Below are positions 1 to 64,000 of a stretch of 64,000 bases of DNA, one piece after another. Each line of letters begins with the position of its first letter. The stretch's first letter is position 1. The translations under genes were made by a program, and so were the position numbers. The notes beneath the pieces were generated by a model. That model saw only the letters and a program-made list of their open reading frames with translations, was not told the DNA's origin and ran no database searches. Source of the DNA: Deltaproteobacteria bacterium (lineage in GTDB: Bacteria; Desulfobacterota; Syntrophobacteria; Syntrophobacterales; Syntrophobacteraceae); contig JAAYVE010000015.1 of NCBI GenBank assembly GCA_012517315.1, positions 1-64,000 on the forward strand, written 5' to 3'.

Positions 1-8
1 ATATGAAA

Positions 9-570
9 GTTTTCCGGGGCGTGAACGCCCCGGCCTCATTGAAGCCCCTTTATTACAATTTTATCTAATTCGCCAACCCTGATGTTTTCCGGGGCGTGAA
101 CGCCCCGGCCTCATTGAAGCACATCGGTAATATTGTTGTAAGATCCCGCGTCACAACACGTTTTCCGGGGCGTGAACGCCCCGGCCTCATTGAAGCTTGA
201 CCGGTCTCTAACGGAATACGAGCTGCTTTCAAGTTTTCCGGGGCGTGAACGCCCCGGCCTCATTGAAGCTTGTTGTAATATTAACAGCGCCACTCGGGTT
301 AAAATTGTTTTCCGGGGCGTGAACGCCCCGGCCTCATTGAAGCCATGGCGTATGTCTACGTGATGCGGTCATGTGTGCCATGTTTTCCGGGGCGTGAACG
401 CCCCGGCCTCATTGAAGCTTCCGCGCCCGAGCTCCTCGTGCCATTCGGACGGCCCAAGTTTTCCGGGGCGTGAACGCCCCGGCCTCATTGAAGCCTGCTC
501 ATGAAGAGGAGCGGATCCTCGAATGGGCAGCAAGTTTTCCGGGGCGTGAACGCCCCGGCCTCATTGAGGA
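9..570 (+). CRISPR. CRISPR array, leader-distal end (8 repeats visible)
   Basis: Eight copies of a 37-nt repeat start at 9, 84, 160, 233, 307, 382, 458 and 534, separated by seven unique spacers of 36-39 nt. The repeat begins GTTTTCC, has the perfect 8-bp stem CCGGGGCG/CGCCCCGG around the loop TGAA, and ends in ATTGAAGC, which fits the 8-nt 5' handle of type I/III crRNAs. The first seven copies are identical. The last keeps 34 bases and then degenerates (GGA instead of AGC). That places the leader and newest spacers to the left, outside the window, and implies rightward transcription. No cas gene is present, so the subtype cannot be assigned. Confidence 0.97.
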
Positions 571-653
571 TTGAACGAGAAGGGCGGGGGACGAAAGCTT
601 ACAGGCGAAAGGAACGGTATGAGGCGTGCGCACGGCGTGTGCCTCATTGCGAG

Positions 654-681
654 TTGCTTTTCAAGCCTGTCTTGATATATT
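654..681 (+). promoter_or_regulatory. Candidate sigma70 promoter for the nuo operon
   Basis: TTGCTT at 654-659 and TATATT at 676-681 are separated by 16 bp. The site lies between the CRISPR array and nuoE, giving a leader of about 145 nt. The remaining bases of 571-832 show no gene that I can support. Confidence 0.45.
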
Positions 682-832
682 GCCCCATTGAGGGGTCGGG
701 GCATGGTTTTTCGCATGTGGTGATCCGCCCATGCGCGTCACCGGCACGTTTTGCGGAGCCTCCGTCAATCAGTTTTCTGTCACCATTTCTCCATGAGACC
801 TGAATTCCGACGCATTCATTCTTGGGTTTTTC

Positions 833-1324
833 ATGCTTTCGGACGCATTGAAAGAGACGCTGAGAGGGAAGATCGCCCAGGGCGAGCACCCCCGGGAACA
901 CGCGGTGGATGTCATGCTGGAGATCCAGAAGCGCTGCGGCTACATGAGCGACGAAGCCATGGAAGAGGCCGCGACGCTCCTGGGAATGAGCCCCCTGGAA
1001 CTAGAGGAACTGGCCACCTTCTATGACCATATCTACCGGGAACCGGTGGGCAAGTACGTGATCCGTGTGTGTGACAGCGCTGTCTGCTGGATGCACGGTC
1101 ACCTTTCCGTCGTGGATCACCTCACGTCCCTTCTGGGCATCGGCATGGGAGAGACCACGCCCGACGGGCTTTTCACCGTGCTGCCCGTGTGCTGTCTCGG
1201 CTACTGCGACCGCGCGCCGGCCATGATGATCAACCAGAGGATCTTCGGACAGCTCACCCCTGAGAAGATCGACCGGGTCATCCGGAGGCTCAGGGAAGAA
1301 GCGTCCTTTGACGAGGCGGAATGA
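833..1324 (+). CDS. nuoE: NADH-quinone oxidoreductase subunit E
   Basis: This is the 163-residue thioredoxin-fold [2Fe-2S] subunit of the NADH-oxidising arm of complex I, carrying cluster N1a. The four ligands are visible as C80-x4-C85 (CDSAVC) and C121-x3-C125 (CLGYC), in the family's normal arrangement. The N-terminal helical part aligns with the family from near residue 1, so the ATG at 833 is kept although no good ribosome-binding site precedes it. It is the first nuo gene and overlaps nuoF by 4 bp (ATGA), implying translational coupling. NuoE with NuoF and NuoG indicates that this complex I can use NADH, unlike the ferredoxin- or F420-fed forms that lack these subunits. Confidence 0.96.
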   Translation: MLSDALKETLRGKIAQGEHPREHAVDVMLEIQKRCGYMSDEAMEEAATLLGMSPLELEELATFYDHIYREPVGKYVIRVCDSAVCWMHGHLSVVDHLTSLLGIGMGETTPDGLFTVLPVCCLGYCDRAPAMMINQRIFGQLTPEKIDRVIRRLREEASFDEAE

Positions 1325-2610
1325 CGCGCGTGAAGCTCGTGGAGACACCCCAGGTTCTGTTCAGGAACCGCAGGCCCAATCGCATCGCCACGCTGGAAGA
1401 GTATCGTCAGAGCGGCGGCTACGAAGCCCTGGTCAAGGTGGTGGGCCGCTGGTCTCCCGCCGAGATCTGCCGGTGCATCGATGAGTCCGGGCTCAAGGGG
1501 AGGGGAGGAGCCGGCTTTCCCGCATCGAAGAAATGGATGTCCGTTCCCGCCGACGGCGCCTATCCCCGGTATATCGCCGCCAACGCCGATGAAATGGAAC
1601 CGGGCACTTTCAAGGACCGGATGCTCATCCACGTGGACCCTCACGCCGTCATCGAGGGGATGATCCTTGCCGGGTACACCATTTCCGCATCCAAGGGGTA
1701 CATCTTCGTCCGACCCTCCTACGAAAGCAGTGCCGCCATCCTGGAGCAAGAACTGGAGAACGCCCGCCGGGCGGGGTATCTTGGAGAGAACATTCTGGGG
1801 ACGGACTTTTCCTTCGACATCGTGGTGCACCGCAGCGGGGGGCGCTACATCTGCGGGGAAGCCACCGCTTTGCTCAACGCCCTCATGGGCAAGCGTCCCA
1901 ATCCCATCAAACCCCCGCCCTTCCCCACGGTGAAGGGCCTCTGGGACCGCCCTACGGTGGTGAACAACGTGGAAACCCTCGCCAATGTGCCCCCCATTCT
2001 CCGCAATGGTCCCCAGTGGTACAGGAATTTGGCCGAAACGGAGGGAAGCGCGGGGACCAAGCTTTATTGCGTCAGCGGCAGAGTGAACAATCCCGGTTGT
2101 TTCGAACTCCCCATGGGGACGCGGTTCAGTGAGATCCTGGAACGATACGCCGGAGGAATGGCCCCGGGTTATGCATTCAAGGCGTTTCTCCCCGGGGGGG
2201 CTTCCACGTGCTTCCTCACGAAGGCGCACTACCACGTGGCGATGGACTTCGACGCCGTTGCAGCGGCGGGGAGCCGTCTGGGCACGGGGGCCGTCATCGT
2301 TTTCGATGACAGGACCTGCCTGGTGGCGGCCGTCCTCAACCTGACGGAGTTTTTCGCGCGGGAATCGTGCGGCTGGTGCACGCCCTGCCGGGAGGGACTT
2401 CCCTATTTGCGGGACCTCCTGTGGCGCATCGAGCACGGCGAGGGGAAGGAGGCATTCATCCCCATGTTGCGGAGCATGTGCAAACACCTCTGGAACGCCT
2501 ACTGCGCCTTGGCACCCGGGGCCGCCACCCCCGTGGAAGGACTCCTGAAGCACTTCGAGGATGAAGTCCGGGAGCACATTATTCAGAAACGCTGTCCGTT
2601 CAAGGTTTGA
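1321..2610 (+). CDS. nuoF: NADH-quinone oxidoreductase subunit F (FMN/NADH site)
   Basis: The 429-residue flavoprotein binds NADH and FMN and carries cluster N3. The glycine-rich nucleotide site GRGGAGFPASKKW lies at residues 60-72. The [4Fe-4S] ligands are C350, C353 and C356 (CGWCTPC) and C395. Length and motif wording (ESCGWCTPCREG) resemble the proteobacterial single-domain NuoF, not the longer HydB/HoxF-type proteins with extra ferredoxin domains. It overlaps nuoE by 4 bp. A non-nuo cassette begins 134 bp downstream, so the usual nuoF-nuoG adjacency is broken here. Confidence 0.97.
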   Translation: MTRVKLVETPQVLFRNRRPNRIATLEEYRQSGGYEALVKVVGRWSPAEICRCIDESGLKGRGGAGFPASKKWMSVPADGAYPRYIAANADEMEPGTFKDRMLIHVDPHAVIEGMILAGYTISASKGYIFVRPSYESSAAILEQELENARRAGYLGENILGTDFSFDIVVHRSGGRYICGEATALLNALMGKRPNPIKPPPFPTVKGLWDRPTVVNNVETLANVPPILRNGPQWYRNLAETEGSAGTKLYCVSGRVNNPGCFELPMGTRFSEILERYAGGMAPGYAFKAFLPGGASTCFLTKAHYHVAMDFDAVAAAGSRLGTGAVIVFDDRTCLVAAVLNLTEFFARESCGWCTPCREGLPYLRDLLWRIEHGEGKEAFIPMLRSMCKHLWNAYCALAPGAATPVEGLLKHFEDEVREHIIQKRCPFKV

Positions 2611-2703
2611 GAGCAAACGAAGCTCTGGTTTGTTGCTCTTCCGGCCTGCTTTCATGGGGGATGTTTTTGCCCCTGCGTTCTCCCCGTCAAAGGGAACGGG
2701 TAT

Positions 2704-2720
2704 CGGCGGCGTTGCCGCCG
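2704..2720 (+). promoter_or_regulatory. GC-rich hairpin before the split-SbcC cassette
   Basis: CGGCGGC-GTT-GCCGCCG is a perfect 7-bp stem with a 3-nt loop, ending 24 nt before the ATG at 2745 and just upstream of its AAGGGG ribosome-binding site. There is no U-tract, so it is not a classic terminator. It could alter mRNA stability or expression at the nuoF/cassette junction; that role is inference. Confidence 0.35.
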
Positions 2721-2744
2721 TCGGAGTGGAAAAGGGGTGCCGTC

Positions 2745-4331
2745 ATGATCAGACGCCTCATCATCAAGGACTACATGGCCCACGAAAATACCGTCCTGGA
2801 GCTCGCTCCCGGGGTGACGGTCCTCACAGGACCCAACAACACGGGAAAGAGCGCCGTGGTGGAGGCGATTCGGTCCCTTGCCCAGAACCCCGTTCCCCAT
2901 CACGTCATCCGGCATGGCGCCGGCCAGGCGATGGTGCGGGCGGAGCTGGACTCCGGCGAAATCGTCGAATGGGTGAGGAGCCGGGGGAGCACGGTCTACC
3001 ACCTCTACCGCAACGGGAGCGACCTGCGCGGTTCCGAGGGGGAAGGGGAGATCTTTGCCAAGTTCGGGCGGACGCCTCCCCAGGAAGTCCGGGAGGTCCT
3101 GCGCCTGGACCCGGTGGAAACGGAAACGGGATGTATCGATATTCACATCGGAAACCAGCGGTATCCGGTTTTTCTCATCGATCAGACGGGTTCCCAGGCG
3201 GCCGGTTTCTTCGCCGCATCCACCGAAGCGGAGTATCTCCTGCGCATGCAGCAGGCGCTGAAGATAAGGACCGATCGGGCCAAAGGGCGTCGTAAGGAAT
3301 TGGTTCAGGAATGCGAGGAACTGGAGGGGGCGCTCAGGGCACTTGTTCCCCTCGATGCCCTGGAGGAGGAGGTGAGCCGGGCCGAACAGGCGTTCGACAC
3401 CGTTCAGGCGTTGCAGCGGTCCATTCCCGTACTGGACGAATGGATCCGGGTTGCGGAGGAACTGGAGGGGAGCCGTGTGCGGAAGGCTCTCACCTGTGTA
3501 CTTCTCCGCGGGCTGGAGCACCCCCCCGATCCGCTGGAGACGGAGACACTGGAGCGCCTTCTGCAGGACGCCGCCACGACCGCCGCTCAACTGGCCTTAT
3601 TCCTCGAACTCGAACGCACCACTGGAACCCTCCTTCCTCCCCCCTCCACGGCGGAAACCGAGCAACTGGATCTGCTCACCGGCGCCATGGAAAAATCGGT
3701 TGCGTCTCTTCGGCACTATTCCCTGCAGGAGGAAACCCTGGGGGTTTTGACGTCGCCTCCCCAACTCCTCGAGGTGGCGGACCTGGAGCGGGTGCAAGAT
3801 GAAATGAAGAGGGGAGAGGGGCTCCTGAGTGCGGCGAAGGAGGAAGGTGCCGCCCTGGAGGCGCTGATCGAACCGCCTGGGACGATGGACACGCATGTAC
3901 TGGGCGCCCTGGTTTTCCGAATGGAATCGATCCTGAAGGACTGGGAACGTTGTCGCCTGGAAAGAGAGCGGCTGGACGCCCTTCAGGCCCCGGGGGATCT
4001 CCACGGGCTTCATGCCCTCGACCTGCTGGTTCTCGCCATGGAAGAGACGACGGCGCAACTGGAACGGGTGGGAAGGGAAGGACGGCTCTTGGGGGGGCTG
4101 CGTTCCGCTCCGGAACCCCTGGCCAACACCCCCCTGGAAGATCTCATCGGTCAGTTGGAGCGCACCCGACAGGCACGGGACAGTGTGGAAGATGCGTCTC
4201 GCAAGGTTTCACGAATGCTTGCACTCAAGCGGGACGAAGTGGCAACGACTCTGAAAACGGCGGGATTGTGCCCCCTGTGCGGTCATGCCCTTGACATGCA
4301 GCATTTCCTGGAGGCGGGCCATGGCCGGTAG
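2745..4331 (+). CDS. Rad50/SbcC-like ATPase, N-terminal half ending at a zinc hook
   Basis: The 528-residue protein starts as an SMC/Rad50 ATPase does: beta-strand MIRRLIIKDYMAHENT, Walker A GPNNTGKS at 29-36 and a Q-loop-like LIDQTGSQ near 144-151. A long heptad-rich region from about 165 to 500 follows. It ends with CPLC (C509, C512), the CxxC of a zinc hook, 16 residues before the stop. There is no signature motif or Walker B, so it is only half an ATP-binding head. The ATG at 2745 has AAGGGG upstream; an earlier in-frame ATG at 2607 would add 46 residues unlike the family. The missing half appears to be the product of 5650-6315. Likely role (inferred): DNA end processing together with the nuclease encoded next. 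Confidence 0.82.
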   Translation: MIRRLIIKDYMAHENTVLELAPGVTVLTGPNNTGKSAVVEAIRSLAQNPVPHHVIRHGAGQAMVRAELDSGEIVEWVRSRGSTVYHLYRNGSDLRGSEGEGEIFAKFGRTPPQEVREVLRLDPVETETGCIDIHIGNQRYPVFLIDQTGSQAAGFFAASTEAEYLLRMQQALKIRTDRAKGRRKELVQECEELEGALRALVPLDALEEEVSRAEQAFDTVQALQRSIPVLDEWIRVAEELEGSRVRKALTCVLLRGLEHPPDPLETETLERLLQDAATTAAQLALFLELERTTGTLLPPPSTAETEQLDLLTGAMEKSVASLRHYSLQEETLGVLTSPPQLLEVADLERVQDEMKRGEGLLSAAKEEGAALEALIEPPGTMDTHVLGALVFRMESILKDWERCRLERERLDALQAPGDLHGLHALDLLVLAMEETTAQLERVGREGRLLGGLRSAPEPLANTPLEDLIGQLERTRQARDSVEDASRKVSRMLALKRDEVATTLKTAGLCPLCGHALDMQHFLEAGHGR

Positions 4332-5286
4332 CCGGAATTCCATGTCGCCAAGGGCCACCCGGTATGCCGGCATCCTTTTCATCGGAGACCCTCACGTGTG
4401 TGCCTCGCCCCCGGGTTTTCGGCTGGACGACTATGGCCGGGCGGTCATGGAAAAGCTGCGCTTTTGCCTGGAGACCGCCAGGCAGAGGGAGTGCCTTCCG
4501 ATCATCCTGGGCGATCTTTTCCACGTGCCCAGAGACAACCCCAACGGTCTTCTGGTCTCCCTCATGGAACTGTTTCGAGACGAGGTGCCCTGGGTCCTTG
4601 TGGGCAATCATGACAAACACGAGGCCCGCCTGACGCGGGATGTCTCCCTTGCGGTGCTCGCCGCCGCAGGTGTTGTTCGCCTGCTGGAGGATGCGGGCCC
4701 TGTGGAAGTGGTCTGCGTCGCACAGAGGAGGGTGCTCATCGGAGCCGCACCAGACTGGACGAGGCTCCCGGATCGAGTGGAACGCAACGGCGTTGACTGC
4801 GTCATCTGGGTGACCCACCTGGATCTGCGATTTCCCGGTTATGAGGCTGGAAAGACCGACCTCAGGGAAATCCCGGGGATCGACCTCGTCGTCAATGGAC
4901 ACATCCACACCCCCAAGCCTCTTCAGGTGCGGGGCGGGACTATGTGGGCCAATCCCGGGAGCATCGTGCGCATCAGCAGGAGCGTCCAGGCCAGGGACAC
5001 CCGGCCGGCGGTGGTCATCTGGAGACCTGGGGCCGAAGGGCTTGAAACCGTGCCGGTCCCTCACGCGCCGTTCCACGAGGTCTTCCCGCCCCTGGACGAG
5101 GGCTATGAGGAGTCGCGGGAAACGGTCGACGAATCCATGTTCATCCGGGGCCTGGAAAACCTGGCCATACGTAAGACCAGCGAAGGGGTCGGTCTCCGGT
5201 CTTTTCTCGAAATGAACCTGAATCGGGAAGACCCCGTTGACCGCCTTGTCTATGAGCTATACGAGGAGATCATGACCGATGGCTAA
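4321..5286 (+). CDS. Mre11/SbcD-like metallophosphoesterase
   Basis: The 321-residue protein has the calcineurin-like phosphoesterase motifs in order: GDPH near 23, LGDLFH near 65, GNHD near 98, a THLD histidine and GHIH near 198. Mre11/SbcD nucleases carry the same di-metal ligand set. The C-terminal 80 residues, after PGSIVR, would be the capping and ATPase-contact region. The ATG at 4321 has GGAGG six bases upstream and overlaps the previous gene by 11 bp; longer in-frame starts lack this signal. Being wedged between an ATPase N-half and C-half strongly suggests one complex with them. A small-molecule phosphodiesterase is the alternative from motifs alone. Confidence 0.85.
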   Translation: MAGSRNSMSPRATRYAGILFIGDPHVCASPPGFRLDDYGRAVMEKLRFCLETARQRECLPIILGDLFHVPRDNPNGLLVSLMELFRDEVPWVLVGNHDKHEARLTRDVSLAVLAAAGVVRLLEDAGPVEVVCVAQRRVLIGAAPDWTRLPDRVERNGVDCVIWVTHLDLRFPGYEAGKTDLREIPGIDLVVNGHIHTPKPLQVRGGTMWANPGSIVRISRSVQARDTRPAVVIWRPGAEGLETVPVPHAPFHEVFPPLDEGYEESRETVDESMFIRGLENLAIRKTSEGVGLRSFLEMNLNREDPVDRLVYELYEEIMTDG

Positions 5287-5623
5287 GAAAGAGGTGGCAG
5301 CCCGGGAAGGATCGGCCAAGGGGTCTGTTGAGGACCAGAAGCTGCAGGAGCGATTGGCGGAGCTCCGGGAGGAGTACAACAGGCTGCACGAGAAGAAGAT
5401 TGCCACGGAACGGGACCGGCAGAACCTGGAAGAGCGTCTCAAGGAGTTGCGTGAGCAGGCGGAGCGGGAATACGGGACGAGTGACCTGGAGGAGCTGCGC
5501 CGGCTTCTGGACGAGCGCCGACGTGAAAACGAACGCATGGTGGCGGAATATCAGCAGCACGTGGAAAGCATCCGCGCAAGGCTTCGGGAAATCGAGAAGA
5601 CCGGTTCCGAGGAGTCGTCCTGA
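5279..5623 (+). CDS. Small coiled-coil protein of the split Rad50/Mre11 cassette
   Basis: This 114-residue, very Glu/Arg/Lys-rich protein has heptad-type spacing from about residue 18 to 108 and no other recognisable domain, transmembrane segment or cysteine. It overlaps the nuclease gene by 8 bp, so it is almost certainly co-translated. The N-half ATPase ends at the hook and the C-half has little coiled coil, so this peptide may supply part of the returning strand of the antiparallel coiled coil, or act as an adaptor. That is inference. I do not recognise it as a named family. Confidence 0.75.
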   Translation: MAKKEVAAREGSAKGSVEDQKLQERLAELREEYNRLHEKKIATERDRQNLEERLKELREQAEREYGTSDLEELRRLLDERRRENERMVAEYQQHVESIRARLREIEKTGSEESS

Positions 5624-5649
5624 GGGCGACGTGTTGAGAAGGGTGAATC

Positions 5650-6315
5650 ATGGATGAAATGAGTGGGGGCCGGTTGGAGGTCGCGTCTCCCATTCCCCTT
5701 CGCAGGGGCGTGGACCGGCTTCGCTGGCGACGGGGGATGCTGGAGGAGAACCTTGGGAAAAAGAGGGCCGCCCTGGCGGAAATCGACGCTTTCCTGGAGA
5801 TGCAGCCCAAGGTTGCCGAAAGGCTCGACGAACTGTCCAGGAATCTCTTCGGGGACATTCTGCGGGAGATCGAGCTCAATCTCACCTACGCCTTGAGGGA
5901 AATCCTGGGACAGGATCTCCGGGTGGTCTCCCACCGGGAGATGAAAAACCGGAAGATGCACGTGACCTTCAGCATTGAAAGGGACGGCAGACCGGAGGAT
6001 ATCCTCACGGGCCAGGGGGGGTCGGTGTGCAATGTCATTTCCGTGGGGTTGCGCCTCATTGCCCTCTCCCAGTTGGACGAGCGCCAACACAGGCGCTTCC
6101 TCGTGCTGGATGAGCAGGACTGCTGGCTTCGCCCCGACTTGGTTCCCCGGCTCATGTCCATCATCCACACCATCGCGAGAAAGCTTCAGTTCCAGGTGCT
6201 TGTCATCAGCCATCACAGCGTGGACCTTTTCAGAGATCACGCGGACCGGGTTTACCGCATCCAGCCGCCCGTCAAGCGAGGGGACGGGGTGAGGGTGGAA
6301 TGCATGGAGGGTTGA
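5650..6315 (+). CDS. Rad50/SbcC-like ATPase, C-terminal half (signature, Walker B)
   Basis: The 221-residue protein has a short coiled-coil N-terminus (about 25-75), then an ABC-ATPase C-lobe: signature-like TGQGGS at 120-125, Walker B FLVLDE at 150-155, a D-loop region after it and an H-loop histidine in ISHH near 188. It has no Walker A, so it can form a working ATP site only with another lobe, most simply the N-half encoded at 2745-4331. The signature is unusual (GQGGS instead of LSGGE/Q). It follows the coiled-coil gene by 26 bp and is followed after 133 bp by nuoG. Confidence 0.82.
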   Translation: MDEMSGGRLEVASPIPLRRGVDRLRWRRGMLEENLGKKRAALAEIDAFLEMQPKVAERLDELSRNLFGDILREIELNLTYALREILGQDLRVVSHREMKNRKMHVTFSIERDGRPEDILTGQGGSVCNVISVGLRLIALSQLDERQHRRFLVLDEQDCWLRPDLVPRLMSIIHTIARKLQFQVLVISHHSVDLFRDHADRVYRIQPPVKRGDGVRVECMEG

Positions 6316-6448
6316 ACGGTCCGCCTTTTCGCTCCGTTACGGAAGAACGGCGGAACCGGCGGCAGGAAATGGAAAGGCGGGCGGAAAAGCGCGGAAAAGC
6401 GGGCGCGGACGGCCCACCGGGGACGGCTATCAGGAGTGTCGCGGTCTC

Positions 6449-8962
6449 ATGCCCAGACTGATCATCGATGAAAGGGAAATCGAGGTCCCCCCGGGCACCA
6501 AGGTAATCGACGCGGCGGAGCGTCTGGGGATCCTGATTCCGCGCTTTTGTTACCACGAAGGGCTGGGGGCCGTGGGAGCCTGCCGCATGTGTGCGGTGCA
6601 GTTCGTGGAAGGACCGGTGAAAGGCCTCCAGATGAGCTGCATGGTGGATGCTCAGGACGGCATGGTGGTCTCCACCTCCCATGAAGAGGCGGTGGAATTC
6701 CGGCGTTTCATCATCGAATGCCTTATGCTCAACCATCCCCATGATTGCCCCGTGTGTGACGAGGGGGGGCAGTGCCTGCTCCAGGACGAGACGGTCTCCG
6801 GAGGCCACGGATTGCGGCGCTACCAGGGAAAGAAAAGGACATACCGCGATCAGTATCTCGGCGAACTCATCGCCCACGAAATGAACCGTTGCATTCACTG
6901 TTACCGCTGTTCCCGCTTCTACCAGGAGTTTTCGGGGTATCGGGACCTGGGTCCCCTGCAGATTGCCAACCGCGTCTTCTATGGCCGCTTCAAGGACGGT
7001 CCCCTGGAGAGCCCTTTTTCGGGAAACCTGGTGGACATCTGCCCCACCGGTGTGTACACGGACAAACCGTCCCGCTACAAGGCCAGGCGATGGGATCTTC
7101 AGCGGACGCCGTCCGTCTGCATCCATTGTTCCCTGGGTTGCAACACCGTCGCCAACGCCCGATACCGGGAAGTGGTCCGCGTGGAAGCCCGATTCAGCGG
7201 GGAGGTGAACGGCCATTTCATCTGCGACCGGGGGCGATTCGGGTTTCCGTACACGAACCTCCCTGGTCGGCCGAGAACGGCCCGGACTGCGGGGGGGGAG
7301 TGCTCACAGGGGGAGGCCGTGGCCGCCGCAGCGGAAAAACTACGGGAAATCAGCTCGACTTTCGGCCCTCAAGCCGTGGCGTGCTTCGGTTCATCCCGCA
7401 ACAGCCTGGAAACCCAGTGCATGCTGAAGAGAATCTGCCGACTCCAGGGCTGGCAAGTGCCCGGTTTCTTCGTGGATCCGGCGCTTGAAAGGAGAGTGCG
7501 TGCGGCGGTCTCTCTCCTGGATGCTTCAGCGGGGGTTTCCATGAGAGAGGTGGAAAGGGCGGACTGTGTGGTGGCCGCAGGCGTGGACCCGGTGAACGAA
7601 GCCCCAATGCTCGCCCTTGCCATGCGCCAGGCTTTCAGGAGGGGAGCCGAAATCCTGGTGGCGGATCCTCGGCCGATTTTTCTGCCTTTCCCTTTCATCC
7701 ATGTCCCCGTCTCCATGGAGCGGATGGATTCGTTCCTTGAGGGGCTGGCGCGCCTTGCGGGAGAGAGTTCCGACGGGACGGGGGTGAGAGAAGCCGACCT
7801 GCTTTCACAAATCGTTCAAAATGGAGGCCTGGCCTCCTCTGATCTCCCACTCCCGGTCTCCTTTTGCCGGGCCCTCTTTGGGAGTCAGAATCCTGTTGTC
7901 CTGTGCGGGACGGAATGTGTGAGGGAGTCGACCCTTCCCGCTGCGGCCGCGTTGGCCCGAGACCTGCGGAAAGGGAGGGATCGGGCGGGGCTGCTGTATG
8001 TGCTCCCGGGCGCCAATGCTTTCGGAGCGGGGCTTTTGAACTCGCAGGGCCATCCAGGGTTTTCCCGGCTGTTGGAATCTGTGGAAAGTGGCTCCGTTCG
8101 GGCTCTGATCGTCACCGAGAGTGATCCGTTGAACGATTTCTGCCATAGGGATCGCCTCCTTGGGACATTGGGGAAACTGGATCTTCTTGTCGTCATGGAT
8201 TTCCTGGACTCGGAGACGGCCCGCATGGCCCACGTGTTCCTGCCCACCACCACGCATTTCGAGTCGGGTTCCTGCTTCGTCAACCACGAGGGGAGACTGC
8301 AGTACGCGGAAGCCGTGCATCACGGTGGAATTCCCATCGAGCAGGCGGGTGGCGGAAGTCATCCCCCCAGGGTCTATCGCGGTGACATTCCTGGGGAGGG
8401 GCCCAAGGCGGCCTGGGTCATCCTGGCTGAGTTGGGGCGCACTCTGGGAATTCCCGATCGGGATCTCCTGGGTCTTGGCCCCTGGTCCCTCATCGGGGAG
8501 GAGATTCCGTCCCTCAAACGACTGGAGGGGACGGTATTCCCACCGGAGGGGATCCGCATTCTTTCCGACGGGGATCCGGTGCAGTGGGTTCAGGGCCCTG
8601 AGGCCAGGGACGGCGAAGACGATCGCGGTGCGGTTCCCCCGGGGGATTTTTTCGAGATCCTTCTGACCCATTGGACCTTCGGGACCGAAGAGCTTTCATC
8701 TCGTTCGGGGCCGCTCCAGAAGGTGGAAAAGGAGCCCTATGGTATGATGCATTCGGACGATGCCCGGGTGTTGGGGTTCAGTGAAGGGGACCGGATCGTC
8801 TTGTCCCTCGAGGGCGGTCAAATCCGGTTCAGGCTCTCCGTGGCGGACCGGATGGGTCGTGGCGTCCTCGTCTTGCCACGGCACCGGAAGCTGGCCTGGA
8901 GGAATATCCCGGAAATGCCCTGCTTCGTGCCCCGGGATCGGATCCGGAGAGAAGATTCCTGA
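6449..8962 (+). CDS. nuoG: NADH-quinone oxidoreductase subunit G
   Basis: The 837-residue iron-sulfur subunit of the peripheral arm carries a [2Fe-2S] ferredoxin domain (C34, C45, C48, C64), the His-Cys cluster N5 (H96, C100, C103, C109), N4 (C148, C151, C154, C198) and the ligands of the extra cluster N7 (C224, C227, C231, C259). A molybdopterin-oxidoreductase-like domain follows, with a C-terminal region comparable to formate dehydrogenases but without a catalytic Cys/Sec that I can see. N7 is present in E. coli-type NuoG and absent in mitochondria. The start has CAGGAG upstream. It is separated from nuoF by the four-gene split-SbcCD insert and followed by nuoA after 12 bp. Confidence 0.96.
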   Translation: MPRLIIDEREIEVPPGTKVIDAAERLGILIPRFCYHEGLGAVGACRMCAVQFVEGPVKGLQMSCMVDAQDGMVVSTSHEEAVEFRRFIIECLMLNHPHDCPVCDEGGQCLLQDETVSGGHGLRRYQGKKRTYRDQYLGELIAHEMNRCIHCYRCSRFYQEFSGYRDLGPLQIANRVFYGRFKDGPLESPFSGNLVDICPTGVYTDKPSRYKARRWDLQRTPSVCIHCSLGCNTVANARYREVVRVEARFSGEVNGHFICDRGRFGFPYTNLPGRPRTARTAGGECSQGEAVAAAAEKLREISSTFGPQAVACFGSSRNSLETQCMLKRICRLQGWQVPGFFVDPALERRVRAAVSLLDASAGVSMREVERADCVVAAGVDPVNEAPMLALAMRQAFRRGAEILVADPRPIFLPFPFIHVPVSMERMDSFLEGLARLAGESSDGTGVREADLLSQIVQNGGLASSDLPLPVSFCRALFGSQNPVVLCGTECVRESTLPAAAALARDLRKGRDRAGLLYVLPGANAFGAGLLNSQGHPGFSRLLESVESGSVRALIVTESDPLNDFCHRDRLLGTLGKLDLLVVMDFLDSETARMAHVFLPTTTHFESGSCFVNHEGRLQYAEAVHHGGIPIEQAGGGSHPPRVYRGDIPGEGPKAAWVILAELGRTLGIPDRDLLGLGPWSLIGEEIPSLKRLEGTVFPPEGIRILSDGDPVQWVQGPEARDGEDDRGAVPPGDFFEILLTHWTFGTEELSSRSGPLQKVEKEPYGMMHSDDARVLGFSEGDRIVLSLEGGQIRFRLSVADRMGRGVLVLPRHRKLAWRNIPEMPCFVPRDRIRREDS

Positions 8963-8974
8963 GGGGGAGGTTTC

Positions 8975-9385
8975 ATGGAACCTGTTGTGTCCGCCGGAGC
9001 GCTGTCACCCTGGGAACCCGGCGTTTTCGCCCTTTTCGTCTACGGGTTGTTGATTTGTGTCTTTGTGGGGTCCCAGCTTTTCATTGCAGGCTGGCTCGGT
9101 GAAAAGAAACCCAGTGCGGAGAAATCCAGACCTTACGAATGCGGGGTCATCCCCACGGGTTCTGCACGACTGCGCTATCCCGTTCCGTTTTACCTTGTGG
9201 CGGTTTTCTTTCTCATTTTCGACGTGGAAGGAGCGTATATCCTGACGTGGGCGGTTTCCTACGAGGAACTGGGATGGATCGGATGGGCGCAGATGTCGTT
9301 TTTCATCGCCGTCCTGCTTTTGGGGTTGGCGTATCTCTGGGTGAAGGGAGGACTCGATTGGATGCCGCTTCCAAGGAAAGAATGA
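8975..9385 (+). CDS. nuoA: NADH-quinone oxidoreductase subunit A
   Basis: The 136-residue membrane subunit has three hydrophobic helices (about 17-40, 72-95 and 103-123). Between helices 1 and 2 is the conserved loop with the Cys of RPYECG and the [10 protein letters not shown] segment; [11 protein letters not shown] carries the conserved acidic residues of helix 2. It lies next to the quinone-access region. A GAGGGGGAGG-type ribosome-binding site precedes the ATG. It overlaps the nuoBCD start by 4 bp. Confidence 0.95.
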
Positions 9386-11748
9386 GAAGCCAGTTTCTCA
9401 CCGGGGCGGACATGATCATCAACTGGTCCAGGAAGTACAGCCTCTGGCCCCTTTTCTTCGGGCTTTCCTGCTGTTTTGTCGAAGAGGCCACGGCGTTCAC
9501 TCCCCGCTATGATATGGCCCGTTTTGGCGCCGAGGTGCTGAGACCGTCACCGCGCCAGGCGGACCTGCTCATCGTTTCCGGAACGGTGTTCAAGAAGATC
9601 GCCCCCGTTGTCCTGCGCCTCTACGAGCAGATGGCGGAACCCAAGTGGGTCATTTCCATGGGGTCTTGTTCCAATTGCGGCGGCATGTACGACGTGTACA
9701 GCGTGGTTCAGGGCATTGACCAGATCCTTCCCGTGGACGTGTACATCCCGGGGTGTCCCCCCAGACCGGAAGCGGTGCTCCAGGGATTGACGATTCTCCA
9801 GGAAAAAATCGTCGCCGAAGAGAAACCGGCGCGCTCCGTTTTTCATCTCCCCGGGGGAAACCAGGGGACGCAAACGCCGGTGCGGGTGGACGGCGTGAGC
9901 AAATCCCGTGACCCCCGGGGGCCCGGCATGGAGGGGACCGCCATCCGTGGGGATTCAGCCACCCCTAGCCGATTCCGGGACAATCGGGCCGATCTCATCT
10001 GGACTCCCCCTCCGCGGAAGATTCAACATGGAGAGAAGGAAACGGCACTGCTCAGGAGTCTCCGGGCGCGTTTCGGGGAGTCTGTGGAAGCAGTCCCCCG
10101 GTCTTCCGACATGCTCACCGTCCAGGTCCCCGACGATCGTCTCGTGGAAGTGCTCAAGTACCTGAAGTATGAGGCGGCTCCCAGATTTCAGCGGCTGGAC
10201 GACCTCACGGCCGTGGATGAATCCGCCCGGAGGGAAGCGGCGGCCTATCCCGACTTCACCATGGTCTACCACCTCCTTTCGTTCGATACGGCAACGAAAA
10301 TCCGGGTCAAGGTCCCACTCTACGGCGAAACGCCGGCTGTCCCGTCCATTACGCAGATCTGGCCCTCGGCCGACTGGTACGAGCGGGAAGTCTTCGACCT
10401 TTTCGGAATACACTTCCAGGGACATCCCAACCTGCGACGGATCATCATGCCCCACGACTGGGAGGGGCACCCGCTGCGCAAAAGCCATCCCGGGCGGGCA
10501 ACGGAAATGCCGGCGTATACCCTGGAAGATGCCAGAAAGCATCAGCCGGTGGATGGCGGACTTTACGTCAGGCGTGCCCCCGGGGACGGGGAAATGCTTC
10601 TCAATATCGGGCCCAGCCACGTGAGCACTCATGGTCTCCTGCGTTTCATAGCCACACTTCGGGGAGAGGAGATCACGGGGCTCGACCTGGAGATCGGCTA
10701 TCACCACCGGGGCGTGGAAAAGATCGGGGAGCGGCAGACGTGGCATCAGTTCATCCCGTACTGCGCCCGGGTGGATTACCTGGCGGGCGCGGCCAATGAC
10801 CTGCCCTACGTGCTGGCCGTGGAGAACCTCGCCGACGTCCGTGTCCCCGAGAAGGCTCAGGTCATCCGGGTGCTCTTGAGTGAACTCTTCCGCCTGAGCA
10901 ACCATCTCGTGTGGCTGGGGACTTACGCCCACGACGTGGGGGCCATGGCTCCCAATTTCTACGTGTTCGTGGAGCGGGAAATGATCCTGGACATCGTGGA
11001 ACTCATTACGGGAGGCCGGCTTCACCCGTCCTGGTTCCGCATCGGAGGCGTGGCCGCAGACCTTCCCAGCGGGTGGAAGAAAGCGGTGGACGATTTCTTG
11101 AAAATCTTTCCCCGGCGTCTCCAGGAATACGAGAGACTCATCCGGAACAATCCCATTTTCAAAGCCAGGACTCAGGGAATCGGGCGCATTGCCCTTGAGG
11201 ACGCCATGGACTGGGGCGTGTCCGGGCCCAACCTGAGGGCGTGCGGACTGGAGTGGGACCTGCGCAAGAAGATTCCCTATTCCGGGTATGAAAATTTCGC
11301 GTTCGAAGTTCCCACGGCCACTGGGGGGGACTGCTACGCGCGGTATCTGGTGAGAATGGAGGAGATGCGTCAAAGTCTGGAAATCATTCGGCAGGCTGCG
11401 GAGAACATGCCTTCCGGAAGATACGTCACGGACGACTACCGCTATGCCATCCCCATGAGGGAAGACATGCTCCAGGACATCGAGAGCCTCATCCATCACT
11501 TTGTCAACGTGACGGGAGGACCGAAGATCCCTCGGGGGGAGTCCTACGTTTCGTGCGAGATTCCGAGGGGTGAACAGGGCTATTTCGTGGTGAGCGACGG
11601 GCTGGGGTATGCCTACCGCATGCGCGTGAGGGGGCCGGGATTCGCAAACGTCCAAGTGCTGCCTCTCATGGTTATAGGGGAGAGCATCGCCGACCTCATC
11701 GCCGTCATTGGGTCGGTGGATTACATTCTCCCAGACATCGATAGGTGA
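9382..11748 (+). CDS. nuoBCD: Fused NADH-quinone oxidoreductase subunits B/C/D
   Basis: One 788-residue reading frame covers three subunits. Residues 1-160 are NuoB with the N2 cluster ligands C30-C31, C96 and C125 (LSCC, GSCSNC, PGCPP). A Gly/Pro/Arg-rich linker runs to about 210. Residues 215-390 are NuoC ([20 protein letters not shown]). Residues 400-788 are NuoD, the 49-kDa-type subunit with the [11 protein letters not shown] loop and the quinone-site region near [10 protein letters not shown]. The ATG at 9382 has AAGGAAAG upstream and overlaps nuoA by 4 bp; the upstream extension of the frame is nuoA's shadow. NuoCD fusions are common and B/C/D fusions are known in some bacteria, so the join is unusual but not unique. 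Confidence 0.95.
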
Positions 11749-11881
11749 AGGAAGTTTTTGAGAGAGTGAGGGGTTTCCCTTTCACAGGCCCCTTTCCCGA
11801 GTTGAGGAGAGTGGGGCGAAGCGAAGCGGGCAGGGTGGATTGGGGACCTGTACCGGGTCTATCCGGGGAAAACATTCCAAA

Positions 11882-12868
11882 ATGATCATGTGGTTTGCAG
11901 GACTGATTCTTTTGATCGTGAAGCTGGCCGTAGTGCTGGGCTTTCTGCTCTTCTTGGCGGCCTACCTGGTATGGGTGGAGCGCAAGTTCCTCGCGAGGCT
12001 CCAGATCCGCTACGGTCCCAACCGGGCCGGCCGTTACGGCCTCCTGCAACCCATTGCCGACACCGTGAAGATGCTCACCAAGGAAGACACCATCCCCGAC
12101 GGGGCCGATAAAGGCCTCTTTTGTCTGGCGCCCGCGGTGGTGGCCATGACCGCGATGCTCATGTTCGCCGTGGTGCCGTTCGGCCCTGAGCTGTCCGTTT
12201 TCGGCAGGAAGGTCCCCCTGGTCATCACGGATCTCAATATCGGCCTGCTCTTTGTTTTCGCCCTGTCTTCCCTCGGGGTCTACGGCGTTGCCCTCGGGGG
12301 GTGGGCGTCCAATTCCAAGTACAGCCTGCTGGGAGGCATCCGGGGAGCAGCGCAGATGATCAGCTACGAATTGGCACTGGGGCTTTCCCTTGTGCCCATC
12401 GTCATGCTGGCGCGTTCATTCAGCGTCGTGGACATCGTTCAGGCACAGGAGCGTTACCCGTTCATCCTGGTCCAGCCTGTCGCCTTCGTGATTTTCATGA
12501 TCAGTGCCATGGCAGAGAGCAAACGCATCCCCTTCGATCTGCCGGAGGCGGAAAACGAACTGGTGGCCGGTTTTCACACGGAGTACAGCGGCATCCGGTT
12601 CGGTTTGTTTTTTTTGGGGGAATACGTCCACATGCAGGTACTGGGGGCACTGGTGGCCGTCCTTTTCCTGGGGGGATGGCGGGGACCATTCCTGCCGCCT
12701 CCCGTGTGGCTTTTCATCAAGATCATCCTGGTTGTGCTCTTCATGATCTGGACTCGGGGGACGCTGCCCCGATTGCGCTACGACCAGCTCATGACCCTGG
12801 GATGGAAGATGCTCATTCCCCTTGCTCTCCTGAACATCGTGGTCACCGGTGCGGTGGTGCTTTTCTGA
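11882..12868 (+). CDS. nuoH: NADH-quinone oxidoreductase subunit H
   Basis: The protein has about 328 residues with eight predicted membrane helices and links the peripheral and membrane arms, forming part of the quinone cavity. Conserved pieces include WVERKFLARLQIRYGPNR near 34-51, GGWASNSKYSLLG, and the acidic loop SKRIPFDLPEAENELVAG. The ATG at 11882 begins directly before the first membrane helix; an upstream in-frame ATG at 11840 would add 14 atypical residues. The 133-bp gap after nuoBCD is one of the larger gaps in the operon and shows no clear promoter. Confidence 0.94.
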   Translation: MIMWFAGLILLIVKLAVVLGFLLFLAAYLVWVERKFLARLQIRYGPNRAGRYGLLQPIADTVKMLTKEDTIPDGADKGLFCLAPAVVAMTAMLMFAVVPFGPELSVFGRKVPLVITDLNIGLLFVFALSSLGVYGVALGGWASNSKYSLLGGIRGAAQMISYELALGLSLVPIVMLARSFSVVDIVQAQERYPFILVQPVAFVIFMISAMAESKRIPFDLPEAENELVAGFHTEYSGIRFGLFFLGEYVHMQVLGALVAVLFLGGWRGPFLPPPVWLFIKIILVVLFMIWTRGTLPRLRYDQLMTLGWKMLIPLALLNIVVTGAVVLF

Positions 12869-12943
12869 TGCGGTGATGGAAGATAGCCTCGGCGAGGAGG
12901 TTGGGTTTGCTGAGGGTTGTCCCTTGAAGAAAGGGGTGCTTTG

Positions 12944-13480
12944 GTGAAATCTTTGGTGGAAGCGGCGAAAGCCTTGGCGGAGGGCTTTGCCACGACGTTC
13001 AACCATCTTTTCCGCAGGCCTGTCACGGAGGAATACCCGGAGGTGCACAGGGTCCTGCCGGCCCGCACCCGGGCGCGGATCGTCCTCACCCTGGACCCGG
13101 ATGGAGAGGAGCGCTGCGTGGCGTGCTACCTGTGCTCGGCGGTTTGCCCCGTGAGCTGCATTTCCATGCAATCGGCCGAAAAGGAGGACGGACGCCGTTA
13201 CGCCTCCTGGTTTCGCATCAATTTTGCCCGGTGCATCTACTGCGGTCTGTGCGAGGAAGCCTGCCCCACGTCTGCAATTCAGTTGACACCCTATTTCGAA
13301 ACGTGCGAGAGGGACATCTTGAGGCTGGTTTACGAAAAGGAGGACCTCCTGGTGCAACACCAGGGAAAGGACAAGGAGTATAATTTCTACAAGGTGGCGG
13401 GTGTGGTCACCCGTCTCGCGGGGAAAGGGGAGCACGCCCGTGAGGAGAAGCCGGTCAACGTGAAAACGAACCTCCCATAA
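12944..13480 (+). CDS. nuoI: NADH-quinone oxidoreductase subunit I
   Basis: The 178-residue ferredoxin-like subunit binds clusters N6a and N6b through two CxxCxxCxxxCP motifs ([12 protein letters not shown] and [12 protein letters not shown]), each preceding the typical helix. GTG at 12944 is chosen because AAGGGGTG lies about nine bases upstream; a TTG at 12917 would add nine residues with no such signal. The charged C-terminal tail (about 145-178) is longer than the minimum but within family range. Confidence 0.94.
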
Positions 13481-13525
13481 GTTCCTTTCCCTGAGGCCGT
13501 TCATCCGGTTGGCGGGAGATCTGCC

Positions 13526-14044
13526 GTGACGCTTTATACCGCGCTTTTTTACCTTCTTGGCGCCCTCATCGTCGCATCCACGGGGGTTGCCGTCACGCGC
13601 CGCAACCTGGTGCACGCCGTGGTCTACCTGATTCTGTCCTTTTTCGGGACATCCCTGCTCTTTTACCTCCTGGGTGCCCCCCTCCTGGCGGCCCTCTGGG
13701 TGATCATCTACGCTGGGGCCATCATGGTCCTCTTCCTTTTCATCATCATGATGACCCGGGCGGACGCCCAGGCGGGTCCCCTTTTTCCCCCCGGCCAATG
13801 GATACCCGCCGCTGTGTTGGGGCTCCTCTATCTCGTTGTCGGCTCCCTCATGGTGCTGGCGGTTCCCGAGACCGGCGCTGAACTGAGGCCTGCGGTGGCC
13901 GCTCCCCGGAACTTCGCCCTGCACCTGTTCGAGACCCACTGGCTTTCCGTGGAAATCGTCTCTGTGCTCCTCCTTGTAGCCCTCATGGGGGCCCTTTACC
14001 TAGGAAGGCGCAGGGAGACGGACGTGAGCGGGGAGGAACCATGA
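13526..14044 (+). CDS. nuoJ: NADH-quinone oxidoreductase subunit J
   Basis: The 172-residue, five-helix membrane subunit has the characteristic third-helix region ALWVIIYAGAIMVLFLF, in which a pi-bulge is known in the family. The start is GTG at 13526 with GGGAG upstream. It overlaps nuoK by 4 bp (ATGA). The last charged segment after helix five (GRRRETDVSGEEP) is short and ordinary. Confidence 0.94.
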   Translation: MTLYTALFYLLGALIVASTGVAVTRRNLVHAVVYLILSFFGTSLLFYLLGAPLLAALWVIIYAGAIMVLFLFIIMMTRADAQAGPLFPPGQWIPAAVLGLLYLVVGSLMVLAVPETGAELRPAVAAPRNFALHLFETHWLSVEIVSVLLLVALMGALYLGRRRETDVSGEEP

Positions 14045-14343
14045 TCGTGCCCTTCGGTCACCTGCTGATCCTGGCCGGAATCCTCTTTGTGATCGGACTG
14101 TTCTGTGCCCTGGCCCGACGGAGCCTCATCATGATCCTGCTGGGGGTTGAAATCATGCTCAACGCCGCAGCCATCGCTTTCGTCGGAGGTTCTCTCCATT
14201 GGCATGACATGGAGGGACAAACCATCGTCCTGTTCATCGCGGCGGTCGCCGCCACGGAGGTCTCCGTGGGGCTGGCCATGATCGTCCATGTGTTCCGAAA
14301 AACGGGCTCGTTTGACCCGGTGCTGTTCGACCTGCTGAAGTGA
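14041..14343 (+). CDS. nuoK: NADH-quinone oxidoreductase subunit K
   Basis: The 100-residue, three-helix subunit, an MrpC relative, keeps both buried glutamates used for proton transfer: E37 in LLGVEIMLN and E73 in AATEVSVGL. Length is exactly typical. It overlaps nuoJ by 4 bp and is followed by a 102-bp gap before nuoL. Confidence 0.95.
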   Translation: MIVPFGHLLILAGILFVIGLFCALARRSLIMILLGVEIMLNAAAIAFVGGSLHWHDMEGQTIVLFIAAVAATEVSVGLAMIVHVFRKTGSFDPVLFDLLK

Positions 14344-14445
14344 AGGTCACCCCCAGGCGGGAAACCGCCCCGGGGCGTTTCTTTTAAGGGTTGAGTGGGA
14401 CCGGGGATGCCCCTGTCTTGCTTCATGGTTGTCAAGAGGAGCAGC

Positions 14446-16359
14446 ATGGCTCATTCCCCCTGTGACATCTGGACGCTTCCGGCTCTCGTGACAGGTACGG
14501 GAGCGCCTTTTGTCTCCTTCTTATGCACCATGATCTTCACGCGGCGGCGACCTCGCCTTTCCTGCGGCTTGTCCATTGGGGCGGTGAGCATTTCCTTCGC
14601 TGCATCCCTCTTTCTCCTGGTCTGCCATTGGGGCATGGAGGCCCCCATCCACCACGTGGGCAGGTGGCTGGTGTCCAGCGACGTGAACGTTCCCTTTGGG
14701 TTTCTCGTGGACCCTTTGAGCCTGCTCATGCTCGCGGTCGTCTCCGCCATCTGTCTCCTGGTGCAGATTTACTCCCTGGGGTACATGGCGGAAGACCCCG
14801 GCTTTTCCAGGTACTATGCGTTCATGTCCCTCTTTGCCTGGGCCATGATGAGCCTCGCCGTCTCCCCCAACCTGCTGCAGCTTTACATCTTTTGGGAACT
14901 GGTGGGTCTCTCTTCCTACCTCCTCATCGGTTTCTGGTATGAAAAATTCAGTGCAACCCAGGCGGGGAAGAAGGCCTTTGTCATGACCCGGGCCGGGGAC
15001 GTCCTGTTTTTCATGGGCGTGCTGCTGGTGCTCGTCCATGCGGGGAACCTGAACATAGTGGAAATCAACGGGATCCGCGGTGCAGAGGGGTACTCCCAGA
15101 CGATCGCGGCCCTTTCCGCCATCCTGATCTTCGGCGGAATCGTGGGAAAGAGCGCCCAGTTTCCGTTGCTCACATGGCTTCCCGACGCCATGGAAGGGCC
15201 TACTCCCGTGAGTGCTCTACTCCACTCGGCGACCATGGTGGCGGCGGGAGTGTATCTTTTCGCAAGGCTTTTCCCGTTTTTCAGCCTGTCTCCAGCAGCC
15301 ATGTCCCTCTTCCTTGCCATCGGAACCCTGAGCATGCTTCTTGCCTCCACCATGGCCATGGTGAGCAGGGATATCAAACGGGTGTGGGCTTACTCCACCA
15401 TCAGCCAGTTGGGTTTCATGATCATGGGACTGGCGGCCGGCGGATACTTCGCCGGCGTCTTCCACCTCACCACCCATGCGGCTTTCAAGGCGCTCCTGTT
15501 TCTCTGCTCGGGGGTCTTCATCCATCATTTCGGAACCAATGACATTTTCAAACTGGGTGCGGAAGGTTCCACGCGTTTCAAAACGCCCTTCCTCTGTCTT
15601 GTGACGGCGGCGGGAGCCCTCGCGGGCGTTCCCCCCCTGGCGGGGTTTTTCAGTAAGGAAGCGGTCATGGGCGCCCTACTGGAAGGTTCCAGCCCACTTT
15701 GGCTCGTGCCGGCCCTCGTGGGGGTTTTCCTGACGGCCTATTACGCCTTCCGGGTCATCTTCGTCATTGGGTTTCCAGGGAGGAGTGCACAGACGCCGAC
15801 GGCACAGTCCCGTCTGTTTCCATCGGAAGAAGTGCATGGAATCCAGGCCGCTCACTACCGGGTGATGGTCGGGCCCCTGGTGGTCTTGGCGTTCGTCACC
15901 CTTTTCCTGGGCTTCGCCCAAGGTTCCCTGGAATCTTTCCTGCTCGGTGGAGAGGGCCGTTCGCAGGGGCACTCGGGGGCTGTTCACGGACTGGTCGCCG
16001 CCTTGGCTCTGTCACTGGCCGGGGCCGGTGCGGGGATGGCGTGGTGGGAGTTCGGGCGCAAAGGGGCCACGCGGAAGGGTCTTGTTGAGAGGATTCCCGC
16101 CCTGTACAGGCTTTTTTCCGAAAGGTGGTACCTGGATCACATCTACCGTTTTCTCATGGACCGGCTTGTCGACAGAGGGATCTCAGTCCTTTTCCTCCAA
16201 AATGACAACCGGGTGATCGACGGTACGATCGATGGATTGGGAAAGGGGACGGCGGAAGGGGGGCGTCTGTTGGCTCTCCTCCAGCAGGCGATGATCCAAT
16301 ACCGCCTCATGGCAGCCTTTGCCGTGGTGGCATTGCTGACGGCATCCTTGTTTTTCTGA
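14446..16359 (+). CDS. nuoL: NADH-quinone oxidoreductase subunit L
   Basis: The 637-residue antiporter-like subunit lies distal in the membrane arm. The essential glutamate is in YIFWELVGLSSYLLIG, the helix-7 lysine in GIVGKSAQFP, and the conserved LPDAMEGPTPVSALLHSATM stretch follows. The C-terminal region with SERWYLDHIY leads into the long lateral helix. The ATG at 14446 is preferred because AGAGGAG lies five bases upstream; the earlier in-frame ATG at 14395 would add 17 residues. Confidence 0.95.
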   Translation: MAHSPCDIWTLPALVTGTGAPFVSFLCTMIFTRRRPRLSCGLSIGAVSISFAASLFLLVCHWGMEAPIHHVGRWLVSSDVNVPFGFLVDPLSLLMLAVVSAICLLVQIYSLGYMAEDPGFSRYYAFMSLFAWAMMSLAVSPNLLQLYIFWELVGLSSYLLIGFWYEKFSATQAGKKAFVMTRAGDVLFFMGVLLVLVHAGNLNIVEINGIRGAEGYSQTIAALSAILIFGGIVGKSAQFPLLTWLPDAMEGPTPVSALLHSATMVAAGVYLFARLFPFFSLSPAAMSLFLAIGTLSMLLASTMAMVSRDIKRVWAYSTISQLGFMIMGLAAGGYFAGVFHLTTHAAFKALLFLCSGVFIHHFGTNDIFKLGAEGSTRFKTPFLCLVTAAGALAGVPPLAGFFSKEAVMGALLEGSSPLWLVPALVGVFLTAYYAFRVIFVIGFPGRSAQTPTAQSRLFPSEEVHGIQAAHYRVMVGPLVVLAFVTLFLGFAQGSLESFLLGGEGRSQGHSGAVHGLVAALALSLAGAGAGMAWWEFGRKGATRKGLVERIPALYRLFSERWYLDHIYRFLMDRLVDRGISVLFLQNDNRVIDGTIDGLGKGTAEGGRLLALLQQAMIQYRLMAAFAVVALLTASLFF

Positions 16360-16398
16360 GCCTTCACGTCACGTCCGATCAGACAGGGTGTTTCTCCC

Positions 16399-17880
16399 AT
16401 GCAGATGCAATATGCCGGTTTTCCGTATCTTTCCGCCATCCTGGTCAGTTGCGTCGGAGGGCTCCTGGCCATCTTGTGCATTCCAGGGGAGCGAACGAGA
16501 ACCATCCGGATGGTGAGTGCCGTGTCCTCTGGGTCCACGCTGGTCTTGGCGGCGTACCTCTTCGTCTCCTACGACAGAGCATTGGGGGGACTTCAGTTCG
16601 TGGAGCGCCTCGTTTGGATTCCCCAGTTGGGCATCCACTATTTCAACGGTGCCGACGGCTTCAACCTGCCCAACCTCCTCTTGACGGGAATCGTTTTCTT
16701 CACCGGTGTCCTCACCATGTGGGAGCTGCAATACCGTGTGAAGGAATTTTTCGCCCTCTATTTTCTCATGGTGGCCGGTGTCTTCGGTCTTTTCATGAGC
16801 ATGGACCTCTTCTTCATCTTCGTGTGGTACGACGTGTCCCTTTTTCCCATGTACCTGCTCATCGCGGTATGGGGGACCACCCGGAAGGAGTACGGGGCCA
16901 TGAAGCTGACACTCTACCTGCTGGCGGGAAGCGCCCTGATCCTTCCGGCCATCGTCTATCTTTTCGTGCAGTCGGGGCTGAACACCTTCGATATCGTCGC
17001 CCTGATGGAGCCGGGGGTTTTCAATGCATCGGACCAGAGGCTGGCATTCCTTCTGCTCTATCTGGGGTTCGGTATTCTGGCCGGTGTGTGGCCGTTTCAC
17101 ACCTGGTCCCCCGTTGGGCACGTGGCCGCGCCTCATGCGGTGAGCATGGTCCACGCGGGGGTGCTCATGAAAATCGGTGCGTTCGGTGTCCTTCGAGTGG
17201 CCATTTTCCTGTGCCCGGAAGGCTGGAAATACTGGGCCCAGCTGATGGCGCTCCTGGCCTCCGTGGGGATCATCTACGGGGCCCTGGTGGGGTTGCGGCA
17301 GACGGACCTCAAGTATGTCATCGGCTATTCCAGCGTGTCCCACATGGGCATCGTGGGCCTGGGGCTTTCCACTCTCACGGTAGACGGCCTCAACGGGGCC
17401 GTGTTCCAGATGTTTGCCCACGGTGTCATGACCGCCTTGCTCTTTTCTTCGGTGGGCTACATTTACGACCGGACCCACACCAAGATGATCGGGGAATTGG
17501 GCGGTTTGAGCCGGGTCATGCCCGTTGCGTCGGGGTATTTCATCGTGGCCGCATTGGCGAGCATGGGTGTCCCCGGGTTGGCGAGCTTCTGGGGGGAACT
17601 GGTGGTGTTCATAGCCGCTTTCAGGATTTATCCTGTTCGCGGTGTGGTGGCCGTGCTGGCGTTGGTGGTGAGTGCCGTGTTCATGTTGCGCGTCGTGCAG
17701 CGCACCTTTTACGGTCCCAATCGTGAGGAACATGCCCGGCTCCCCGATGTCCCCTTTTTCCTGGGGGTTCCAAGGATGATCCTGGCAGCGGTTCTTCTCT
17801 CCTTCGGTCTTTATCCCACCCTTCTCTTCGACATGATCGAGACGGCGTCGGTGCCTTTCATGGCGGGATTGCCCAAATGA
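16399..17880 (+). CDS. nuoM: NADH-quinone oxidoreductase subunit M
   Basis: The 493-residue antiporter-like membrane subunit has the family's helix pattern, with PFHTWSPVGHVAAP near 228-241 and the helix-8 lysine in AGVLMKIGAFG. At the place of the essential helix-5 glutamate (E144 in E. coli) it has aspartate D145 in VWYDVSLFPMYLLI. Aspartate keeps the charge but is shorter. The gene lies 39 bp after nuoL and overlaps nuoN by 4 bp. Confidence 0.94.
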   Translation: MQMQYAGFPYLSAILVSCVGGLLAILCIPGERTRTIRMVSAVSSGSTLVLAAYLFVSYDRALGGLQFVERLVWIPQLGIHYFNGADGFNLPNLLLTGIVFFTGVLTMWELQYRVKEFFALYFLMVAGVFGLFMSMDLFFIFVWYDVSLFPMYLLIAVWGTTRKEYGAMKLTLYLLAGSALILPAIVYLFVQSGLNTFDIVALMEPGVFNASDQRLAFLLLYLGFGILAGVWPFHTWSPVGHVAAPHAVSMVHAGVLMKIGAFGVLRVAIFLCPEGWKYWAQLMALLASVGIIYGALVGLRQTDLKYVIGYSSVSHMGIVGLGLSTLTVDGLNGAVFQMFAHGVMTALLFSSVGYIYDRTHTKMIGELGGLSRVMPVASGYFIVAALASMGVPGLASFWGELVVFIAAFRIYPVRGVVAVLALVVSAVFMLRVVQRTFYGPNREEHARLPDVPFFLGVPRMILAAVLLSFGLYPTLLFDMIETASVPFMAGLPK

Positions 17881-19295
17881 GATGGATGTTGCTTGGTCCT
17901 GAAGTGTATACTTTCCTGGCTGCGCTGGGTTTCCTGGGCATTTCCCTGGCGGGGCGACCCAACTCTGGAAGAGATCACCTGGCGGCCCTGTGTCTTTCGG
18001 GCGTCGGGGTCCTCTTGGCCGCTTCGGCCTTGTCGGAGGACGCGATTCTCTTTTCCGAGGTGTACCGGGTGGACCTTTTTTCCCAGGTCTTCAAATTGCT
18101 CCTCTCTGTCGGCCTCTTTCTCATCGTCTGCATCTGCGGCGAAGTCCGGGAAATCCGGGAAGAGAACCGCAGCGACTTTTTCGCGCTGATCTTCTTCTGC
18201 ACGCTGGCCATGATGCTCCTGGTGAGCGGCAACCATCTCCTCACCCTGTATCTCTCCCTGGAGCTGTCCAGTTATTCCCTCTACGTGCTCGTCTCCCTCA
18301 GGAGGGCGCGGGACATGGGTGTGGAGGCGGGGATCAAGTTTTTCCTCGTGGGCATTTTTGCCTCTGCCCTCATGCTTTTCGGTATGGCCGTCCTGTACGC
18401 CATGACCCGCACCATGAACCTGAACGCCCTCAACGGAGCCCTTCACGGAATGATGGGACAACCCCTTGTGCTATTGGGGGTGGTCCTGACTCTCAGCGGA
18501 TTCTTGTTCAAACTGGCTTGCTTTCCTTTCCACCTATGGGTTCCCGATGTCTATCAGGGAGCGGCGAATGAGGTCACCGCATACCTCGCCGCCGTTTCCA
18601 AGTTGGCGGGCATGGCCGCAATCCTGCGTTTCGTCGCGTCGGTGGGGCAGGGCGGAGCCGATCTCGTCCAGGTTCTTCTGGTGTTCTCCGTTGCTTCCAT
18701 GACTCTGGGAAACCTGGCGGCCATCACCCAGCAGGACCTGAAGCGGCTCCTGGGTTACTCCACCGTGGCCCATGCGGGCTACGTCCTCATCGGGGTCTTG
18801 ACTCTGAGCGCATCCGGATACGCCAGTGTCGTATTCTACGCTTTGGCCCTGCTGGTCATGAAGTTCACGGCTTTTCTTGTCGTGGTCAAAGTGGCGGGGA
18901 ACGGAACAAACTTGCACATCAACCAGTTGGCCGGTCTGCACCGGCGCTCGCCTGTTCTCGCAATGGCCCTCATGGTGTCTCTTTTCAGCCTCGCCGGCAT
19001 TCCTCCCACGGTGGGATTTACAGGGAAATTTCTCATCTTCGTCGCCGCCATGGAAAAGGGGCACTTCGCCTTGGTACTCATCGCCATGGCGAATGTCCTC
19101 ATCTCACTCTATTATTATCTGCTGGTGATCAAAGCGGCGTACCTGCTTGAGCCTGAAGGGGAGACCGGCCCAATCGCCGTCTCCGCACCCACGAAAGTGC
19201 TCGCAACGGCTTTGGTGGGGGCCATGGTGCTGGCCGGTTTTTATCCCTACCCGTTTATGGAGATCGCCCAGGCCGCCGTGGGCGTACTGCCATGA
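17877..19295 (+). CDS. nuoN: NADH-quinone oxidoreductase subunit N
   Basis: The 472-residue third antiporter-like subunit closes the operon. The conserved glutamate is in LYLSLELSSYSLYVLVSL, the lysine in FLFKLACFPFHLWVPDVYQG, and QQDLKRLLGYSTVAHAGY follows. It starts inside the nuoM stop (ATGA). With it the window encodes all 14 Nuo subunits as 12 proteins. Confidence 0.95.
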   Translation: MRWMLLGPEVYTFLAALGFLGISLAGRPNSGRDHLAALCLSGVGVLLAASALSEDAILFSEVYRVDLFSQVFKLLLSVGLFLIVCICGEVREIREENRSDFFALIFFCTLAMMLLVSGNHLLTLYLSLELSSYSLYVLVSLRRARDMGVEAGIKFFLVGIFASALMLFGMAVLYAMTRTMNLNALNGALHGMMGQPLVLLGVVLTLSGFLFKLACFPFHLWVPDVYQGAANEVTAYLAAVSKLAGMAAILRFVASVGQGGADLVQVLLVFSVASMTLGNLAAITQQDLKRLLGYSTVAHAGYVLIGVLTLSASGYASVVFYALALLVMKFTAFLVVVKVAGNGTNLHINQLAGLHRRSPVLAMALMVSLFSLAGIPPTVGFTGKFLIFVAAMEKGHFALVLIAMANVLISLYYYLLVIKAAYLLEPEGETGPIAVSAPTKVLATALVGAMVLAGFYPYPFMEIAQAAVGVLP

Positions 19296-19877
19296 TCCAG
19301 GCCGGTTTTCCGGCCATGGCGGCATGAACCCTCCATGAAATAAAGGTTTTTTCGCCGTCCCGTTCTTTCCCATGGTTTAGACAAACCATGGCGCTTCCGC
19401 AGCCGGGGGGCTTCCAGACACCTCCACGCGGCAACCCTTTCGCAGCAGTCGAAGGGTTCCACCTGCGCTCGGATGATCACTCCCCGCCTTCAGCCTCGAC
19501 TTGGTCCAATCCCGGGCTGGTCACTCAAGACCGCCGACTGTCCGACATTTCCGGAACGGTTGGGAGTGAATTCCAGATGTTCAGGCTGGCTGGCCGGTTC
19601 CCTGTGCGAGGGGCCGACGATTTCGATGGAAAGCTGCAATTGGGGAACTCCCCCTCAGATGCTCAAACGTGCTTGTGTATTGCCCCCCCGCGATTGGACA
19701 CGGCTCCCCCTTGGGGCTTGAAGCGGGAAACAGGGTGAGGTGGGGAGAGCGGACGGTAGGGTGGGTACTGGAAGATGGGAAATGGATTTGGGGATCGCCG
19801 ACCTTGAAAACGTGAATGAACACTTGTGCTTCAAGGCGGCGATGCCCTTGGGGATGGAAATCCCGTGAATGTCTGTT
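19296..19877. other. Intergenic region after nuoN with two hairpins
   Basis: Directly after the nuoN stop is GGCCGG-TTTT-CCGGCC (19300-19315), a perfect 6-bp stem. At 19370-19391 is CCATGGTTT-AGAC-AAACCATGG, a perfect 9-bp stem with a 4-nt loop. Neither has a U-tract directly behind it, although TTTTTT occurs at 19347-19352 between them. They could end or protect the nuo transcript. A 116-codon open frame at 19388-19738 has no recognisable protein features and is not called. Confidence 0.5.
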
Positions 19878-19954
19878 TGGTGGCGGTGCAGGGCTTCGAA
19901 CCCCGGACACTACGGATATGAGCCGTATGCTCTGACCGACTGAGCTACACCGCC
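19878..19954 (-). tRNA. tRNA with anticodon CAT (probably elongator tRNA-Met)
   Basis: Read on the minus strand, the 77-nt cloverleaf has acceptor GGCGGTG pairing with CACCGCC, a D-arm TAGCTCAGTCGGTCAGAGC, an anticodon stem TACGG/CCGTA around CTCATAT (anticodon CAT), a T-arm with GGTTCGAA, discriminator A and an encoded CCA. Position 1 is paired, so it is not the initiator. CAT could also be read as tRNA-Ile2 after lysidine modification; the acceptor and anticodon stems look more like elongator Met. Confidence 0.93.
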
Positions 19955-19970
19955 CTGAGAAGCACAGAGG

Positions 19971-19999
19971 AAATTAGTTGAAAAACCGGGCTCAGTCAA
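19971..19999 (-). promoter_or_regulatory. Promoter of the CAT tRNA
   Basis: On the minus strand TTGACT (19999-19994) and TAATTT (19976-19971) are separated by 17 bp and sit 16 bp before the mature tRNA 5' end. Position and spacing fit a sigma70-type tRNA promoter. Confidence 0.6.
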
Positions 20000-20077
20000 T
20001 ATCAAATTCGGGGGGGCCTGCGCCTCGATGCCTTCAGGCAACAGGCGGCACGGGCACCGACGTCACAGGGATAGGAA

Positions 20078-20105
20078 TTGACAAAGGGCTTCCAGTTGAG
20101 ATAAA
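20078..20105 (+). promoter_or_regulatory. Candidate promoter and leader for queD
   Basis: TTGACA (20078-20083) and GATAAA (20100-20105) are 16 bp apart. A leader of about 190 nt would follow, containing the hairpin AGGTGC-GAA-GCACCT (20164-20178). I looked for a preQ1 aptamer in the leader and could not make one out. Confidence 0.4.
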
Positions 20106-20300
20106 TGTGGGTAACTCATTGATGCAGGGGCATTTTTGGGAATCTGACGGGGTGGCCGGCTGAAGGTGCGAAGCACCTACCCGCACATCGCACCCCCGGC
20201 GGTGGCGGAAGGGATCGACGCTTCGGTCAATGTGCTGATTTTCTCTGGTGACTGTTGCATTCGGGCATTGGCAGGGTCGGGTCTGCCAGGAGGTTCACAC

Positions 20301-20696
20301 TTGGATCGGGCCGTTTACGAGGTGAAGATCATCAGCGACTTTGCAGCCGCTCACAACCTGCGGAACTTTCGTGGCAAATGTGAAAGCCTTCATGGCCATA
20401 ATTGGAAGGTGGAGGTGGTCCTGCGCGGAACGGATCTCGATGACAGCGGGGTCCTGGTGGACTTTGGCGAGGTCAAGAAAGTGACCCGTGAGCTGCTGGA
20501 AGAACTGGATCATCACTACCTCAACGACATCCCCTTCTTCCAGTCCAACAATCCCTCCTCCGAGAACATTGCCCGCTATCTTTTTCACCGTCTGGCGGCG
20601 CGTTTCAATGGCAATGGATTCTGGTTGCAGAGCGTATCTGCCTGGGAATCCGACAACGCCTGTGCAACTTACATCAACGTGGATCCTCGAGCCTAA
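20301..20696 (+). CDS. queD: 6-carboxytetrahydropterin synthase QueD
   Basis: The 131-residue T-fold enzyme of queuosine and related deazapurine synthesis converts dihydroneopterin triphosphate to 6-carboxytetrahydropterin. Zinc ligands H18 (AAHNL) and H31/H33 (LHGHNW), catalytic C27 (GKCESLHGH), VDFGEVKK, H71 in ELDHHYLND and E116 near the C-terminus are all visible. The start is a TTG at 20301 with AGGAGG seven bases upstream; the frame stays open to 20166 but that part is unlike the family. A DUF2333 gene starts 24 bp downstream and is probably co-transcribed. Confidence 0.92.
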   Translation: MDRAVYEVKIISDFAAAHNLRNFRGKCESLHGHNWKVEVVLRGTDLDDSGVLVDFGEVKKVTRELLEELDHHYLNDIPFFQSNNPSSENIARYLFHRLAARFNGNGFWLQSVSAWESDNACATYINVDPRA

Positions 20697-20720
20697 GCCG
20701 AATATGAAAAGGAGCTCAAA

Positions 20721-21923
20721 ATGGGAGTTCTCTGGAAGTTCGCAGCACGGTGCACCGGTGCATGTCTCAGGAGGCGTGGAAAGGTTTTGGGAAATGTTAT
20801 TGTGATCATTGCTTGCGTGATTTTCTGTATGCCCCTTGGGGCGGGGGCAATGCAGCGTCACGATCTGCCGCCCGGGGAGTCCGCCCAGCCGGGGGCCCCC
20901 GGGGGAGGACACCCTGCCGGTGAGCAAGGTGGCGGCGCATCAAGCCATTCCGCGCCTTCCGCGAGTGCCGCAGTGCCCGCCCCGGGTGCCGCCCATGGTC
21001 AGGCACCGGGCTCTTCTCAGGCTGCCACTGCCGCCCCCTCCCCACCGGCCGGTGGAACGGGGCATGCTCCGGCCGCCGCCTCAGGCCATTCATCGCCGCC
21101 CGGCGCAGGGCAGGAACACGGGCCCCCTGGTGCCCCGGAAGTCCATGGTGACGCCCATGGCGCCCATGGACCGCCTCTGCCGGAAATATCGCCCATTCCC
21201 GGCGTGACCTTCGTGGAAACCATGATCAAGATCATGGAGCACGAACTCCAGGATCGCTTCTTCGGCTGGAGGCCTAACGACATCCTCATCGGCCGGTTCA
21301 CGGACAACGTGAACAACTACCAGCTGGGCGTCCTGGAAGCCATTCGATTCACTACTCTGCGCCTCAAGGACAGTCTCACCCGAATGGGGGATGCGGACAC
21401 CTATGACCCCGACCTGGAGGCAGCCCTCAACCTCTTCATGATCAAGGCGGATCAGTTCTGGTTTCCGTCTGCGGAGAGTTCATACCAGGATGCGGTGGAT
21501 CACCTGAAGAAGTTTGTGGAAAAACTGAGAACCGGAAAGCGCAGTTTCTATTACCGGAAAGACAACCTGGTTCTTCTCATTTCCTACTACAAAGACCTCC
21601 TGGGAAATGTCAACAGGTCGCTCATCATGCCCACCGACTGGCTCAAGTCGGACGACGCCTTCTACTACGCAAAGGGTGTGGCGCATGTGTATTATGAAAT
21701 TCTCCGGGTGGTCCGGGTGGGATTCGAACCGCAGCTGGGAACCACGCTCTATGCCAAGGAGATCCTGGACGAAGCCATCCATGAACTGCACAGGGCTGAG
21801 GAGATCGAGCCCTGGATCATTTTCGACGCGGATCTGGGCGGCTTTCTGGCGAACCATCGGGCCAACCTGAACGCGCCCCTGAGCGAGGTCAACCACCTGC
21901 TGGTGATCCTGAGCCAGTTCTAA
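20721..21923 (+). CDS. DUF2333-like exported or membrane-anchored protein
   Basis: The 400-residue protein has a basic N-terminus, one hydrophobic segment (about 24-43) that is either a signal peptide or an anchor, a Pro/Ala/Gly/His-rich low-complexity stretch (about 45-150), and a folded helical domain (about 155-400) with FGWRPNDI, TDNVNNYQLGVLEA and FWFPSAESSYQDAV. The domain resembles the uncharacterised DUF2333 family; no catalytic motif is evident. AAGGAG lies six bases before the ATG. The gene ends convergently with, and overlaps by 4 bp, the M48 peptidase gene. The linker suggests it spans the periplasm or peptidoglycan; function unknown. Confidence 0.75.
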   Translation: MGVLWKFAARCTGACLRRRGKVLGNVIVIIACVIFCMPLGAGAMQRHDLPPGESAQPGAPGGGHPAGEQGGGASSHSAPSASAAVPAPGAAHGQAPGSSQAATAAPSPPAGGTGHAPAAASGHSSPPGAGQEHGPPGAPEVHGDAHGAHGPPLPEISPIPGVTFVETMIKIMEHELQDRFFGWRPNDILIGRFTDNVNNYQLGVLEAIRFTTLRLKDSLTRMGDADTYDPDLEAALNLFMIKADQFWFPSAESSYQDAVDHLKKFVEKLRTGKRSFYYRKDNLVLLISYYKDLLGNVNRSLIMPTDWLKSDDAFYYAKGVAHVYYEILRVVRVGFEPQLGTTLYAKEILDEAIHELHRAEEIEPWIIFDADLGGFLANHRANLNAPLSEVNHLLVILSQF

Positions 21924-23818
21924 GCGGAGTCTGCCGGGAGAAGGCCTCTGGAGGGTCTCTTCCCGGTCTTCTCCCCTTCCTGCTTATGCCCCTCCGACTC
22001 CTTTCCGTGGAGGGCCTCTTCGATCTTCCGTTTCCTCGACAGGAACTCACCCCGATCCTTCGTCTCCTTCTTCAGTGCCTCTTCAATGGCTTTGAGGGCC
22101 TCTTCATACCGTGAATTGACGAAATAGGCCTCGGCAAGGGTATCCAGGATGTGGGGAAGGGGATCGAGTTCCACGGCGCGAACGGCCAGTTCCAGGGAGC
22201 GCTCCGGCTGGAAATCGGGGGGAGGCGAGGTGGCGTAGAGCCAGGCAAGGTTGTTGAGGATGTGAGGGTTGTCCGGGGCCTGTTCCATGGCGCTTTCCAG
22301 GATGGCTCTCGCTTCCCCGATGCGCCCGAGCTGGAAGAGGATCCCGCCGTATTCGGCGAGAAGGAGCGGGTTGTGAGGCGTGCGCTTCAGTTCAAGCTCG
22401 GCGATGGCAGCGCGTGACTCCATCTCCTGACGCTTGTAGAAATCGGTCTTGCCCAGGTGGACGCCGACGAGGCAGAGAGCCGTCATGACGGTGAAGAAGG
22501 CAATGGCCGCAACATGGAGCTTCCGGTCGTGCCTTGCCATGAGGGCGGGTTCCCTGTGGCACCGCTTGAGGAAATCGATCCGCTCCCGAATGCTGAAATG
22601 ATGCCAGCTGGGTGTGTCCTCGGCCCTGCCGCTGATGAGTGCGATCTTCTGCAACGAGGAAACGAGCCCGTTTGGGTGCCCCACGACGCGGAGCGCAAAG
22701 ATGTCGGCCTGCCGTTCGCTGTTTCTCATGAAGAAGCCGAAAACATAGCGGAAATAGAAGAGCAGCAGGAGCACAAAGGGGAAGTTGAAAAGAAGGGAAA
22801 CAACGGATGCACTGAGGGAGTCGGGGCTGAAAAGCCACTGAATGGCCCCTGTTTGGGCGAGGAGGATGATGAAGACGCTGTCGTCGAAGGAAAAAGTCAC
22901 AGCCATGAAGGCGCCGAAGAGAAAGAGATAGAAGACCATGTGATAGAGCCGCACATGCCCCATTTCATGGGCCATGACGGAGTGGAGCTCGTCTTTGTTG
23001 AGAATGGAGAGGAGTCCTCTTGTGATGAGGATGTAGCGGAGCCGGGGAAGAATGCCGAAGACGCCTGCCGTGAGCGTTTCTCCCCCGAAAAGAGGCCACA
23101 GCTTGAAGTCGGCCACTCGGAAACGATGTCTGGCGCAGAAAGCCTCCAGTTCGTCGCGTATGGGCCCGGGTTCGATGGAGGTACAGCCCCAAAGGGTGAC
23201 GACAATGGGAGGGGCAAGGAAGACGAAGGAGATGAGAAGGAGATAAGATAGGAGGATTTGTCCTCCTTCCGAGTGGAGGAACGTCTTGGAGCCGAACACC
23301 TGAACGGCATCGGAAGCCAGGGAGATGATGAGCCACGGCACAAGAATGGCCATACTGAAGGAGAGGTTGCCCCTCACGTATGCCGTGCGTGAGAGCTCGG
23401 ATCGGTGGATCTTCTGGTAGACGGGATAGCCGAAAAACCATACTGCAAGGAGGTGAAGAAAGAAGAGCCCGAGACCGAGCAGGTCCATGAGGGTGACAAG
23501 GCGGTCCGTCAAGGGGAGCAGGCCCAGAAAGCTCTTGATGTGATAAACGTAGACCTGGACGGCCAGGAAAGCGAGCGCCAGGAGGCACAGTCCGTCGTGG
23601 GTGCGATGAAAGCGACGTGAGAGAACGGAAAAGGAGACCTGGTCTTCAGGTACGCGATGGAGTCTCGTGAAAGCCGCCCGGCAAGCAAAGACGAAAAGGA
23701 GAAACGTGCCACCGGAAGCGACAAGCATCCACTGGACCGACAGAGACTCCATGGGTTGAGGCTGCTGGATGGAGAAGATCAGCAAGGCGGCGATGAAATA
23801 GAGCAGTTGACCGTACAT
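21920..23818 (-). CDS. M48-family membrane metallopeptidase with TPR repeats
   Basis: The 632-residue protein has several N-terminal membrane helices (about 1-20, 28-50, 75-95, 105-130, 155-210), the zinc-peptidase motif HEMGH at 284-288 with the third ligand E368 in NSERQAD, more helices (about 295-362), then two or three TPR-like repeats (about 470-600) and a charged tail. This fits a Ste24/HtpX-like peptidase in membrane protein quality control, with the TPRs as a likely docking surface. The domain order resembles a membrane version of BepA/YfgC-type proteins. It is the last gene of the minus-strand group. Confidence 0.85.
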   Translation of the reverse strand: MYGQLLYFIAALLIFSIQQPQPMESLSVQWMLVASGGTFLLFVFACRAAFTRLHRVPEDQVSFSVLSRRFHRTHDGLCLLALAFLAVQVYVYHIKSFLGLLPLTDRLVTLMDLLGLGLFFLHLLAVWFFGYPVYQKIHRSELSRTAYVRGNLSFSMAILVPWLIISLASDAVQVFGSKTFLHSEGGQILLSYLLLISFVFLAPPIVVTLWGCTSIEPGPIRDELEAFCARHRFRVADFKLWPLFGGETLTAGVFGILPRLRYILITRGLLSILNKDELHSVMAHEMGHVRLYHMVFYLFLFGAFMAVTFSFDDSVFIILLAQTGAIQWLFSPDSLSASVVSLLFNFPFVLLLLFYFRYVFGFFMRNSERQADIFALRVVGHPNGLVSSLQKIALISGRAEDTPSWHHFSIRERIDFLKRCHREPALMARHDRKLHVAAIAFFTVMTALCLVGVHLGKTDFYKRQEMESRAAIAELELKRTPHNPLLLAEYGGILFQLGRIGEARAILESAMEQAPDNPHILNNLAWLYATSPPPDFQPERSLELAVRAVELDPLPHILDTLAEAYFVNSRYEEALKAIEEALKKETKDRGEFLSRKRKIEEALHGKESEGHKQEGEKTGKRPSRGLLPADSA

Positions 23819-23856
23819 TCACGCGTCTGACGTGCAAGGGTTGATCGATGGCGCTC

Positions 23857-24846
23857 CTAGAGGGTGAACTTGATTTTTCCCTTTCCCAGGAGGTCGTGGA
23901 GGTGCAGGATGCCAACCAGGAGGACTTTGTCACCCACCACGGGCAAAACCGTGATGAGATGTCGCTCCATGATTTCCAAGGCGTCGGCGACGGAGTGTTG
24001 AATGGGCACGGACCGGGGATGGGGCGTCATGACTTCCCGGATCGGCCTCGACCAGAGATCCCGGTATCGATGGCACGCTCTCCGCAGGTCGCCGTCGGTG
24101 AATATTCCCAGCAGTTGGCCCGATTCCCCCACAACGAGTGTTGCCCCCAGACCCTTACGGGTCATTTCGTCCAAAGCTTCGGTCACTGGAACGTCGGGGC
24201 CGACGGTGGGAATCTGATCGTCGGTGCGCATCACCTGGGACAAGGGGACCTTGAGCCGTTCCCCCAAATGTCCGCCGGGGTGATAGCGGTGGAAATCCCT
24301 GGCTTGGAAATCCCTCAACTTGATGAGTGCGACGGCCAGGGCATCTCCCATGGCCAACTGGGCCGTAGTGCTTGCCGTAGGAGCCAGTCCGAAGGGACAG
24401 GCTTCACGGGGCACGCCGGTGTAGATGGCGAGATCACTGAGACGGGCTAGGGGCGAATCCAGGTTCCCGGTGAAACCGATGACCCTGGCGCCCAGGGCTT
24501 TGAGGCTGGGGATGATCACGTTCAACTCGTCGGTTTCCCCGCTGTTGGAGAGGGCGAGAACGATGTCCTCGCCCCGCACCATCCCCAGGTCCCCGTGCAT
24601 GGCCTCCACGGGGTGGATGAACAGGGCGGGCGTGCCCGTACTGCTCAGCGTCGCCACGATCTTCCGGCCCACGATTCCTGACTTGCCGATCCCCGTCACG
24701 ATGACCCTTCCCGCTGCGGCGAAGATCCACTCCACTGCAGTGGCAAAGGACTCGTCCAAGCGCTCCACCAGCTGGAGGATCCCTTCCGCCTCGATTCTCA
24801 GCACCTCCCGGGCGATTTCCGCAATCTCGTTGGGGGTGGTGGGCAT
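23857..24846 (-). CDS. kdsD: Arabinose-5-phosphate isomerase (KdsD/KpsF family)
   Basis: The 329-residue enzyme converts ribulose-5-phosphate to arabinose-5-phosphate, the first step to Kdo in lipopolysaccharide. It has an SIS domain (about 35-175) with GIGKSG at 52-57 and LSNSGETDEL, then two CBS domains (about 205-260 and 275-325). The ATG at 24846 gives the usual family length; the open frame extends 103 codons upstream into sequence unlike the family. With kdsB in the same gene group, two Kdo-activating steps lie close together. Confidence 0.92.
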   Translation of the reverse strand: MPTTPNEIAEIAREVLRIEAEGILQLVERLDESFATAVEWIFAAAGRVIVTGIGKSGIVGRKIVATLSSTGTPALFIHPVEAMHGDLGMVRGEDIVLALSNSGETDELNVIIPSLKALGARVIGFTGNLDSPLARLSDLAIYTGVPREACPFGLAPTASTTAQLAMGDALAVALIKLRDFQARDFHRYHPGGHLGERLKVPLSQVMRTDDQIPTVGPDVPVTEALDEMTRKGLGATLVVGESGQLLGIFTDGDLRRACHRYRDLWSRPIREVMTPHPRSVPIQHSVADALEIMERHLITVLPVVGDKVLLVGILHLHDLLGKGKIKFTL

Positions 24847-25060
24847 GGCCAGGGATTCCAAGCAGACCCGCTGCGACTCCCTCGCTTTTCGCAGAGCGGC
24901 CGTGGAAGCGGCGGGAATGTCTTGAACGTCCTCCGGAAGCGGTCGCTTGCCGGGATTGGGGATGTCCGGGTGGCTCAATGCCTTTTCCTTCCCTGCAGGG
25001 TCATGAACGGGCCCGTCCTTGCGGCGGCCCACAAGGCCGCCAAGGTTGCAAACCTTTGAT

Positions 25061-26500
25061 TCAGAAGGCTTCGAAGCAGTCCTTTCGCATCTGTCCTTCC
25101 TGAGGGACCGAATACTCCCCGTTGAAACAGGCAAGGCAGTAAGGATGGTCCCCACCCGAGCAGCGGGCTCCCTCCAACAGGCCGTCCAGGCTGAGGTAAT
25201 TCAGGGAGTCGAGGCCGATGAACTTGCGGATCTCTTCCACAGAGTGGGATGCAGCAATGAGTTCCCCCTTGGTAGAAAAATCGATGCCGTAAGGGCAGGG
25301 AAAGCGGTGAGGGGGACAGCTCACCAGCATGTGAAGTTCTTTCGCTCCCGACTGCCGCAGGGCGTTGATCCGTGTCCGCGTCGTGGTGCCGCGGATGATG
25401 GAATCCTCCACAAGGGCGATGCGTTTCCCTTGCAGGAGCTCCCGGACGGGGTTGAGCTTCACGCGGACCCCGAAGTCCCTCATGGCCTGGCTGGGTTGGA
25501 TGAAAGTCCGTCCCACGTAATGATTGCGGATGACCCCCATCTCCATGGGGATCTGGGAAGCCTCGGCAAATCCCAGGGCTGCGTAATTCCCCGAATCGGG
25601 AAAGGGCATGACGAGGTCCGCCTTGATGGAAGCGTGTTCCCTTGCCAGAAGATGCCCCAGGCGTTTTCGAAACAGGTAAACGTTCTGACCGAAAATGTTG
25701 CTGTCCGGTCTCGCAAAGTAAATGAACTCAAAAATGCAGTATGCCGGCTTGGCGGGGGGGAACGGATGAAGAGAGCGCAGGCCGTGTTCGTCGATGATGA
25801 GGATTTCCCCCGGTTCCACATCCCGGATGTAGTCGGCTTCGATGAGGTCGAAGGCGCATGTCTCCGACGAGAGCACGTAACCGCCGTTGAGTTGGCCCAG
25901 ACAAAGAGGCCGGAAGCCTCGAGGATCCCGAATGCCGATGAGCTTGTCCTTGGTGCACATGACGAGGGAATAGGCTCCCTTGATGCGCCCGAGGGACCGC
26001 ACCAGCGCCTCTTCAATCCCGCAGCCCGCGTTGCGGGCTAAGAGGTGCATGATCACTTCCGTGTCCATGGTGGATTGGAAGATGGCACCCTGGGCCTCCA
26101 GTTCATACCTCAGGGGAACCGCGTTCACCAGGTTTCCGTTGTGGGCGATGCCGTAATAGTCCCCTCCGTGGCTGACCACGAAGGGCTGGGCATTGCACAG
26201 GAGCGAGGATCCGGTGGTGGAATAACGGACGTGTCCGATGGAGAGATCCCCCCGGAGGGCCTGGAGGGTTTCCTCCTTGAAGATGTCCGGGACGAGCCCC
26301 ATGTGCTTGTAATGTCTCAGTTGGCTCCTGTCGGAGACGGCAATGCCGGCGCTCTCCTGGCCCCGGTGCTGCAGCGCGTACAGTCCGAAATACGTCAGTT
26401 TGGCAGCGTCCGGATGACCAAAGACACCAAATATGCCGCATTCCTCGCCCTTGCGGGGGCGATACGGCGCCAGTGCTTCCAGCTTGCTTTCCTGCAACAT
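25061..26500 (-). CDS. purF: Amidophosphoribosyltransferase
   Basis: The 479-residue enzyme catalyses the first committed step of purine synthesis (PRPP and glutamine to phosphoribosylamine). The Ntn-type glutaminase domain has its nucleophile at C21 after a 20-residue propeptide (RKGEE|CGIFGVFG), followed by HRGQESAG and NAQPF. The phosphoribosyltransferase PRPP loop is ALVEDSIIRGTTTR. C-terminal cysteines (CSGGDHPYCLACF with upstream CPPHRFPCPYG) could bind the [4Fe-4S] cluster found in Bacillus-type PurF. It lies 88 bp after carB. Confidence 0.96.
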   Translation of the reverse strand: MLQESKLEALAPYRPRKGEECGIFGVFGHPDAAKLTYFGLYALQHRGQESAGIAVSDRSQLRHYKHMGLVPDIFKEETLQALRGDLSIGHVRYSTTGSSLLCNAQPFVVSHGGDYYGIAHNGNLVNAVPLRYELEAQGAIFQSTMDTEVIMHLLARNAGCGIEEALVRSLGRIKGAYSLVMCTKDKLIGIRDPRGFRPLCLGQLNGGYVLSSETCAFDLIEADYIRDVEPGEILIIDEHGLRSLHPFPPAKPAYCIFEFIYFARPDSNIFGQNVYLFRKRLGHLLAREHASIKADLVMPFPDSGNYAALGFAEASQIPMEMGVIRNHYVGRTFIQPSQAMRDFGVRVKLNPVRELLQGKRIALVEDSIIRGTTTRTRINALRQSGAKELHMLVSCPPHRFPCPYGIDFSTKGELIAASHSVEEIRKFIGLDSLNYLSLDGLLEGARCSGGDHPYCLACFNGEYSVPQEGQMRKDCFEAF

Positions 26501-26588
26501 GCCACCTGTCCAAACGAGAAGGGCGGCAGGAACTCCAACCGGGAAAACCCGGCGGACTTCTCATGGCCCCCGGCTCGAAAACCCAGAC

Positions 26589-29500
26589 TCAGAGGGTCTT
26601 CTGTTCGGCGTTTTGACTGTGATACTCCTGGATGGTCTTCACGTCCCAATCCCCCTTCTGAAGCTCCCCGACTGCTTCAGCCATGGCCTTGGCACCCGCG
26701 ATCGTGGTGGTGTAGGGGATATTGTACACCAATGTGGTGCGCCTGATTTCATATGAATCGGAATACGTCTTCTTCCCCAGGCTGGTATTGATGACCAGTT
26801 GGATATCCCCGTTCTTTATGCGGTCCAAAACGTGGGGACGTCCTTCCTTGAGTTTGAAAACCCGCTCGGCGGGTACTCCATGATTCCTCAGGAACGCCGC
26901 CGTCCCGGAGGTGGCCACGATGCCAAAACCGAGATCACTGAATCTCCGGGCCACGGGCAGCAGCTTTTCCTTGTCGGCGTCGTGAACGCTTACGAAGACG
27001 TTGCCGTTTCTGGGGAGGTCGAAGCCGGCCGCCGCCTGGCTTTTGGCGAAGGCAATGCCGAAATTGGAGCCGATGCCCATTACTTCCCCCGTGGACTTCA
27101 TCTCCGGTCCCAAAAGAATGTCCACGTCAGGAAACCTCGAGAAGGGGAAAACCGATTCCTTCACCGAAAGGTGAGTGGGCGCCGGTTCCTTCTCGAATCC
27201 CAGTTCCTTCAATGATTTCCCAAGCATAACCTTGGTTGCCAGCTTTGCCAATGGCACCCCGATGGCTTTGCTCACAAAAGGGATCGTCCGGGAAGCCCTC
27301 GGGTTCACCTCCAGAAGATAGATTTCGTTTTGCTGGATGGCGTACTGGATGTTCATGAGTCCAACGACCCTGAGTTCCCGCGCGATTTCCCTGGTCTGGC
27401 GGCGGATTTCCTCCTGGATATGGGAAGAAACAGTGATGGGTGGAAGCACGCAGGCGCTATCTCCCGAGTGGATCCCCGCCTGCTCAATGTGTTCCATGAT
27501 TCCCCCGACCACCGTTGTGTGCCCGTCGCTCAACGCATCCACATCCAGTTCCACGGCGTCTTCCAGGAACTGATCAATGAGAATGGGGTGCCCTGGGGAG
27601 ACATGCACCGCCGTTTTCATGAATTCCCTGAGCATGTTCTCGTCGTAGACGATTTCCATGGCACGCCCTCCCAGGACATAGGAGGGGCGCACCACCACCG
27701 GAAACCCGATGGATCGGGCTGCCTCAACGGCTTCGTCCACGTGGAAGGCGGTAGCGTTTCGTGGCTGCTTCAGGCCCAGTTTGTGGACCAGTTGCTGGAA
27801 TCGCTTCCGGTCTTCAGCCCGGTCGATGGCGTCGGGCGGGGTGCCCAGGATGGTCGCCCCCGCCCTTGCCAGCGGCACTGCCAGGTTCAAGGGGGTCTGC
27901 CCGCCGAACTGGACGATGAGGCCCGTGGGTTTTTCCGTCTCCAGGATATGCAACACGTCCTCGCGGGTGAGCGGTTCGAAGTAGAGTTTGTCGGAGGTGT
28001 CGTAATCCGTGGAGACCGTCTCCGGGTTGGAGTTCACCATGACGGATTCCACGCCTTCCTCCTTCAGGGAGAAAGACGCGTGCACGCAGCAGTAGTCGAA
28101 TTCGATGCCTTGGCCGATGCGGTTGGGTCCACCCCCCAGGATGACCACCTTGGGGCGCTGAGATACCCGCGCCTCCTCTTCCGTCTCGTAAGTGGAATAG
28201 TAATAAGGGGTGTAAGCCTCGAACTCGGCGGCGCAGGTGTCCACAAGCTTGTACACAGGCGACAGTCCCAGTTCCACTCTTCTGCGACGAACGGTTTCCT
28301 CATCCGTTCCAGTGAGTTCCGCAAGTCTCACGTCGGAGAAACCCCAGGACTTGGTGAAACGGAGAAGCTCCGGATCCTGGAACACTCTCTCCCGCAGGGG
28401 GCCCTTGAGCTCCGTTTCCAATTGAATGATCTGGCGGATGTGGTGGAGAAACCAGGGGTCGATGGACGTGAGCCGGTGAGCCTCATCCACGGTCATGCCC
28501 AGCTTGAAGGCCTCTCCCAGCTCCATCAAGCGCCTGGAACTGGGACGGCGCAGTCTGCGACTCAGTTCTTCCAGGTAGTCTGGGCCAGCGTCTTCCGGTG
28601 GGTCCACAAAACCCCACCGACCCGTTTCCAGAGAACGGACGGCCTTGTGGAGCGCTTCCTTGAAGGTGCGCCCGATGGCCATGGTTTCCCCCACCGATTT
28701 CATGGACGTGGTGAGGAGGTCTTCCGTCTTAGGGAATTTCTCGAAGGTGAAACGGGGAATCTTCACCACGCAGTAGTCGATGGTGGGTTCAAAGGAGGCA
28801 CGGGTCTCCCGGGTGATGTCGTTTGCGATTTCATCGAGGGAATAACCCACAGCCAATTTGGCGGCGATTTTGGCGATGGGGAACCCCGTGGCCTTGGAGG
28901 CGAGGGCGGAGGACCGGGAAACCCTCGGGTTCATTTCGATCACCACCATTTCCCCGTTTTCCGGGTTGACGGCGAACTGCACGTTGGAGCCTCCCGTCTC
29001 CACGCCCACTTCCCGCAGGATGGCGATGGAAGCGTCCCGCATCCGCTGGTATTCACGATCGCTGAGGGTCTGGGCCGGTGCGACGGTGATGGAGTCCCCC
29101 GTGTGCACGCCCATGGGATCCATGTTCTCGATGGAGCAGATGATCACCACGTTGTCCATGGTGTCCCTCATGACCTCCAGCTCGAACTCCTTCCATCCCA
29201 GGACCGATTCCTCCAACATCACCGTATGGATGAAACTGGCGTCGAGGCCTTGGCCGGCGAGATCGAGCAGTTCCTCCCTGTTGTACGCCACCCCTCCTCC
29301 TGTGCCTCCCAGGGTGAAAGAGGGTCGGACGATGATGGGAAAGCCGATCTCTGAAGCGATCTCCTCCACCTGCGCAAGAGATCGGGCGATCCCGCTGGCA
29401 GGCACCTTGAGGCCGATTCGTTTCATGGCGTCCCGAAAGAGTTCCCGGTCTTCCGCTTTCTTGATGACGTCGGCGCGGGCCCCGATCATCTCCACATTGT

Positions 29501-29831
29501 AACGGTCGAGCACTCCCATTTCGGCGACCCTCACGGCCACATTGAGGGCGGTCTGGCCTCCGAGGGTGGGCAAGAGGGCGTCAGGCCGCTCCCGGGCGAT
29601 GACCTTGGCCACCGCTTCCGGGGTGATGGGCTCGATGTAGGTCCGGTCCGCCGTCTCGGGATCCGTCATGATCGTTGCCGGATTGCTGTTGATCAGGACG
29701 ATCCGGTACCCCTCCTCCCTCAGGGCCTTGCAGGCCTGCGTCCCTGAGTAGTCGAACTCACAGGCCTGGCTGATGATGATGGGGCCGGAGCCGATGATGA
29801 GGATCTTCTCGATGTCTGTGCGTTTTGGCAT
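26589..29831 (-). CDS. carB: Carbamoyl-phosphate synthase large subunit
   Basis: The 1080-residue enzyme has two homologous ATP-grasp halves: [19 protein letters not shown] near the N-terminus and [18 protein letters not shown] at the start of the second half, with the [13 protein letters not shown] and [13 protein letters not shown] metal/ATP regions, and an MGS-like allosteric domain at the C-terminus. It makes carbamoyl phosphate for pyrimidines and arginine. The ATG at 29831 is preceded by GAGGAACAGGGA; an upstream in-frame ATG would add 49 unrelated residues. carA lies 94 bp upstream. Confidence 0.97.
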
Positions 29832-29925
29832 GTGTCCCTGTTCCTCGCGCCCCCTCCAGAGGGCCCGCGTGACCTTTCGGGGGCGTTCCACCGCCCCCGT
29901 TCCCCTGGGCGTGTCGGGCGCCTCC

Positions 29926-31065
29926 TCAGGCCCTTTCCATGAGGCGGACGAAACGCTCGAACAAGTAGGCCGCGTCATGGGGCCCGGGGGAGGCCTCGGG
30001 ATGGTACTGGACGCTGAAGGCTTGAAGGTCCGGGTGTTCCATTCCTTCCAGGGTGTTGTCGTTCAGGTTCACGTGAGTCAGCCGCACTCCCGCGTTGGAA
30101 AGTGATTGTGGGTCCACGCAGTAGCCGTGATTCTGGGACGTGATCTCCACCTTGCCGGTGGTCATGTCCTTCACAGGCTGGTTCACTCCCCGGTGGCCGA
30201 ACTTCAGTTTGAAGGTCCTTCCTCCAAGCGCGAGTCCCATGATTTGATGTCCAAGACAGATGCCGAACATGGGACGCCGGCCCAGCAGTTCCCGGACCGT
30301 ATGGATCACATGATGGACCGCCGCCGGATCTCCCGGACCGTTGGAGAGAAAAATGCCGTCGGGTTGGGTGGCCAAGACCTCTTCCGCCGTAGACCCCGCA
30401 GGCAACACGAGCACCTGGCAGCCGGCACGCTCCAGGTTGCGAAGAATGTTGTACTTGATGCCGCAGTCGATGGCGGTCACTCGAAAGCCTGAGTCACCCG
30501 CGTCCCATGTGGCGGGGATATCGGTTCTTTTCACCCCGTCTTTCCAGCGGTAAGGGCGCTCACATGTCACTCTCTCGACCATGTCCACGCCGTTGAGCCC
30601 GGGGAAAGCCAAGACTTCGTCCAGTAAAGTCCGGACATCCTCCGTGTCCGTCGCCACGACGCCCCGCATGGCTCCCAAGCGGCGGATGTGCCGGGTGAGC
30701 GCCCTTGTGTCGATTCCCTCGACACCCATGACTCCATGTGCATTGAGGAACTCCGAGAGACTCCGCCTGCTTCTCCAGTTGCTGCAGAATTCCTGATACT
30801 CCCGCACCAGAAAAGCCTCCACCTGCACCGATGCCGATTCCATGTCCTCATCGTTGATCCCGTACGTGCCGGTGAGGGGATAAGTCATGGCCACGATCTG
30901 GCCCTTGTAGGATGGGTCGGTCAGCACTTCCTGGTAGCCCGTCATGCCCGTGTTGAAAACCACCTCACCCAGGGCGCGGCCATGCCCGGCGAAGGAATAC
31001 CCTTTGAAAACGGTCCCGTCCTCCAGCACGACGAGTGCCGGTGTTCTCTCCCACGGAGAAGACAT
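29926..31065 (-). CDS. carA: Carbamoyl-phosphate synthase small subunit
   Basis: The 379-residue glutaminase subunit has the CPSase small-chain N-terminal domain ([30 protein letters not shown]) and a class I glutamine amidotransferase domain with nucleophile C270 in FGICLGHQI and HPE in [12 protein letters not shown]. Two in-frame ATGs occur at 31071 and 31065; the second is chosen because GAGGAG sits at the right distance from it. It is followed by carB. Confidence 0.96.
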
Positions 31066-31137
31066 GTGCATCTCCTCGAACTGTCCAATGATTCCAAGCG
31101 ACTTCCGCCCGGGACATTCCCCAGGACGAGTCGCCCA

Positions 31138-31165
31138 ATATTAACGATAAATGTCGAATTGGCAA
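31138..31165 (-). promoter_or_regulatory. Probable carAB promoter
   Basis: On the minus strand TTGCCA (31165-31160) and TAATAT (31143-31138) are spaced 16 bp apart in a locally AT-rich patch of a GC-rich region, about 70 bp before the carA ATG. The rest of the 302-bp carA-kdsB gap shows nothing I can name. Confidence 0.55.
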
Positions 31166-31367
31166 CTGATTTTAGAGCAATTTTGTTGCAGTTGACCAAT
31201 CCACGGTCACGGCAACCGGTTTGAACCACAGATGGCAAGGAGAGGCGGGAAGAGCAAGGGGAGCGTGGAGGTGCCGCGATGGGAGTGACCTTGGGAGAAC
31301 CGCCCGTCGTGGGGGAGAGCGGCCTGTGCTTCTCCCACTCTGAGCGAATTCGCTGCAGGCACAAGGC

Positions 31368-32135
31368 TCAAAAAATGGAATTGCCGTCAAGGATTCGGGC
31401 CACCTTCGCCAAGTCGTCAGGAGTGTCCACGCCGAAGGTCTCCCAGGGGGAGATCGCCACCTGGATGGGGTATCCATGTTCCAGTGCTCTCAGCTGTTCG
31501 AGCATTTCAGCCGTCTCAAGCGGCGTGGGCGGAAGGCGGGTGAAGGTTTCGAGAAAAGATTGGCGATAGGCGTAGTATCCCAGATGCTTGAGAAAGAGGG
31601 ATCCCTCGGTGAGGGAGGAGGAGGCTGTGGGCGTCTCCCGGAAAAAAGGAATGGGCGATCTCGAAAAGTAAAGGGCCCTTTTTTTGCGGTCCAGGACCAG
31701 TTTCACCACGTTGGGATTGTGAAAATCCTCGTCACTGTTGCTGGGATGGGCAAGGGTCGCCATCGGACAGTCCTGGGCCAGCGCAAGCGCTGCTACGAGG
31801 GCGTCCACCATTTCAGGGCGCACCAGGGGTTCGTCGCCCTGGATGTTTGCTACGATGTCCTCAGGAGCCAGCCCAAGCTTTGTTCCGGCCTCCGCCAGTC
31901 GGTCGGTCCCGCTGGCATGGTGTTCCCCCGTCATGATCACTTCTCCTCCGAAATCCCGGACGGCGCGAAAAATGCGGTGGTCGTCCGTGGCGACAACCAA
32001 CTTCTGAAGGGAGGCGCTTCCGGCAGCCCTCTCGAAGACGTGCTGGATCATGGGCTTTCCGAGGATGAGGGCCAGAGGCTTCCCTGGAAAGCGGGTGGAA
32101 TGGTATCTGGCAGGTATGATGCCGACGATGTTCAT
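31368..32135 (-). CDS. kdsB: 3-deoxy-manno-octulosonate (Kdo) cytidylyltransferase
   Basis: The 255-residue CMP-Kdo synthetase activates Kdo for lipid A inner-core addition. Visible family motifs are IIPARYHSTRFPGKPL at the nucleotide site, ATDDHRIF, the SGTDRLAEA loop and VNIQGDEPL-like ANIQGDEPL. It is the first gene of the minus-strand group and is separated from carA by 302 bp containing carA's own promoter. It supports a Gram-negative, LPS-bearing cell. Confidence 0.95.
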   Translation of the reverse strand: MNIVGIIPARYHSTRFPGKPLALILGKPMIQHVFERAAGSASLQKLVVATDDHRIFRAVRDFGGEVIMTGEHHASGTDRLAEAGTKLGLAPEDIVANIQGDEPLVRPEMVDALVAALALAQDCPMATLAHPSNSDEDFHNPNVVKLVLDRKKRALYFSRSPIPFFRETPTASSSLTEGSLFLKHLGYYAYRQSFLETFTRLPPTPLETAEMLEQLRALEHGYPIQVAISPWETFGVDTPDDLAKVARILDGNSIF

Positions 32136-32487
32136 CTGGAGTTGCGCTCACATGAAGAAACTGTCACGTGAAGACCAAGTGACGACCTTTGGCGACCGGG
32201 CATGCCTTTACTCCGGCAGTTCCGGGCCCCGCAGCTGCTTCCATGAAGTTTGCCGTGGATTTTGGATGAGCTGCATCACTTCCGTAATCCTCTCCCCATT
32301 CTCCGGAAAGACTGCCATTTTGGGGTGATGAATATACACCATGGGGGAGCTTCCCACGCAAACGGAAATGTCGAGGGCGGGGAACCTTCTTTCCATCCCT
32401 TTTCCCCGTGTGCTATTTTGAGTCCCTTCGGCCCGACCGTTCCGTAAAAGGGGCGTTCGGTTCAACTTGCTGTGAGGATGCAGACCC
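32136..32487. promoter_or_regulatory. Divergent kdsB/glnE control region
   Basis: The 352-bp gap must hold the start signals of both genes. On the plus strand TGCTATTTT (32411-32419) is an extended -10-like element, with only a weak -35 match 17 bp upstream. GAGGAT precedes the glnE ATG. I see no convincing kdsB promoter, no PII- or NtrC-type site and no protein-coding frame. Confidence 0.3.
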
Positions 32488-35235
32488 ATGGGGGACCAGG
32501 ACCGGATTCAAGAAGCTTCTCAGTATTTCGCCATCCTTCTTCGGCGCCGTCCCGACTTTGCACGGTGGCTGCTGGAAGAGCGCCAGGTCCGGCGGCGCTA
32601 TCCGCTGCCGGAGCTCTATACGGAGTTGAAGACCGTCGCTCGGGAGGCCGGGTCTCTTTCCCGCCTTTTTGTGATGTTCAGGGAGTTCAAGCAGCGCCAT
32701 TTCCTGAGAATCGGCACCCGTGACCTCTTTGGGTTGGCGGATCTGGCGGAAACGACTGCCCAGTTGAGCGATCTTGCCGGGGTTGCACTCCAGGTGGGAT
32801 TGGAGCTGCTCGGAGATCACCCCGACTGGTGGCTGGGGGAAGAAGGCCGGGCGTCTTGGGATTCATGGAGGAGGGGATCGCGTCTGATCGTCATGGGCCT
32901 TGGAAAACTGGGCGGACAGGAGCTCAACTATGTCTCCGACGTGGATCTCCTTTTCCTGGAAGCCTCCAGGGAAGAGAGTCTTTTGGAAGAGCCCGCCGAT
33001 CGCATTGTGGTGAGCCGCCTCTGCCAGACGCTTTCCAGGCTTCTTTCAGAGAACGTGGAAGGAGACCGGGTTTTTCAGGTGGACCTCCGTCTCAGACCCC
33101 AGGGAAAGGATGGACCTCTCGTCCCGAGCCTTTCCTCCGCAACGGATTACTACCTCAACTGCGGGAGACCGTGGGAACGACAGGTGCTGCTGAAGGCGCG
33201 CCCGGTGGCCGGAGACCGTTCACTGGGCATGTCCTTCGTGCACGAGGTCAGGCCGTTTGTCTTTCGGCGCTTCCTGGATTTTCAGGCCCTGGACGAACTC
33301 CGTGAAATGAGGGACAAGATCCTGGCGGAAGGAGTGCGGCCGACTCCGGGGTGGGAAAGATTTGACGTGAAATTGGGTGTGGGCGGCATCAGGGAAGTGG
33401 AGTTCCTCGTCCAGTCCCTGCAGCTCATCTACGGCGGTCGCCATCCGGAACTGGATGAGCCCAACACGCTGCGTTGCCTGGACAGGCTTCAGGATTTCCG
33501 TCTGCTCCCCGGAGAGGTCGCCCGGGAACTGAAGGTGTCCTATGCCTTTCTCAGGAAGGTGGAACATTGGGTGCAGCTGGACCAGAACCGCCAGACCCAG
33601 AAACTGCCCCAGTCCCAGGAAGCGCAGGAACGCCTGGCTCGGGCCCTGGGTTTCCAGGACTACGCGGGGGATTTCCTTCGGCGCCTGGAGGAAACGTGCC
33701 GGTACGTGCATGAACGCTTCAGGGACCTTTTCCACTCGGAGGGAACGCGTGGGGGTTTCGCCTCTCTGCAGGAAGAGGCCCCCGCCGAAGCCGAAAGGAC
33801 CGCTTCCGTGGAATCCGCTTACCCTCGGGAACTGCTCTCGCAACTCCTCAAGAGGACGGAATTTTTCCCCGGCGCGGTAAAGCAAGCTGCAATGAAGACA
33901 TTGTCGGCTTTCAGCAGTACTCCGCACGGAGATGTGCAGGAGAAGGTGCTTGTTCGGCTGGATCGATATCTGCAGCAGGCGGCCAGGCGCCCAGGTCTGA
34001 CCCGGCTGCTGGGGAATGCCGCCTCCTGGCTGGAAGATTGCTTTCTGGGGATTGCCCGCAGCGAGATGCTGAGCGATCTGCTGTCCCACCATCCCAGCCT
34101 GGTTGAAGGGATGGCCTCTGCATCAGGGAGCTGTCCGGACCCGGAATCATGGGAGGAAGGAGCCTTACACCTGCTCCATCGGGTGGAGAATTACGAGGAA
34201 GCCCTGGAATGGATCCGCCGCCTCAAGAACGAGCGCATCCTGCAATTGGCCCTGGCCGACCTGAAGGGGGGCCTCACCTGCGTCGAACTGGAACGGAACC
34301 TTTCGGCGATTGCCGATTTCGCAGTCCGGTCCACATTTGAGCAGGTGAGACGGCACCTGGCCCTTCCCGAGGAACTCCCATTGTGCGTCCTCGCCATGGG
34401 GCGGCTGGGCAGCAGGGAAATGAGCTACCTCTCAGATCTGGATCTCGTTTTCGTGTACGGTTTTGGTGACTTGGAGTCACGGGAGGAGATCCCCCCTGAC
34501 GTCATTCGCCTGATCCAGCGGTTCATGCGGATGTTGAGCACGCCCCTTCAGGAGGGTCCCGGTTATCCCGTGGATGCCCGCCTCAGGCCGACCGGCAACT
34601 ACGGTCCCCTCGTGGTGACCGGCAAGTCCTGGTGGAACTATTACGCGGAAGATGCGGATCTTTGGGAGATCCAGGCGTTGCTGCGCATCCGGTGCGTGGC
34701 GGGTGACGAACGGCTGGGGGAGTGGATCGAGAAGAGGACAGAAGAAATCTGCTACAGGCAAAGAAGCCCCGCCACGGTGTGGAGCCGGCTCTGCCATCTG
34801 CGGCAACGCATGGAAAAGGAAAGGACTGACGAAAAGGGGGAGATCCTGGACATCAAGCTCGGGAGCGGTGGGTTGGTGGACCTCGAGTTTTTGGCCCAGG
34901 GGCACCAGTTGACGGAAGGCTGGAGGGATCCACGCCTGAGGAGTCGGTCCATTCACGGGATGCTGCCCGCTGCAATGGAAGCCGTGGGAAAGACGGATGG
35001 AGAGAGAAAAGCGGCGGGGAAGGCTCTGCTTCAATTGCGCTCACTTCAGCATCGGCTGCGGCTGCATACCAATTTCCCCACCTCCAGGATCACCCCGGAG
35101 CAGTTCGACGCCCTGGGGAGATTCGGTTTGTGGCCGCCCCGGGAGACGGGAGCGGACCTCGAGTGCTGGGAGGACCTCCTGCGCGTGCGAAAGGCGGTAC
35201 GCTCCCTCCTGAGGGAAGTCTGCCCGGATCTGTGA
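32488..35235 (+). CDS. glnE: Bifunctional glutamine synthetase adenylyltransferase/deadenylase
   Basis: The 915-residue enzyme attaches AMP to, and removes it from, glutamine synthetase in response to PII state. Two nucleotidyltransferase cores are visible: GLGKLGGQELNYVSDVD ending near 153 (adenylyl-removing half) and AMGRLGSREMSYLSDLD near 636-652 (adenylyl-transferase half), each followed by its helical domain. DVD and DLD metal-binding pairs are intact in both, so both activities should be present. It is transcribed divergently from kdsB and followed by a 228-bp gap without a clear terminator. Confidence 0.94.
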   Translation: MGDQDRIQEASQYFAILLRRRPDFARWLLEERQVRRRYPLPELYTELKTVAREAGSLSRLFVMFREFKQRHFLRIGTRDLFGLADLAETTAQLSDLAGVALQVGLELLGDHPDWWLGEEGRASWDSWRRGSRLIVMGLGKLGGQELNYVSDVDLLFLEASREESLLEEPADRIVVSRLCQTLSRLLSENVEGDRVFQVDLRLRPQGKDGPLVPSLSSATDYYLNCGRPWERQVLLKARPVAGDRSLGMSFVHEVRPFVFRRFLDFQALDELREMRDKILAEGVRPTPGWERFDVKLGVGGIREVEFLVQSLQLIYGGRHPELDEPNTLRCLDRLQDFRLLPGEVARELKVSYAFLRKVEHWVQLDQNRQTQKLPQSQEAQERLARALGFQDYAGDFLRRLEETCRYVHERFRDLFHSEGTRGGFASLQEEAPAEAERTASVESAYPRELLSQLLKRTEFFPGAVKQAAMKTLSAFSSTPHGDVQEKVLVRLDRYLQQAARRPGLTRLLGNAASWLEDCFLGIARSEMLSDLLSHHPSLVEGMASASGSCPDPESWEEGALHLLHRVENYEEALEWIRRLKNERILQLALADLKGGLTCVELERNLSAIADFAVRSTFEQVRRHLALPEELPLCVLAMGRLGSREMSYLSDLDLVFVYGFGDLESREEIPPDVIRLIQRFMRMLSTPLQEGPGYPVDARLRPTGNYGPLVVTGKSWWNYYAEDADLWEIQALLRIRCVAGDERLGEWIEKRTEEICYRQRSPATVWSRLCHLRQRMEKERTDEKGEILDIKLGSGGLVDLEFLAQGHQLTEGWRDPRLRSRSIHGMLPAAMEAVGKTDGERKAAGKALLQLRSLQHRLRLHTNFPTSRITPEQFDALGRFGLWPPRETGADLECWEDLLRVRKAVRSLLREVCPDL

Positions 35236-35463
35236 AAGGAAATGATGGGGATGAAATAATGCCCGCCGCAGGGTTTGGGTCGCCCATGACGGGGGGAAAT
35301 GACCTTTCCAGGAAAGTCTCCAATGATTAACTCTTGAGTGACATGAAAACAGCCGTAGCGCAATCCACGGTGCCGCCATTAAGTATTGAGCCGCTTCACA
35401 GTCGCTCTCCAGTTTTGTCACAAGAGCGTCAGAAGTTTCGTATTGCTCGAAATTGCTGAAAAA

Positions 35464-36273
35464 ATGATATCGAAGATCACAGAAGATATGCTAAACGTGC
35501 TGCGATGTGTCCATGTGAACGTGCCTTGGAAGTTCATGCCGCAATACCTTCCCATGGTCCTGCAGTTGAAGATGAACGTGGAAATCGGTTTTGAGGCGAA
35601 GGAACTGGACACGGTGAGGAGGAGTGAATTCAGGGAGGTTGCGGCGGAACTGCAGCGATGCGGCTGCAGGATCACCTTCCACAGCCCTTTTTGGGATCTC
35701 TGCACGGGAAGCGTTGACCGATTCGTGCGACACATCAGCCGGTTGAGGCTTCAACAGGCCCTGGACTTGGCAGAGATCTTCCAACCCATGCACATCGTCT
35801 GCCACACGGGCTATGATCCGAGACACCACGGCCATTCGTGGATGTCGTGGGTGGAGCGGAGCCTGGAGGTGTGGGAGCCCCTGGTGCGGCAGGTGGAAAA
35901 GCTCCAAACGTACCTCTTGCTGGAAAACGTCTGGGAGAAAGGTCCCCAATTGCACCGGGAGCTTTTCTCACGTGTGAATTCGCCCCAGTTTGGCTTCTGC
36001 CTGGACGTGGGGCATCAGAACGCCTTTTCCGAAACCTCGCTTCCTGTGTGGGTGCGAGACTTGGGAGAGGTGCTCAAAGAGATCCACATACACGACAACG
36101 ACGGTTCCGGCGACGCCCATTTGCCCGTGGGTGCGGGAAACATCGATTTCGCAGCCCTCCGTTCCCAGTTGGAGAACAACGGCTGGAAACCCGTTCTCAC
36201 GGTGGAGCCTCATCGAGAGGAGCATCTGCTGGAGACCCTTAAGGGGCTCCAGCGCGTTTGGAAGGTTTTCTGA
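35464..36273 (+). CDS. Sugar phosphate isomerase/epimerase-like TIM barrel
   Basis: The protein has about 269 residues and the AP-endonuclease-2/xylose-isomerase fold. Candidate metal ligands are the histidine of VCHTG, the glutamate of LLENVWE, the histidine of CLDVGH, HIHDND and the glutamate of TVEPH. The start is uncertain: ATG at 35464 or 35488, neither with a strong ribosome-binding site; the frame is open from 35386. Substrate is unknown. It is followed after 13 bp by the thiamine-binding protein gene. Confidence 0.8.
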   Translation: MISKITEDMLNVLRCVHVNVPWKFMPQYLPMVLQLKMNVEIGFEAKELDTVRRSEFREVAAELQRCGCRITFHSPFWDLCTGSVDRFVRHISRLRLQQALDLAEIFQPMHIVCHTGYDPRHHGHSWMSWVERSLEVWEPLVRQVEKLQTYLLLENVWEKGPQLHRELFSRVNSPQFGFCLDVGHQNAFSETSLPVWVRDLGEVLKEIHIHDNDGSGDAHLPVGAGNIDFAALRSQLENNGWKPVLTVEPHREEHLLETLKGLQRVWKVF

Positions 36274-36286
36274 AGGGAGGTCTTGC

Positions 36287-36604
36287 ATGGCGGTTGTGGA
36301 GATCAGTGTGGTTCCCCTTGGGGTGCAGAGTGTCAGCCTGAGCGCTTTTGTGGCCGAAGCCCTGAAAGTGCTCCAAAAGAGCGGTCTCAGTTACGAACTG
36401 ACGGGGATGGGAACCATCATATCCGGTGATTTGGACGCCATCTGGCGGGTTCTCCGGGAAATGCACGAAAGCTGCTTTGCGCAAGGGGTCACCCGCGTGC
36501 TCACGACCATCCGCGTAGATGACCGCCGGGACAGGGTGAGTTCCTCTCGACAGAAGGTTGAATCGGTCATGAAAAGGCTCGAACAGGAAGGCGGGGAAGC
36601 GTAG
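36287..36604 (+). CDS. Thiamine-binding protein of the MTH1187/YqgV family
   Basis: The 105-residue ferredoxin-like-fold protein begins VEISVVPLGV and contains LTGMGTIISGD, features of the small MTH1187/DUF77 family, some members of which bind thiamine or hydroxymethylpyrimidine as tetramers. GAAGGGAGG precedes the ATG. It sits in a short run with a TIM-barrel enzyme, khpA and a Lon-like protease; no thiamine-synthesis gene is nearby. Confidence 0.85.
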   Translation: MAVVEISVVPLGVQSVSLSAFVAEALKVLQKSGLSYELTGMGTIISGDLDAIWRVLREMHESCFAQGVTRVLTTIRVDDRRDRVSSSRQKVESVMKRLEQEGGEA

Positions 36605-36618
36605 AAATCTGGAGGTTC

Positions 36619-36858
36619 ATGGTGAAGGAATTGGTGGAATACCTTGTCAAATCCCTGGTGGACCAGCCCGATGAGGTCTTTTTGGCGGAACACGAGGAAG
36701 ACGACACGGTGGTGCTGGAACTGAAAATCGCCCCGGATGATCTGGGGAAAGTCATAGGGAAGAGCGGAAATACGATCAATGCCATTCGTACTGTGCTGCA
36801 GGCTGCTGCTTCCAGTCAGAGGAAGCGGGTGAGACTGGAAGTTTTGGGCCAGGAATGA
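36619..36858 (+). CDS. khpA: KH-domain RNA-binding protein KhpA
   Basis: The 79-residue single-KH protein (YlqC/KhpA) has GKVIGKSGNTINAIRTVL, the GxxG loop and following helix, and family-typical length. KhpA proteins bind RNA, often with KhpB, and usually lie next to rpsP or ffh; here the neighbours are a thiamine-binding protein and a Lon-like protease. GGAGG lies four bases before the ATG. Confidence 0.92.
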   Translation: MVKELVEYLVKSLVDQPDEVFLAEHEEDDTVVLELKIAPDDLGKVIGKSGNTINAIRTVLQAAASSQRKRVRLEVLGQE

Positions 36859-36956
36859 CGCATGCGGTGAATGAGGGAGTACGCCGAGCGCCGCTTCCGG
36901 CACCGTCACCCGGGCAGGATGAATCGGCTCCTGAGGAAAAAGGAGGTATAGAATTC

Positions 36957-39425
36957 ATGTCAAGAGTCCCTGAATTATCGGCCAGTGCATTGAGAGCCAG
37001 GATCGAGCCTGAAACCCTGCCGTTTGAGACGACGGCGTCTTTGGAGGGCGCAGCGGAAAAGGTGGTGGGGCAGGAGCGGGCCATTGACGCCATCAAGTTC
37101 GGCATGGGCATGAAGGTCAGAGGGTACAATATTTTCATTGCCGGCTCCAACAAGGCCGGTCTCACCTTCACAGCCAGGACCTATATCGAGGAACAGGCCA
37201 AAGAGGAAGCCACGCCCCCCGACTGGTGTTACGTTTATAATTTCAAGGAAACGGACAAGCCCAAGAGCATTAGGGTCTCTCCCGGCCGGGGAAAACAGCT
37301 CAAGAAGGACATGAGCGAATTCATCGAAACGCTTCAGGCCAAGATTCCCGAGGTTTTCGACAGCGACGACTACCGGGCCAAGGAGAGCGAAGTCCACCAG
37401 GCATTCGAAAGGCATCGGAGAGAGATCATTGACGAACTCTCCCAGCAGGCGAAGGAACAGGGTTTCGTCCTCCAGTTCTCCCAGGTGGGCATGGTGATCA
37501 TCCCCGCCAACAAGGAGGGGGAACCCATGACTCAGGAGGACCTGCGGCACCTGAGCGAGGAAGAGAGAGCCCAATTGCGGCAGAAGAGCGATGAACTCCA
37601 CGAAAAGATGAAAGACGCCATCAAGCGCATTCGGGAAGCGGAAGCGGAGTTCAAGGAGAAGCACACCAAGCTGGACAACGAGATCGCCCTGTTCGTGGTG
37701 GGGCAGCTCATGGCCCGTTACGAGGAAAAGTACCAGGACGAGGAACAGGTCCTTGAGTTTTTCAAAATGGCCCAGGAAGACATCCTGGAGAACATCGACG
37801 ATTTTAAGAAAAAGCCCGAAGCACAGCAGCAGCAGCCCGGCCCGTTTCCCGTCCCGCAGCGGGAGGCGACTTTGCGCAAATATGAAGTGAACGTGCTCAT
37901 CGACAACTCCGAAACCAAAGGGGCGCCGGTGGTCATCGAGTCCAATCCGGCCTATCCCAATCTCTTCGGGTCCATCGAACGGCAAGCTTGGTTCGGAGCC
38001 CTTTTCACGGACCACACCATGATCAAGCCGGGTGCCCTCCACAAAGCCAATGGGGGATACCTCGTGATGAAAGCCTTGGACCTGCTCAAATGGTTCATTT
38101 CCTATGAAGCCCTCAAGAGGGCCCTGCGGGACCAGGAGATCAAAATCGAGGACCTGGGGGAACTCTACGGCATTTTCAGCACGCGCACCATTCGGCCTGA
38201 GCCCATCCCCCTCAATGTGAAAATCGTTCTCACAGGGGACCCGTACATCTACCAGTTGCTCTACACCTATGACGATCGCTTCCAGAAGCTCTTCAAGGTA
38301 AAGGCGCACATGGATGATCAAATGGACCGGAAGGACGAGACGATCATCGAATGCGCCCGCATGATGAGCCGCTACTGTAAGGACCACAAGATCCGTCACC
38401 TGGACCGGTCGGGGGTGGCCCGGGCCATTGAATACAGCATGGAACTCACGGAAGACACGGACAAGCTCACCCTGGAACTGGGAAATATCAACGATCTGCT
38501 CAAGGAGGCCAACTACTTCGCGGAACTGGACAAAGCGGATGTCATCCAGGACAAGCACGTGGAGGAAGCGATCAAGAAACGGATCTACCGGTCGAACCTC
38601 ATTGAGGAGCGCATCAAGGAACTCATCGAAAAGGACGTGTTCTGGGTGGAGACCGACGGATACAAGGTCGGGCAGGTCAACGGCCTCTCCGTCCTCATGA
38701 CCGGCGATCACATGTTCGGGAAACCCAACCGCATCACCGCGACCGTTTCCGTCGGGCGGGACGGCATGGTGTCCATCGACCGGGAGTCCCGCATGAGCGG
38801 GAACATTCATACCAAGGGCCTGATCATCCTCAGCAACTTCCTCAAGGAGCGTTTTGCGCACAACAAACCCATCGCTCTTTCCGCATCCCTTTGCTTCGAA
38901 CAAAGTTACGGGATGGTGGACGGTGACAGCGCGTCCAGCACGGAACTCTACGTGCTCCTGAGCGCCATTTCGGGTGTGCCCATCTACCAGGGGATCGCCG
39001 TCACCGGGTCCGTGAGCCAGAAAGGAGAAGTGCAGCCCATCGGGGGAGTCAACCACAAGATCAAGTCCTTTTTCGACATTTGCAAGCACAAGGGACTGAA
39101 CGGAAAACAGGGAGTGATGATTCCCTCCAAGAATGTCCGCAACCTCATGCTCGACCAGGAAGTGGTGGATGCGGTCCGTGAGGGGAAATTCCATATCTGG
39201 CCGGTGTCCACCATCGAAGAAGGCATCGAGATCCTTACGGGCATGGAGGCGGGAGTGCTCCAGGAAGATGGCACATACCCCGAGGGAACCCTCTTCAAAA
39301 AGGTGGACGACCGCCTCAAGCAGATCCTTGAGATCGTCAAGGAATATGGAAAGGACGCAGACAAGGAGAACGGGAAAAAGAAAGACGAGAACGAAGGCGG
39401 AGGATGCCCCCACTGCGGAGGGTAA
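36957..39425 (+). CDS. Lon-like protease (LonC/AAA_32 type) with degenerate ATPase motifs
   Basis: The 822-residue protein has an AAA-like N-terminal region, an inserted charged helical segment (about 110-290), a second AAA-like part, and a Lon protease domain. The catalytic dyad is intact: S658 in GDSASS and K701 in GGVNHKIKS. The Walker A position reads AGSNKAGLT (62-70), without GK[S/T], and the Walker B-like GGYLVMKALDLL lacks the usual aspartate-glutamate pair. The C-terminus ends CPHCGG. AGGAGG precedes the ATG at 36957; the frame is open from 36855. It may degrade unfolded protein without ATP, as known for LonC-type enzymes; that comparison is inference. Confidence 0.88.
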   Translation: MSRVPELSASALRARIEPETLPFETTASLEGAAEKVVGQERAIDAIKFGMGMKVRGYNIFIAGSNKAGLTFTARTYIEEQAKEEATPPDWCYVYNFKETDKPKSIRVSPGRGKQLKKDMSEFIETLQAKIPEVFDSDDYRAKESEVHQAFERHRREIIDELSQQAKEQGFVLQFSQVGMVIIPANKEGEPMTQEDLRHLSEEERAQLRQKSDELHEKMKDAIKRIREAEAEFKEKHTKLDNEIALFVVGQLMARYEEKYQDEEQVLEFFKMAQEDILENIDDFKKKPEAQQQQPGPFPVPQREATLRKYEVNVLIDNSETKGAPVVIESNPAYPNLFGSIERQAWFGALFTDHTMIKPGALHKANGGYLVMKALDLLKWFISYEALKRALRDQEIKIEDLGELYGIFSTRTIRPEPIPLNVKIVLTGDPYIYQLLYTYDDRFQKLFKVKAHMDDQMDRKDETIIECARMMSRYCKDHKIRHLDRSGVARAIEYSMELTEDTDKLTLELGNINDLLKEANYFAELDKADVIQDKHVEEAIKKRIYRSNLIEERIKELIEKDVFWVETDGYKVGQVNGLSVLMTGDHMFGKPNRITATVSVGRDGMVSIDRESRMSGNIHTKGLIILSNFLKERFAHNKPIALSASLCFEQSYGMVDGDSASSTELYVLLSAISGVPIYQGIAVTGSVSQKGEVQPIGGVNHKIKSFFDICKHKGLNGKQGVMIPSKNVRNLMLDQEVVDAVREGKFHIWPVSTIEEGIEILTGMEAGVLQEDGTYPEGTLFKKVDDRLKQILEIVKEYGKDADKENGKKKDENEGGGCPHCGG

Positions 39426-39486
39426 AACATCTCCGTCCGGCAAGTCGCACTTTCCCCTCACCTGATCTTGCAACGATCCTCCGGAG

Positions 39487-39517
39487 ACCCTGCCCCGATG
39501 GCGGGGTTTCTTTTTTT
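39487..39517 (+). terminator. Rho-independent terminator after the Lon-like gene
   Basis: ACCCTGCC and GGCGGGGT form an 8-bp stem with one G-U pair around the loop CCGAT, followed by TTCTTTTTTT. It ends the transcript running from the TIM-barrel gene through khpA and the protease. Confidence 0.85.
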
Positions 39518-39842
39518 GTGGACCCATCCTGTGGGGACATGAGTCCCATTGTCCGGCACACGCCATGGGTACCCCCCCGGCGATGCATGAAAGTCGGTGG
39601 CCCTTCCGCACAAAACTTGGGCAGGCGTCAGTCTCTGATTTCTATTAACAAGCTGTGATTCCTTAAAAAAATTGCTTGGACTTACCAAAACCCCTCATGA
39701 TTCTCAGCCGGAGATCCGATAACGGGGTGAGTCGAGGAGCGCAGGGACGGGTGCAGGGACAATTTCCTGTGAAGACGGACTCCATCTGGAATGAGGATTT
39801 TGGGAACGGGATTCTGGAAAAACGACGACGAAGAGGTTTGGA
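39518..39842. other. Intergenic region before the chemoreceptor
   Basis: This 325-bp stretch has no supportable reading frame. It contains an AT-rich patch at about 39640-39675, where a promoter for the chemoreceptor might lie, but I cannot match sigma70, sigma28 or sigma54 elements with confidence. AGAGG precedes the ATG at 39843. Confidence 0.3.
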
Positions 39843-41840
39843 ATGAAGGAACGAAAACAAAGGAAGGTGGCTGCAAAGCTCCTGGGATGGAGTCTGCCGT
39901 TTGTTGCTCTCTTTTTCGCTCTGGTGTGCTGTGCCATCTATTACACGGAGTCAAGGTCTCAGCAATCGGCCGTGAGGACGACCGGTCAGAAGACGGTGGA
40001 AGAGATTTCTATCGCCCTTGAGAACTGGATTGGGGATCAGGTTCGCATGGCGCAGATGATCGCGGGGGACGCCAGGGTGGTGGAAGCCCTCAAAAACCCC
40101 AGAGATCCGGTGGCTGTGAGCGCAGCCCAGAGCTATTTGCAGTCGGTTCACGGCAGGTTCCCTTATTATGAGAATCTGCCTCTTGCCGTGAAGATGCCGC
40201 AGGGGGAGAGCCTTGAAGTGGAAGTGGGAGGGACAAAAAAAACGATTACCGACGGGAACTTCATCACGGACACGGTGGGAGGCAAGACCATCGGCAAATG
40301 CGGGCCGCAGTTCAGCTACATTAAGGCCATTTATGAAGGCAAGGATTATTTCATCAGTGAAGTGTACCCGAGCATTCTACGGGGGAACCCGATTTTTGTC
40401 GTTGCAGCCCCTGTGAAGGACGCGTCGGGGAAGCTCTTGGGGACAGCGGTGGTCGCCCCTCAGATGAATTATTTCACGGAACTCTTCGTGGACAAGATCC
40501 GCATCGGGAAAACGGGATACCTTTTCTTCATGGACGATCGGGGCATGCTCATCGCTCATCCCGATAAGGAACTGATCCTCAAGAAGGAGGCTACGGAGAG
40601 GATCCGGAATGTATGCACCAGGCTTTTGGCGGGAAAGGGGGAATTCACGGAGTTCCAGGAAAAACAGGAGGGGGAAGAGAGGCTTTATATCGGCAGGAAA
40701 GTCAGGATTTCGGAGGGGAACCTCCTACACGGCTGGCACATGGTCTTCACGCAAACGCTTGAAGAGATCCAGGCATCTTCCAGAGAATTCCTTGCCATCC
40801 TCGGTATTCTGGGGATCGCTTTCATGCTGGTCTTTGGCATAGGCATGAGCTTCATTGTCCGATTCATCATGGAAAGGCCGGTAATGCGTATTGCCGAAAA
40901 TCTTCAAGAGGGCGCGGAAAAGACTCGCCAGTCGTCGCGGCAGGTGGCGGACACAAGCCAGACGCTTGCGGGAGGAGCTTCCCAACAGGCGGCCTCTCTT
41001 GAGGAGACATCCTCATCCATGGAAGAAATGGCGTCCATGACCAAGCAGAACGCTGAGAATGCGTCACAGGCCAATCGGCTCATCAACGAAGCTCATGAAG
41101 CCGTCATGGCGGCCAATCTGTCCATGTCTCAGCTTACCGGTTCCATGCGGGAAATCGCACTGGCGAGCGAGGAAACACAAAAGATCGTCAAGACGATTGA
41201 CGAGATCGCATTCCAGACCAACCTGCTTGCTCTCAACGCTGCGGTGGAAGCGGCTCGGGCGGGTGAAGCGGGAGCAGGTTTCGCCGTGGTGGCCGACGAA
41301 GTGCGAAACCTTGCCATGCGGGCTGCCGAGGCTGCGAAAAACACTGCAAACCTCATCGAGAATACCGTGAAAAAGGTACAAGACGGGGGAAAACTGGTGA
41401 GTCAGACCAATGAGGCGTTCAAGGTCGTGGCGGAAGGCACCGCCAAGAGCCGCGGACTCATCGGGGAGATCGCCCAGGCTTCCAGGGAGCAGTCGCAGGG
41501 AATCGAGCAGGTGAGCACGGCCATCTCGGAAATCGATAAAGTCACTCAACAGGTGGCTTCCCATGCGGAAGATTCCGCTTCCGTTGCGAAAGAGATGCAC
41601 TCCCAGGCGGTGACGATGAGTGCCGAGGTGGTTGCCCTCATCCGGCTGGTGACGGGAAAGAAAGATGGATTGGAGGGATATCCATCCCCGCAGATCTCTC
41701 CCGCGAAGCCGTCGGATTTGAACGGGGTGATCCCTCACAAACAGGGAAGAGACGGCGGGGTTCCCCTCCGGAGACTCCCGCCCATGATCCCTTCGACTTC
41801 GGTGTCCGCCACGAAGGACACGTCTTTCGGGGATTTCTGA
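39843..41840 (+). CDS. Methyl-accepting chemotaxis protein with Cache-type sensor
   Basis: The 665-residue protein has a first membrane helix (about 13-35), a large periplasmic double-Cache-like sensor (about 45-310), a second helix (about 316-338), and a cytoplasmic signalling domain. The hairpin tip is visible as [25 protein letters not shown] and continues [13 protein letters not shown] (both parts of one conserved stretch near 455-490). I see no clear HAMP domain between the second helix and the signalling coiled coil. The last 60 residues are Pro/Ser-rich and lack a CheR-binding pentapeptide. No other chemotaxis gene is in the window, so its ligand and CheA partner are unknown. Confidence 0.9.
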
Positions 41841-42230
41841 GAGCGAGTCCCTTTTCAAACAGATTGAAGGACCCCCTTTAGCGGAGAGGTGGGAGTTGGA
41901 TTCCACTCCCTTCTCCCGGAAGGGGGAATGCATTTCGCGAGCACTCTTCCAGGTCCCTCCAGGATTGCTTGCCACAGCTCCAGTTTACAGGAAAGCCCCG
42001 CTTCCCCACCGGGTACCGACATAGTCACAATTCCCCCCCAATAAAAGATTGGAGGATCCCCACAAGGGCCGGATCTGGTTAGACAAGCTCTCAGTGCTGC
42101 TCCCCCTCGTTTCGGTACATCACTGACGATTCTTTTTGAGAGGGCGTAAAATGATGGAGTAATGAGGAATCCCCCCTGGAGAATCGCCACCCAAATGCCG
42201 TCTTTTTGTTTGCTGTCTCCTTGAAAGCTC
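41841..42230. other. Intergenic region between the chemoreceptor and the kor-hdr operon
   Basis: About 390 bp without a supportable gene. GGGAGT and ACTCCC (near 41891-41910) could pair into a small hairpin that may end the chemoreceptor transcript, but no U-tract follows. A 189-codon minus-strand frame crosses it and has no protein-like features. Confidence 0.4.
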
Positions 42231-42258
42231 TTGACTTGCCTCCCCGATTTCCTACAAT
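42231..42258 (+). promoter_or_regulatory. Strong sigma70-type promoter of the kor-hdr operon
   Basis: TTGACT (42231-42236) and TACAAT (42253-42258) are 16 bp apart, five of six matches to consensus at each box, about 84 bp before the korD ATG. Gene packing suggests one transcript to 52892. Confidence 0.75.
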
Positions 42259-42341
42259 GGCCCGGTTTGAGAGAGGTCAGGACATTTCCTGCCTGATCCT
42301 GCCCACGGATTTCCTTTCCGGAACAGCAATGCGAGGCCTCC

Positions 42342-42614
42342 ATGAGATATTGGCGTGTTCCGTTCGATCTGGACCAGATCCATGTCACGAGGGGGTTGGT
42401 GACCATCGTGGAGGAGCGATGCAAGGGGTGCGGCTACTGCATCGCCTACTGTCCACGGGACGTGCTGGAGTTGTCCGACCGTTATAATGCCAAAGGCTAT
42501 CGGCCTCCTGCCGTGAAGAAGCCGGAGGCGTGTGTCAACTGCCACTATTGTGAAATCATCTGTCCTGATTTTGCCATCTTTTCCGAGGAGATTCCCCCAG
42601 ACGCTGTGGGATGA
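42342..42614 (+). CDS. korD: 2-oxoacid:ferredoxin oxidoreductase, ferredoxin subunit (delta)
   Basis: The 90-residue ferredoxin has two [4Fe-4S] motifs: C27, C30, C33, C37 (CKGCGYCIAYCP) and C64, C67, C70, C74 (CVNCHYCEIICP). Size, the intervening NAKGYRPP segment and the place before korA match the small KorD/OorD subunit that passes electrons from the TPP enzyme to free ferredoxin or an attached acceptor. First gene behind the promoter at 42231. Confidence 0.93.
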   Translation: MRYWRVPFDLDQIHVTRGLVTIVEERCKGCGYCIAYCPRDVLELSDRYNAKGYRPPAVKKPEACVNCHYCEIICPDFAIFSEEIPPDAVG

Positions 42615-42674
42615 AAAGCAAATGTCCCAGGGATGCCTGATCGGGGTGTTCGCCCAAGGGGGGAATGGATTGTC

Positions 42675-43817
42675 ATGAAACCAGCAGTGCTGACGGGAGA
42701 GCATTTCATCACCGGGGACATCGCCTGCGCGGAGGGAGCCCTCGCTGCGGGATGCCTTTTCTTTGCGGGATATCCCATCACCCCGGCGACTGAGATCGCG
42801 GAGCACATGTCTTCCCGGCTTCCGGACGTGGGAGGCACGTTCATCCAAATGGAGGATGAAATTGCGGCCATGGCTGCAGTGCTGGGGGCATCCTGCGCCG
42901 GTGTGAAAAGCATGACGGCCACTTCCGGCCCCGGCTTCAGTCTCATGATGGAGAACCTGGGACTGGGAATCTGTACGGAGACGCCTTGTGTGGTGGTGAA
43001 TGTGCAGCGGGCCGGACCTTCCACGGGCCTTCCCACCCTCGGGGCCCAGGGGGACATGATGCAGGCCCGATGGGGATCCCACGGGCACTACGAAATCATC
43101 GCCCTCGCCCCCGATTCCCCTCAGGAGCTTTTCCACCAGACCATCACGGCGTTCAATCTGAGTGAAATCTATAGGGTTCCAGTCTTGGTCATGACGGACG
43201 AGGTGACGGGGCATCTGAGCGAGCGGGTGGTGATTCCGGAAGCTTCGAAAATTCCCTTGCGCAGCCGTCCCCGGCCCACAGGCAGGAAGGACCGCTACAA
43301 ACCTTTTCAGCCCGGCCCTGACGGGGTTCCCCCAATGGCCATCGCCGGGGAAGGCTATGGCATACACGTGACGGGTCTCACCCATGACGAGCGGGGTTAT
43401 CCCGTCATGACGGCCGAGGCCCAGGCGGACATGTTGCGGCGGCTCACCGAGAAGATACGCCGGAATGTGAGGGATATTGTCCTCACGGAAAGCTACAGGC
43501 TGGAAGATGCCGATGTCGCCGTTGTTTCGTACGGTGTTTCGGCGCGAAGCAGTCTTGCGGCAGTGGACGAGGCGCGGGAGATGGGGATCAGGGCGGGGTT
43601 GCTGCGCCTCATCACGGTATGGCCCTTTCCTGAAGAGGAAATCAGGGCGTTGGCCCGGAAGGTCCGAGCCCTGGTGACGGTTGAGATCAATCTGGGGCAG
43701 GTCCACCTGGAGGTGGAGCGCTGCTGCGGAGGAAGGGTTCCCGCCTTTCTCGTCGGCAACGCAGGGGGGACGGTGATCCCACCTGAGAGCATCCTGGAGG
43801 TGTTCAAAAGCATTTGA
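42675..43817 (+). CDS. korA: 2-oxoacid:ferredoxin oxidoreductase alpha subunit
   Basis: The 380-residue subunit has the pyrimidine-binding domain of TPP enzymes with GYPITPATEIAEHM near 32-45, the MEDEIAAM glutamate that activates TPP, and TSGPGFSLM. Together with KorB it forms the catalytic core for oxidative decarboxylation of a 2-oxoacid to acyl-CoA, probably 2-oxoglutarate by sequence style, or reductive carboxylation in reverse. The ATG at 42675 is preferred over an open frame from 42633. Confidence 0.93.
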   Translation: MKPAVLTGEHFITGDIACAEGALAAGCLFFAGYPITPATEIAEHMSSRLPDVGGTFIQMEDEIAAMAAVLGASCAGVKSMTATSGPGFSLMMENLGLGICTETPCVVVNVQRAGPSTGLPTLGAQGDMMQARWGSHGHYEIIALAPDSPQELFHQTITAFNLSEIYRVPVLVMTDEVTGHLSERVVIPEASKIPLRSRPRPTGRKDRYKPFQPGPDGVPPMAIAGEGYGIHVTGLTHDERGYPVMTAEAQADMLRRLTEKIRRNVRDIVLTESYRLEDADVAVVSYGVSARSSLAAVDEAREMGIRAGLLRLITVWPFPEEEIRALARKVRALVTVEINLGQVHLEVERCCGGRVPAFLVGNAGGTVIPPESILEVFKSI

Positions 43818-43878
43818 ACTGCCTGGCGGTCACGGGGAACGTCCAGACGACGGTGCTCACTCGATCGGAACGGAAGCA

Positions 43879-44724
43879 ATGGAAAAGAGCAAGAAGAAGC
43901 GAAATCATCCTCTGGACGGCCTGCTGCGCACCGACCGCATCCCGCACATCTGGTGTGCGGGGTGCGGAATCGGCACCGTGTTTTCTTCCTGCCTCGTGGC
44001 CATGCAGGGAAGTGGAATCGACCTTCAGAAGACGGTCATGGTATCCGGCATCGGTTGTTCGGGCCGGGCCGCCGGTTATGTGAAACTGGACTCGTATCAC
44101 ACCACTCACGGCAGGGCGATTCCGTTTGCTACGGGTATGAAGCTGGCCAACCCGAACCTCAATGTGGTCGTGTTCAGCGGCGACGGGGATCTCTTCGCCA
44201 TCGGCGGGAACCATTTCATCCATGCGGCCCGTCGCAATGTGGACCTCACGGTGATCTGCGTGAACAACCTCAACTATGGCATGACCGGGGGACAGGCTGC
44301 CGCCACGACGCCGAGCCTGGCCAAGACCACGACGACCCCCATGGGGAATCCCGAGCAACCCTTCAATCTGCCTCTCCTCGCCTTCGCGTCGGGTGCGTCT
44401 TACGTGGCCCGGTGGACCATTCTGCACACCCGTGACCTCACCAAGTCCATTGAGGAGGCGCTTCTCAGAAAAGGGTTCTCCTTCATCGAGGTTCTGGCCC
44501 CCTGCCCGACAGGGTATGGGAGGCGCAACCGGGAAGCCCCCCTGGAGACACTGAAACTCTACCAGGAGCGGACAATCACCAAGAATGGTGCCCATCCCGT
44601 GGATGTGCACCTGGACATCCACAGGGGGATCACCGTGGGCAAGTTTCACGAAGAGGATCGACCGACGTGCGTGGAGATGTATGACCGCACCTGCAGGCCT
44701 TCCTTTTCGGTGGAGACGGCATGA
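43879..44724 (+). CDS. korB: 2-oxoacid:ferredoxin oxidoreductase beta subunit (TPP-binding)
   Basis: The 281-residue subunit binds TPP and Mg through GDGDLFAIGGNH and the later VNNLNYGMTGGQ; WCAGCGIGTV near the N-terminus and SGIGCSGRAAGY are typical of KorB/OorB. A 61-bp gap separates it from korA, and it overlaps korC by 4 bp (ATGA). Confidence 0.94.
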   Translation: MEKSKKKRNHPLDGLLRTDRIPHIWCAGCGIGTVFSSCLVAMQGSGIDLQKTVMVSGIGCSGRAAGYVKLDSYHTTHGRAIPFATGMKLANPNLNVVVFSGDGDLFAIGGNHFIHAARRNVDLTVICVNNLNYGMTGGQAAATTPSLAKTTTTPMGNPEQPFNLPLLAFASGASYVARWTILHTRDLTKSIEEALLRKGFSFIEVLAPCPTGYGRRNREAPLETLKLYQERTITKNGAHPVDVHLDIHRGITVGKFHEEDRPTCVEMYDRTCRPSFSVETA

Positions 44725-45353
44725 ATCCGTCGGGAAAGGGTGAGGTGAGGGTGAAGGCGGGTGAGAAAGGGGCGCCACCCAGGGAAATTCTCATCACGGG
44801 TTTCGGCGGGCAGGGGATTGTCCTGGCGGGCCTGATCCTCGGGAAGGCTGCGAGTCTCGGGGATCGGAAGGAGGCGACGCTCACCCAGTCCTATGGCCCG
44901 GAGGCCAGGGGCGGGGCATGCAGCGCCCAGGTCATCATTTCCGACCGGAAAATCCATTACCCGTATGTGCGCAACCCAGACGTCCTGGTGTGCATGTCAC
45001 AGGGTGGGTTTGAAAAATACGCCCACCTGCTGAAGCCGGGCGGTGTTCTCATCATTGACCAGGACTTGGTCCGCCTTTCGGGGACCTGGGAATCGGAGTG
45101 CTTTGGCGTTCCCGCGACCCGGATGGCCGAGGAACTGGGGCGGAAGATGATGGCGAACATCGTCATGCTTGGTTTTTTCACGGCGTTGACGGGAGCCGTT
45201 TCCGTCGAATCCATACGAAGCGCTGTAAGCGCCTCGGTCCCCAAAGGCACGGAAGACAAGAACCTGAATGCATTCAACCGGGGGCTTGATTTCGGCCTTG
45301 CGACCCTAAAGGGCAGGCAGAAGAAAGCGGAAGGCAGGAAAGGGGCAAACTGA
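44721..45353 (+). CDS. korC: 2-oxoacid:ferredoxin oxidoreductase gamma subunit
   Basis: The 210-residue subunit has ITGFGGQGIVLAG near 25-37 and the QSYGPEARGG motif that define the gamma domain, which binds CoA in the enzyme family. A Lys-rich tail (KGRQKKAEGRK) is slightly long. It overlaps korB by 4 bp, and its stop overlaps the start of the 1139-residue flavoprotein by one base, arguing for one functional unit. Confidence 0.93.
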   Translation: MNPSGKGEVRVKAGEKGAPPREILITGFGGQGIVLAGLILGKAASLGDRKEATLTQSYGPEARGGACSAQVIISDRKIHYPYVRNPDVLVCMSQGGFEKYAHLLKPGGVLIIDQDLVRLSGTWESECFGVPATRMAEELGRKMMANIVMLGFFTALTGAVSVESIRSAVSASVPKGTEDKNLNAFNRGLDFGLATLKGRQKKAEGRKGAN

Positions 45354-48300
45354 TGGGTGGCCGCAAAGATCGATTGCAGAGAGTGCTTGTCGTTGGTGCC
45401 ACCCCGGCTGGAATCGCCGCCACCAACAAACTGGGGGAAATGGGGATTCCCGTGACACTGGTGGACCGGGACCCAGACCTGAACCGCAAGCTTTCCAGGG
45501 AGGAATGGCGACTGGATTCCGGACTCACCTTCAATTACGCACTGCGCCCCGGACTCCTCCGCATTTTGAGAAATCCCCGAATCCGCTGTGTCATTCCAGG
45601 GGAGGTCGCTGCCGTGAAACACACCCGGCAGGGTTTCAGCGCTCACCTCGTCAATACGGAGACTTTCGTGGACGGGGACCGGTGCATCCTTTGCGGACGC
45701 TGTGTCCAAATCTGTCCCGTATCCAGGCCGGACGGAAGCAAGCCGGTTTATTTTCCGGGGCGGGAGGGGCTGCCGGGCAGACCGGTGATCGACAAGCGGC
45801 GCCAGCCCCTTTGCCAGGAAAACTGCCCCCTGGGGGTCAACGCCCAGGGGTACGTCGCCCTTACTGCAGCAGGGCGCTACCGGGAAGCCCTGGAGTTGGT
45901 GCGAAGGGACAACGTGCTGCCCGGCATCTGCGGCCGCGTGTGCACGCACCCCTGCGAAGCCGCCTGCCGCAGAGGCGAACTGGATGAACCCGTGGCCATT
46001 CGCGATATCAAGCGGTTTCTCGCAGACCAGGATTGGAACCGCGGGGAAGCCGAAGACGGGACCTCCGGGGGCATCCGCGAAGACGCCCGGAGAGCGTGGG
46101 ATGTGTCCCTCTCCGTGGAGCGACGGAAGCCGGGAGACGGAACCTATCGCGTCGCCTGTGTCGGTTCGGGGCCGGCGGGGCTTGCTGCGGCGGCGGATCT
46201 GGCCCGGGCCGGCTGCCGGGTGGTTGTTTTCGAGCGGGAGGCGGAACCGGGGGGACTCCTCCGCTATGGAATCGGTCCTTACCGGTTGCCGAGGGAGATC
46301 CTGGAGCGAGAACTGAGCTATATCCGGAGTCTGGGCGTCGAGTTCAGGACGTCAGCCCCGGTGGAACTCTCCAGGGACCTGGAACGACTCAGAAAGGATT
46401 TTTCTGCGGTCATCCTGAGTGTAGGAAGCTGGAACGATCGTATGCTGGGAGTTCCCGGGGAAGAACTGGAGGGGGTGGAAGGCTGCATCGACTTTCTCTG
46501 GAGGGTTTACCGGGGGGAGATCACGGAACTCCCTGAGCGGGTGGCGGTGATCGGCGACGGAAATGCCGCCTACGATGCAGCCCGATCTCTGGTGCGCCTG
46601 GGTGCGGAAGCGACCATCATCTCGTGGTTTCCTCGGCGCCTCATCCCTGCCGATGCGGAGGAACAGTCGGCCGCGGAGGAGGAAGGAGTCCTCCTTGTCC
46701 CTTCCACGCAGGTCATCGGCTTTTCGGGGGTCAACGGAAAACTCTCCAGCCTCCTGTGTGCCAAGACGGAACCGGGCAAACCGGATGCGAAGGGCATTCC
46801 CTGGCCCGTCATTGTCCAGGGAGAGGTCCCCTTCACCCTTCACTTCGACCGGGCCATCGTCGCCATCGGACAGACAGGCCACGGAGACAGGCTCCGCACC
46901 GCACACGGGGTGGAACCCACCCCCCAGGGATTCATCCGGGTGGATGACGGATACCGAACCAGCGTTGCTGGCGTCTATGCTGCCGGGGATGTGGTCCGCG
47001 GCCCCTCGTCGGTGGTGATGGCCATGGCCTCCGGCCGGGAGGCGGCCCGAAGAGTGCTTGCCGATTTCGGCGAGCACGAGGTCCCCAAGAATCCCTTGAG
47101 GAGACCTTCTCAAAAGGATTTCCCGGCCATCACCGCCGATGTGCCCTCGCTGGCCCGCTCCCACATGCCGGAGAGGCAGCCGGCTGCCAGGAGAAACAGC
47201 TTTCAGGAGGTATCCCTCGGTTTCGACGAAAGCCAGGCGTGTGCGGAGGCGGCCCGCTGTCTCCAGTGCGGTGTCTGTTCCGAGTGCATGGAGTGCCTGA
47301 AGGCCTGCGGCGCCGACGGGGCCATTCGCCACGACGCACTTCCGGGGATGTTCACCGAGCAGGCCGGGGTTCTCATCATCGCGGACGCCTCCATGGCGCC
47401 TCCCATCAAGGGGGAAGACGTCATTCGTGCCTACAGCACCAAGACCCGGTCCTCCGACGTTCACGCCATGATGCTCCGCGGATTTGCAGCCGCAGCGGAG
47501 GCCATGGTCTTTCTCGGGGGAAGTTCTCAGGGCATGAAAGGCCACGGCCTCTCCTTTTCCCCCCCCGATCCCGAGCTTTCCCCCGACCTGAGGGTGGGAG
47601 TCTTTGTGTGCCGATGCGATGACATCTTCGGGTGGCCTGAGCATTGGGACGCCTATGTGCAAAGTCTGAACCGCCTCCCCCATGTGTGCCATGGCGAATC
47701 CCTCTCTTCCGCCTGCCGTTCCGAAGGGACGGGACACATTCTCAGGACCATCCGGGAAAAGGGGCTCACCCGGGTGGTGCTTGCTTCATGCGTCTGTTGC
47801 CCTCTTGATTTTATCTGCAGTTCCTGCACCGATCAGCGCACCCGCCTCAAAGACGCCCTTTTCAAGGGGACCGGCATCAGCCGCGCCATGGTGGAAACGT
47901 GCAATTTGCGGGGTGAAGTCTTGCGTCTCATCCCCCAGGATCCGGACGCGGCCGACCGGCATTTCACGGGACTCATCGAGCGCTCCGTCGGGCGAGCCAG
48001 GAAACTGAAGTCCATGCCTTCTCCCGCCAGACCTTACAATTTCACGACAGCCGTTGTGGGGAATTCGGAGGCTGTGGTGAAAAGCGCTTTGACCTTGGCT
48101 CAATTGGGCCTGGAAGTCTTTCACCTGGGGACACCCAATGAGCCTCTCCCGGAGCCCCTTGCCCATCCCAACGTGCACAGTTTCGTGGGATCCTCTGTGA
48201 GGAGCCTGAGGGGCACCTTGGGCAACTTCCAGGTGGCCGTGGAACTGGACGGCCACGAACAGGTGCTTCAGGTGGGGGCTGTCATTTTGGGGGAACGGGC

Positions 48301-48772
48301 GCGAAAGCGCATTCCCTACATCCCTCTGGAGGATTTGCCCCCCCACCGGGTGGAGGTTTCCATGCAAAAGCGCGGTGTGGTGGGAATTCCTTTTCATGTG
48401 GCTGGTTCCACATCCGTGCCTGGGCTTTTTCTTGCAAACCCCTCAGGGATTCCCGTTTCAGAGAGGGTGAAAGGGACCGCTGCGGCCATTTCCGCTGCTT
48501 CGGTGATGCCAAGGAGCCCCCGGAAAAACAAGGGGTACACGGTGGTGGTGGATGAGAGCCTGTGCCGCGGATGCGGCCGTTGCATGCAGGTTTGTCCCTA
48601 CCAGGCCGTGAGTTTCCGGAGCAACGGCATCGGAGGCTGGTTTGCCGTGGTGGACGAGGCCCTCTGCAAGGGGTGCGGCAACTGCATCACCCATTGCCCC
48701 TCCAGCGCGGCCGACAGCCCCTATCGCAACCGCCAGGTCCTGGAACAAATGATCCAGGAGATCCTCCTGTAG
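45353..48772 (+). CDS. HdrA/NfnB-like multidomain iron-sulfur flavoprotein
   Basis: A single 1139-residue frame carries, in order: a Rossmann start VLVVGATPAG (11-20) with a [4Fe-4S] site C111, C114, C117, C121; a GltD/NfnB-type N-terminal cluster domain (C154, C158, C193, C197, C201, C205); FAD site VACVGSGPAG (267-276); NAD(P)H site VIGDGNAAYD (399-408); GVYAAGDVVRG (540-550); a Cys-rich segment (C636, C639, C642, C645, C648, C652); an HdrA-N-like part with CRC (753-755) and SCVCC (812-816); a degenerate second Rossmann VVGNSEAVVK (901-910); and two C-terminal ferredoxin motifs (C1071-C1081, C1105-C1115). NfnB and GltD use such a module with NAD(P)H; HdrA is a bifurcating flavoprotein. It may link Kor ferredoxin to NAD(P)H and the Hdr proteins (inference). 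Confidence 0.85.
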   Translation: MGGRKDRLQRVLVVGATPAGIAATNKLGEMGIPVTLVDRDPDLNRKLSREEWRLDSGLTFNYALRPGLLRILRNPRIRCVIPGEVAAVKHTRQGFSAHLVNTETFVDGDRCILCGRCVQICPVSRPDGSKPVYFPGREGLPGRPVIDKRRQPLCQENCPLGVNAQGYVALTAAGRYREALELVRRDNVLPGICGRVCTHPCEAACRRGELDEPVAIRDIKRFLADQDWNRGEAEDGTSGGIREDARRAWDVSLSVERRKPGDGTYRVACVGSGPAGLAAAADLARAGCRVVVFEREAEPGGLLRYGIGPYRLPREILERELSYIRSLGVEFRTSAPVELSRDLERLRKDFSAVILSVGSWNDRMLGVPGEELEGVEGCIDFLWRVYRGEITELPERVAVIGDGNAAYDAARSLVRLGAEATIISWFPRRLIPADAEEQSAAEEEGVLLVPSTQVIGFSGVNGKLSSLLCAKTEPGKPDAKGIPWPVIVQGEVPFTLHFDRAIVAIGQTGHGDRLRTAHGVEPTPQGFIRVDDGYRTSVAGVYAAGDVVRGPSSVVMAMASGREAARRVLADFGEHEVPKNPLRRPSQKDFPAITADVPSLARSHMPERQPAARRNSFQEVSLGFDESQACAEAARCLQCGVCSECMECLKACGADGAIRHDALPGMFTEQAGVLIIADASMAPPIKGEDVIRAYSTKTRSSDVHAMMLRGFAAAAEAMVFLGGSSQGMKGHGLSFSPPDPELSPDLRVGVFVCRCDDIFGWPEHWDAYVQSLNRLPHVCHGESLSSACRSEGTGHILRTIREKGLTRVVLASCVCCPLDFICSSCTDQRTRLKDALFKGTGISRAMVETCNLRGEVLRLIPQDPDAADRHFTGLIERSVGRARKLKSMPSPARPYNFTTAVVGNSEAVVKSALTLAQLGLEVFHLGTPNEPLPEPLAHPNVHSFVGSSVRSLRGTLGNFQVAVELDGHEQVLQVGAVILGERARKRIPYIPLEDLPPHRVEVSMQKRGVVGIPFHVAGSTSVPGLFLANPSGIPVSERVKGTAAAISAASVMPRSPRKNKGYTVVVDESLCRGCGRCMQVCPYQAVSFRSNGIGGWFAVVDEALCKGCGNCITHCPSSAADSPYRNRQVLEQMIQEILL

Positions 48773-48786
48773 AGTGGACCCGAACC

Positions 48787-50424
48787 ATGTCAGGCTTGAA
48801 AATCGTTTTGTTCCTCTGTAACTGGGCACCCCATGCCGCCTTCCAGAAGCTCCAGGAATACGGCTCTCTCATCCCTCCCGAGGTGCGGATGGTCCGGGTC
48901 CCCTGCACGGGAAGAGTCACCAAGTCCCTCCTCTTCAAGGCCTTTGAAATGGGAGCCGACGGAGTGGCCCTGGTGGGCTGTGAGTCCGGTGCGTGTCGTT
49001 ACGGGAGCGGCACGGCCATTGCCTCTCGAAATGCGGAAGACGCTCGGGAAATCCTTGAACTGCTTGCACTGGGCAAGGAAAGGCTTCGTATCGCCACTTT
49101 CCTTCCGGAGGAGTCCGAGGGGCTGCGCCGCTTTCTCACGGGTTTTGCCGAGGATTTGAGAGGCATGGGAGCAAGCCCCGTCGAAGTGGTGGGGCGTTCG
49201 ATCGATTCCGAAAGAAGGCCTATTTCCCTGCAACTGAGTGACGCAGACCCGGGAGTGGGCACTAAGGAGCGGAGGAACGTCACGGCGGAAATTGTGGCGG
49301 CTTACGACATGTATGCATGCCAGGATTGCGGAAAGTGCTCTTCCGCCTGTCCCCTCACCCTGTCGGGAAAGGCCTTTTCTCCAAGGGCCCTCGCCAATGC
49401 GGTCATCGGCGGACACATGGACTCTCCGGTGGTGGCGAGGGATGTCTGGTCCTGCCTCACCTGCGGGTTGTGTTACGACCGTTGTCCCTCAGCCGTGGAG
49501 TTCCACGAGTTTGTGCGGAGGATGCGCGAAGTCCTCCGGGATCAGGGAAAGGCCGGCCACGAAGCCCACGACGGCTTCTTCCAGTCCCTCATGCGAACCA
49601 TGACCTCCCCCGCCCTGAAAATCGATAAGTGGAAATGGCTTCCCGAAGGGATACGCACCGATCCGGGCAGCAAGACTCTCTTTTTCGGGGGGTGTGCTCC
49701 CTACTTCGACATCTTCTTCGGGCATCATCTGGGAGTGAGAACCCGCGAAATCCTTGTGGACAGTCTGCGCCTCCTGAATTTCTTCGACATTCACCCCGCC
49801 CTGATTCCCGGGGAAAGGTGTTGTGGGCACGATCTGTTGTGGACCGGAGATCGGGAAGGGTTTCTCGCTTTGGCCCGACTGAATGTGGAGGCCTTCAGGA
49901 GTGCTGGAATCGAGGAGATCATCACGGCCTGTCCCGAGTGTTTTCGGACCCTGAATCACGACTATCCGAAGCAGGGAATCCAGATGCCCTGCAAAGTGAC
50001 GCATCTCTATGAGTTTCTGGAACAGCAGATTGAGAAGGGAGCGGTGGGCTTCGCCCCCCTCCATCGCCGGATCACTTTTCAGGACCCTTGCCGCCTGAGC
50101 CGCATGGAAAACCGGCCGGAACTGCCCCGCAAGCTCCTCGGTCGGCTCCGTCCACTGCATTTCAAGGAGATGCAGGATCACGGCAATTCGGCCCTGTGTT
50201 GTGGAAACTGCGCGTGGACCGGCTGCGACAGCTATACCAAGGCTCTGCAGGTGAAACGCCTGCAACAGGCAAAGAGCACGGGCAGCGACCTGCTGGTGAC
50301 GGCATGCCCCAAGTGCCAGATTCATCTCCGGTGCGCTATGGAGGATCCTTTCCGCGGAAAGGAGATCGAAATGGAACTGATGGACCTGACAACGCTTCTG
50401 GCCAAGACCATCCATTGGGAATGA
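48787..50424 (+). CDS. MvhD-HdrC-HdrB-like fusion protein
   Basis: The 545-residue protein joins three parts. Residues 1-135 resemble MvhD, the [2Fe-2S] adaptor, with C40 (VPCTGRV), C65 and C70 (GCESGAC); but the usual CNWC is CNWA here (C11 alone). Residues 170-255 are HdrC-like with two [4Fe-4S] motifs (C178-C188, C223-C233). Residues 295-545 are HdrB-like with two Cys-rich CCG modules (C303, CCG at 345-347, C382, C385; C435, CCG at 471-473, C475, C507, C510) that hold the noncubane clusters for disulfide chemistry in HdrB. It lies 14 bp after the HdrA/NfnB-like gene. The start is set by homology; the ribosome-binding site is weak. Confidence 0.85.
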   Translation: MSGLKIVLFLCNWAPHAAFQKLQEYGSLIPPEVRMVRVPCTGRVTKSLLFKAFEMGADGVALVGCESGACRYGSGTAIASRNAEDAREILELLALGKERLRIATFLPEESEGLRRFLTGFAEDLRGMGASPVEVVGRSIDSERRPISLQLSDADPGVGTKERRNVTAEIVAAYDMYACQDCGKCSSACPLTLSGKAFSPRALANAVIGGHMDSPVVARDVWSCLTCGLCYDRCPSAVEFHEFVRRMREVLRDQGKAGHEAHDGFFQSLMRTMTSPALKIDKWKWLPEGIRTDPGSKTLFFGGCAPYFDIFFGHHLGVRTREILVDSLRLLNFFDIHPALIPGERCCGHDLLWTGDREGFLALARLNVEAFRSAGIEEIITACPECFRTLNHDYPKQGIQMPCKVTHLYEFLEQQIEKGAVGFAPLHRRITFQDPCRLSRMENRPELPRKLLGRLRPLHFKEMQDHGNSALCCGNCAWTGCDSYTKALQVKRLQQAKSTGSDLLVTACPKCQIHLRCAMEDPFRGKEIEMELMDLTTLLAKTIHWE

Positions 50425-50480
50425 CGGGCTGAGAGAATGTCCGTGTGAACATCTGAATTCTCTGAATACGAGAGAAAGAA

Positions 50481-52892
50481 ATGAACAAGATGGAAACTTC
50501 TACAGGGGCGAAGATCGGAGTCTACGTCTGCCACTGCGGACTCAACATTGCCCGGACCGTCGACTGCGCCGCAGTGGCCCGATCGGCGTCGGAGTTGCCG
50601 GACGTCGTCCTGGCCAAGGACGTTGCCTACGCCTGTTCCGAACCCGGTCAGCAGGCCATCAGGGAAGACATCCTGGAGCGGGGTCTGGACCGGGTGGTCA
50701 TCGCCTCCTGTTCTCCCAGGCTCCACGAACCCACCTTTCGCCAGATGCTCCAGTCGGCGGGTTTGAACCCTTACCTCCTGGAAATGGCCAACATCCGGGA
50801 ACACTGCAGCTGGGTACACATGAACGAGTCGGATGCCGCTACCCGGAAGGCCATGGACCTGACGCGGATGGCGGTGGCCCGCGTGAGACAGCTGAAGCCT
50901 TTGCAGCCGGAGAGGCTTCCTTTGACCCGGCGGACCCTGGTCATCGGGGGAGGGGTGGCGGGTATCCAGGCGGCCTTGGATTTGGCCGACAACGGATACG
51001 ATGTGGTGATGGTGGAAAAACGGCCCTCCATAGGGGGCACCATGGCTCAGTTGGACAAGACCTTTCCCACCATGGACTGTTCCATTTGAATTCTGGGACC
51101 CAAAATGACGGATGTCGGTCGGCATCCTCGCATCAAGCTCTACACCCTGAGTGAGGTGGTGGACGTGAAGGGCTATGTTGGGAACTTCCAGGTGAAGATT
51201 CTCAAGAAGGCCCGGTACGTCAGCGAAAAGGAATGCACCGCCTGCGGAGAGTGTTCCAAGGTTTGCCCCGTGGTGCGCCCCGACGAGTTCAATCTCGGGC
51301 TTTCGTCCCGCAAGGCCATCTATTCGCCCTTTCCCCAAGCGGTTCCGTCCGCCTATGTCATCAACGCCAACGAATGCCTGGGCCACAATCCCGTTGTGTG
51401 TGCCAAATGCGTGGAAGTGTGCGACAAGGGCTGCATCAACTTTCACATGTCCGACGAAGAAGCAGTGGAACATGTGGGATCCATCGTGGTGGCCACGGGC
51501 ATGGAACCCTATGACCCCACGGAAATGGACGAGTATGGTTACACCCGTTTTGAAAACGTCCTCACGAGCCTTGAACTCGAACGCCTCGTCAACGCGGGAG
51601 GGCCGACTCGGGGTGAGCTGATCCGCCCGACGGACAGAAAGCGTCCCCGCTCCATCGGCTTCGTCCAGTGCGTGGGCTCCAGGTCCGCGCGCAAAGGAAG
51701 CGAGTACTGCTCCAACGTCTGCTGTATGAACACCGTCAAGAGTACGCTGGTCCTCAAGGAACACTATCCGGACATGGACGTGAAGGTCTTCTATATCGAC
51801 ATCCGGGCGTTCGGGAAAGGGTTCGAGGACCTCTACAAGCGCAGCAGGCGCCTTGGAGTGCATTACGTCCGCGGCCTGCCGGGAACCGTGGAGGAGAACC
51901 CGGATCGGAGTCTGCGGGTCGCCGTGGAAAATGGGGCCACGGGCACCATCGAGTATTATGTGCTGGACATGATGGTGCTCGCCATCGGGGTGCAGCCTTC
52001 AACCCACACCCAGAAACTCCAGGAGATGCTGGGATTGCAGCTCAACCCCGACGGTTTTTTCCTGGAAGCCCATCCCAAGCTCCAGCCGGTGGATGCGGCC
52101 ACCCGGGGGATTTTCTTCGCCGGCTGCGCCGAAGGCCCGAAGGACATCAAGGAGAGCGTGACTCAGGCGTCGGCTGCGGCGGCCAGGGCCATCCGCCTGA
52201 TGCACCGGGGAGAGATCCTCACGGAACCCATCACCAGCGAAGTCATGGTGGAACACTGCAAGTCTTGCGGCAAGTGTGCCGATGTCTGCCCCTACCATGC
52301 CATCACGGTGGATGTGAAAAAGAAGAAACCGGCGATGGTGAACACCGCCGCCTGTGCCGGTTGCGGAACCTGCGCGGCGGAATGTCCCTTCGGGGCCATC
52401 ACCATGAACCACTTCACCGATGTCCAGATCCTGCACCAGGTGGACGCCCTCCTGGAAGAGGACCCCCAGGAGAAAATTCTCACCTTCGCCTGCAATTGGT
52501 GCTCATACGCCGGGGCGGACTATGCGGGAGTCTCCAGGCTTCAATACTCTCCCAACGTGCGCCTCATCCGCACCATGTGTTCCGGAAGGGTGGATGAGGA
52601 GTTCATCTGGCACGGTTTCGCCAAGGGGGCTCCCGTCATCCTGGTGAGCGGCTGCCACATCGGGGATTGCCATTACATCAACGCCAACCACTGGACCGTG
52701 AAAAGAGTGGAAAAGGTCCACCGGAAAATGAAAAAGCTCGGCATCCGTCCGGAAAGGCTCCAGTTGGAATGGATCAGCGCAGCGGAAGGGATCCGGTTCG
52801 CACGCACCATGGAACGCATGGAGCGGCTGCGACGGGGGGTCACGGCCGAGGAAATCGAGAAGACGAAGGCAATTCTCTCCCAGGGGAAGTGA
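50481..52892 (+). CDS. hdrA: Selenocysteine-containing HdrA-MvhD fusion (in-frame TGA at 51087)
   Basis: Two frames (50481-51089 and 51105-52892) are in the same phase and together make one 803-residue HdrA. The TGA at 51087-51089 falls in DCSI-U-ILGPKM, where HdrA proteins carry a conserved cysteine, so it is read as Sec203. Visible parts: YVCHCG N-terminus, FAD site VIGGGVAGIQA, an inserted 4Fe-4S domain (CTACGECSKVCP), two ferredoxins (C593-C603, C625-C635) and a C-terminal MvhD domain with the full ligand set C671, C674, C700, C725, C730. HdrA is the FAD electron-bifurcating subunit. A SECIS-like hairpin follows the TGA. Reading it as a nonsense pseudogene is unlikely, because everything beyond the TGA is intact. 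Confidence 0.9.
51110..51127 (+). promoter_or_regulatory. Candidate bacterial SECIS hairpin in hdrA
   Basis: GGATGT and GCATCC pair (six pairs, the innermost G-U) around the loop CGGTCG, whose GGT lies at 51117-51119, about 28 nt past the end of TGA. Bacterial SECIS elements sit in the coding region just 3' of the UGA with a GGU-type apical loop bound by SelB, so position and loop fit. Confidence 0.65.
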
Positions 52893-52902
52893 TGGGAACC
52901 CT

Positions 52903-52941
52903 GGAGAAAAGGGGCGCTGGAGCGGGTGCCTCCTTTTCTCC
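52903..52941. terminator. Inverted repeat between hdrA and the nitroreductase gene
   Basis: GGAGAAAAGG (52903-52912) and CCTTTTCTCC (52932-52941) are exact reverse complements, a 10-bp stem around a 19-nt loop, in the 62-bp gap between two convergent genes. It is probably a shared terminator in both directions. There is no separate U-tract, which lowers confidence. Confidence 0.55.
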
Positions 52942-52954
52942 GGCGCAAGGTGGA

Positions 52955-53497
52955 TCAGAACTGGTTCCAATGGGTGAATTCGGAGATTTCCCTGCGTTTG
53001 GGGGCTCCGCTGCCCTTTGCGGGGTAACCCATGGGAATGAGGGTCACCAGTTCGTACCCTTCGGGCACTTTCAAGATTTCCATGGCCTTGGCGTGATCGA
53101 AGAGGCCGACGATGACCGTGCCCAGGCCGAGGTCGTGAGCGGCGAGACAAAGGCTCTGGGCGGCGATGCCCAGGTCGAAGAGGAGCCAGTCCCCGAACTT
53201 GGTGGTGACCTGTCCCTTGTAGTATCCCGAGCTGTCTTTCTTTCCGCACAGGGCCAAAACGAGTGGCGCTTCCACGATGGACCTGGTGGCGGGGTTTCCT
53301 TTCCCCATGGTTTCCTGAAGTCTTTGTTTCTGCTCCCCGTCCTTGACGACGATCACCTCCCAGCACTGAGTGTTCGCCCAGGACGGTGACCAGCGCACCG
53401 CCTCCAGTACCTGGTCCAGGACTTCCCCCGGGACTTCCTTGTCCAGAAAGTTTCGAATGCTGCGCCTCTCCTTGATGGCTGCCATGAGATCACCCAT
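52955..53497 (-). CDS. Nitroreductase-family FMN oxidoreductase
   Basis: The 180-residue flavoprotein has the family's N-terminal IKERRSIRNFLDKEV (FMN-phosphate arginines), the RWSPSWANTQCWEV helix and LGLGTVIVGLFD near the C-terminal FMN contact. The ATG at 53497 has AAGGAG eight bases upstream; the frame is open 49 codons further. The physiological substrate is unknown. Transcribed towards the kor-hdr operon and unrelated to it by orientation. Confidence 0.9.
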   Translation of the reverse strand: MGDLMAAIKERRSIRNFLDKEVPGEVLDQVLEAVRWSPSWANTQCWEVIVVKDGEQKQRLQETMGKGNPATRSIVEAPLVLALCGKKDSSGYYKGQVTTKFGDWLLFDLGIAAQSLCLAAHDLGLGTVIVGLFDHAKAMEILKVPEGYELVTLIPMGYPAKGSGAPKRREISEFTHWNQF

Positions 53498-53640
53498 AAA
53501 GTCTCTCCTTTTCAAAAGTTCTTTTCCATTCACTGCAGGGTCCGCCTGCACGTGGGCATGCGAGGCGATTCTTTCACAATCCAGGGCCCGGAACAAGGAC
53601 TTGATCTCCCTCTCCCCTGCGTGCCATTGCATGGAAGGTC

Positions 53641-54423
53641 TCAACCTCGCATCCCGCCGGTCGAACCCGGGATTTCAGGCGAAAGGAGCCGGCGGAGTTC
53701 CGACCAGTTCCAGGGGGCGGATGCCTCTGGCGAAGGATCGAGGGACCAGGGCCATCCGAGGGGTATGGGTGATCGGAAATCCAGTTCCTCCCCGCGGGTG
53801 GGATGGGCGACGTTGAGTCGGCTGGCCAGGAGGGCGATCTGCTTGTCCGGCAGGGGGGAAGAGGCTCCGTAGCGCAGGTCCCCCAGGACGGGACAGCCCA
53901 TGTGAGACATCTGAACGCGGATTTGATGGTGTCGTCCCGTTTCTAGGTCGATTTCCACAAGGGACTTTCCCTCTGCGTGTTCCAATACACGGTAGGAAAG
54001 TCTCGCGTCCCGGCTTTGCCCTGTCGGGCCGGAAACGATGCTGCTCGATCGCCCCCTTCTTCGCTCCAAGTGGTGTAGCAGGTGGCCCGAATCCTTTTCC
54101 AAGGTTCCTTCCACCACCGCGAGGTAGGTCTTCCTCACGGCATGGGTGCGGAACTGGAGGCTGAGGCGCTCCGCGGCCTTGGACGTCCTGCAGAAGAGAA
54201 GGACCCCGGCCACCGGCCGGTCCAGTCGGTGGACCATGCCCAGGAAGACTTTGCCCGGCTTGTTGTATCTCTGTTTCAGCCATCCCTTCCCTAGTTCGAG
54301 GAGGGAAGTCTCCCCCGTTTCGTCTCCTTGAACCAGGAGGCCCGCTGGTTTATATAGGACGAGCAGATGGTTGTCTTCGTACAGCAGCGGCCATGAAGGA
54401 TGCAAGAAGAAGCCGTGCTCCAT
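53641..54423 (-). CDS. RluA/RluD-family 23S/tRNA pseudouridine synthase
   Basis: The 260-residue enzyme has VHRLDRPVAG with catalytic aspartate D68, the KPAGLLVQ strand before it, and ETGRHHQIRVQMSHMG and LGDLRYG after it. It lacks an S4 domain, so the rRNA or tRNA site modified cannot be named. The ATG at 54423 has GGAGG upstream; 23 more residues are open before it. The gene is divergent from the RsmG-SpoU fusion with 68 bp between them. Confidence 0.9.
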   Translation of the reverse strand: MEHGFFLHPSWPLLYEDNHLLVLYKPAGLLVQGDETGETSLLELGKGWLKQRYNKPGKVFLGMVHRLDRPVAGVLLFCRTSKAAERLSLQFRTHAVRKTYLAVVEGTLEKDSGHLLHHLERRRGRSSSIVSGPTGQSRDARLSYRVLEHAEGKSLVEIDLETGRHHQIRVQMSHMGCPVLGDLRYGASSPLPDKQIALLASRLNVAHPTRGEELDFRSPIPLGWPWSLDPSPEASAPWNWSELRRLLSPEIPGSTGGMRG

Positions 54424-54491
54424 GGGGCCTTCCTCCCTGAAGGGGCTGGTACAGGCAAGGTTCCTCTCAACCCATTTTCGGATTCGACTCA

Positions 54492-55982
54492 TTGAACGAC
54501 AAAAACGGGAACCAGGCGGAGAGCCGCAGGGAACCGTCTTCCCGGGATCTCGACGGCATCCTCAGACGGTGCAGGATTCGGCTCTCACCGCAGCAGATCC
54601 GGCAACTCTGGATCTATCATCAACTCCTGCGCGAACACAACACCCGCTTGAACCTCACCCGGATCCACAGCTTTGCCGCCATGGCGGTCAAGCTTTATGC
54701 CGACTCCATCCTTCCGGGCACGCTCATGACCATTCCATCCCCGCTGCTGGACCTGGGCACGGGTGCCGGCATGCCCGGCATCCCTCTCAAGATCGCCTTT
54801 CCCAAGCTGGAAATTCTCCTGGCGGAGGGTCGAGGCAAGCGCGTGGAATTCCTGGAGGAAGCGGTGGAGAAACTGAAGCTCTCCGGGGTCCAGGTGATCG
54901 GCCACGGGATCAACGCCCGTTTCCAGCAGCCGGTCCAGGCGGTTATCACCCGGGCTGTGGGGAGCATGGTGGAGACCATGGAGCGAGTTCGAGGCTGCCT
55001 GGCAGAGGGTGGGCTGCTCATCTTCATGAAGGGCCCCCGCTGCCATGAGGAAATCCTGCATGCGCGCAGAACCATGCCGGGGGAATACGCTCTGCACAAA
55101 GATTTGCACTACCGCCTTGGCGACACGGAACACAGGCGGAGGCTGGTGGTGTTCACCCGGACGGGCGTTCCCCCATGGACGGAGAGGGCGAGGGCCATGA
55201 AGCGTCATGCGGTGCGCGTCATCGAAAGTGATCACAATGAAGTCTTCAAGAACCTCAGAAGGACCCTCACTCCCAAGGGGATCAAAAGGCTGAAGGAAGC
55301 ACTGGTTGCCGGGTCCAAGCAGGTGAGGGAGGTCATAAAGGATTTTCCTGATGCGGTGACAGGCTGGATCAGTTGTGGCGACTCCGATGCCCCACCCCCC
55401 GATGCCCCGGCCCATATGGTTTGGTACCAGCTCGAGAGGTCCCTCTTTCGGGAATTGGACCTTTTTGGCACCAAGCACCCTATGCTTTTGATTCGCGCCG
55501 CCCCATTGGAGCCATGGGACGTGCAGAAGGGGCTGCCGAATGGTTGTTCCGTGCTCGTTCCCTTTCAGGACCCGGAAAATGTCGGAGCGGTGATCCGTTC
55601 CGCCGTTGCTTTCGGCGCTGACCGGATCATTCTGCTGGAGGAAAGCGCCAATCCCTATCATCCCAAGGCCCTGAGGGCTTCCGGTGGGGCCGTCCTTCGA
55701 GGGAATCTCATGAGGGGCCCATCCATTCAGGACCTTCCGAGGGACATGCCCATCCTTGCCCTTTCGGCCCGAGGGGAGGACATCGGCTCCTTCCGTTTTC
55801 CAGAAACTTTCGGCCTCTTGCCCGGGTTGGAGGGCCCCGGGCTGCCCGCGCAATGGAAAGGGGATGCCCTCTCCATCCCCATTTGCGAGGAAGTGGAATC
55901 GCTCAATGCCGCTGCGGCGACGGCGATCGTACTTTATGTCTGGTCTTGCCGGACGAGAGGGCAAGGCCTCTCCCACCGTTGA
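54492..55982 (+). CDS. RsmG-SpoU fused RNA methyltransferase
   Basis: The 496-residue protein joins two unrelated methyltransferase folds. Residues 20-220 are RsmG-like (16S rRNA m7G527) with SAM motif LDLGTGAGMPG at 86-96 and the RAVGSM region. Residues 225-495 are SpoU/TrmH-like (knotted 2'-O-methyltransferase) with NVGAVIRSAVAFGAD near 362-376, a LEGPGLP motif and SIPICEEVESLNAAAA near 460-475. Both active-site signatures are present. The start is a TTG at 54492 without a clear ribosome-binding site; no better start exists before the RsmG domain. Two rRNA modifications may be joined in one protein; the SpoU target is unknown. Confidence 0.88.
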   Translation: MNDKNGNQAESRREPSSRDLDGILRRCRIRLSPQQIRQLWIYHQLLREHNTRLNLTRIHSFAAMAVKLYADSILPGTLMTIPSPLLDLGTGAGMPGIPLKIAFPKLEILLAEGRGKRVEFLEEAVEKLKLSGVQVIGHGINARFQQPVQAVITRAVGSMVETMERVRGCLAEGGLLIFMKGPRCHEEILHARRTMPGEYALHKDLHYRLGDTEHRRRLVVFTRTGVPPWTERARAMKRHAVRVIESDHNEVFKNLRRTLTPKGIKRLKEALVAGSKQVREVIKDFPDAVTGWISCGDSDAPPPDAPAHMVWYQLERSLFRELDLFGTKHPMLLIRAAPLEPWDVQKGLPNGCSVLVPFQDPENVGAVIRSAVAFGADRIILLEESANPYHPKALRASGGAVLRGNLMRGPSIQDLPRDMPILALSARGEDIGSFRFPETFGLLPGLEGPGLPAQWKGDALSIPICEEVESLNAAAATAIVLYVWSCRTRGQGLSHR

Positions 55983-56048
55983 CGCGGTGAGAAAGGATGG
56001 GATCCTCTGGGGAAAAGAAGAATCTTCATACGCCGGAGGGCGAAGGTG

Positions 56049-56837
56049 ATGAGGCGAATCCCGGTTTTCACTGAACTCGCGTTCTCTCAGTGGATACCCG
56101 AGGGCGCCGAATGGCGCCTGGAAAATGAAAAGGACGGCAGTCCGCTTTTGCTTGTGCCGGGAGGAATCTTCCTTGCAGGAGGGAGCGGGGTGGAAGAGGG
56201 TGGCGATGAGCCCTTTCCGGTGGATCTGGGCCCGTATTACCTGGGACTGCATCCTGTCACCAACAACCAGTACCTGCGTTTCGTGGAAGCGACGGGTCAC
56301 CGGCCGCCGGAACCCGGTTGGGGAACGCCTGTGTGGAAGGAGAGGAGCTTCCCCGCGGAATTCTCCGACCACCCGGTCGTGTATGTGAGCTGGGAAGATG
56401 CAGCGGCCTACTGCACCTGGGCGGGTTTGCGGCTGCCTTCCGAGTTGGAGTGGGAAAAGGGGGCGCGAGGAGTCGACGGGCGGCGGTATCCCTGGGGGAA
56501 CGAGTGGAATGAGGCTAAGTGCCGAAACGGGGGAAACCGAGGAAGTGAAACGACTTCTTCCGTGCGGGAGTACCCGGAAGGCCGCAGCGTATGGGGCCAC
56601 TACCAGATGTCGGGTAACGTGTGGGAGTGGTGCGGGGAGCTCTACGACCCTGAGGCGTATGAACGTTACCGGGCAGGCGACCTGACCCCGCCCTCTACCG
56701 GCAAGTTCCACGTGGCTCGTGGAGGTTCGTGGGTCCTCAAGGACAGGCATTATTTCCAGTGTGCGTTCCGCAATCGCAGGCCGGATCTCCGCAGCGTCAG
56801 CTACGGCTTTCGTGTCGCAAGGAGCCTTGTCTATTGA
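56049..56837 (+). CDS. SUMF1/formylglycine-enzyme-fold protein
   Basis: The 262-residue protein has the FGE-sulfatase fold: [63 protein letters not shown] and a C-terminal RGGSW followed by [10 protein letters not shown] and YGFRVA. The Cys pair that makes true formylglycine-generating enzymes active in the RGGSW region is not present ([10 protein letters not shown] instead), so sulfatase activation is unlikely; other family members are binding or regulatory proteins. No signal peptide. The ATG at 56049 follows a GGAGGGCGAAGG stretch; a GTG at 56046 is the alternative. Confidence 0.88.
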
Positions 56838-56896
56838 AAGCTCTGCCCTCATTTTCCAGGCCGTTCAGGCTGGAGCCCCCATTTCCCCTTGGAGGA

Positions 56897-57526
56897 TCAG
56901 GTGGACCTTGGAATGATGAACAGAGTGATCCGGCGGTTTTTCTGCCTTCCCGCCTCAGTGGCATTGGAGGCAACCGGTCCGCTCTCACCGAAGCCGCGGG
57001 TCGATATACGTCCCGCATCCACACCTTTTGCCTGGAGAACTTTCGCCACCGCCTCGGCCCGCTGCTGGGAAAGCTGAAGATTGTGAGACTCCGACCCGGT
57101 GCTGTCCGTATACCCACCTATCTCGATGGCGGTTTGCGGGTACTTGCACAACAAGGCGGCGATATAGTCCAGTTCAACGACCCCATCTTCCTTGATCTCG
57201 AAGGATTCGGCGTCAAAGAAAAGGTCGGATTCAAAAGTCACAGCCAGATTGTTCTCGACTCTTTGCACGCTTGTTCCCTCGACCAGCGCGAGTCTCTGAT
57301 GGAACTCCTTTTCCTGCCGATCCATGTACTGGCTGACCGATCCGCTCGTCGGACCACTGGGTGAAGACGCATGACTTTTCTCAGCGGCCCCACCGCGAAT
57401 CCCAGCCAGCGCCCGAACGAATCCTCTTTCCGCGGTCCCGGTTTCCCCATTTCCTGACTCCATATTGGCACAGCCCGCCGCCAACAATCCGAATATGAGT
57501 CCGATAAGGCTTAGACATCTCACCAT
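56897..57526 (-). CDS. OmpA-family outer-membrane lipoprotein
   Basis: The 209-residue protein starts with a lipoprotein signal peptide; the lipobox LLAAGC puts the lipidated cysteine at C19. A low-complexity linker (about 20-80) is followed by an OmpA C-terminal peptidoglycan-binding domain (about 95-205) with TFESDLFFDAES, IGGYTDSTGSESHNLQLSQQRA and GFGESGPVASN. It likely tethers the outer membrane to peptidoglycan. The ATG at 57526 has GGGAG upstream; 96 more codons are open but would bury the signal peptide. Confidence 0.92.
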   Translation of the reverse strand: MVRCLSLIGLIFGLLAAGCANMESGNGETGTAERGFVRALAGIRGGAAEKSHASSPSGPTSGSVSQYMDRQEKEFHQRLALVEGTSVQRVENNLAVTFESDLFFDAESFEIKEDGVVELDYIAALLCKYPQTAIEIGGYTDSTGSESHNLQLSQQRAEAVAKVLQAKGVDAGRISTRGFGESGPVASNATEAGRQKNRRITLFIIPRST

Positions 57527-57806
57527 GGCTGGTCTCCCGTGGATCAAGAAAAGCCCCTTTTCCGAACCCTCATGTGCTCTCTTCACCACAGTTGGAACAC
57601 ATAGCAGATCGGTGACTTCAAGGCAACAAACCGAGACAGGGAGACAGGAGGACGGTGCGAGAGCATTGGGTGTCCGTGCCCGAAAACTCCTCGCTGTGGC
57701 GAGGCCGGGACGATTCTGCGAGCGAGGGAGCGCTCCTCGGGTATTTATGGGCAGCCCGTAGCAACCGCGCGGGGGTGAAACCGGACTGCCTCTCGCCTTG
57801 TGGCGT

Positions 57807-58628
57807 TCAAACACCGGTGAATCCGCGAATCTGTTGGGTTACCTCCGAAGTCAATCCCAGCCCGGCTTCCAGTTGATTCAAGTATTCCTTCTCGGCGGGG
57901 GTGTCCACTTCGATGGCGAGCAGCGAAGCCGCATAGATCTCCGCCGCAACCTCCCGGCGACCCCGGGCGGCGGCAATCAGTCGCTCAGTCTGCATCGGCT
58001 TTTGCATCTCCATGATGATGAATTGCTGTTCGTTCTGATCGATGCCGTCTTCCTGCAGTTTGCCGATGATCCGCTGGACTTCTCCCTGGTCAATCTGTCC
58101 ATCCGCTTTGGCCGCGTTGATCATGGCCTTCAGGATCAATTCGGCGTGCTCTTCCAGTCTTCGGCGGTCGGCGTCCGTCTTGGGCTCCATCAAACCAATG
58201 GGCACATCGGCCGTTTCAGCTCCAGCGGCTCTCAGGGCTCTAAAGGCCATTGCCCCAAGGAGTGCCAACAACCCCCCTCCTATGGCGCCACCCATGGACT
58301 TGCCCCCGCCACCCAAGAGCGCCCCCGCAAGAGCTCCAAGACCCCCGAGTGCGAGGTTGTCTCTTCCGCCGACCGCCTGCTCGGCTTCCCCCAGAACACT
58401 TCCCAGCAATCCACCCAGACCGCCGCCGGAAGCCCCGCCGAGCATGGAAGACAGATTATCCAGCAGACCTCCACTCCCACTCCCTGCTCCCCCGAGCATG
58501 GAAGCGAGATTCTCAAGCAACCCGCCGCTGTCCGCGCTACCTCCTGCCAGGGAATTCCTCAATCGGTCGCTGGTCGACGCCGTCATTCCCGCCTGAATTA
58601 CTGAGCCCAATAACTCACTCAGACTCAT
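57807..58628 (-). CDS. DUF533 (YebE-like) protein with glycine-rich N-terminus
   Basis: The 273-residue protein has a Gly/Ser/Leu-rich half (about 25-120) with three LLGG/MLGG-type repeats such as SGGLLENLASMLGG, a hydrophobic segment (about 95-130), and a helical TerB/DUF533 domain (about 150-270) with INAAKADGQIDQGEV and ASLLAIEVDTPAEKEYL. E. coli YebE is a CpxR- and stress-regulated inner-membrane relative. It sits between an OmpA lipoprotein and a BON-LysM protein, an envelope context. Confidence 0.88.
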   Translation of the reverse strand: MSLSELLGSVIQAGMTASTSDRLRNSLAGGSADSGGLLENLASMLGGAGSGSGGLLDNLSSMLGGASGGGLGGLLGSVLGEAEQAVGGRDNLALGGLGALAGALLGGGGKSMGGAIGGGLLALLGAMAFRALRAAGAETADVPIGLMEPKTDADRRRLEEHAELILKAMINAAKADGQIDQGEVQRIIGKLQEDGIDQNEQQFIIMEMQKPMQTERLIAAARGRREVAAEIYAASLLAIEVDTPAEKEYLNQLEAGLGLTSEVTQQIRGFTGV

Positions 58629-58718
58629 GGTTTTCTCCCCTTCTGATGGTATGGCAATGTTCTTCTCTCTGGAATCCAGAAAGAGAAAAGGCAGAAACCC
58701 GATTCTTGCCTCTGCAAC

Positions 58719-59152
58719 TCACTTCAGGGGAATCCGGATTTTCTGGCCGATAAAGATGAGGTCTGGATTCCGAATGACTTCCCGGTTGGCTTCGAAGATT
58801 TTGGGGTAGTCGTTGGCGTTCCCGAGGAACTGTTTCGCGATGCCCGAGAGAGTGTCTCCCTTCTTGATGATGTAATATTCCACCTTCTCCTGGATCGGCG
58901 GCGCCTGAAGTCCATCGGCCTTGACTTCTGATACTCCGGCCACATTGCCGGCCATCAGGACGGCCTTTTCAAATGCTTCGGGCGAGACCGCCTGCCCGGA
59001 GAGGGAGAGACCACGCCGTTTTCGAACGAGACATCCAGTCCCGTGATCCCAGGGTCTGCTTCCTGAATGTGTTTCTTGATCTTCTCTGCGGCGTCTTCCT
59101 CGCGGCTGAAAAGCTTGTTCCCAATCTCTTTCACGAAATCGAAAAGTCCCAT
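58719..59152 (-). pseudogene. BON-LysM (Kbp/YgaU-like) gene with a two-base frameshift
   Basis: The start MGLFDFVKEIGNKLFSREED and a BON-type region lie in one frame from 59152. The rest of the BON domain and a LysM domain (YIIKKGDTLSGIAKQFLGNA, NPDLIFIGQKIRIPLK) lie in another. The frames would join as VVSLSGQAVSPEAFEKAVL if two bases of the TC-rich tract at 58997-59012 were removed, giving 143 residues, near the length of E. coli Kbp (149). As it stands the first frame ends soon after in unrelated residues. It could be a real lesion, slippage in a short TC repeat (phase variation) or a sequence error. GAGGAT precedes the ATG. E. coli Kbp binds potassium. Confidence 0.8.
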
Positions 59153-60046
59153 GACAATCCTCACTGATTCAGGGTTCATTCGTGGGAGAAGGCCGACCGA
59201 TCGAGTCGTCCCCACCAAACCATTCCCCCTTGCTCCCTTGTGACCTGGCCGGTCCCAAACACCTGTTGACCTGTCCCTCCTTTCCGAGACTGTGAAGAGT
59301 ATGACAAAACGGTCCTCGGAGTCCTCGCGGAACTCCTTCCGAATCACGCGTGCTCTTTTTCCTTTATCCTGAAAGGATCTGGCGAACGTTTCGGTCTCAT
59401 TCTTGCCTGAAGGACGAGGAAATCGCGACGTGTACAAGGAGCAAACGGCCTTCCGCCCAAAAGGCGGCCCCATGTTTCGGTGGCGACAATCAGCTTGTGA
59501 ACAGAGGACGACGCGAGTATGTTGTGATCACTATCGTTGGAAACATTCTACTCCAATCTGTGCCGATTCGGAGAGATTTTTAAGGAGAGACCCGCAAATT
59601 TCTTGACCTGAAGAGGCAACAGGCCTTGTGGGGATTTTGGCCCCAAACGAGCGATCCACTGAGACTCAGGCAAAAAGAGTGGTGTGTGATCGACGGGTAC
59701 CCATTCACCCGACCTTTTTTCCATGGGCAAAAGCCTCCGCAGGGTCCCTCCGTCCGCCGGGCAGTGCAAGAGAGGAGCACCGACATCACTCAAGTTCCGT
59801 TTGTCGCTTTCCTGATTCGGAATGAATGAGCACTCTGTTCCTCCAGGCATTTTTCAGTTGATTCCCGGCACTTATTTCGATAGAAGACGTTCTTCCATAA
59901 GAGCCGGATATTTTTCCCACGGCTTGGTCCGGGTGATTTCCCACAGACGGTTCCAGGTGCTTCTTGGGGCGTCTTCAGGAACAAGGGGACGTCCCCATGG
60001 AAGGGGATTCAGCCGTGACTGGGATTCCCCTTGGGGTGATTGGAAA
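59153..60046. other. Long intergenic region before the ABC exporter
   Basis: About 890 bp between divergent genes. I found no frame with protein-like features; short open frames on both strands are unconvincing. A small hairpin CCGCC-CAAAA-GGCGG occurs near 59456-59470. It must hold promoters for the BON-LysM gene (minus) and the exporter (plus), but I cannot place either with confidence. It could contain an untranslated RNA or a decayed gene. Confidence 0.35.
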
Positions 60047-61801
60047 ATGAGACGAGAGATTTTCAGGTACCTTTGGCCTTACCGCATTCCTTTCACCATC
60101 GCGCTCCTTCAGGTTCTCGTGATCAGTGCGTGTGAAGTCCTGAAGCCTTGGCCTCTCAAGATTGTCATCGACAACGTCCTCAGCGGGAAACCGATCCCGT
60201 GGGTTTTTGCGGCGTCATACAGTAAAGAGGCACTCTTGATTCTTTCATGCGCCGGCTTGGTGCTGATCTATCTCCTGCTGGGCGGGCTGACCGTGGTCAA
60301 CAATTACACGACCATCAGAATCGGCCAGCGCATGGTGAACGATTTCAGAAGCGACCTGTACAGTCACCTCCAGCGACTGTCCCTGGCTTTCCACAGCAGA
60401 AGGCAGGTGGGTGACCTCCTCTATCGCATCACGGCGGACACCTACGCCATCCAAGCCATCACCATGAACGGCGTCTTTCCAGTGGTGACGGCTGTCGCTT
60501 TTCTCGCGATGATGTTCCTGGTCATGGTTCGCATGGACTGGAAACTGACGATGCTCGCCCTCAGCATCTGTCCCGTCCTCGTCGGCATCATCTCTCTCAT
60601 GAGCAGGCACATTACCGAAGCGGCCACCTATTTCAGGGAGCGGGAAAGTGAAGTCTATTCGGTGGTGCAGCGGGCCATCTCTGCCATACGGATCATCCAG
60701 GCCTTCACCAAGGAGGAAGAGGAGCACAGGAAGTTCATGAGGGCCAGCGTGCAAAGCCTGGACGCAAGTCTCCGCCTGTTTACCCTTCAGACCTTTTATT
60801 CCGGCGTGGTGAACGGGGTCATGGCCATCGGAACGGCCCTTGTCATTTACATCGGTGCCAAGCATGTCCTATCCGGTGCCCTCACCGTGGGAGATATCGT
60901 CGTCTTTACCGCATATTTGGCTTCCCTGTACGCCCCAATCAACACCCTCAGCCAGACGTGGGGAGTCATCCAGTCGGCGAAGGTGGGAGTCCAGCGGGTT
61001 TTCGAAATCCTGGATGTGGAAAGGGACATGAAGGACGGCAGCGCTCTTTTCTCAGAGCGAGGGGCCAGGGGAGAGATTCTGCTGGACAATGTGTCCTTTC
61101 AATACGCGGAAGACCAACCCGTTCTGAAAAAGGTTTCCGTACACATCCAATCCGGCCAGAAGGTCGCCATCGTTGGTCCGACGGGGGTCGGGAAATCGAC
61201 GCTGGTGAGCCTGATTCCCCGCTTCTATGACCCCAAAGAGGGTCGGGTTCTCATCGATGGGGTCGACGTCCGAGAGTACCAGATCAAGTCTCTCCGCAGC
61301 CAGATCTCCATGGTGCTTCAGCCGCCCCTGGTCTTTCCCATCACCGTCAGGGAAAACATCGCTTATGGCCGTCCTCGGGCAAGCGACGAAGAGGTCATTG
61401 CAGCTGCCCGTCTCGCAAGGATTCACGATTCCGTCATGAAGTTGCCCAAGGGTTACGAGACCCTGGTGGGGGAGCAGGGCGCCACCCTGTCCGAAGGGGA
61501 AAGACAACGGATCACCATCGCTCGTGCCATCCTGCGGGACGCGCCCATCCTCATTCTCGATGAACCCACGTCATCGGTGGATGCCGAAACTGAAGCCGCC
61601 ATCATGGAAGGGTTGAATGGGCTCATGGTGGGGCGCACCACTTTCATCATCGCCCATCGACTGTCCACTGTGAGAGAGGCGGACAAGATCCTCGTACTGC
61701 GCGCCGGTGAAATCGTCGAGCAGGGAACCTTCCAGGAACTGGTGCATGCGGGCGGTTTCTTCGCCTCCCTGTATCGCACCCAGTTCGGCCTCGTCGAGTG
61801 A
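60047..61801 (+). CDS. MsbA-type ABC exporter (fused permease-ATPase)
   Basis: The 584-residue half-transporter has six membrane helices (about 15-320) and a C-terminal ATPase with Walker A GPTGVGKST, Q-loop VLQPP, signature LSEGERQR, Walker B ILILDEPTSSVD and H-loop IIAHRLST. The signature has Glu where LSGGQ has the second Gly. It should act as a homodimer, exporting a lipid or drug; the substrate is not evident. The ATG at 60047 precedes the first helix; the frame is open from 59822. Confidence 0.92.
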   Translation: MRREIFRYLWPYRIPFTIALLQVLVISACEVLKPWPLKIVIDNVLSGKPIPWVFAASYSKEALLILSCAGLVLIYLLLGGLTVVNNYTTIRIGQRMVNDFRSDLYSHLQRLSLAFHSRRQVGDLLYRITADTYAIQAITMNGVFPVVTAVAFLAMMFLVMVRMDWKLTMLALSICPVLVGIISLMSRHITEAATYFRERESEVYSVVQRAISAIRIIQAFTKEEEEHRKFMRASVQSLDASLRLFTLQTFYSGVVNGVMAIGTALVIYIGAKHVLSGALTVGDIVVFTAYLASLYAPINTLSQTWGVIQSAKVGVQRVFEILDVERDMKDGSALFSERGARGEILLDNVSFQYAEDQPVLKKVSVHIQSGQKVAIVGPTGVGKSTLVSLIPRFYDPKEGRVLIDGVDVREYQIKSLRSQISMVLQPPLVFPITVRENIAYGRPRASDEEVIAAARLARIHDSVMKLPKGYETLVGEQGATLSEGERQRITIARAILRDAPILILDEPTSSVDAETEAAIMEGLNGLMVGRTTFIIAHRLSTVREADKILVLRAGEIVEQGTFQELVHAGGFFASLYRTQFGLVE

Positions 61802-62148
61802 GGTCGATCGGAATCTCCAATCAACTCATCCTCTCCCGTAGAAATCTCTCTTTGCCCGGCAGCCGCAGGAGGAAGTGAGCATGTCTCAGTGCGGGAACCC
61901 TCCGCTCCTCCGCCGCCTGCGACAAACTGCAGGGGGCTATCGCCCCCATCATTTCTCGGCATGGAACGGTTCCCATTATGGCTTAAAGAGACCAGGGCGT
62001 TGTATACTGAAAAACAGTGGCGACCGGCATCGTCCACATTTGAAAGGCTGGGCTCAACCTGCTTTCAACCCGGTTTTTGGCCTGTTCCGGCACGGTGTGG
62101 GGGGGCGGCCAAAGTCATTGCCGGGGTCCGGAAAATGAAGGAGCCAGG
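61802..62148. other. Intergenic region with terminator-like hairpin and -10-like box
   Basis: GGGGGC-TATC-GCCCCC (61932-61947), a perfect 6-bp stem followed by ATCATTTCT, may end the exporter transcript. TATACT at 62003-62008 is a possible -10 box for the downstream gene, without a clear -35. No gene is seen in the 347 bp. Confidence 0.4.
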
Positions 62149-63909
62149 ATGGAACGGGCGCCGATCCGAAAAGGCCCATTCCCGGGAAACATTGAACCGA
62201 ATCTCCAAGACTATGCCAAAGTCCGGGCGGAGTTTTCGTGGGAAGCCATCCGCGGGGAATTGGACGGCCTGCCGGACAACATGGGCCTCAACATGGCTCA
62301 CGAGGCCGTCGACCGCCATGCTACCGGCCCACGTGCCCAAAAGGCGGCAATGCGCTGGTTGGGTAAAGACGGGACAGTCCTGAGCCTCAGCTATTGCCAA
62401 CTGATGGAGATGAGCAACCGGTTTGCCAATGCGCTCCGAGAATTGGGAGTGGCCAAGGGGAAACGGGTTTTCGTCCTCACAGGACGGATTCCCCCTTTGT
62501 ATATCACCGCACTCGGTACGCTGAAGCATTTGAGTGTTTTTTGTCCCCTGTTCTCCGCGTTCGGTCCTGAACCCATATACCAGCGACTGGCGAGGGGCGA
62601 CGCCAAAGTCCTGGTGACAACCGAACCGCTTTACGGGCAGAAAGTGGCCGGCCTGAGGACCCGTTTGCCGGGATTGAAGCATATTCTGCTTACAGACGCG
62701 GGAGACCACACGGGCTCCGGTGTTTGGTCACTTGAGAAGCTCATGTGTGCGGTATCCCCGCAATATACAATCCCGCCGACCGACCCTGAGGACATGGCCA
62801 TCCTGCATTTCACCAGCGGCACCACAGGGATGCCCAAGGGTGCGGTCCATGTGCATGACGCTGTCTGTACCCATTACATGACCGGAAAGTATGTTCTCGA
62901 TCTTCACCCGGACGATGTCTTCTGGTGCACGGCGGATCCCGGCTGGGTCACCGGCACTTCCTATGGAATCATCGCTCCCCTCGTGTGCGGAGTCACCAGT
63001 GTTGTCGACGAGAGCGACTTCGAACCGGAACGATGGTATCGGATATTGGAAGCAGAGAAAGTGAGCGTTCTGTACACGGCTCCCACGGCAATCCGCAGAC
63101 TGATGCGAATGGACATGGAGCCGCGCCGAAAGGTCGGACTCGATCAGCTGCGTCTCATTCACAGTGTCGGCGAACCTCTCAACCCGGAAGCCGTCCTCTG
63201 GGGGCAGAGAGTGCTCGGTCTCCCCATCCACGACAACTGGTGGCAGACGGAGACGGGCGGGATTATGATCGCCAACTTCCCCTCCGTCGATATTCGACCA
63301 GGTTCCATGGGCCTTCCCGTGCCCGGGATCGAGGCGGCCGTCGCACACCGGCCGGACGCAGACACCCTTGTCTTGATAGAAGCACCCAATGTGCAGGGGG
63401 AACTGGTTCTCAAGGTCGGTTGGCCTTCCATGTTTCGGGGATACCTTCATGAAAAGGAGCGATACCGAAAGTGCTTCGCCGGGGGTTGGTATGTGACGGG
63501 GGATCTGGTCCGCCGGGATGAAGACGGCTACTTTTGGTTCGTGGGACGGGCCGATGATGTCATCAAGACATCAGGACAGCTGGTCGGTCCTTTCGAAGTG
63601 GAACGCGTTCTCATGGAGCACCCCGCTGTCGTCGAAGCCGCCGTCATCGGCAAGCCCCATCCCATGTTCGGGGAAGTGGTCAAAGGGTTCATTTGCCTCA
63701 AGACCGGTATTGAACCAAGCGATGCCCTGCGCTTGGAGATCCTTGGCTTTGCCCGCAAAAGACTGGGTGCGGTGGTGGCGCCCAAAGAACTCCAATTCCA
63801 CCACAACCTTCCCAAGAACAAGGCGGGGAAGATCATGCGGCGGCTCCTGAAGGCCCGGGAAATGGGCCTGCCGGAAGGGGACACATCGACACTGGAAGGC
63901 AGGGAATGA
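62149..63909 (+). CDS. acsA: Acetyl-CoA synthetase (AMP-forming acyl-CoA ligase)
   Basis: The 586-residue ANL-superfamily enzyme activates acetate or a short acid with ATP and CoA. The P-loop reads [16 protein letters not shown] (about 223-238), the acyl-site motif [10 protein letters not shown] (about 362-371), the hinge [20 protein letters not shown] (about 449-468), and the catalytic lysine is in NKAGKIMRR near the end. WWQTETGG fits the acetyl-CoA synthetase subgroup, in which a tryptophan restricts the pocket to acetate or propionate. The ATG at 62149 has AAGGAG five bases upstream; the frame is open from 62077. Confidence 0.9.
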
Positions 63910-63925
63910 GAGCCGCTGTCGGCAC

Positions 63926-64000
63926 ATGAAACTCCGCCGCTCCCTCTTGAAAAGCTTCCACGAAAACGCACAAAAGCGAGGAGCCGGTACCACTGGCTGC
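63926..64000 (+). other. Possible start of another gene, cut by the window end
   Basis: An ATG at 63926 opens a frame of 25 codons that runs off the window (MKLRRSLLKSFHENAQKRG and on). There is no clear ribosome-binding site and too little sequence to judge. Confidence 0.15.

Follow-up and report, generated by a model that had tools for sequence, protein, structure and literature searches.

Rad50 usually is a single chain, the two ends of which meet via a long antiparallel coil. In the window, i.e. the whole 64,000-nucleotide stretch of a deltaproteobacterial contig analysed here, the parts of such a protein are spread over an operon of four genes, which raises the question whether one ATPase head may be built from two polypeptides, or whether the locus is a damaged sbcCD operon, and what such a machine would do.

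Two ATPase halves, a nuclease-like enzyme and a coiled-coil protein

The operon lies at positions 2745-6315 of the + strand in the order N-half, metallophosphoesterase (MPE), coiled-coil protein (CC) and C-half, with overlaps of 11 nt (N-half/MPE) and 8 nt (MPE/CC). The preliminary description had reported four reading frames with complementary ATPase motifs on the outer two and a phosphoesterase and a 114-residue protein between them, and all of these were found:

2745..4331, +: N-half, 528 aa; ABC N-lobe followed by base helices, an arm built from 39-residue repeats and, C-terminally, the zinc-hook motif
2829..2852, +: Walker A GPNNTGKS, N-half residues 29-36; G29, N31, N32, G34, K35 and S36 invariant in 56 rows
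3156..3158, +: N-half Q138, the Q-loop glutamine; invariant in 56 rows
3543..4262, +: arm, in which helices 28-30 residues long (longer only in the last case) alternate with loops of ~9-11 residues, most with PP, period ~39; from the model, PP spacings and hook distance
4269..4280, +: putative zinc hook CPLC, N-half residues 509-512 of 528; from C509/C512 conservation and hook-chain matches
4321..5286, +: MPE, 321 aa, Mre11/SbcD-type metallophosphoesterase with conserved C-terminal region; from PF00149, profile matches and invariant metal ligands
5279..5623, +: CC, 114 aa, coiled-coil protein with a conserved YGTxDxxEL turn; present in 72/80 loci
5650..6315, +: C-half, 221 aa, one 72-residue helix, then ABC C-lobe; from AlphaFold2 model and Foldseek
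6010..6027, +: signature-like motif GQGGSV, C-half residues 121-126; G121, G123, G124 and V126 invariant, Q122 and S125 conserved to at least 90%
6097..6126, +: Walker B FLVLDEQDCW, C-half residues 150-159; L153 to W159 invariant including D154 and E155, i.e. the catalytic Glu is retained
6208..6216, +: H-loop SHH, C-half residues 187-189; S187, H188 and H189 invariant

Conservation refers to 56 aligned N-halves (the window and 55 loci; the near-duplicate L005 and shorter ORFs were excluded), in which M1, C509 and C512 reach a conservation of 90% or more, and to 79 C-halves (the window and 78 of the 80 loci, leaving out L005 and L018). Five ABC motifs are conserved but spread over two chains, and the signature GQGGSV departs from the textbook LSGGE. 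A scan for promoters and terminators yielded nothing above chance level.

None of the operon proteins reaches the curated NCBIfam cut-offs for SbcC, SbcD or Rad50. The N-half exceeds the Pfam cut-off for AAA_23 (35.3 vs 27) and barely that for AAA_27 (23.7 vs 22 bits, residues 2-83 only), and no Pfam family is above cut-off for the C-half or CC. The N-half profile matches SMC6 (E 9e-10) slightly better than Rad50 (E 4e-9) and, in sequence and fold alike, its lobe resembles SMC6, SMC and Rad50 about equally. The N-half model (pTM 0.35, weak loops) fits the separate Rad50 lobe chains 1f2u_A/C, and a VIA-align superposition, mainly over residues 1-199, does not tell Rad50, SMC and RecF apart. As the C-half profile gave only weak SMC/ABC matches and chance helical ones among PDB sequences, fold comparison was used instead, and the best Foldseek matches of its AlphaFold2 model (pLDDT 90.6) are Rad50 and SMC C-lobe chains, including 9a9j_B, 3qkr_B and 1f2u_B/D.

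That the enzyme encoded between the halves is a metallophosphoesterase is confirmed by PF00149 and a full set of Mre11-type metal ligands, D23, H25, D65, N96, H97, H166, H194 and H196 being kept in 22/22 chosen rows (18 from bacteria, 4 from phages). The MPE profile matches Mre11/SbcD structures best (E ~2e-13), and a single-sequence search of the PDB gave no match at E up to 0.1. The 114-residue CC may be an added subunit rather than a piece of Rad50.

An arm of 39-residue units ending in a hook

In the N-half model, which at pTM 0.35 is unreliable as to the topology of the arm, the arm consists of helices 267-294, 306-333, 345-372, 383-412, 422-450 and 462-506. Within the 56 N-halves, PP-to-PP spacings measure 38-40 residues in 99 of 118 cases (the repeat consensus comprises 219 units containing PP, PP-less units being uncounted), and the distance to the hook varies among N-halves in steps of 39 residues, as determined for 53/56 rows (three without both anchors were excluded) against a random control that ignores relatedness. 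Owing to these steps the arm looks modular, with 39 residues per unit, and built by the N-half alone. Nearly all N-half ORFs (63/64, the exception being L031) carry a CxxC within their last 75 residues, and among Rad50 hook chains the N-half profile matches 6zff at E 3.2e-6 and 1l8d at E 6.1e-5.

The chain had been proposed to be broken exactly at the hook. This holds for the end of the N-half, which stops 16 residues past it, but not for the implied second part, since the return coil does not seem simply to have been relocated to another gene: an antiparallel arm with outgoing and return coil was not found, the C-half having a single 72-residue helix before its lobe, and the arm being made of the 39-residue units of the N-half.

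Distribution in bacteria and reversed fusions in phages

The same four genes in the same order were found together in 64 of 80 relatives from seven phyla; eight further loci hold MPE-CC-C, which accounts for the 72 loci with CC. This conservation excludes chance and a frameshift, i.e. the observation is genuine and no assembly or frameshift artefact. Relatives in which the two halves form one gene had been named as a finding that would speak against a split Rad50; no bacterial locus of the 80 has both halves in a single ORF or both lobes on one polypeptide via a coiled coil, and one-gene relatives were seen only as phage fusions of reversed order. The neighbouring genes at the loci examined are presumably housekeeping genes, and a CRISPR array lies ~2 kb upstream of the operon in the window.

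Within the phylum the system is patchily spread (6 strong matches in 148 genomes, the own genome counted), and 9/119 Pirellulaceae carry it. In Desulfovibrionaceae the C-half occurs in 47/119 genomes and the N-half in 45/119, all 45 within the 47 (Fisher p 8e-31, uncorrected for descent), and in the two genomes with only the C-half the loci are at contig edges. Thus, a C-half widespread without its N-half, which would argue against a common head, is not seen, and exceptions are few. In four genomes with a displaced C-half the N-MPE-CC trio sits elsewhere in the same genome; in G160 and G162 the C-half is present and the N trio was not found, G073 and G106 show MPE-CC-C without an adjoining N-half (as judged from the locus only), and the relative G194 has a decayed operon copy that lost the Walker A and signature regions.

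SbcD above cut-off occurs in 21/119 Desulfovibrionaceae, in 0/47 split-positive vs 21/72 split-negative genomes (p 9e-6), an exclusion that may track clades rather than function. In Pirellulaceae SbcD is above cut-off in 5/119 genomes only (0/9 split-positive vs 5/110 others), the weaker matches examined are YhaO-like, with a variant of them in split-positive genomes as well, so this family was dropped as a second exclusion test. Matches at E up to 1e-6 there are found in 3/9 split-positive vs 96/110 other genomes, and at 1e-8, a cut chosen afterwards, in 0/9 vs 96/110.

Some large phages carry the split-Rad50 parts as well, with the halves annotated as exonuclease, ATPase, chromosome segregation protein or hypothetical protein. 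Microcystis phage Mvi-JY20 has the same N-MPE-CC-C order, another phage contig (L158) encodes N, MPE and C beside RecD2, RecA, RuvC and PD-(D/E)XK genes, and in Magritte a long distance separates N from C, with no MPE in the two stretches inspected. Scanning viral sequences with the N-half profile gave 31 loci, of which L164, L165 and L167 were set aside as they resemble other ATPase families, and the bacterial C-half profile found no viral relative; since fusions were among the matches used to train the viral C profile, the untrained bacterial profile is the fairer witness for L161-L163. In a tree of 38 chosen C-lobes the bacterial, seven phage-split and fused sequences form well supported groups, whereas long branches leave the deep joins, and also three phage-split rows, uncertain.

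On five viral contigs a single ORF contains C-lobe, N-lobe, arm and CxxC, in other words a circularly permuted Rad50. Such reversed single-chain fusions are direct evidence for a pairing of the N-lobe with the C-lobe. Together with the complementary invariant motifs, the lobe folds, the co-occurrence and the keeping of unlinked halves in one genome they argue for the earlier proposal that the halves form one head.

Proposed function and relation to known systems

Taken together, we regard the operon, with a probability of roughly 80%, as a split Mre11-Rad50 (SbcCD-like) machine that processes or tethers DNA ends in place of SbcCD. The N-half and C-half would associate into one ABC head, and two heads would sandwich ATP, each site combining Walker A and Q-loop of one N-half with the signature that the opposite head supplies through its C-half. 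The head would stand on the base helices of the N-half (162-255) and the 72-residue helix of the C-half, the remaining arm would be formed by the helix-loop units of the N-half alone, and the C-terminal CPxC hook would join two arms through zinc. MPE may sit at the base of the head as ATP-gated Mre11-type nuclease, and CC probably braces the arm base or the nuclease. In bacteria the machine may serve DNA-end processing or tethering in chromosome maintenance, replacing SbcCD, in phages replication and recombination. We infer the complex, its zinc, the nuclease activity, the role of CC and the biological role from sequences and predicted structures.

A broken or degenerating canonical sbcCD, be it by frameshift, assembly error or pseudogene formation, would find a precedent in the decayed copy of G194, but the layout in 64/80 loci over several phyla, the invariant motifs and a C-half without a return coil of matching length make this next to inconceivable. 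It is also quite improbable that both halves belong to an SMC-like tether with a structural role, with MPE regulatory or inactive and no DNA cut: the N-lobe does match SMC6 and SMC about as well as Rad50, yet the hook segment resembles hook domains of Rad50 and the metal ligands of MPE are invariant in bacterial and phage rows.

The preliminary description had left the choice between a repair nuclease and a defence system, and we favour repair. For anti-phage defence, the split head would sense foreign DNA ends or structures and MPE would destroy the DNA, in the manner of Lamassu, Gabija and comparable ATPase-nuclease systems. The patchy spread in the phylum and in Pirellulaceae and the CRISPR array would suit such a role, as would the 83 PADLOC families matching the N-half and the 15 matching the C-half when E values up to 1 are admitted, of which mad3 weakly matches both (N-half 1-206, E 1e-5; C-half 137-211, E 4e-6). 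However, among the 25 of the 83 N-half matches listed all except mad3 keep to the shared P-loop region at residues 1-89, and MPE has no PADLOC match. That the operon is one of the complete systems in PADLOC was rejected, the matches being at the level of the ATPase only. Moreover, the neighbours at the loci examined seem to be housekeeping genes, a phage carries the parts inside a recombination gene cluster, and 47/119 Desulfovibrionaceae are positive with SbcD excluded there. Finally, the catalytic Walker B Glu is kept, as opposed to the E-to-Q exchange reported for LmuB (PMC10586767), and we therefore consider defence unlikely.

Going one step beyond the split end-processing machine, we lean towards a separate Mre11-Rad50 class with a two-chain head, a modular self-made arm in place of the long antiparallel coil and a zinc hook at a free C-terminus; the single gain or loss of 39-residue arm units belongs to this same reading. 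An arm of this kind would do without a return strand, which would allow the chain to be cut in two or, as in phages, reconnected in reversed order. Exchange between large phages and bacteria may have spread the class, which may have displaced SbcCD in some lineages. If this is true, a head needs only its two lobes, one strand suffices for arm and hook, the 39-residue units offer a natural ruler for testing effects of arm length, and the operon is a candidate end-processing nuclease in genomes without SbcD. No description of a split or permuted Rad50 was found in the open-access literature searched. The ABC-ATPase classification of Krishnan et al. from 2020 might cover parts of the system.

With SbcCD/Mre11-Rad50 the operon shares an ABC head with five motifs, a CPxC hook and a neighbouring gene for an Mre11-type nuclease, but it differs in having two head polypeptides, a C-terminal hook with no return coil found, an arm of 39-residue repeats and an extra 114-aa subunit. 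YhaO-YhaN, which consists of an AAA_27 ATPase and a phosphoesterase, likewise combines a Rad50-like ATPase with an adjoining Mre11-like enzyme; its ATPase, however, is a single chain of ~1000-1200 aa, whereas the N-half ends at 528 aa, just past the hook, and a YhaO-YhaN relative is present alongside the split system in the three Pirellulaceae examined (L204-L206). Two phage families correspond to the halves, phrog_16465 ('exonuclease') to N-half residues 2-235 (E 1.8e-21) and phrog_15167 ('ATPase') to C-half residues 73-190 (E 4.7e-5), but they are separate families and their descriptions are silent on pairing, permuted fusions and a four-gene operon. LmuB of Lamassu is also a Rad50-like ATPase, often with a CPxCG hook, but is one chain of ~650 aa with an E-to-Q Walker B (PMC10586767), and among the matches listed LmuB models hit N-half residues 2-89 and, weakly, CC, and not the C-half. 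Mimivirus and others, finally, have Mre11/Rad50 fusion proteins, i.e. a rearrangement of the same two genes, which join nuclease and ATPase (PMC3175470), whereas here the ATPase itself is split, or permuted in phages.

The four-gene operon and its recurrence

The split system comprises four ORFs, read on one strand of the window:

2745-4331, same strand as the other three: N-half, an ABC N-lobe with arm and C-terminal CPLC hook
4321-5286, same strand as the other three: MPE, an Mre11/SbcD-type metallophosphoesterase
5279-5623, same strand as the other three: CC, a 114-residue coiled-coil protein
5650-6315, same strand as the other three: C-half, a helix followed by an ABC C-lobe

The N-half and MPE genes overlap by 11 nt and the MPE and CC genes by 8 nt, and 26 nt separate CC from the C-half, which is single-copy in the source genome (4.4 Mb). 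Pfam assigns AAA_23 and, barely above cut-off, AAA_27 to the N-half and Metallophos to the MPE; CC and the C-half have no Pfam family over cut-off, and none of the SbcC, Rad50 and SbcD models reaches its cut-off on the four ORFs. The flanking ORFs are presumably nuoF-like (1321-2610, before) and nuoG-like (6449-8962, after), which would place the operon between these two genes of a nuo-type operon (833-9385). The same site is found at locus L003 and is absent from the other neighbourhoods compared. A CRISPR-like array (1-591; eight repeats GTTTTCCGGGGCGTGAACGCCCCGGCCTCATTGAAGC, the last altered at its end, spacing 73-76 nt) lies upstream of the nuoE-like gene.

One scan of genome contigs yielded 105 relatives of the C-half, 80 of which were kept; judged by record title, they represent seven phyla (Desulfobacterota, Planctomycetota, Bacillota, Sumerlaeota, Poribacteria, Chlamydiota and Spirochaetes), and locus L068 is labelled Proteobacteria. 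The four genes recur on one strand and in one order in 64/80 loci, confirming that the split layout proposed in the preliminary description is real. Eight further loci contain only MPE, CC and C-half, seven of them truncated by the contig start; at L071 and in genome G106 this arrangement has no adjoining N-half. In the remaining eight, the C-half lacks the other genes. Two of these lie at contig edges (L043, L064), and four belong to genomes with an N-half-MPE-CC trio elsewhere (L034/L098, L066/L103, L020/L108, L037/L099). No C-half follows trios L098 and L103 within the next 1.3 and 4 kb (L215, L216), G159 (L020) has exactly one C-half, and the trio of G161 (L037) stops at a contig edge (L217), where a second C-half may be located. 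In G160 and G162, which have lone C-halves, no trio was found.

Two decayed or partial copies were observed. A 259-residue ORF of G194 (L181 1462-2238; also L213) combines remnants of both halves and has lost the Walker A and signature regions, with MPE and CC unmatched within the stretches compared; G258 carries a partial second C-half with two in-frame TGA stops (C3:305745-305975).

Predicted ATPase head, arm and accompanying proteins

In the alignments, G29, N31, N32, G34, K35, S36 and Q138 are invariant in N-halves, and in C-halves LDEQDCW and SHH are fully and GQGGSV mostly invariant. As each half alone cannot be an ABC ATPase, yet both motif sets are invariant, this conservation implies that the halves would come together as one ATPase. 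The C-half model (pLDDT 90.6) consists of a single 72-residue helix followed by the C-lobe, for which Foldseek ranks C-lobe chains of Rad50 and SMC proteins at the top, among them 9a9j_B, 5h66_B, 3qkr_B and 1f2u_B/D. The N-half model (pLDDT 77.5, pTM 0.35) retrieves the N-lobe chain 1f2u_C first and then Smc6; by sequence, Rad50 ranks slightly behind SMC6. A two-chain head is feasible, because in PDB entry 1f2u the N- and C-lobes are deposited as separate chains. Three viral proteins of 193-219 residues in BFVD (A0A6J7XLB5, A0A516LLJ2, A0A8S5ME05; one named chromosome partition protein) share the C-half fold and are possible further stand-alone C-halves.

The modelled arm is a row of helices of 28-30 residues each, the last being longer, connected by loops of about 9-11 residues, mostly containing PP. 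Fifty-six N-halves yield 118 spacings from one PP to the next, of which 99 measure 38-40 residues, 12 measure 74-79 and three 116-117. Measured in 53 of these N-halves from a fixed head motif, the distance to the hook is exactly 237, 276, 315 or 354 residues in 44, and the other nine deviate by at most 8 residues from a 39-step. These distances fit a period of 39.0 best, with a concentration of 0.937, a value matched by 0/2000 uniform random sets, which is no strict probability as the rows are related. Thus, arms lengthen or shorten by 39-residue units, single ones included. Each unit bears a hydrophobic stripe and must therefore pack on something, be it the units next to it, the arm of the partner or CC. 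The hook segment has profile matches to hook chains of Rad50.

The MPE profile has Mre11/SbcD structures as best matches (E about 2e-13), and its metal ligands are invariant in 22/22 rows, four of them from phages. Conservation in CC centres, by eye, on a YGTxDxxEL turn flanked by two helix-like stretches.

Split and fused relatives in viruses

Microcystis phage Mvi-JY20 (L136) has N-half, MPE, a 94-residue coiled-coil ORF and C-half in the bacterial order with overlapping genes; this ORF matched the CC profile in a small search (E 1.8e-4) and did not get below the 1e-3 threshold in a larger one. The order in Bacillus phage vB_BboS-125 is N-half, AP2-domain gene, 78-residue ORF, C-half, a further ORF and MPE; this last ORF, an Mre11-like phosphoesterase (L084 8247-9224), is unannotated. 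N-half, MPE and C-half lie within 9 kb in the uncultured phage LR745208 (L135), and in phage Magritte the C-half is gene 2 and the N-half gene 155. Among 31 viral loci detected by the N-half profile, near-identical contigs being counted separately, 14 have an MPE and eight a separate C-half within the stretch analysed. In phage Tunturi_5 N-half and MPE are close to UvsX, SSB and RuvC genes, with no C-half found in the surrounding stretch, and at L158 the split parts neighbour RecD2, RuvC, RecA and PD-(D/E)XK genes. These settings point to a role in replication and recombination.

The preliminary description had also considered relatives with both halves in one gene. No single ORF matched by both halves occurs at the 80 bacterial loci; one-gene forms were seen only as viral fusions in reversed order. 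Five viral contigs (L161, L162, L163, L169, L172; L162, L163 and L172 being closely related) encode both lobes in one ORF of 604-685 residues, with the C-lobe inside residues 14-215, the N-lobe and its GPNNxGKS starting around residue 228-253, and then an arm ending in a C-terminal CxxC. The bacterial C-half profile by itself detects the C-lobe (E 9e-12 in L161, 2e-7 in L162, 3e-7 in L163). Whereas in normal Rad50 the N-lobe precedes the C-lobe, here the C-half comes first, i.e. these fusions are a circular permutation of Rad50 with the hook as free C-terminus. They are Rosetta-stone evidence for pairing of the lobes. An ORF with Mre11-like motifs lies directly upstream of the fused ORF in L169. 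Near the permuted Rad50 of L161, another ORF (3438-5363) starts like a polynucleotide-kinase P-loop and carries a GDVHG...GNHE phosphoesterase motif further along.

Predicted role and relation to Mre11-Rad50

Across 119 Desulfovibrionaceae genomes, the C-half occurs in 47 and the N-half (E up to 1e-20) in 45, all within these 47 (Fisher p 8e-31, relatedness of genomes ignored), so that a C-half widespread without its N-half, as envisaged earlier, was not found. The two exceptions are G159, with its trio at a contig edge (L108), and G309, where the contig begins within MPE (L195). With TIGR00619 at E up to 1e-12, SbcD turns up in 34 genomes, 21 over cut-off, and in none of the 47 C-half-positive ones (p 7e-10 for all 34, 9e-6 for the 21). 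Both strong SbcD loci inspected are SbcD-SbcC pairs, L197 by family scan and L198 by appearance; the weak loci L199 and L208 look YhaO/YhaN-like, and L200 is not clearly of either type. The exclusion, seen in this one family, may mirror clades, because many SbcD-positive genomes are small. The window's source genome (99% complete) encodes a 1133-residue SbcC-like protein with CPLC (L193 2207-5608, contig C13). No SbcD gene adjoins it, and SbcD was not matched anywhere in the genome at E up to 0.001; this protein might use the MPE of the split system.

Taken together, the split system is most likely a nuclease of the SbcCD type, gated by ATP and acting on DNA ends, whose head is built from two chains. 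A defence system is the less favoured explanation: mad3 matches both halves, weakly, but the defence matches stay at the ATPase level. Clustering of neighbours places upstream what we take to be mutM-like genes in seven loci and murJ-like genes in seven, and five Desulfovibrio-type loci were inspected more closely. A role in repair and replication is favoured over defence by these neighbours, by the gene clusters in phages, by the exclusion of SbcD and by defence matches that go no further than the ATPase. A main weakness of reading the system as an SbcCD-type end nuclease is its patchy distribution.

We found no account of a split or permuted Rad50 in the open-access literature searched, including passages of PMC7824862, PMC12153180, PMC3175470, PMC1193525 and PMC10586767. 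The definition of Mre11-Rad50 includes a single-chain head and a return coil, whereas here the head would comprise two chains and the C-half model contains no return coil as long as the arm. Because of these two differences, comparison of the predicted features places the split system not as a plain member of Mre11-Rad50, but as a variant that would work like it.
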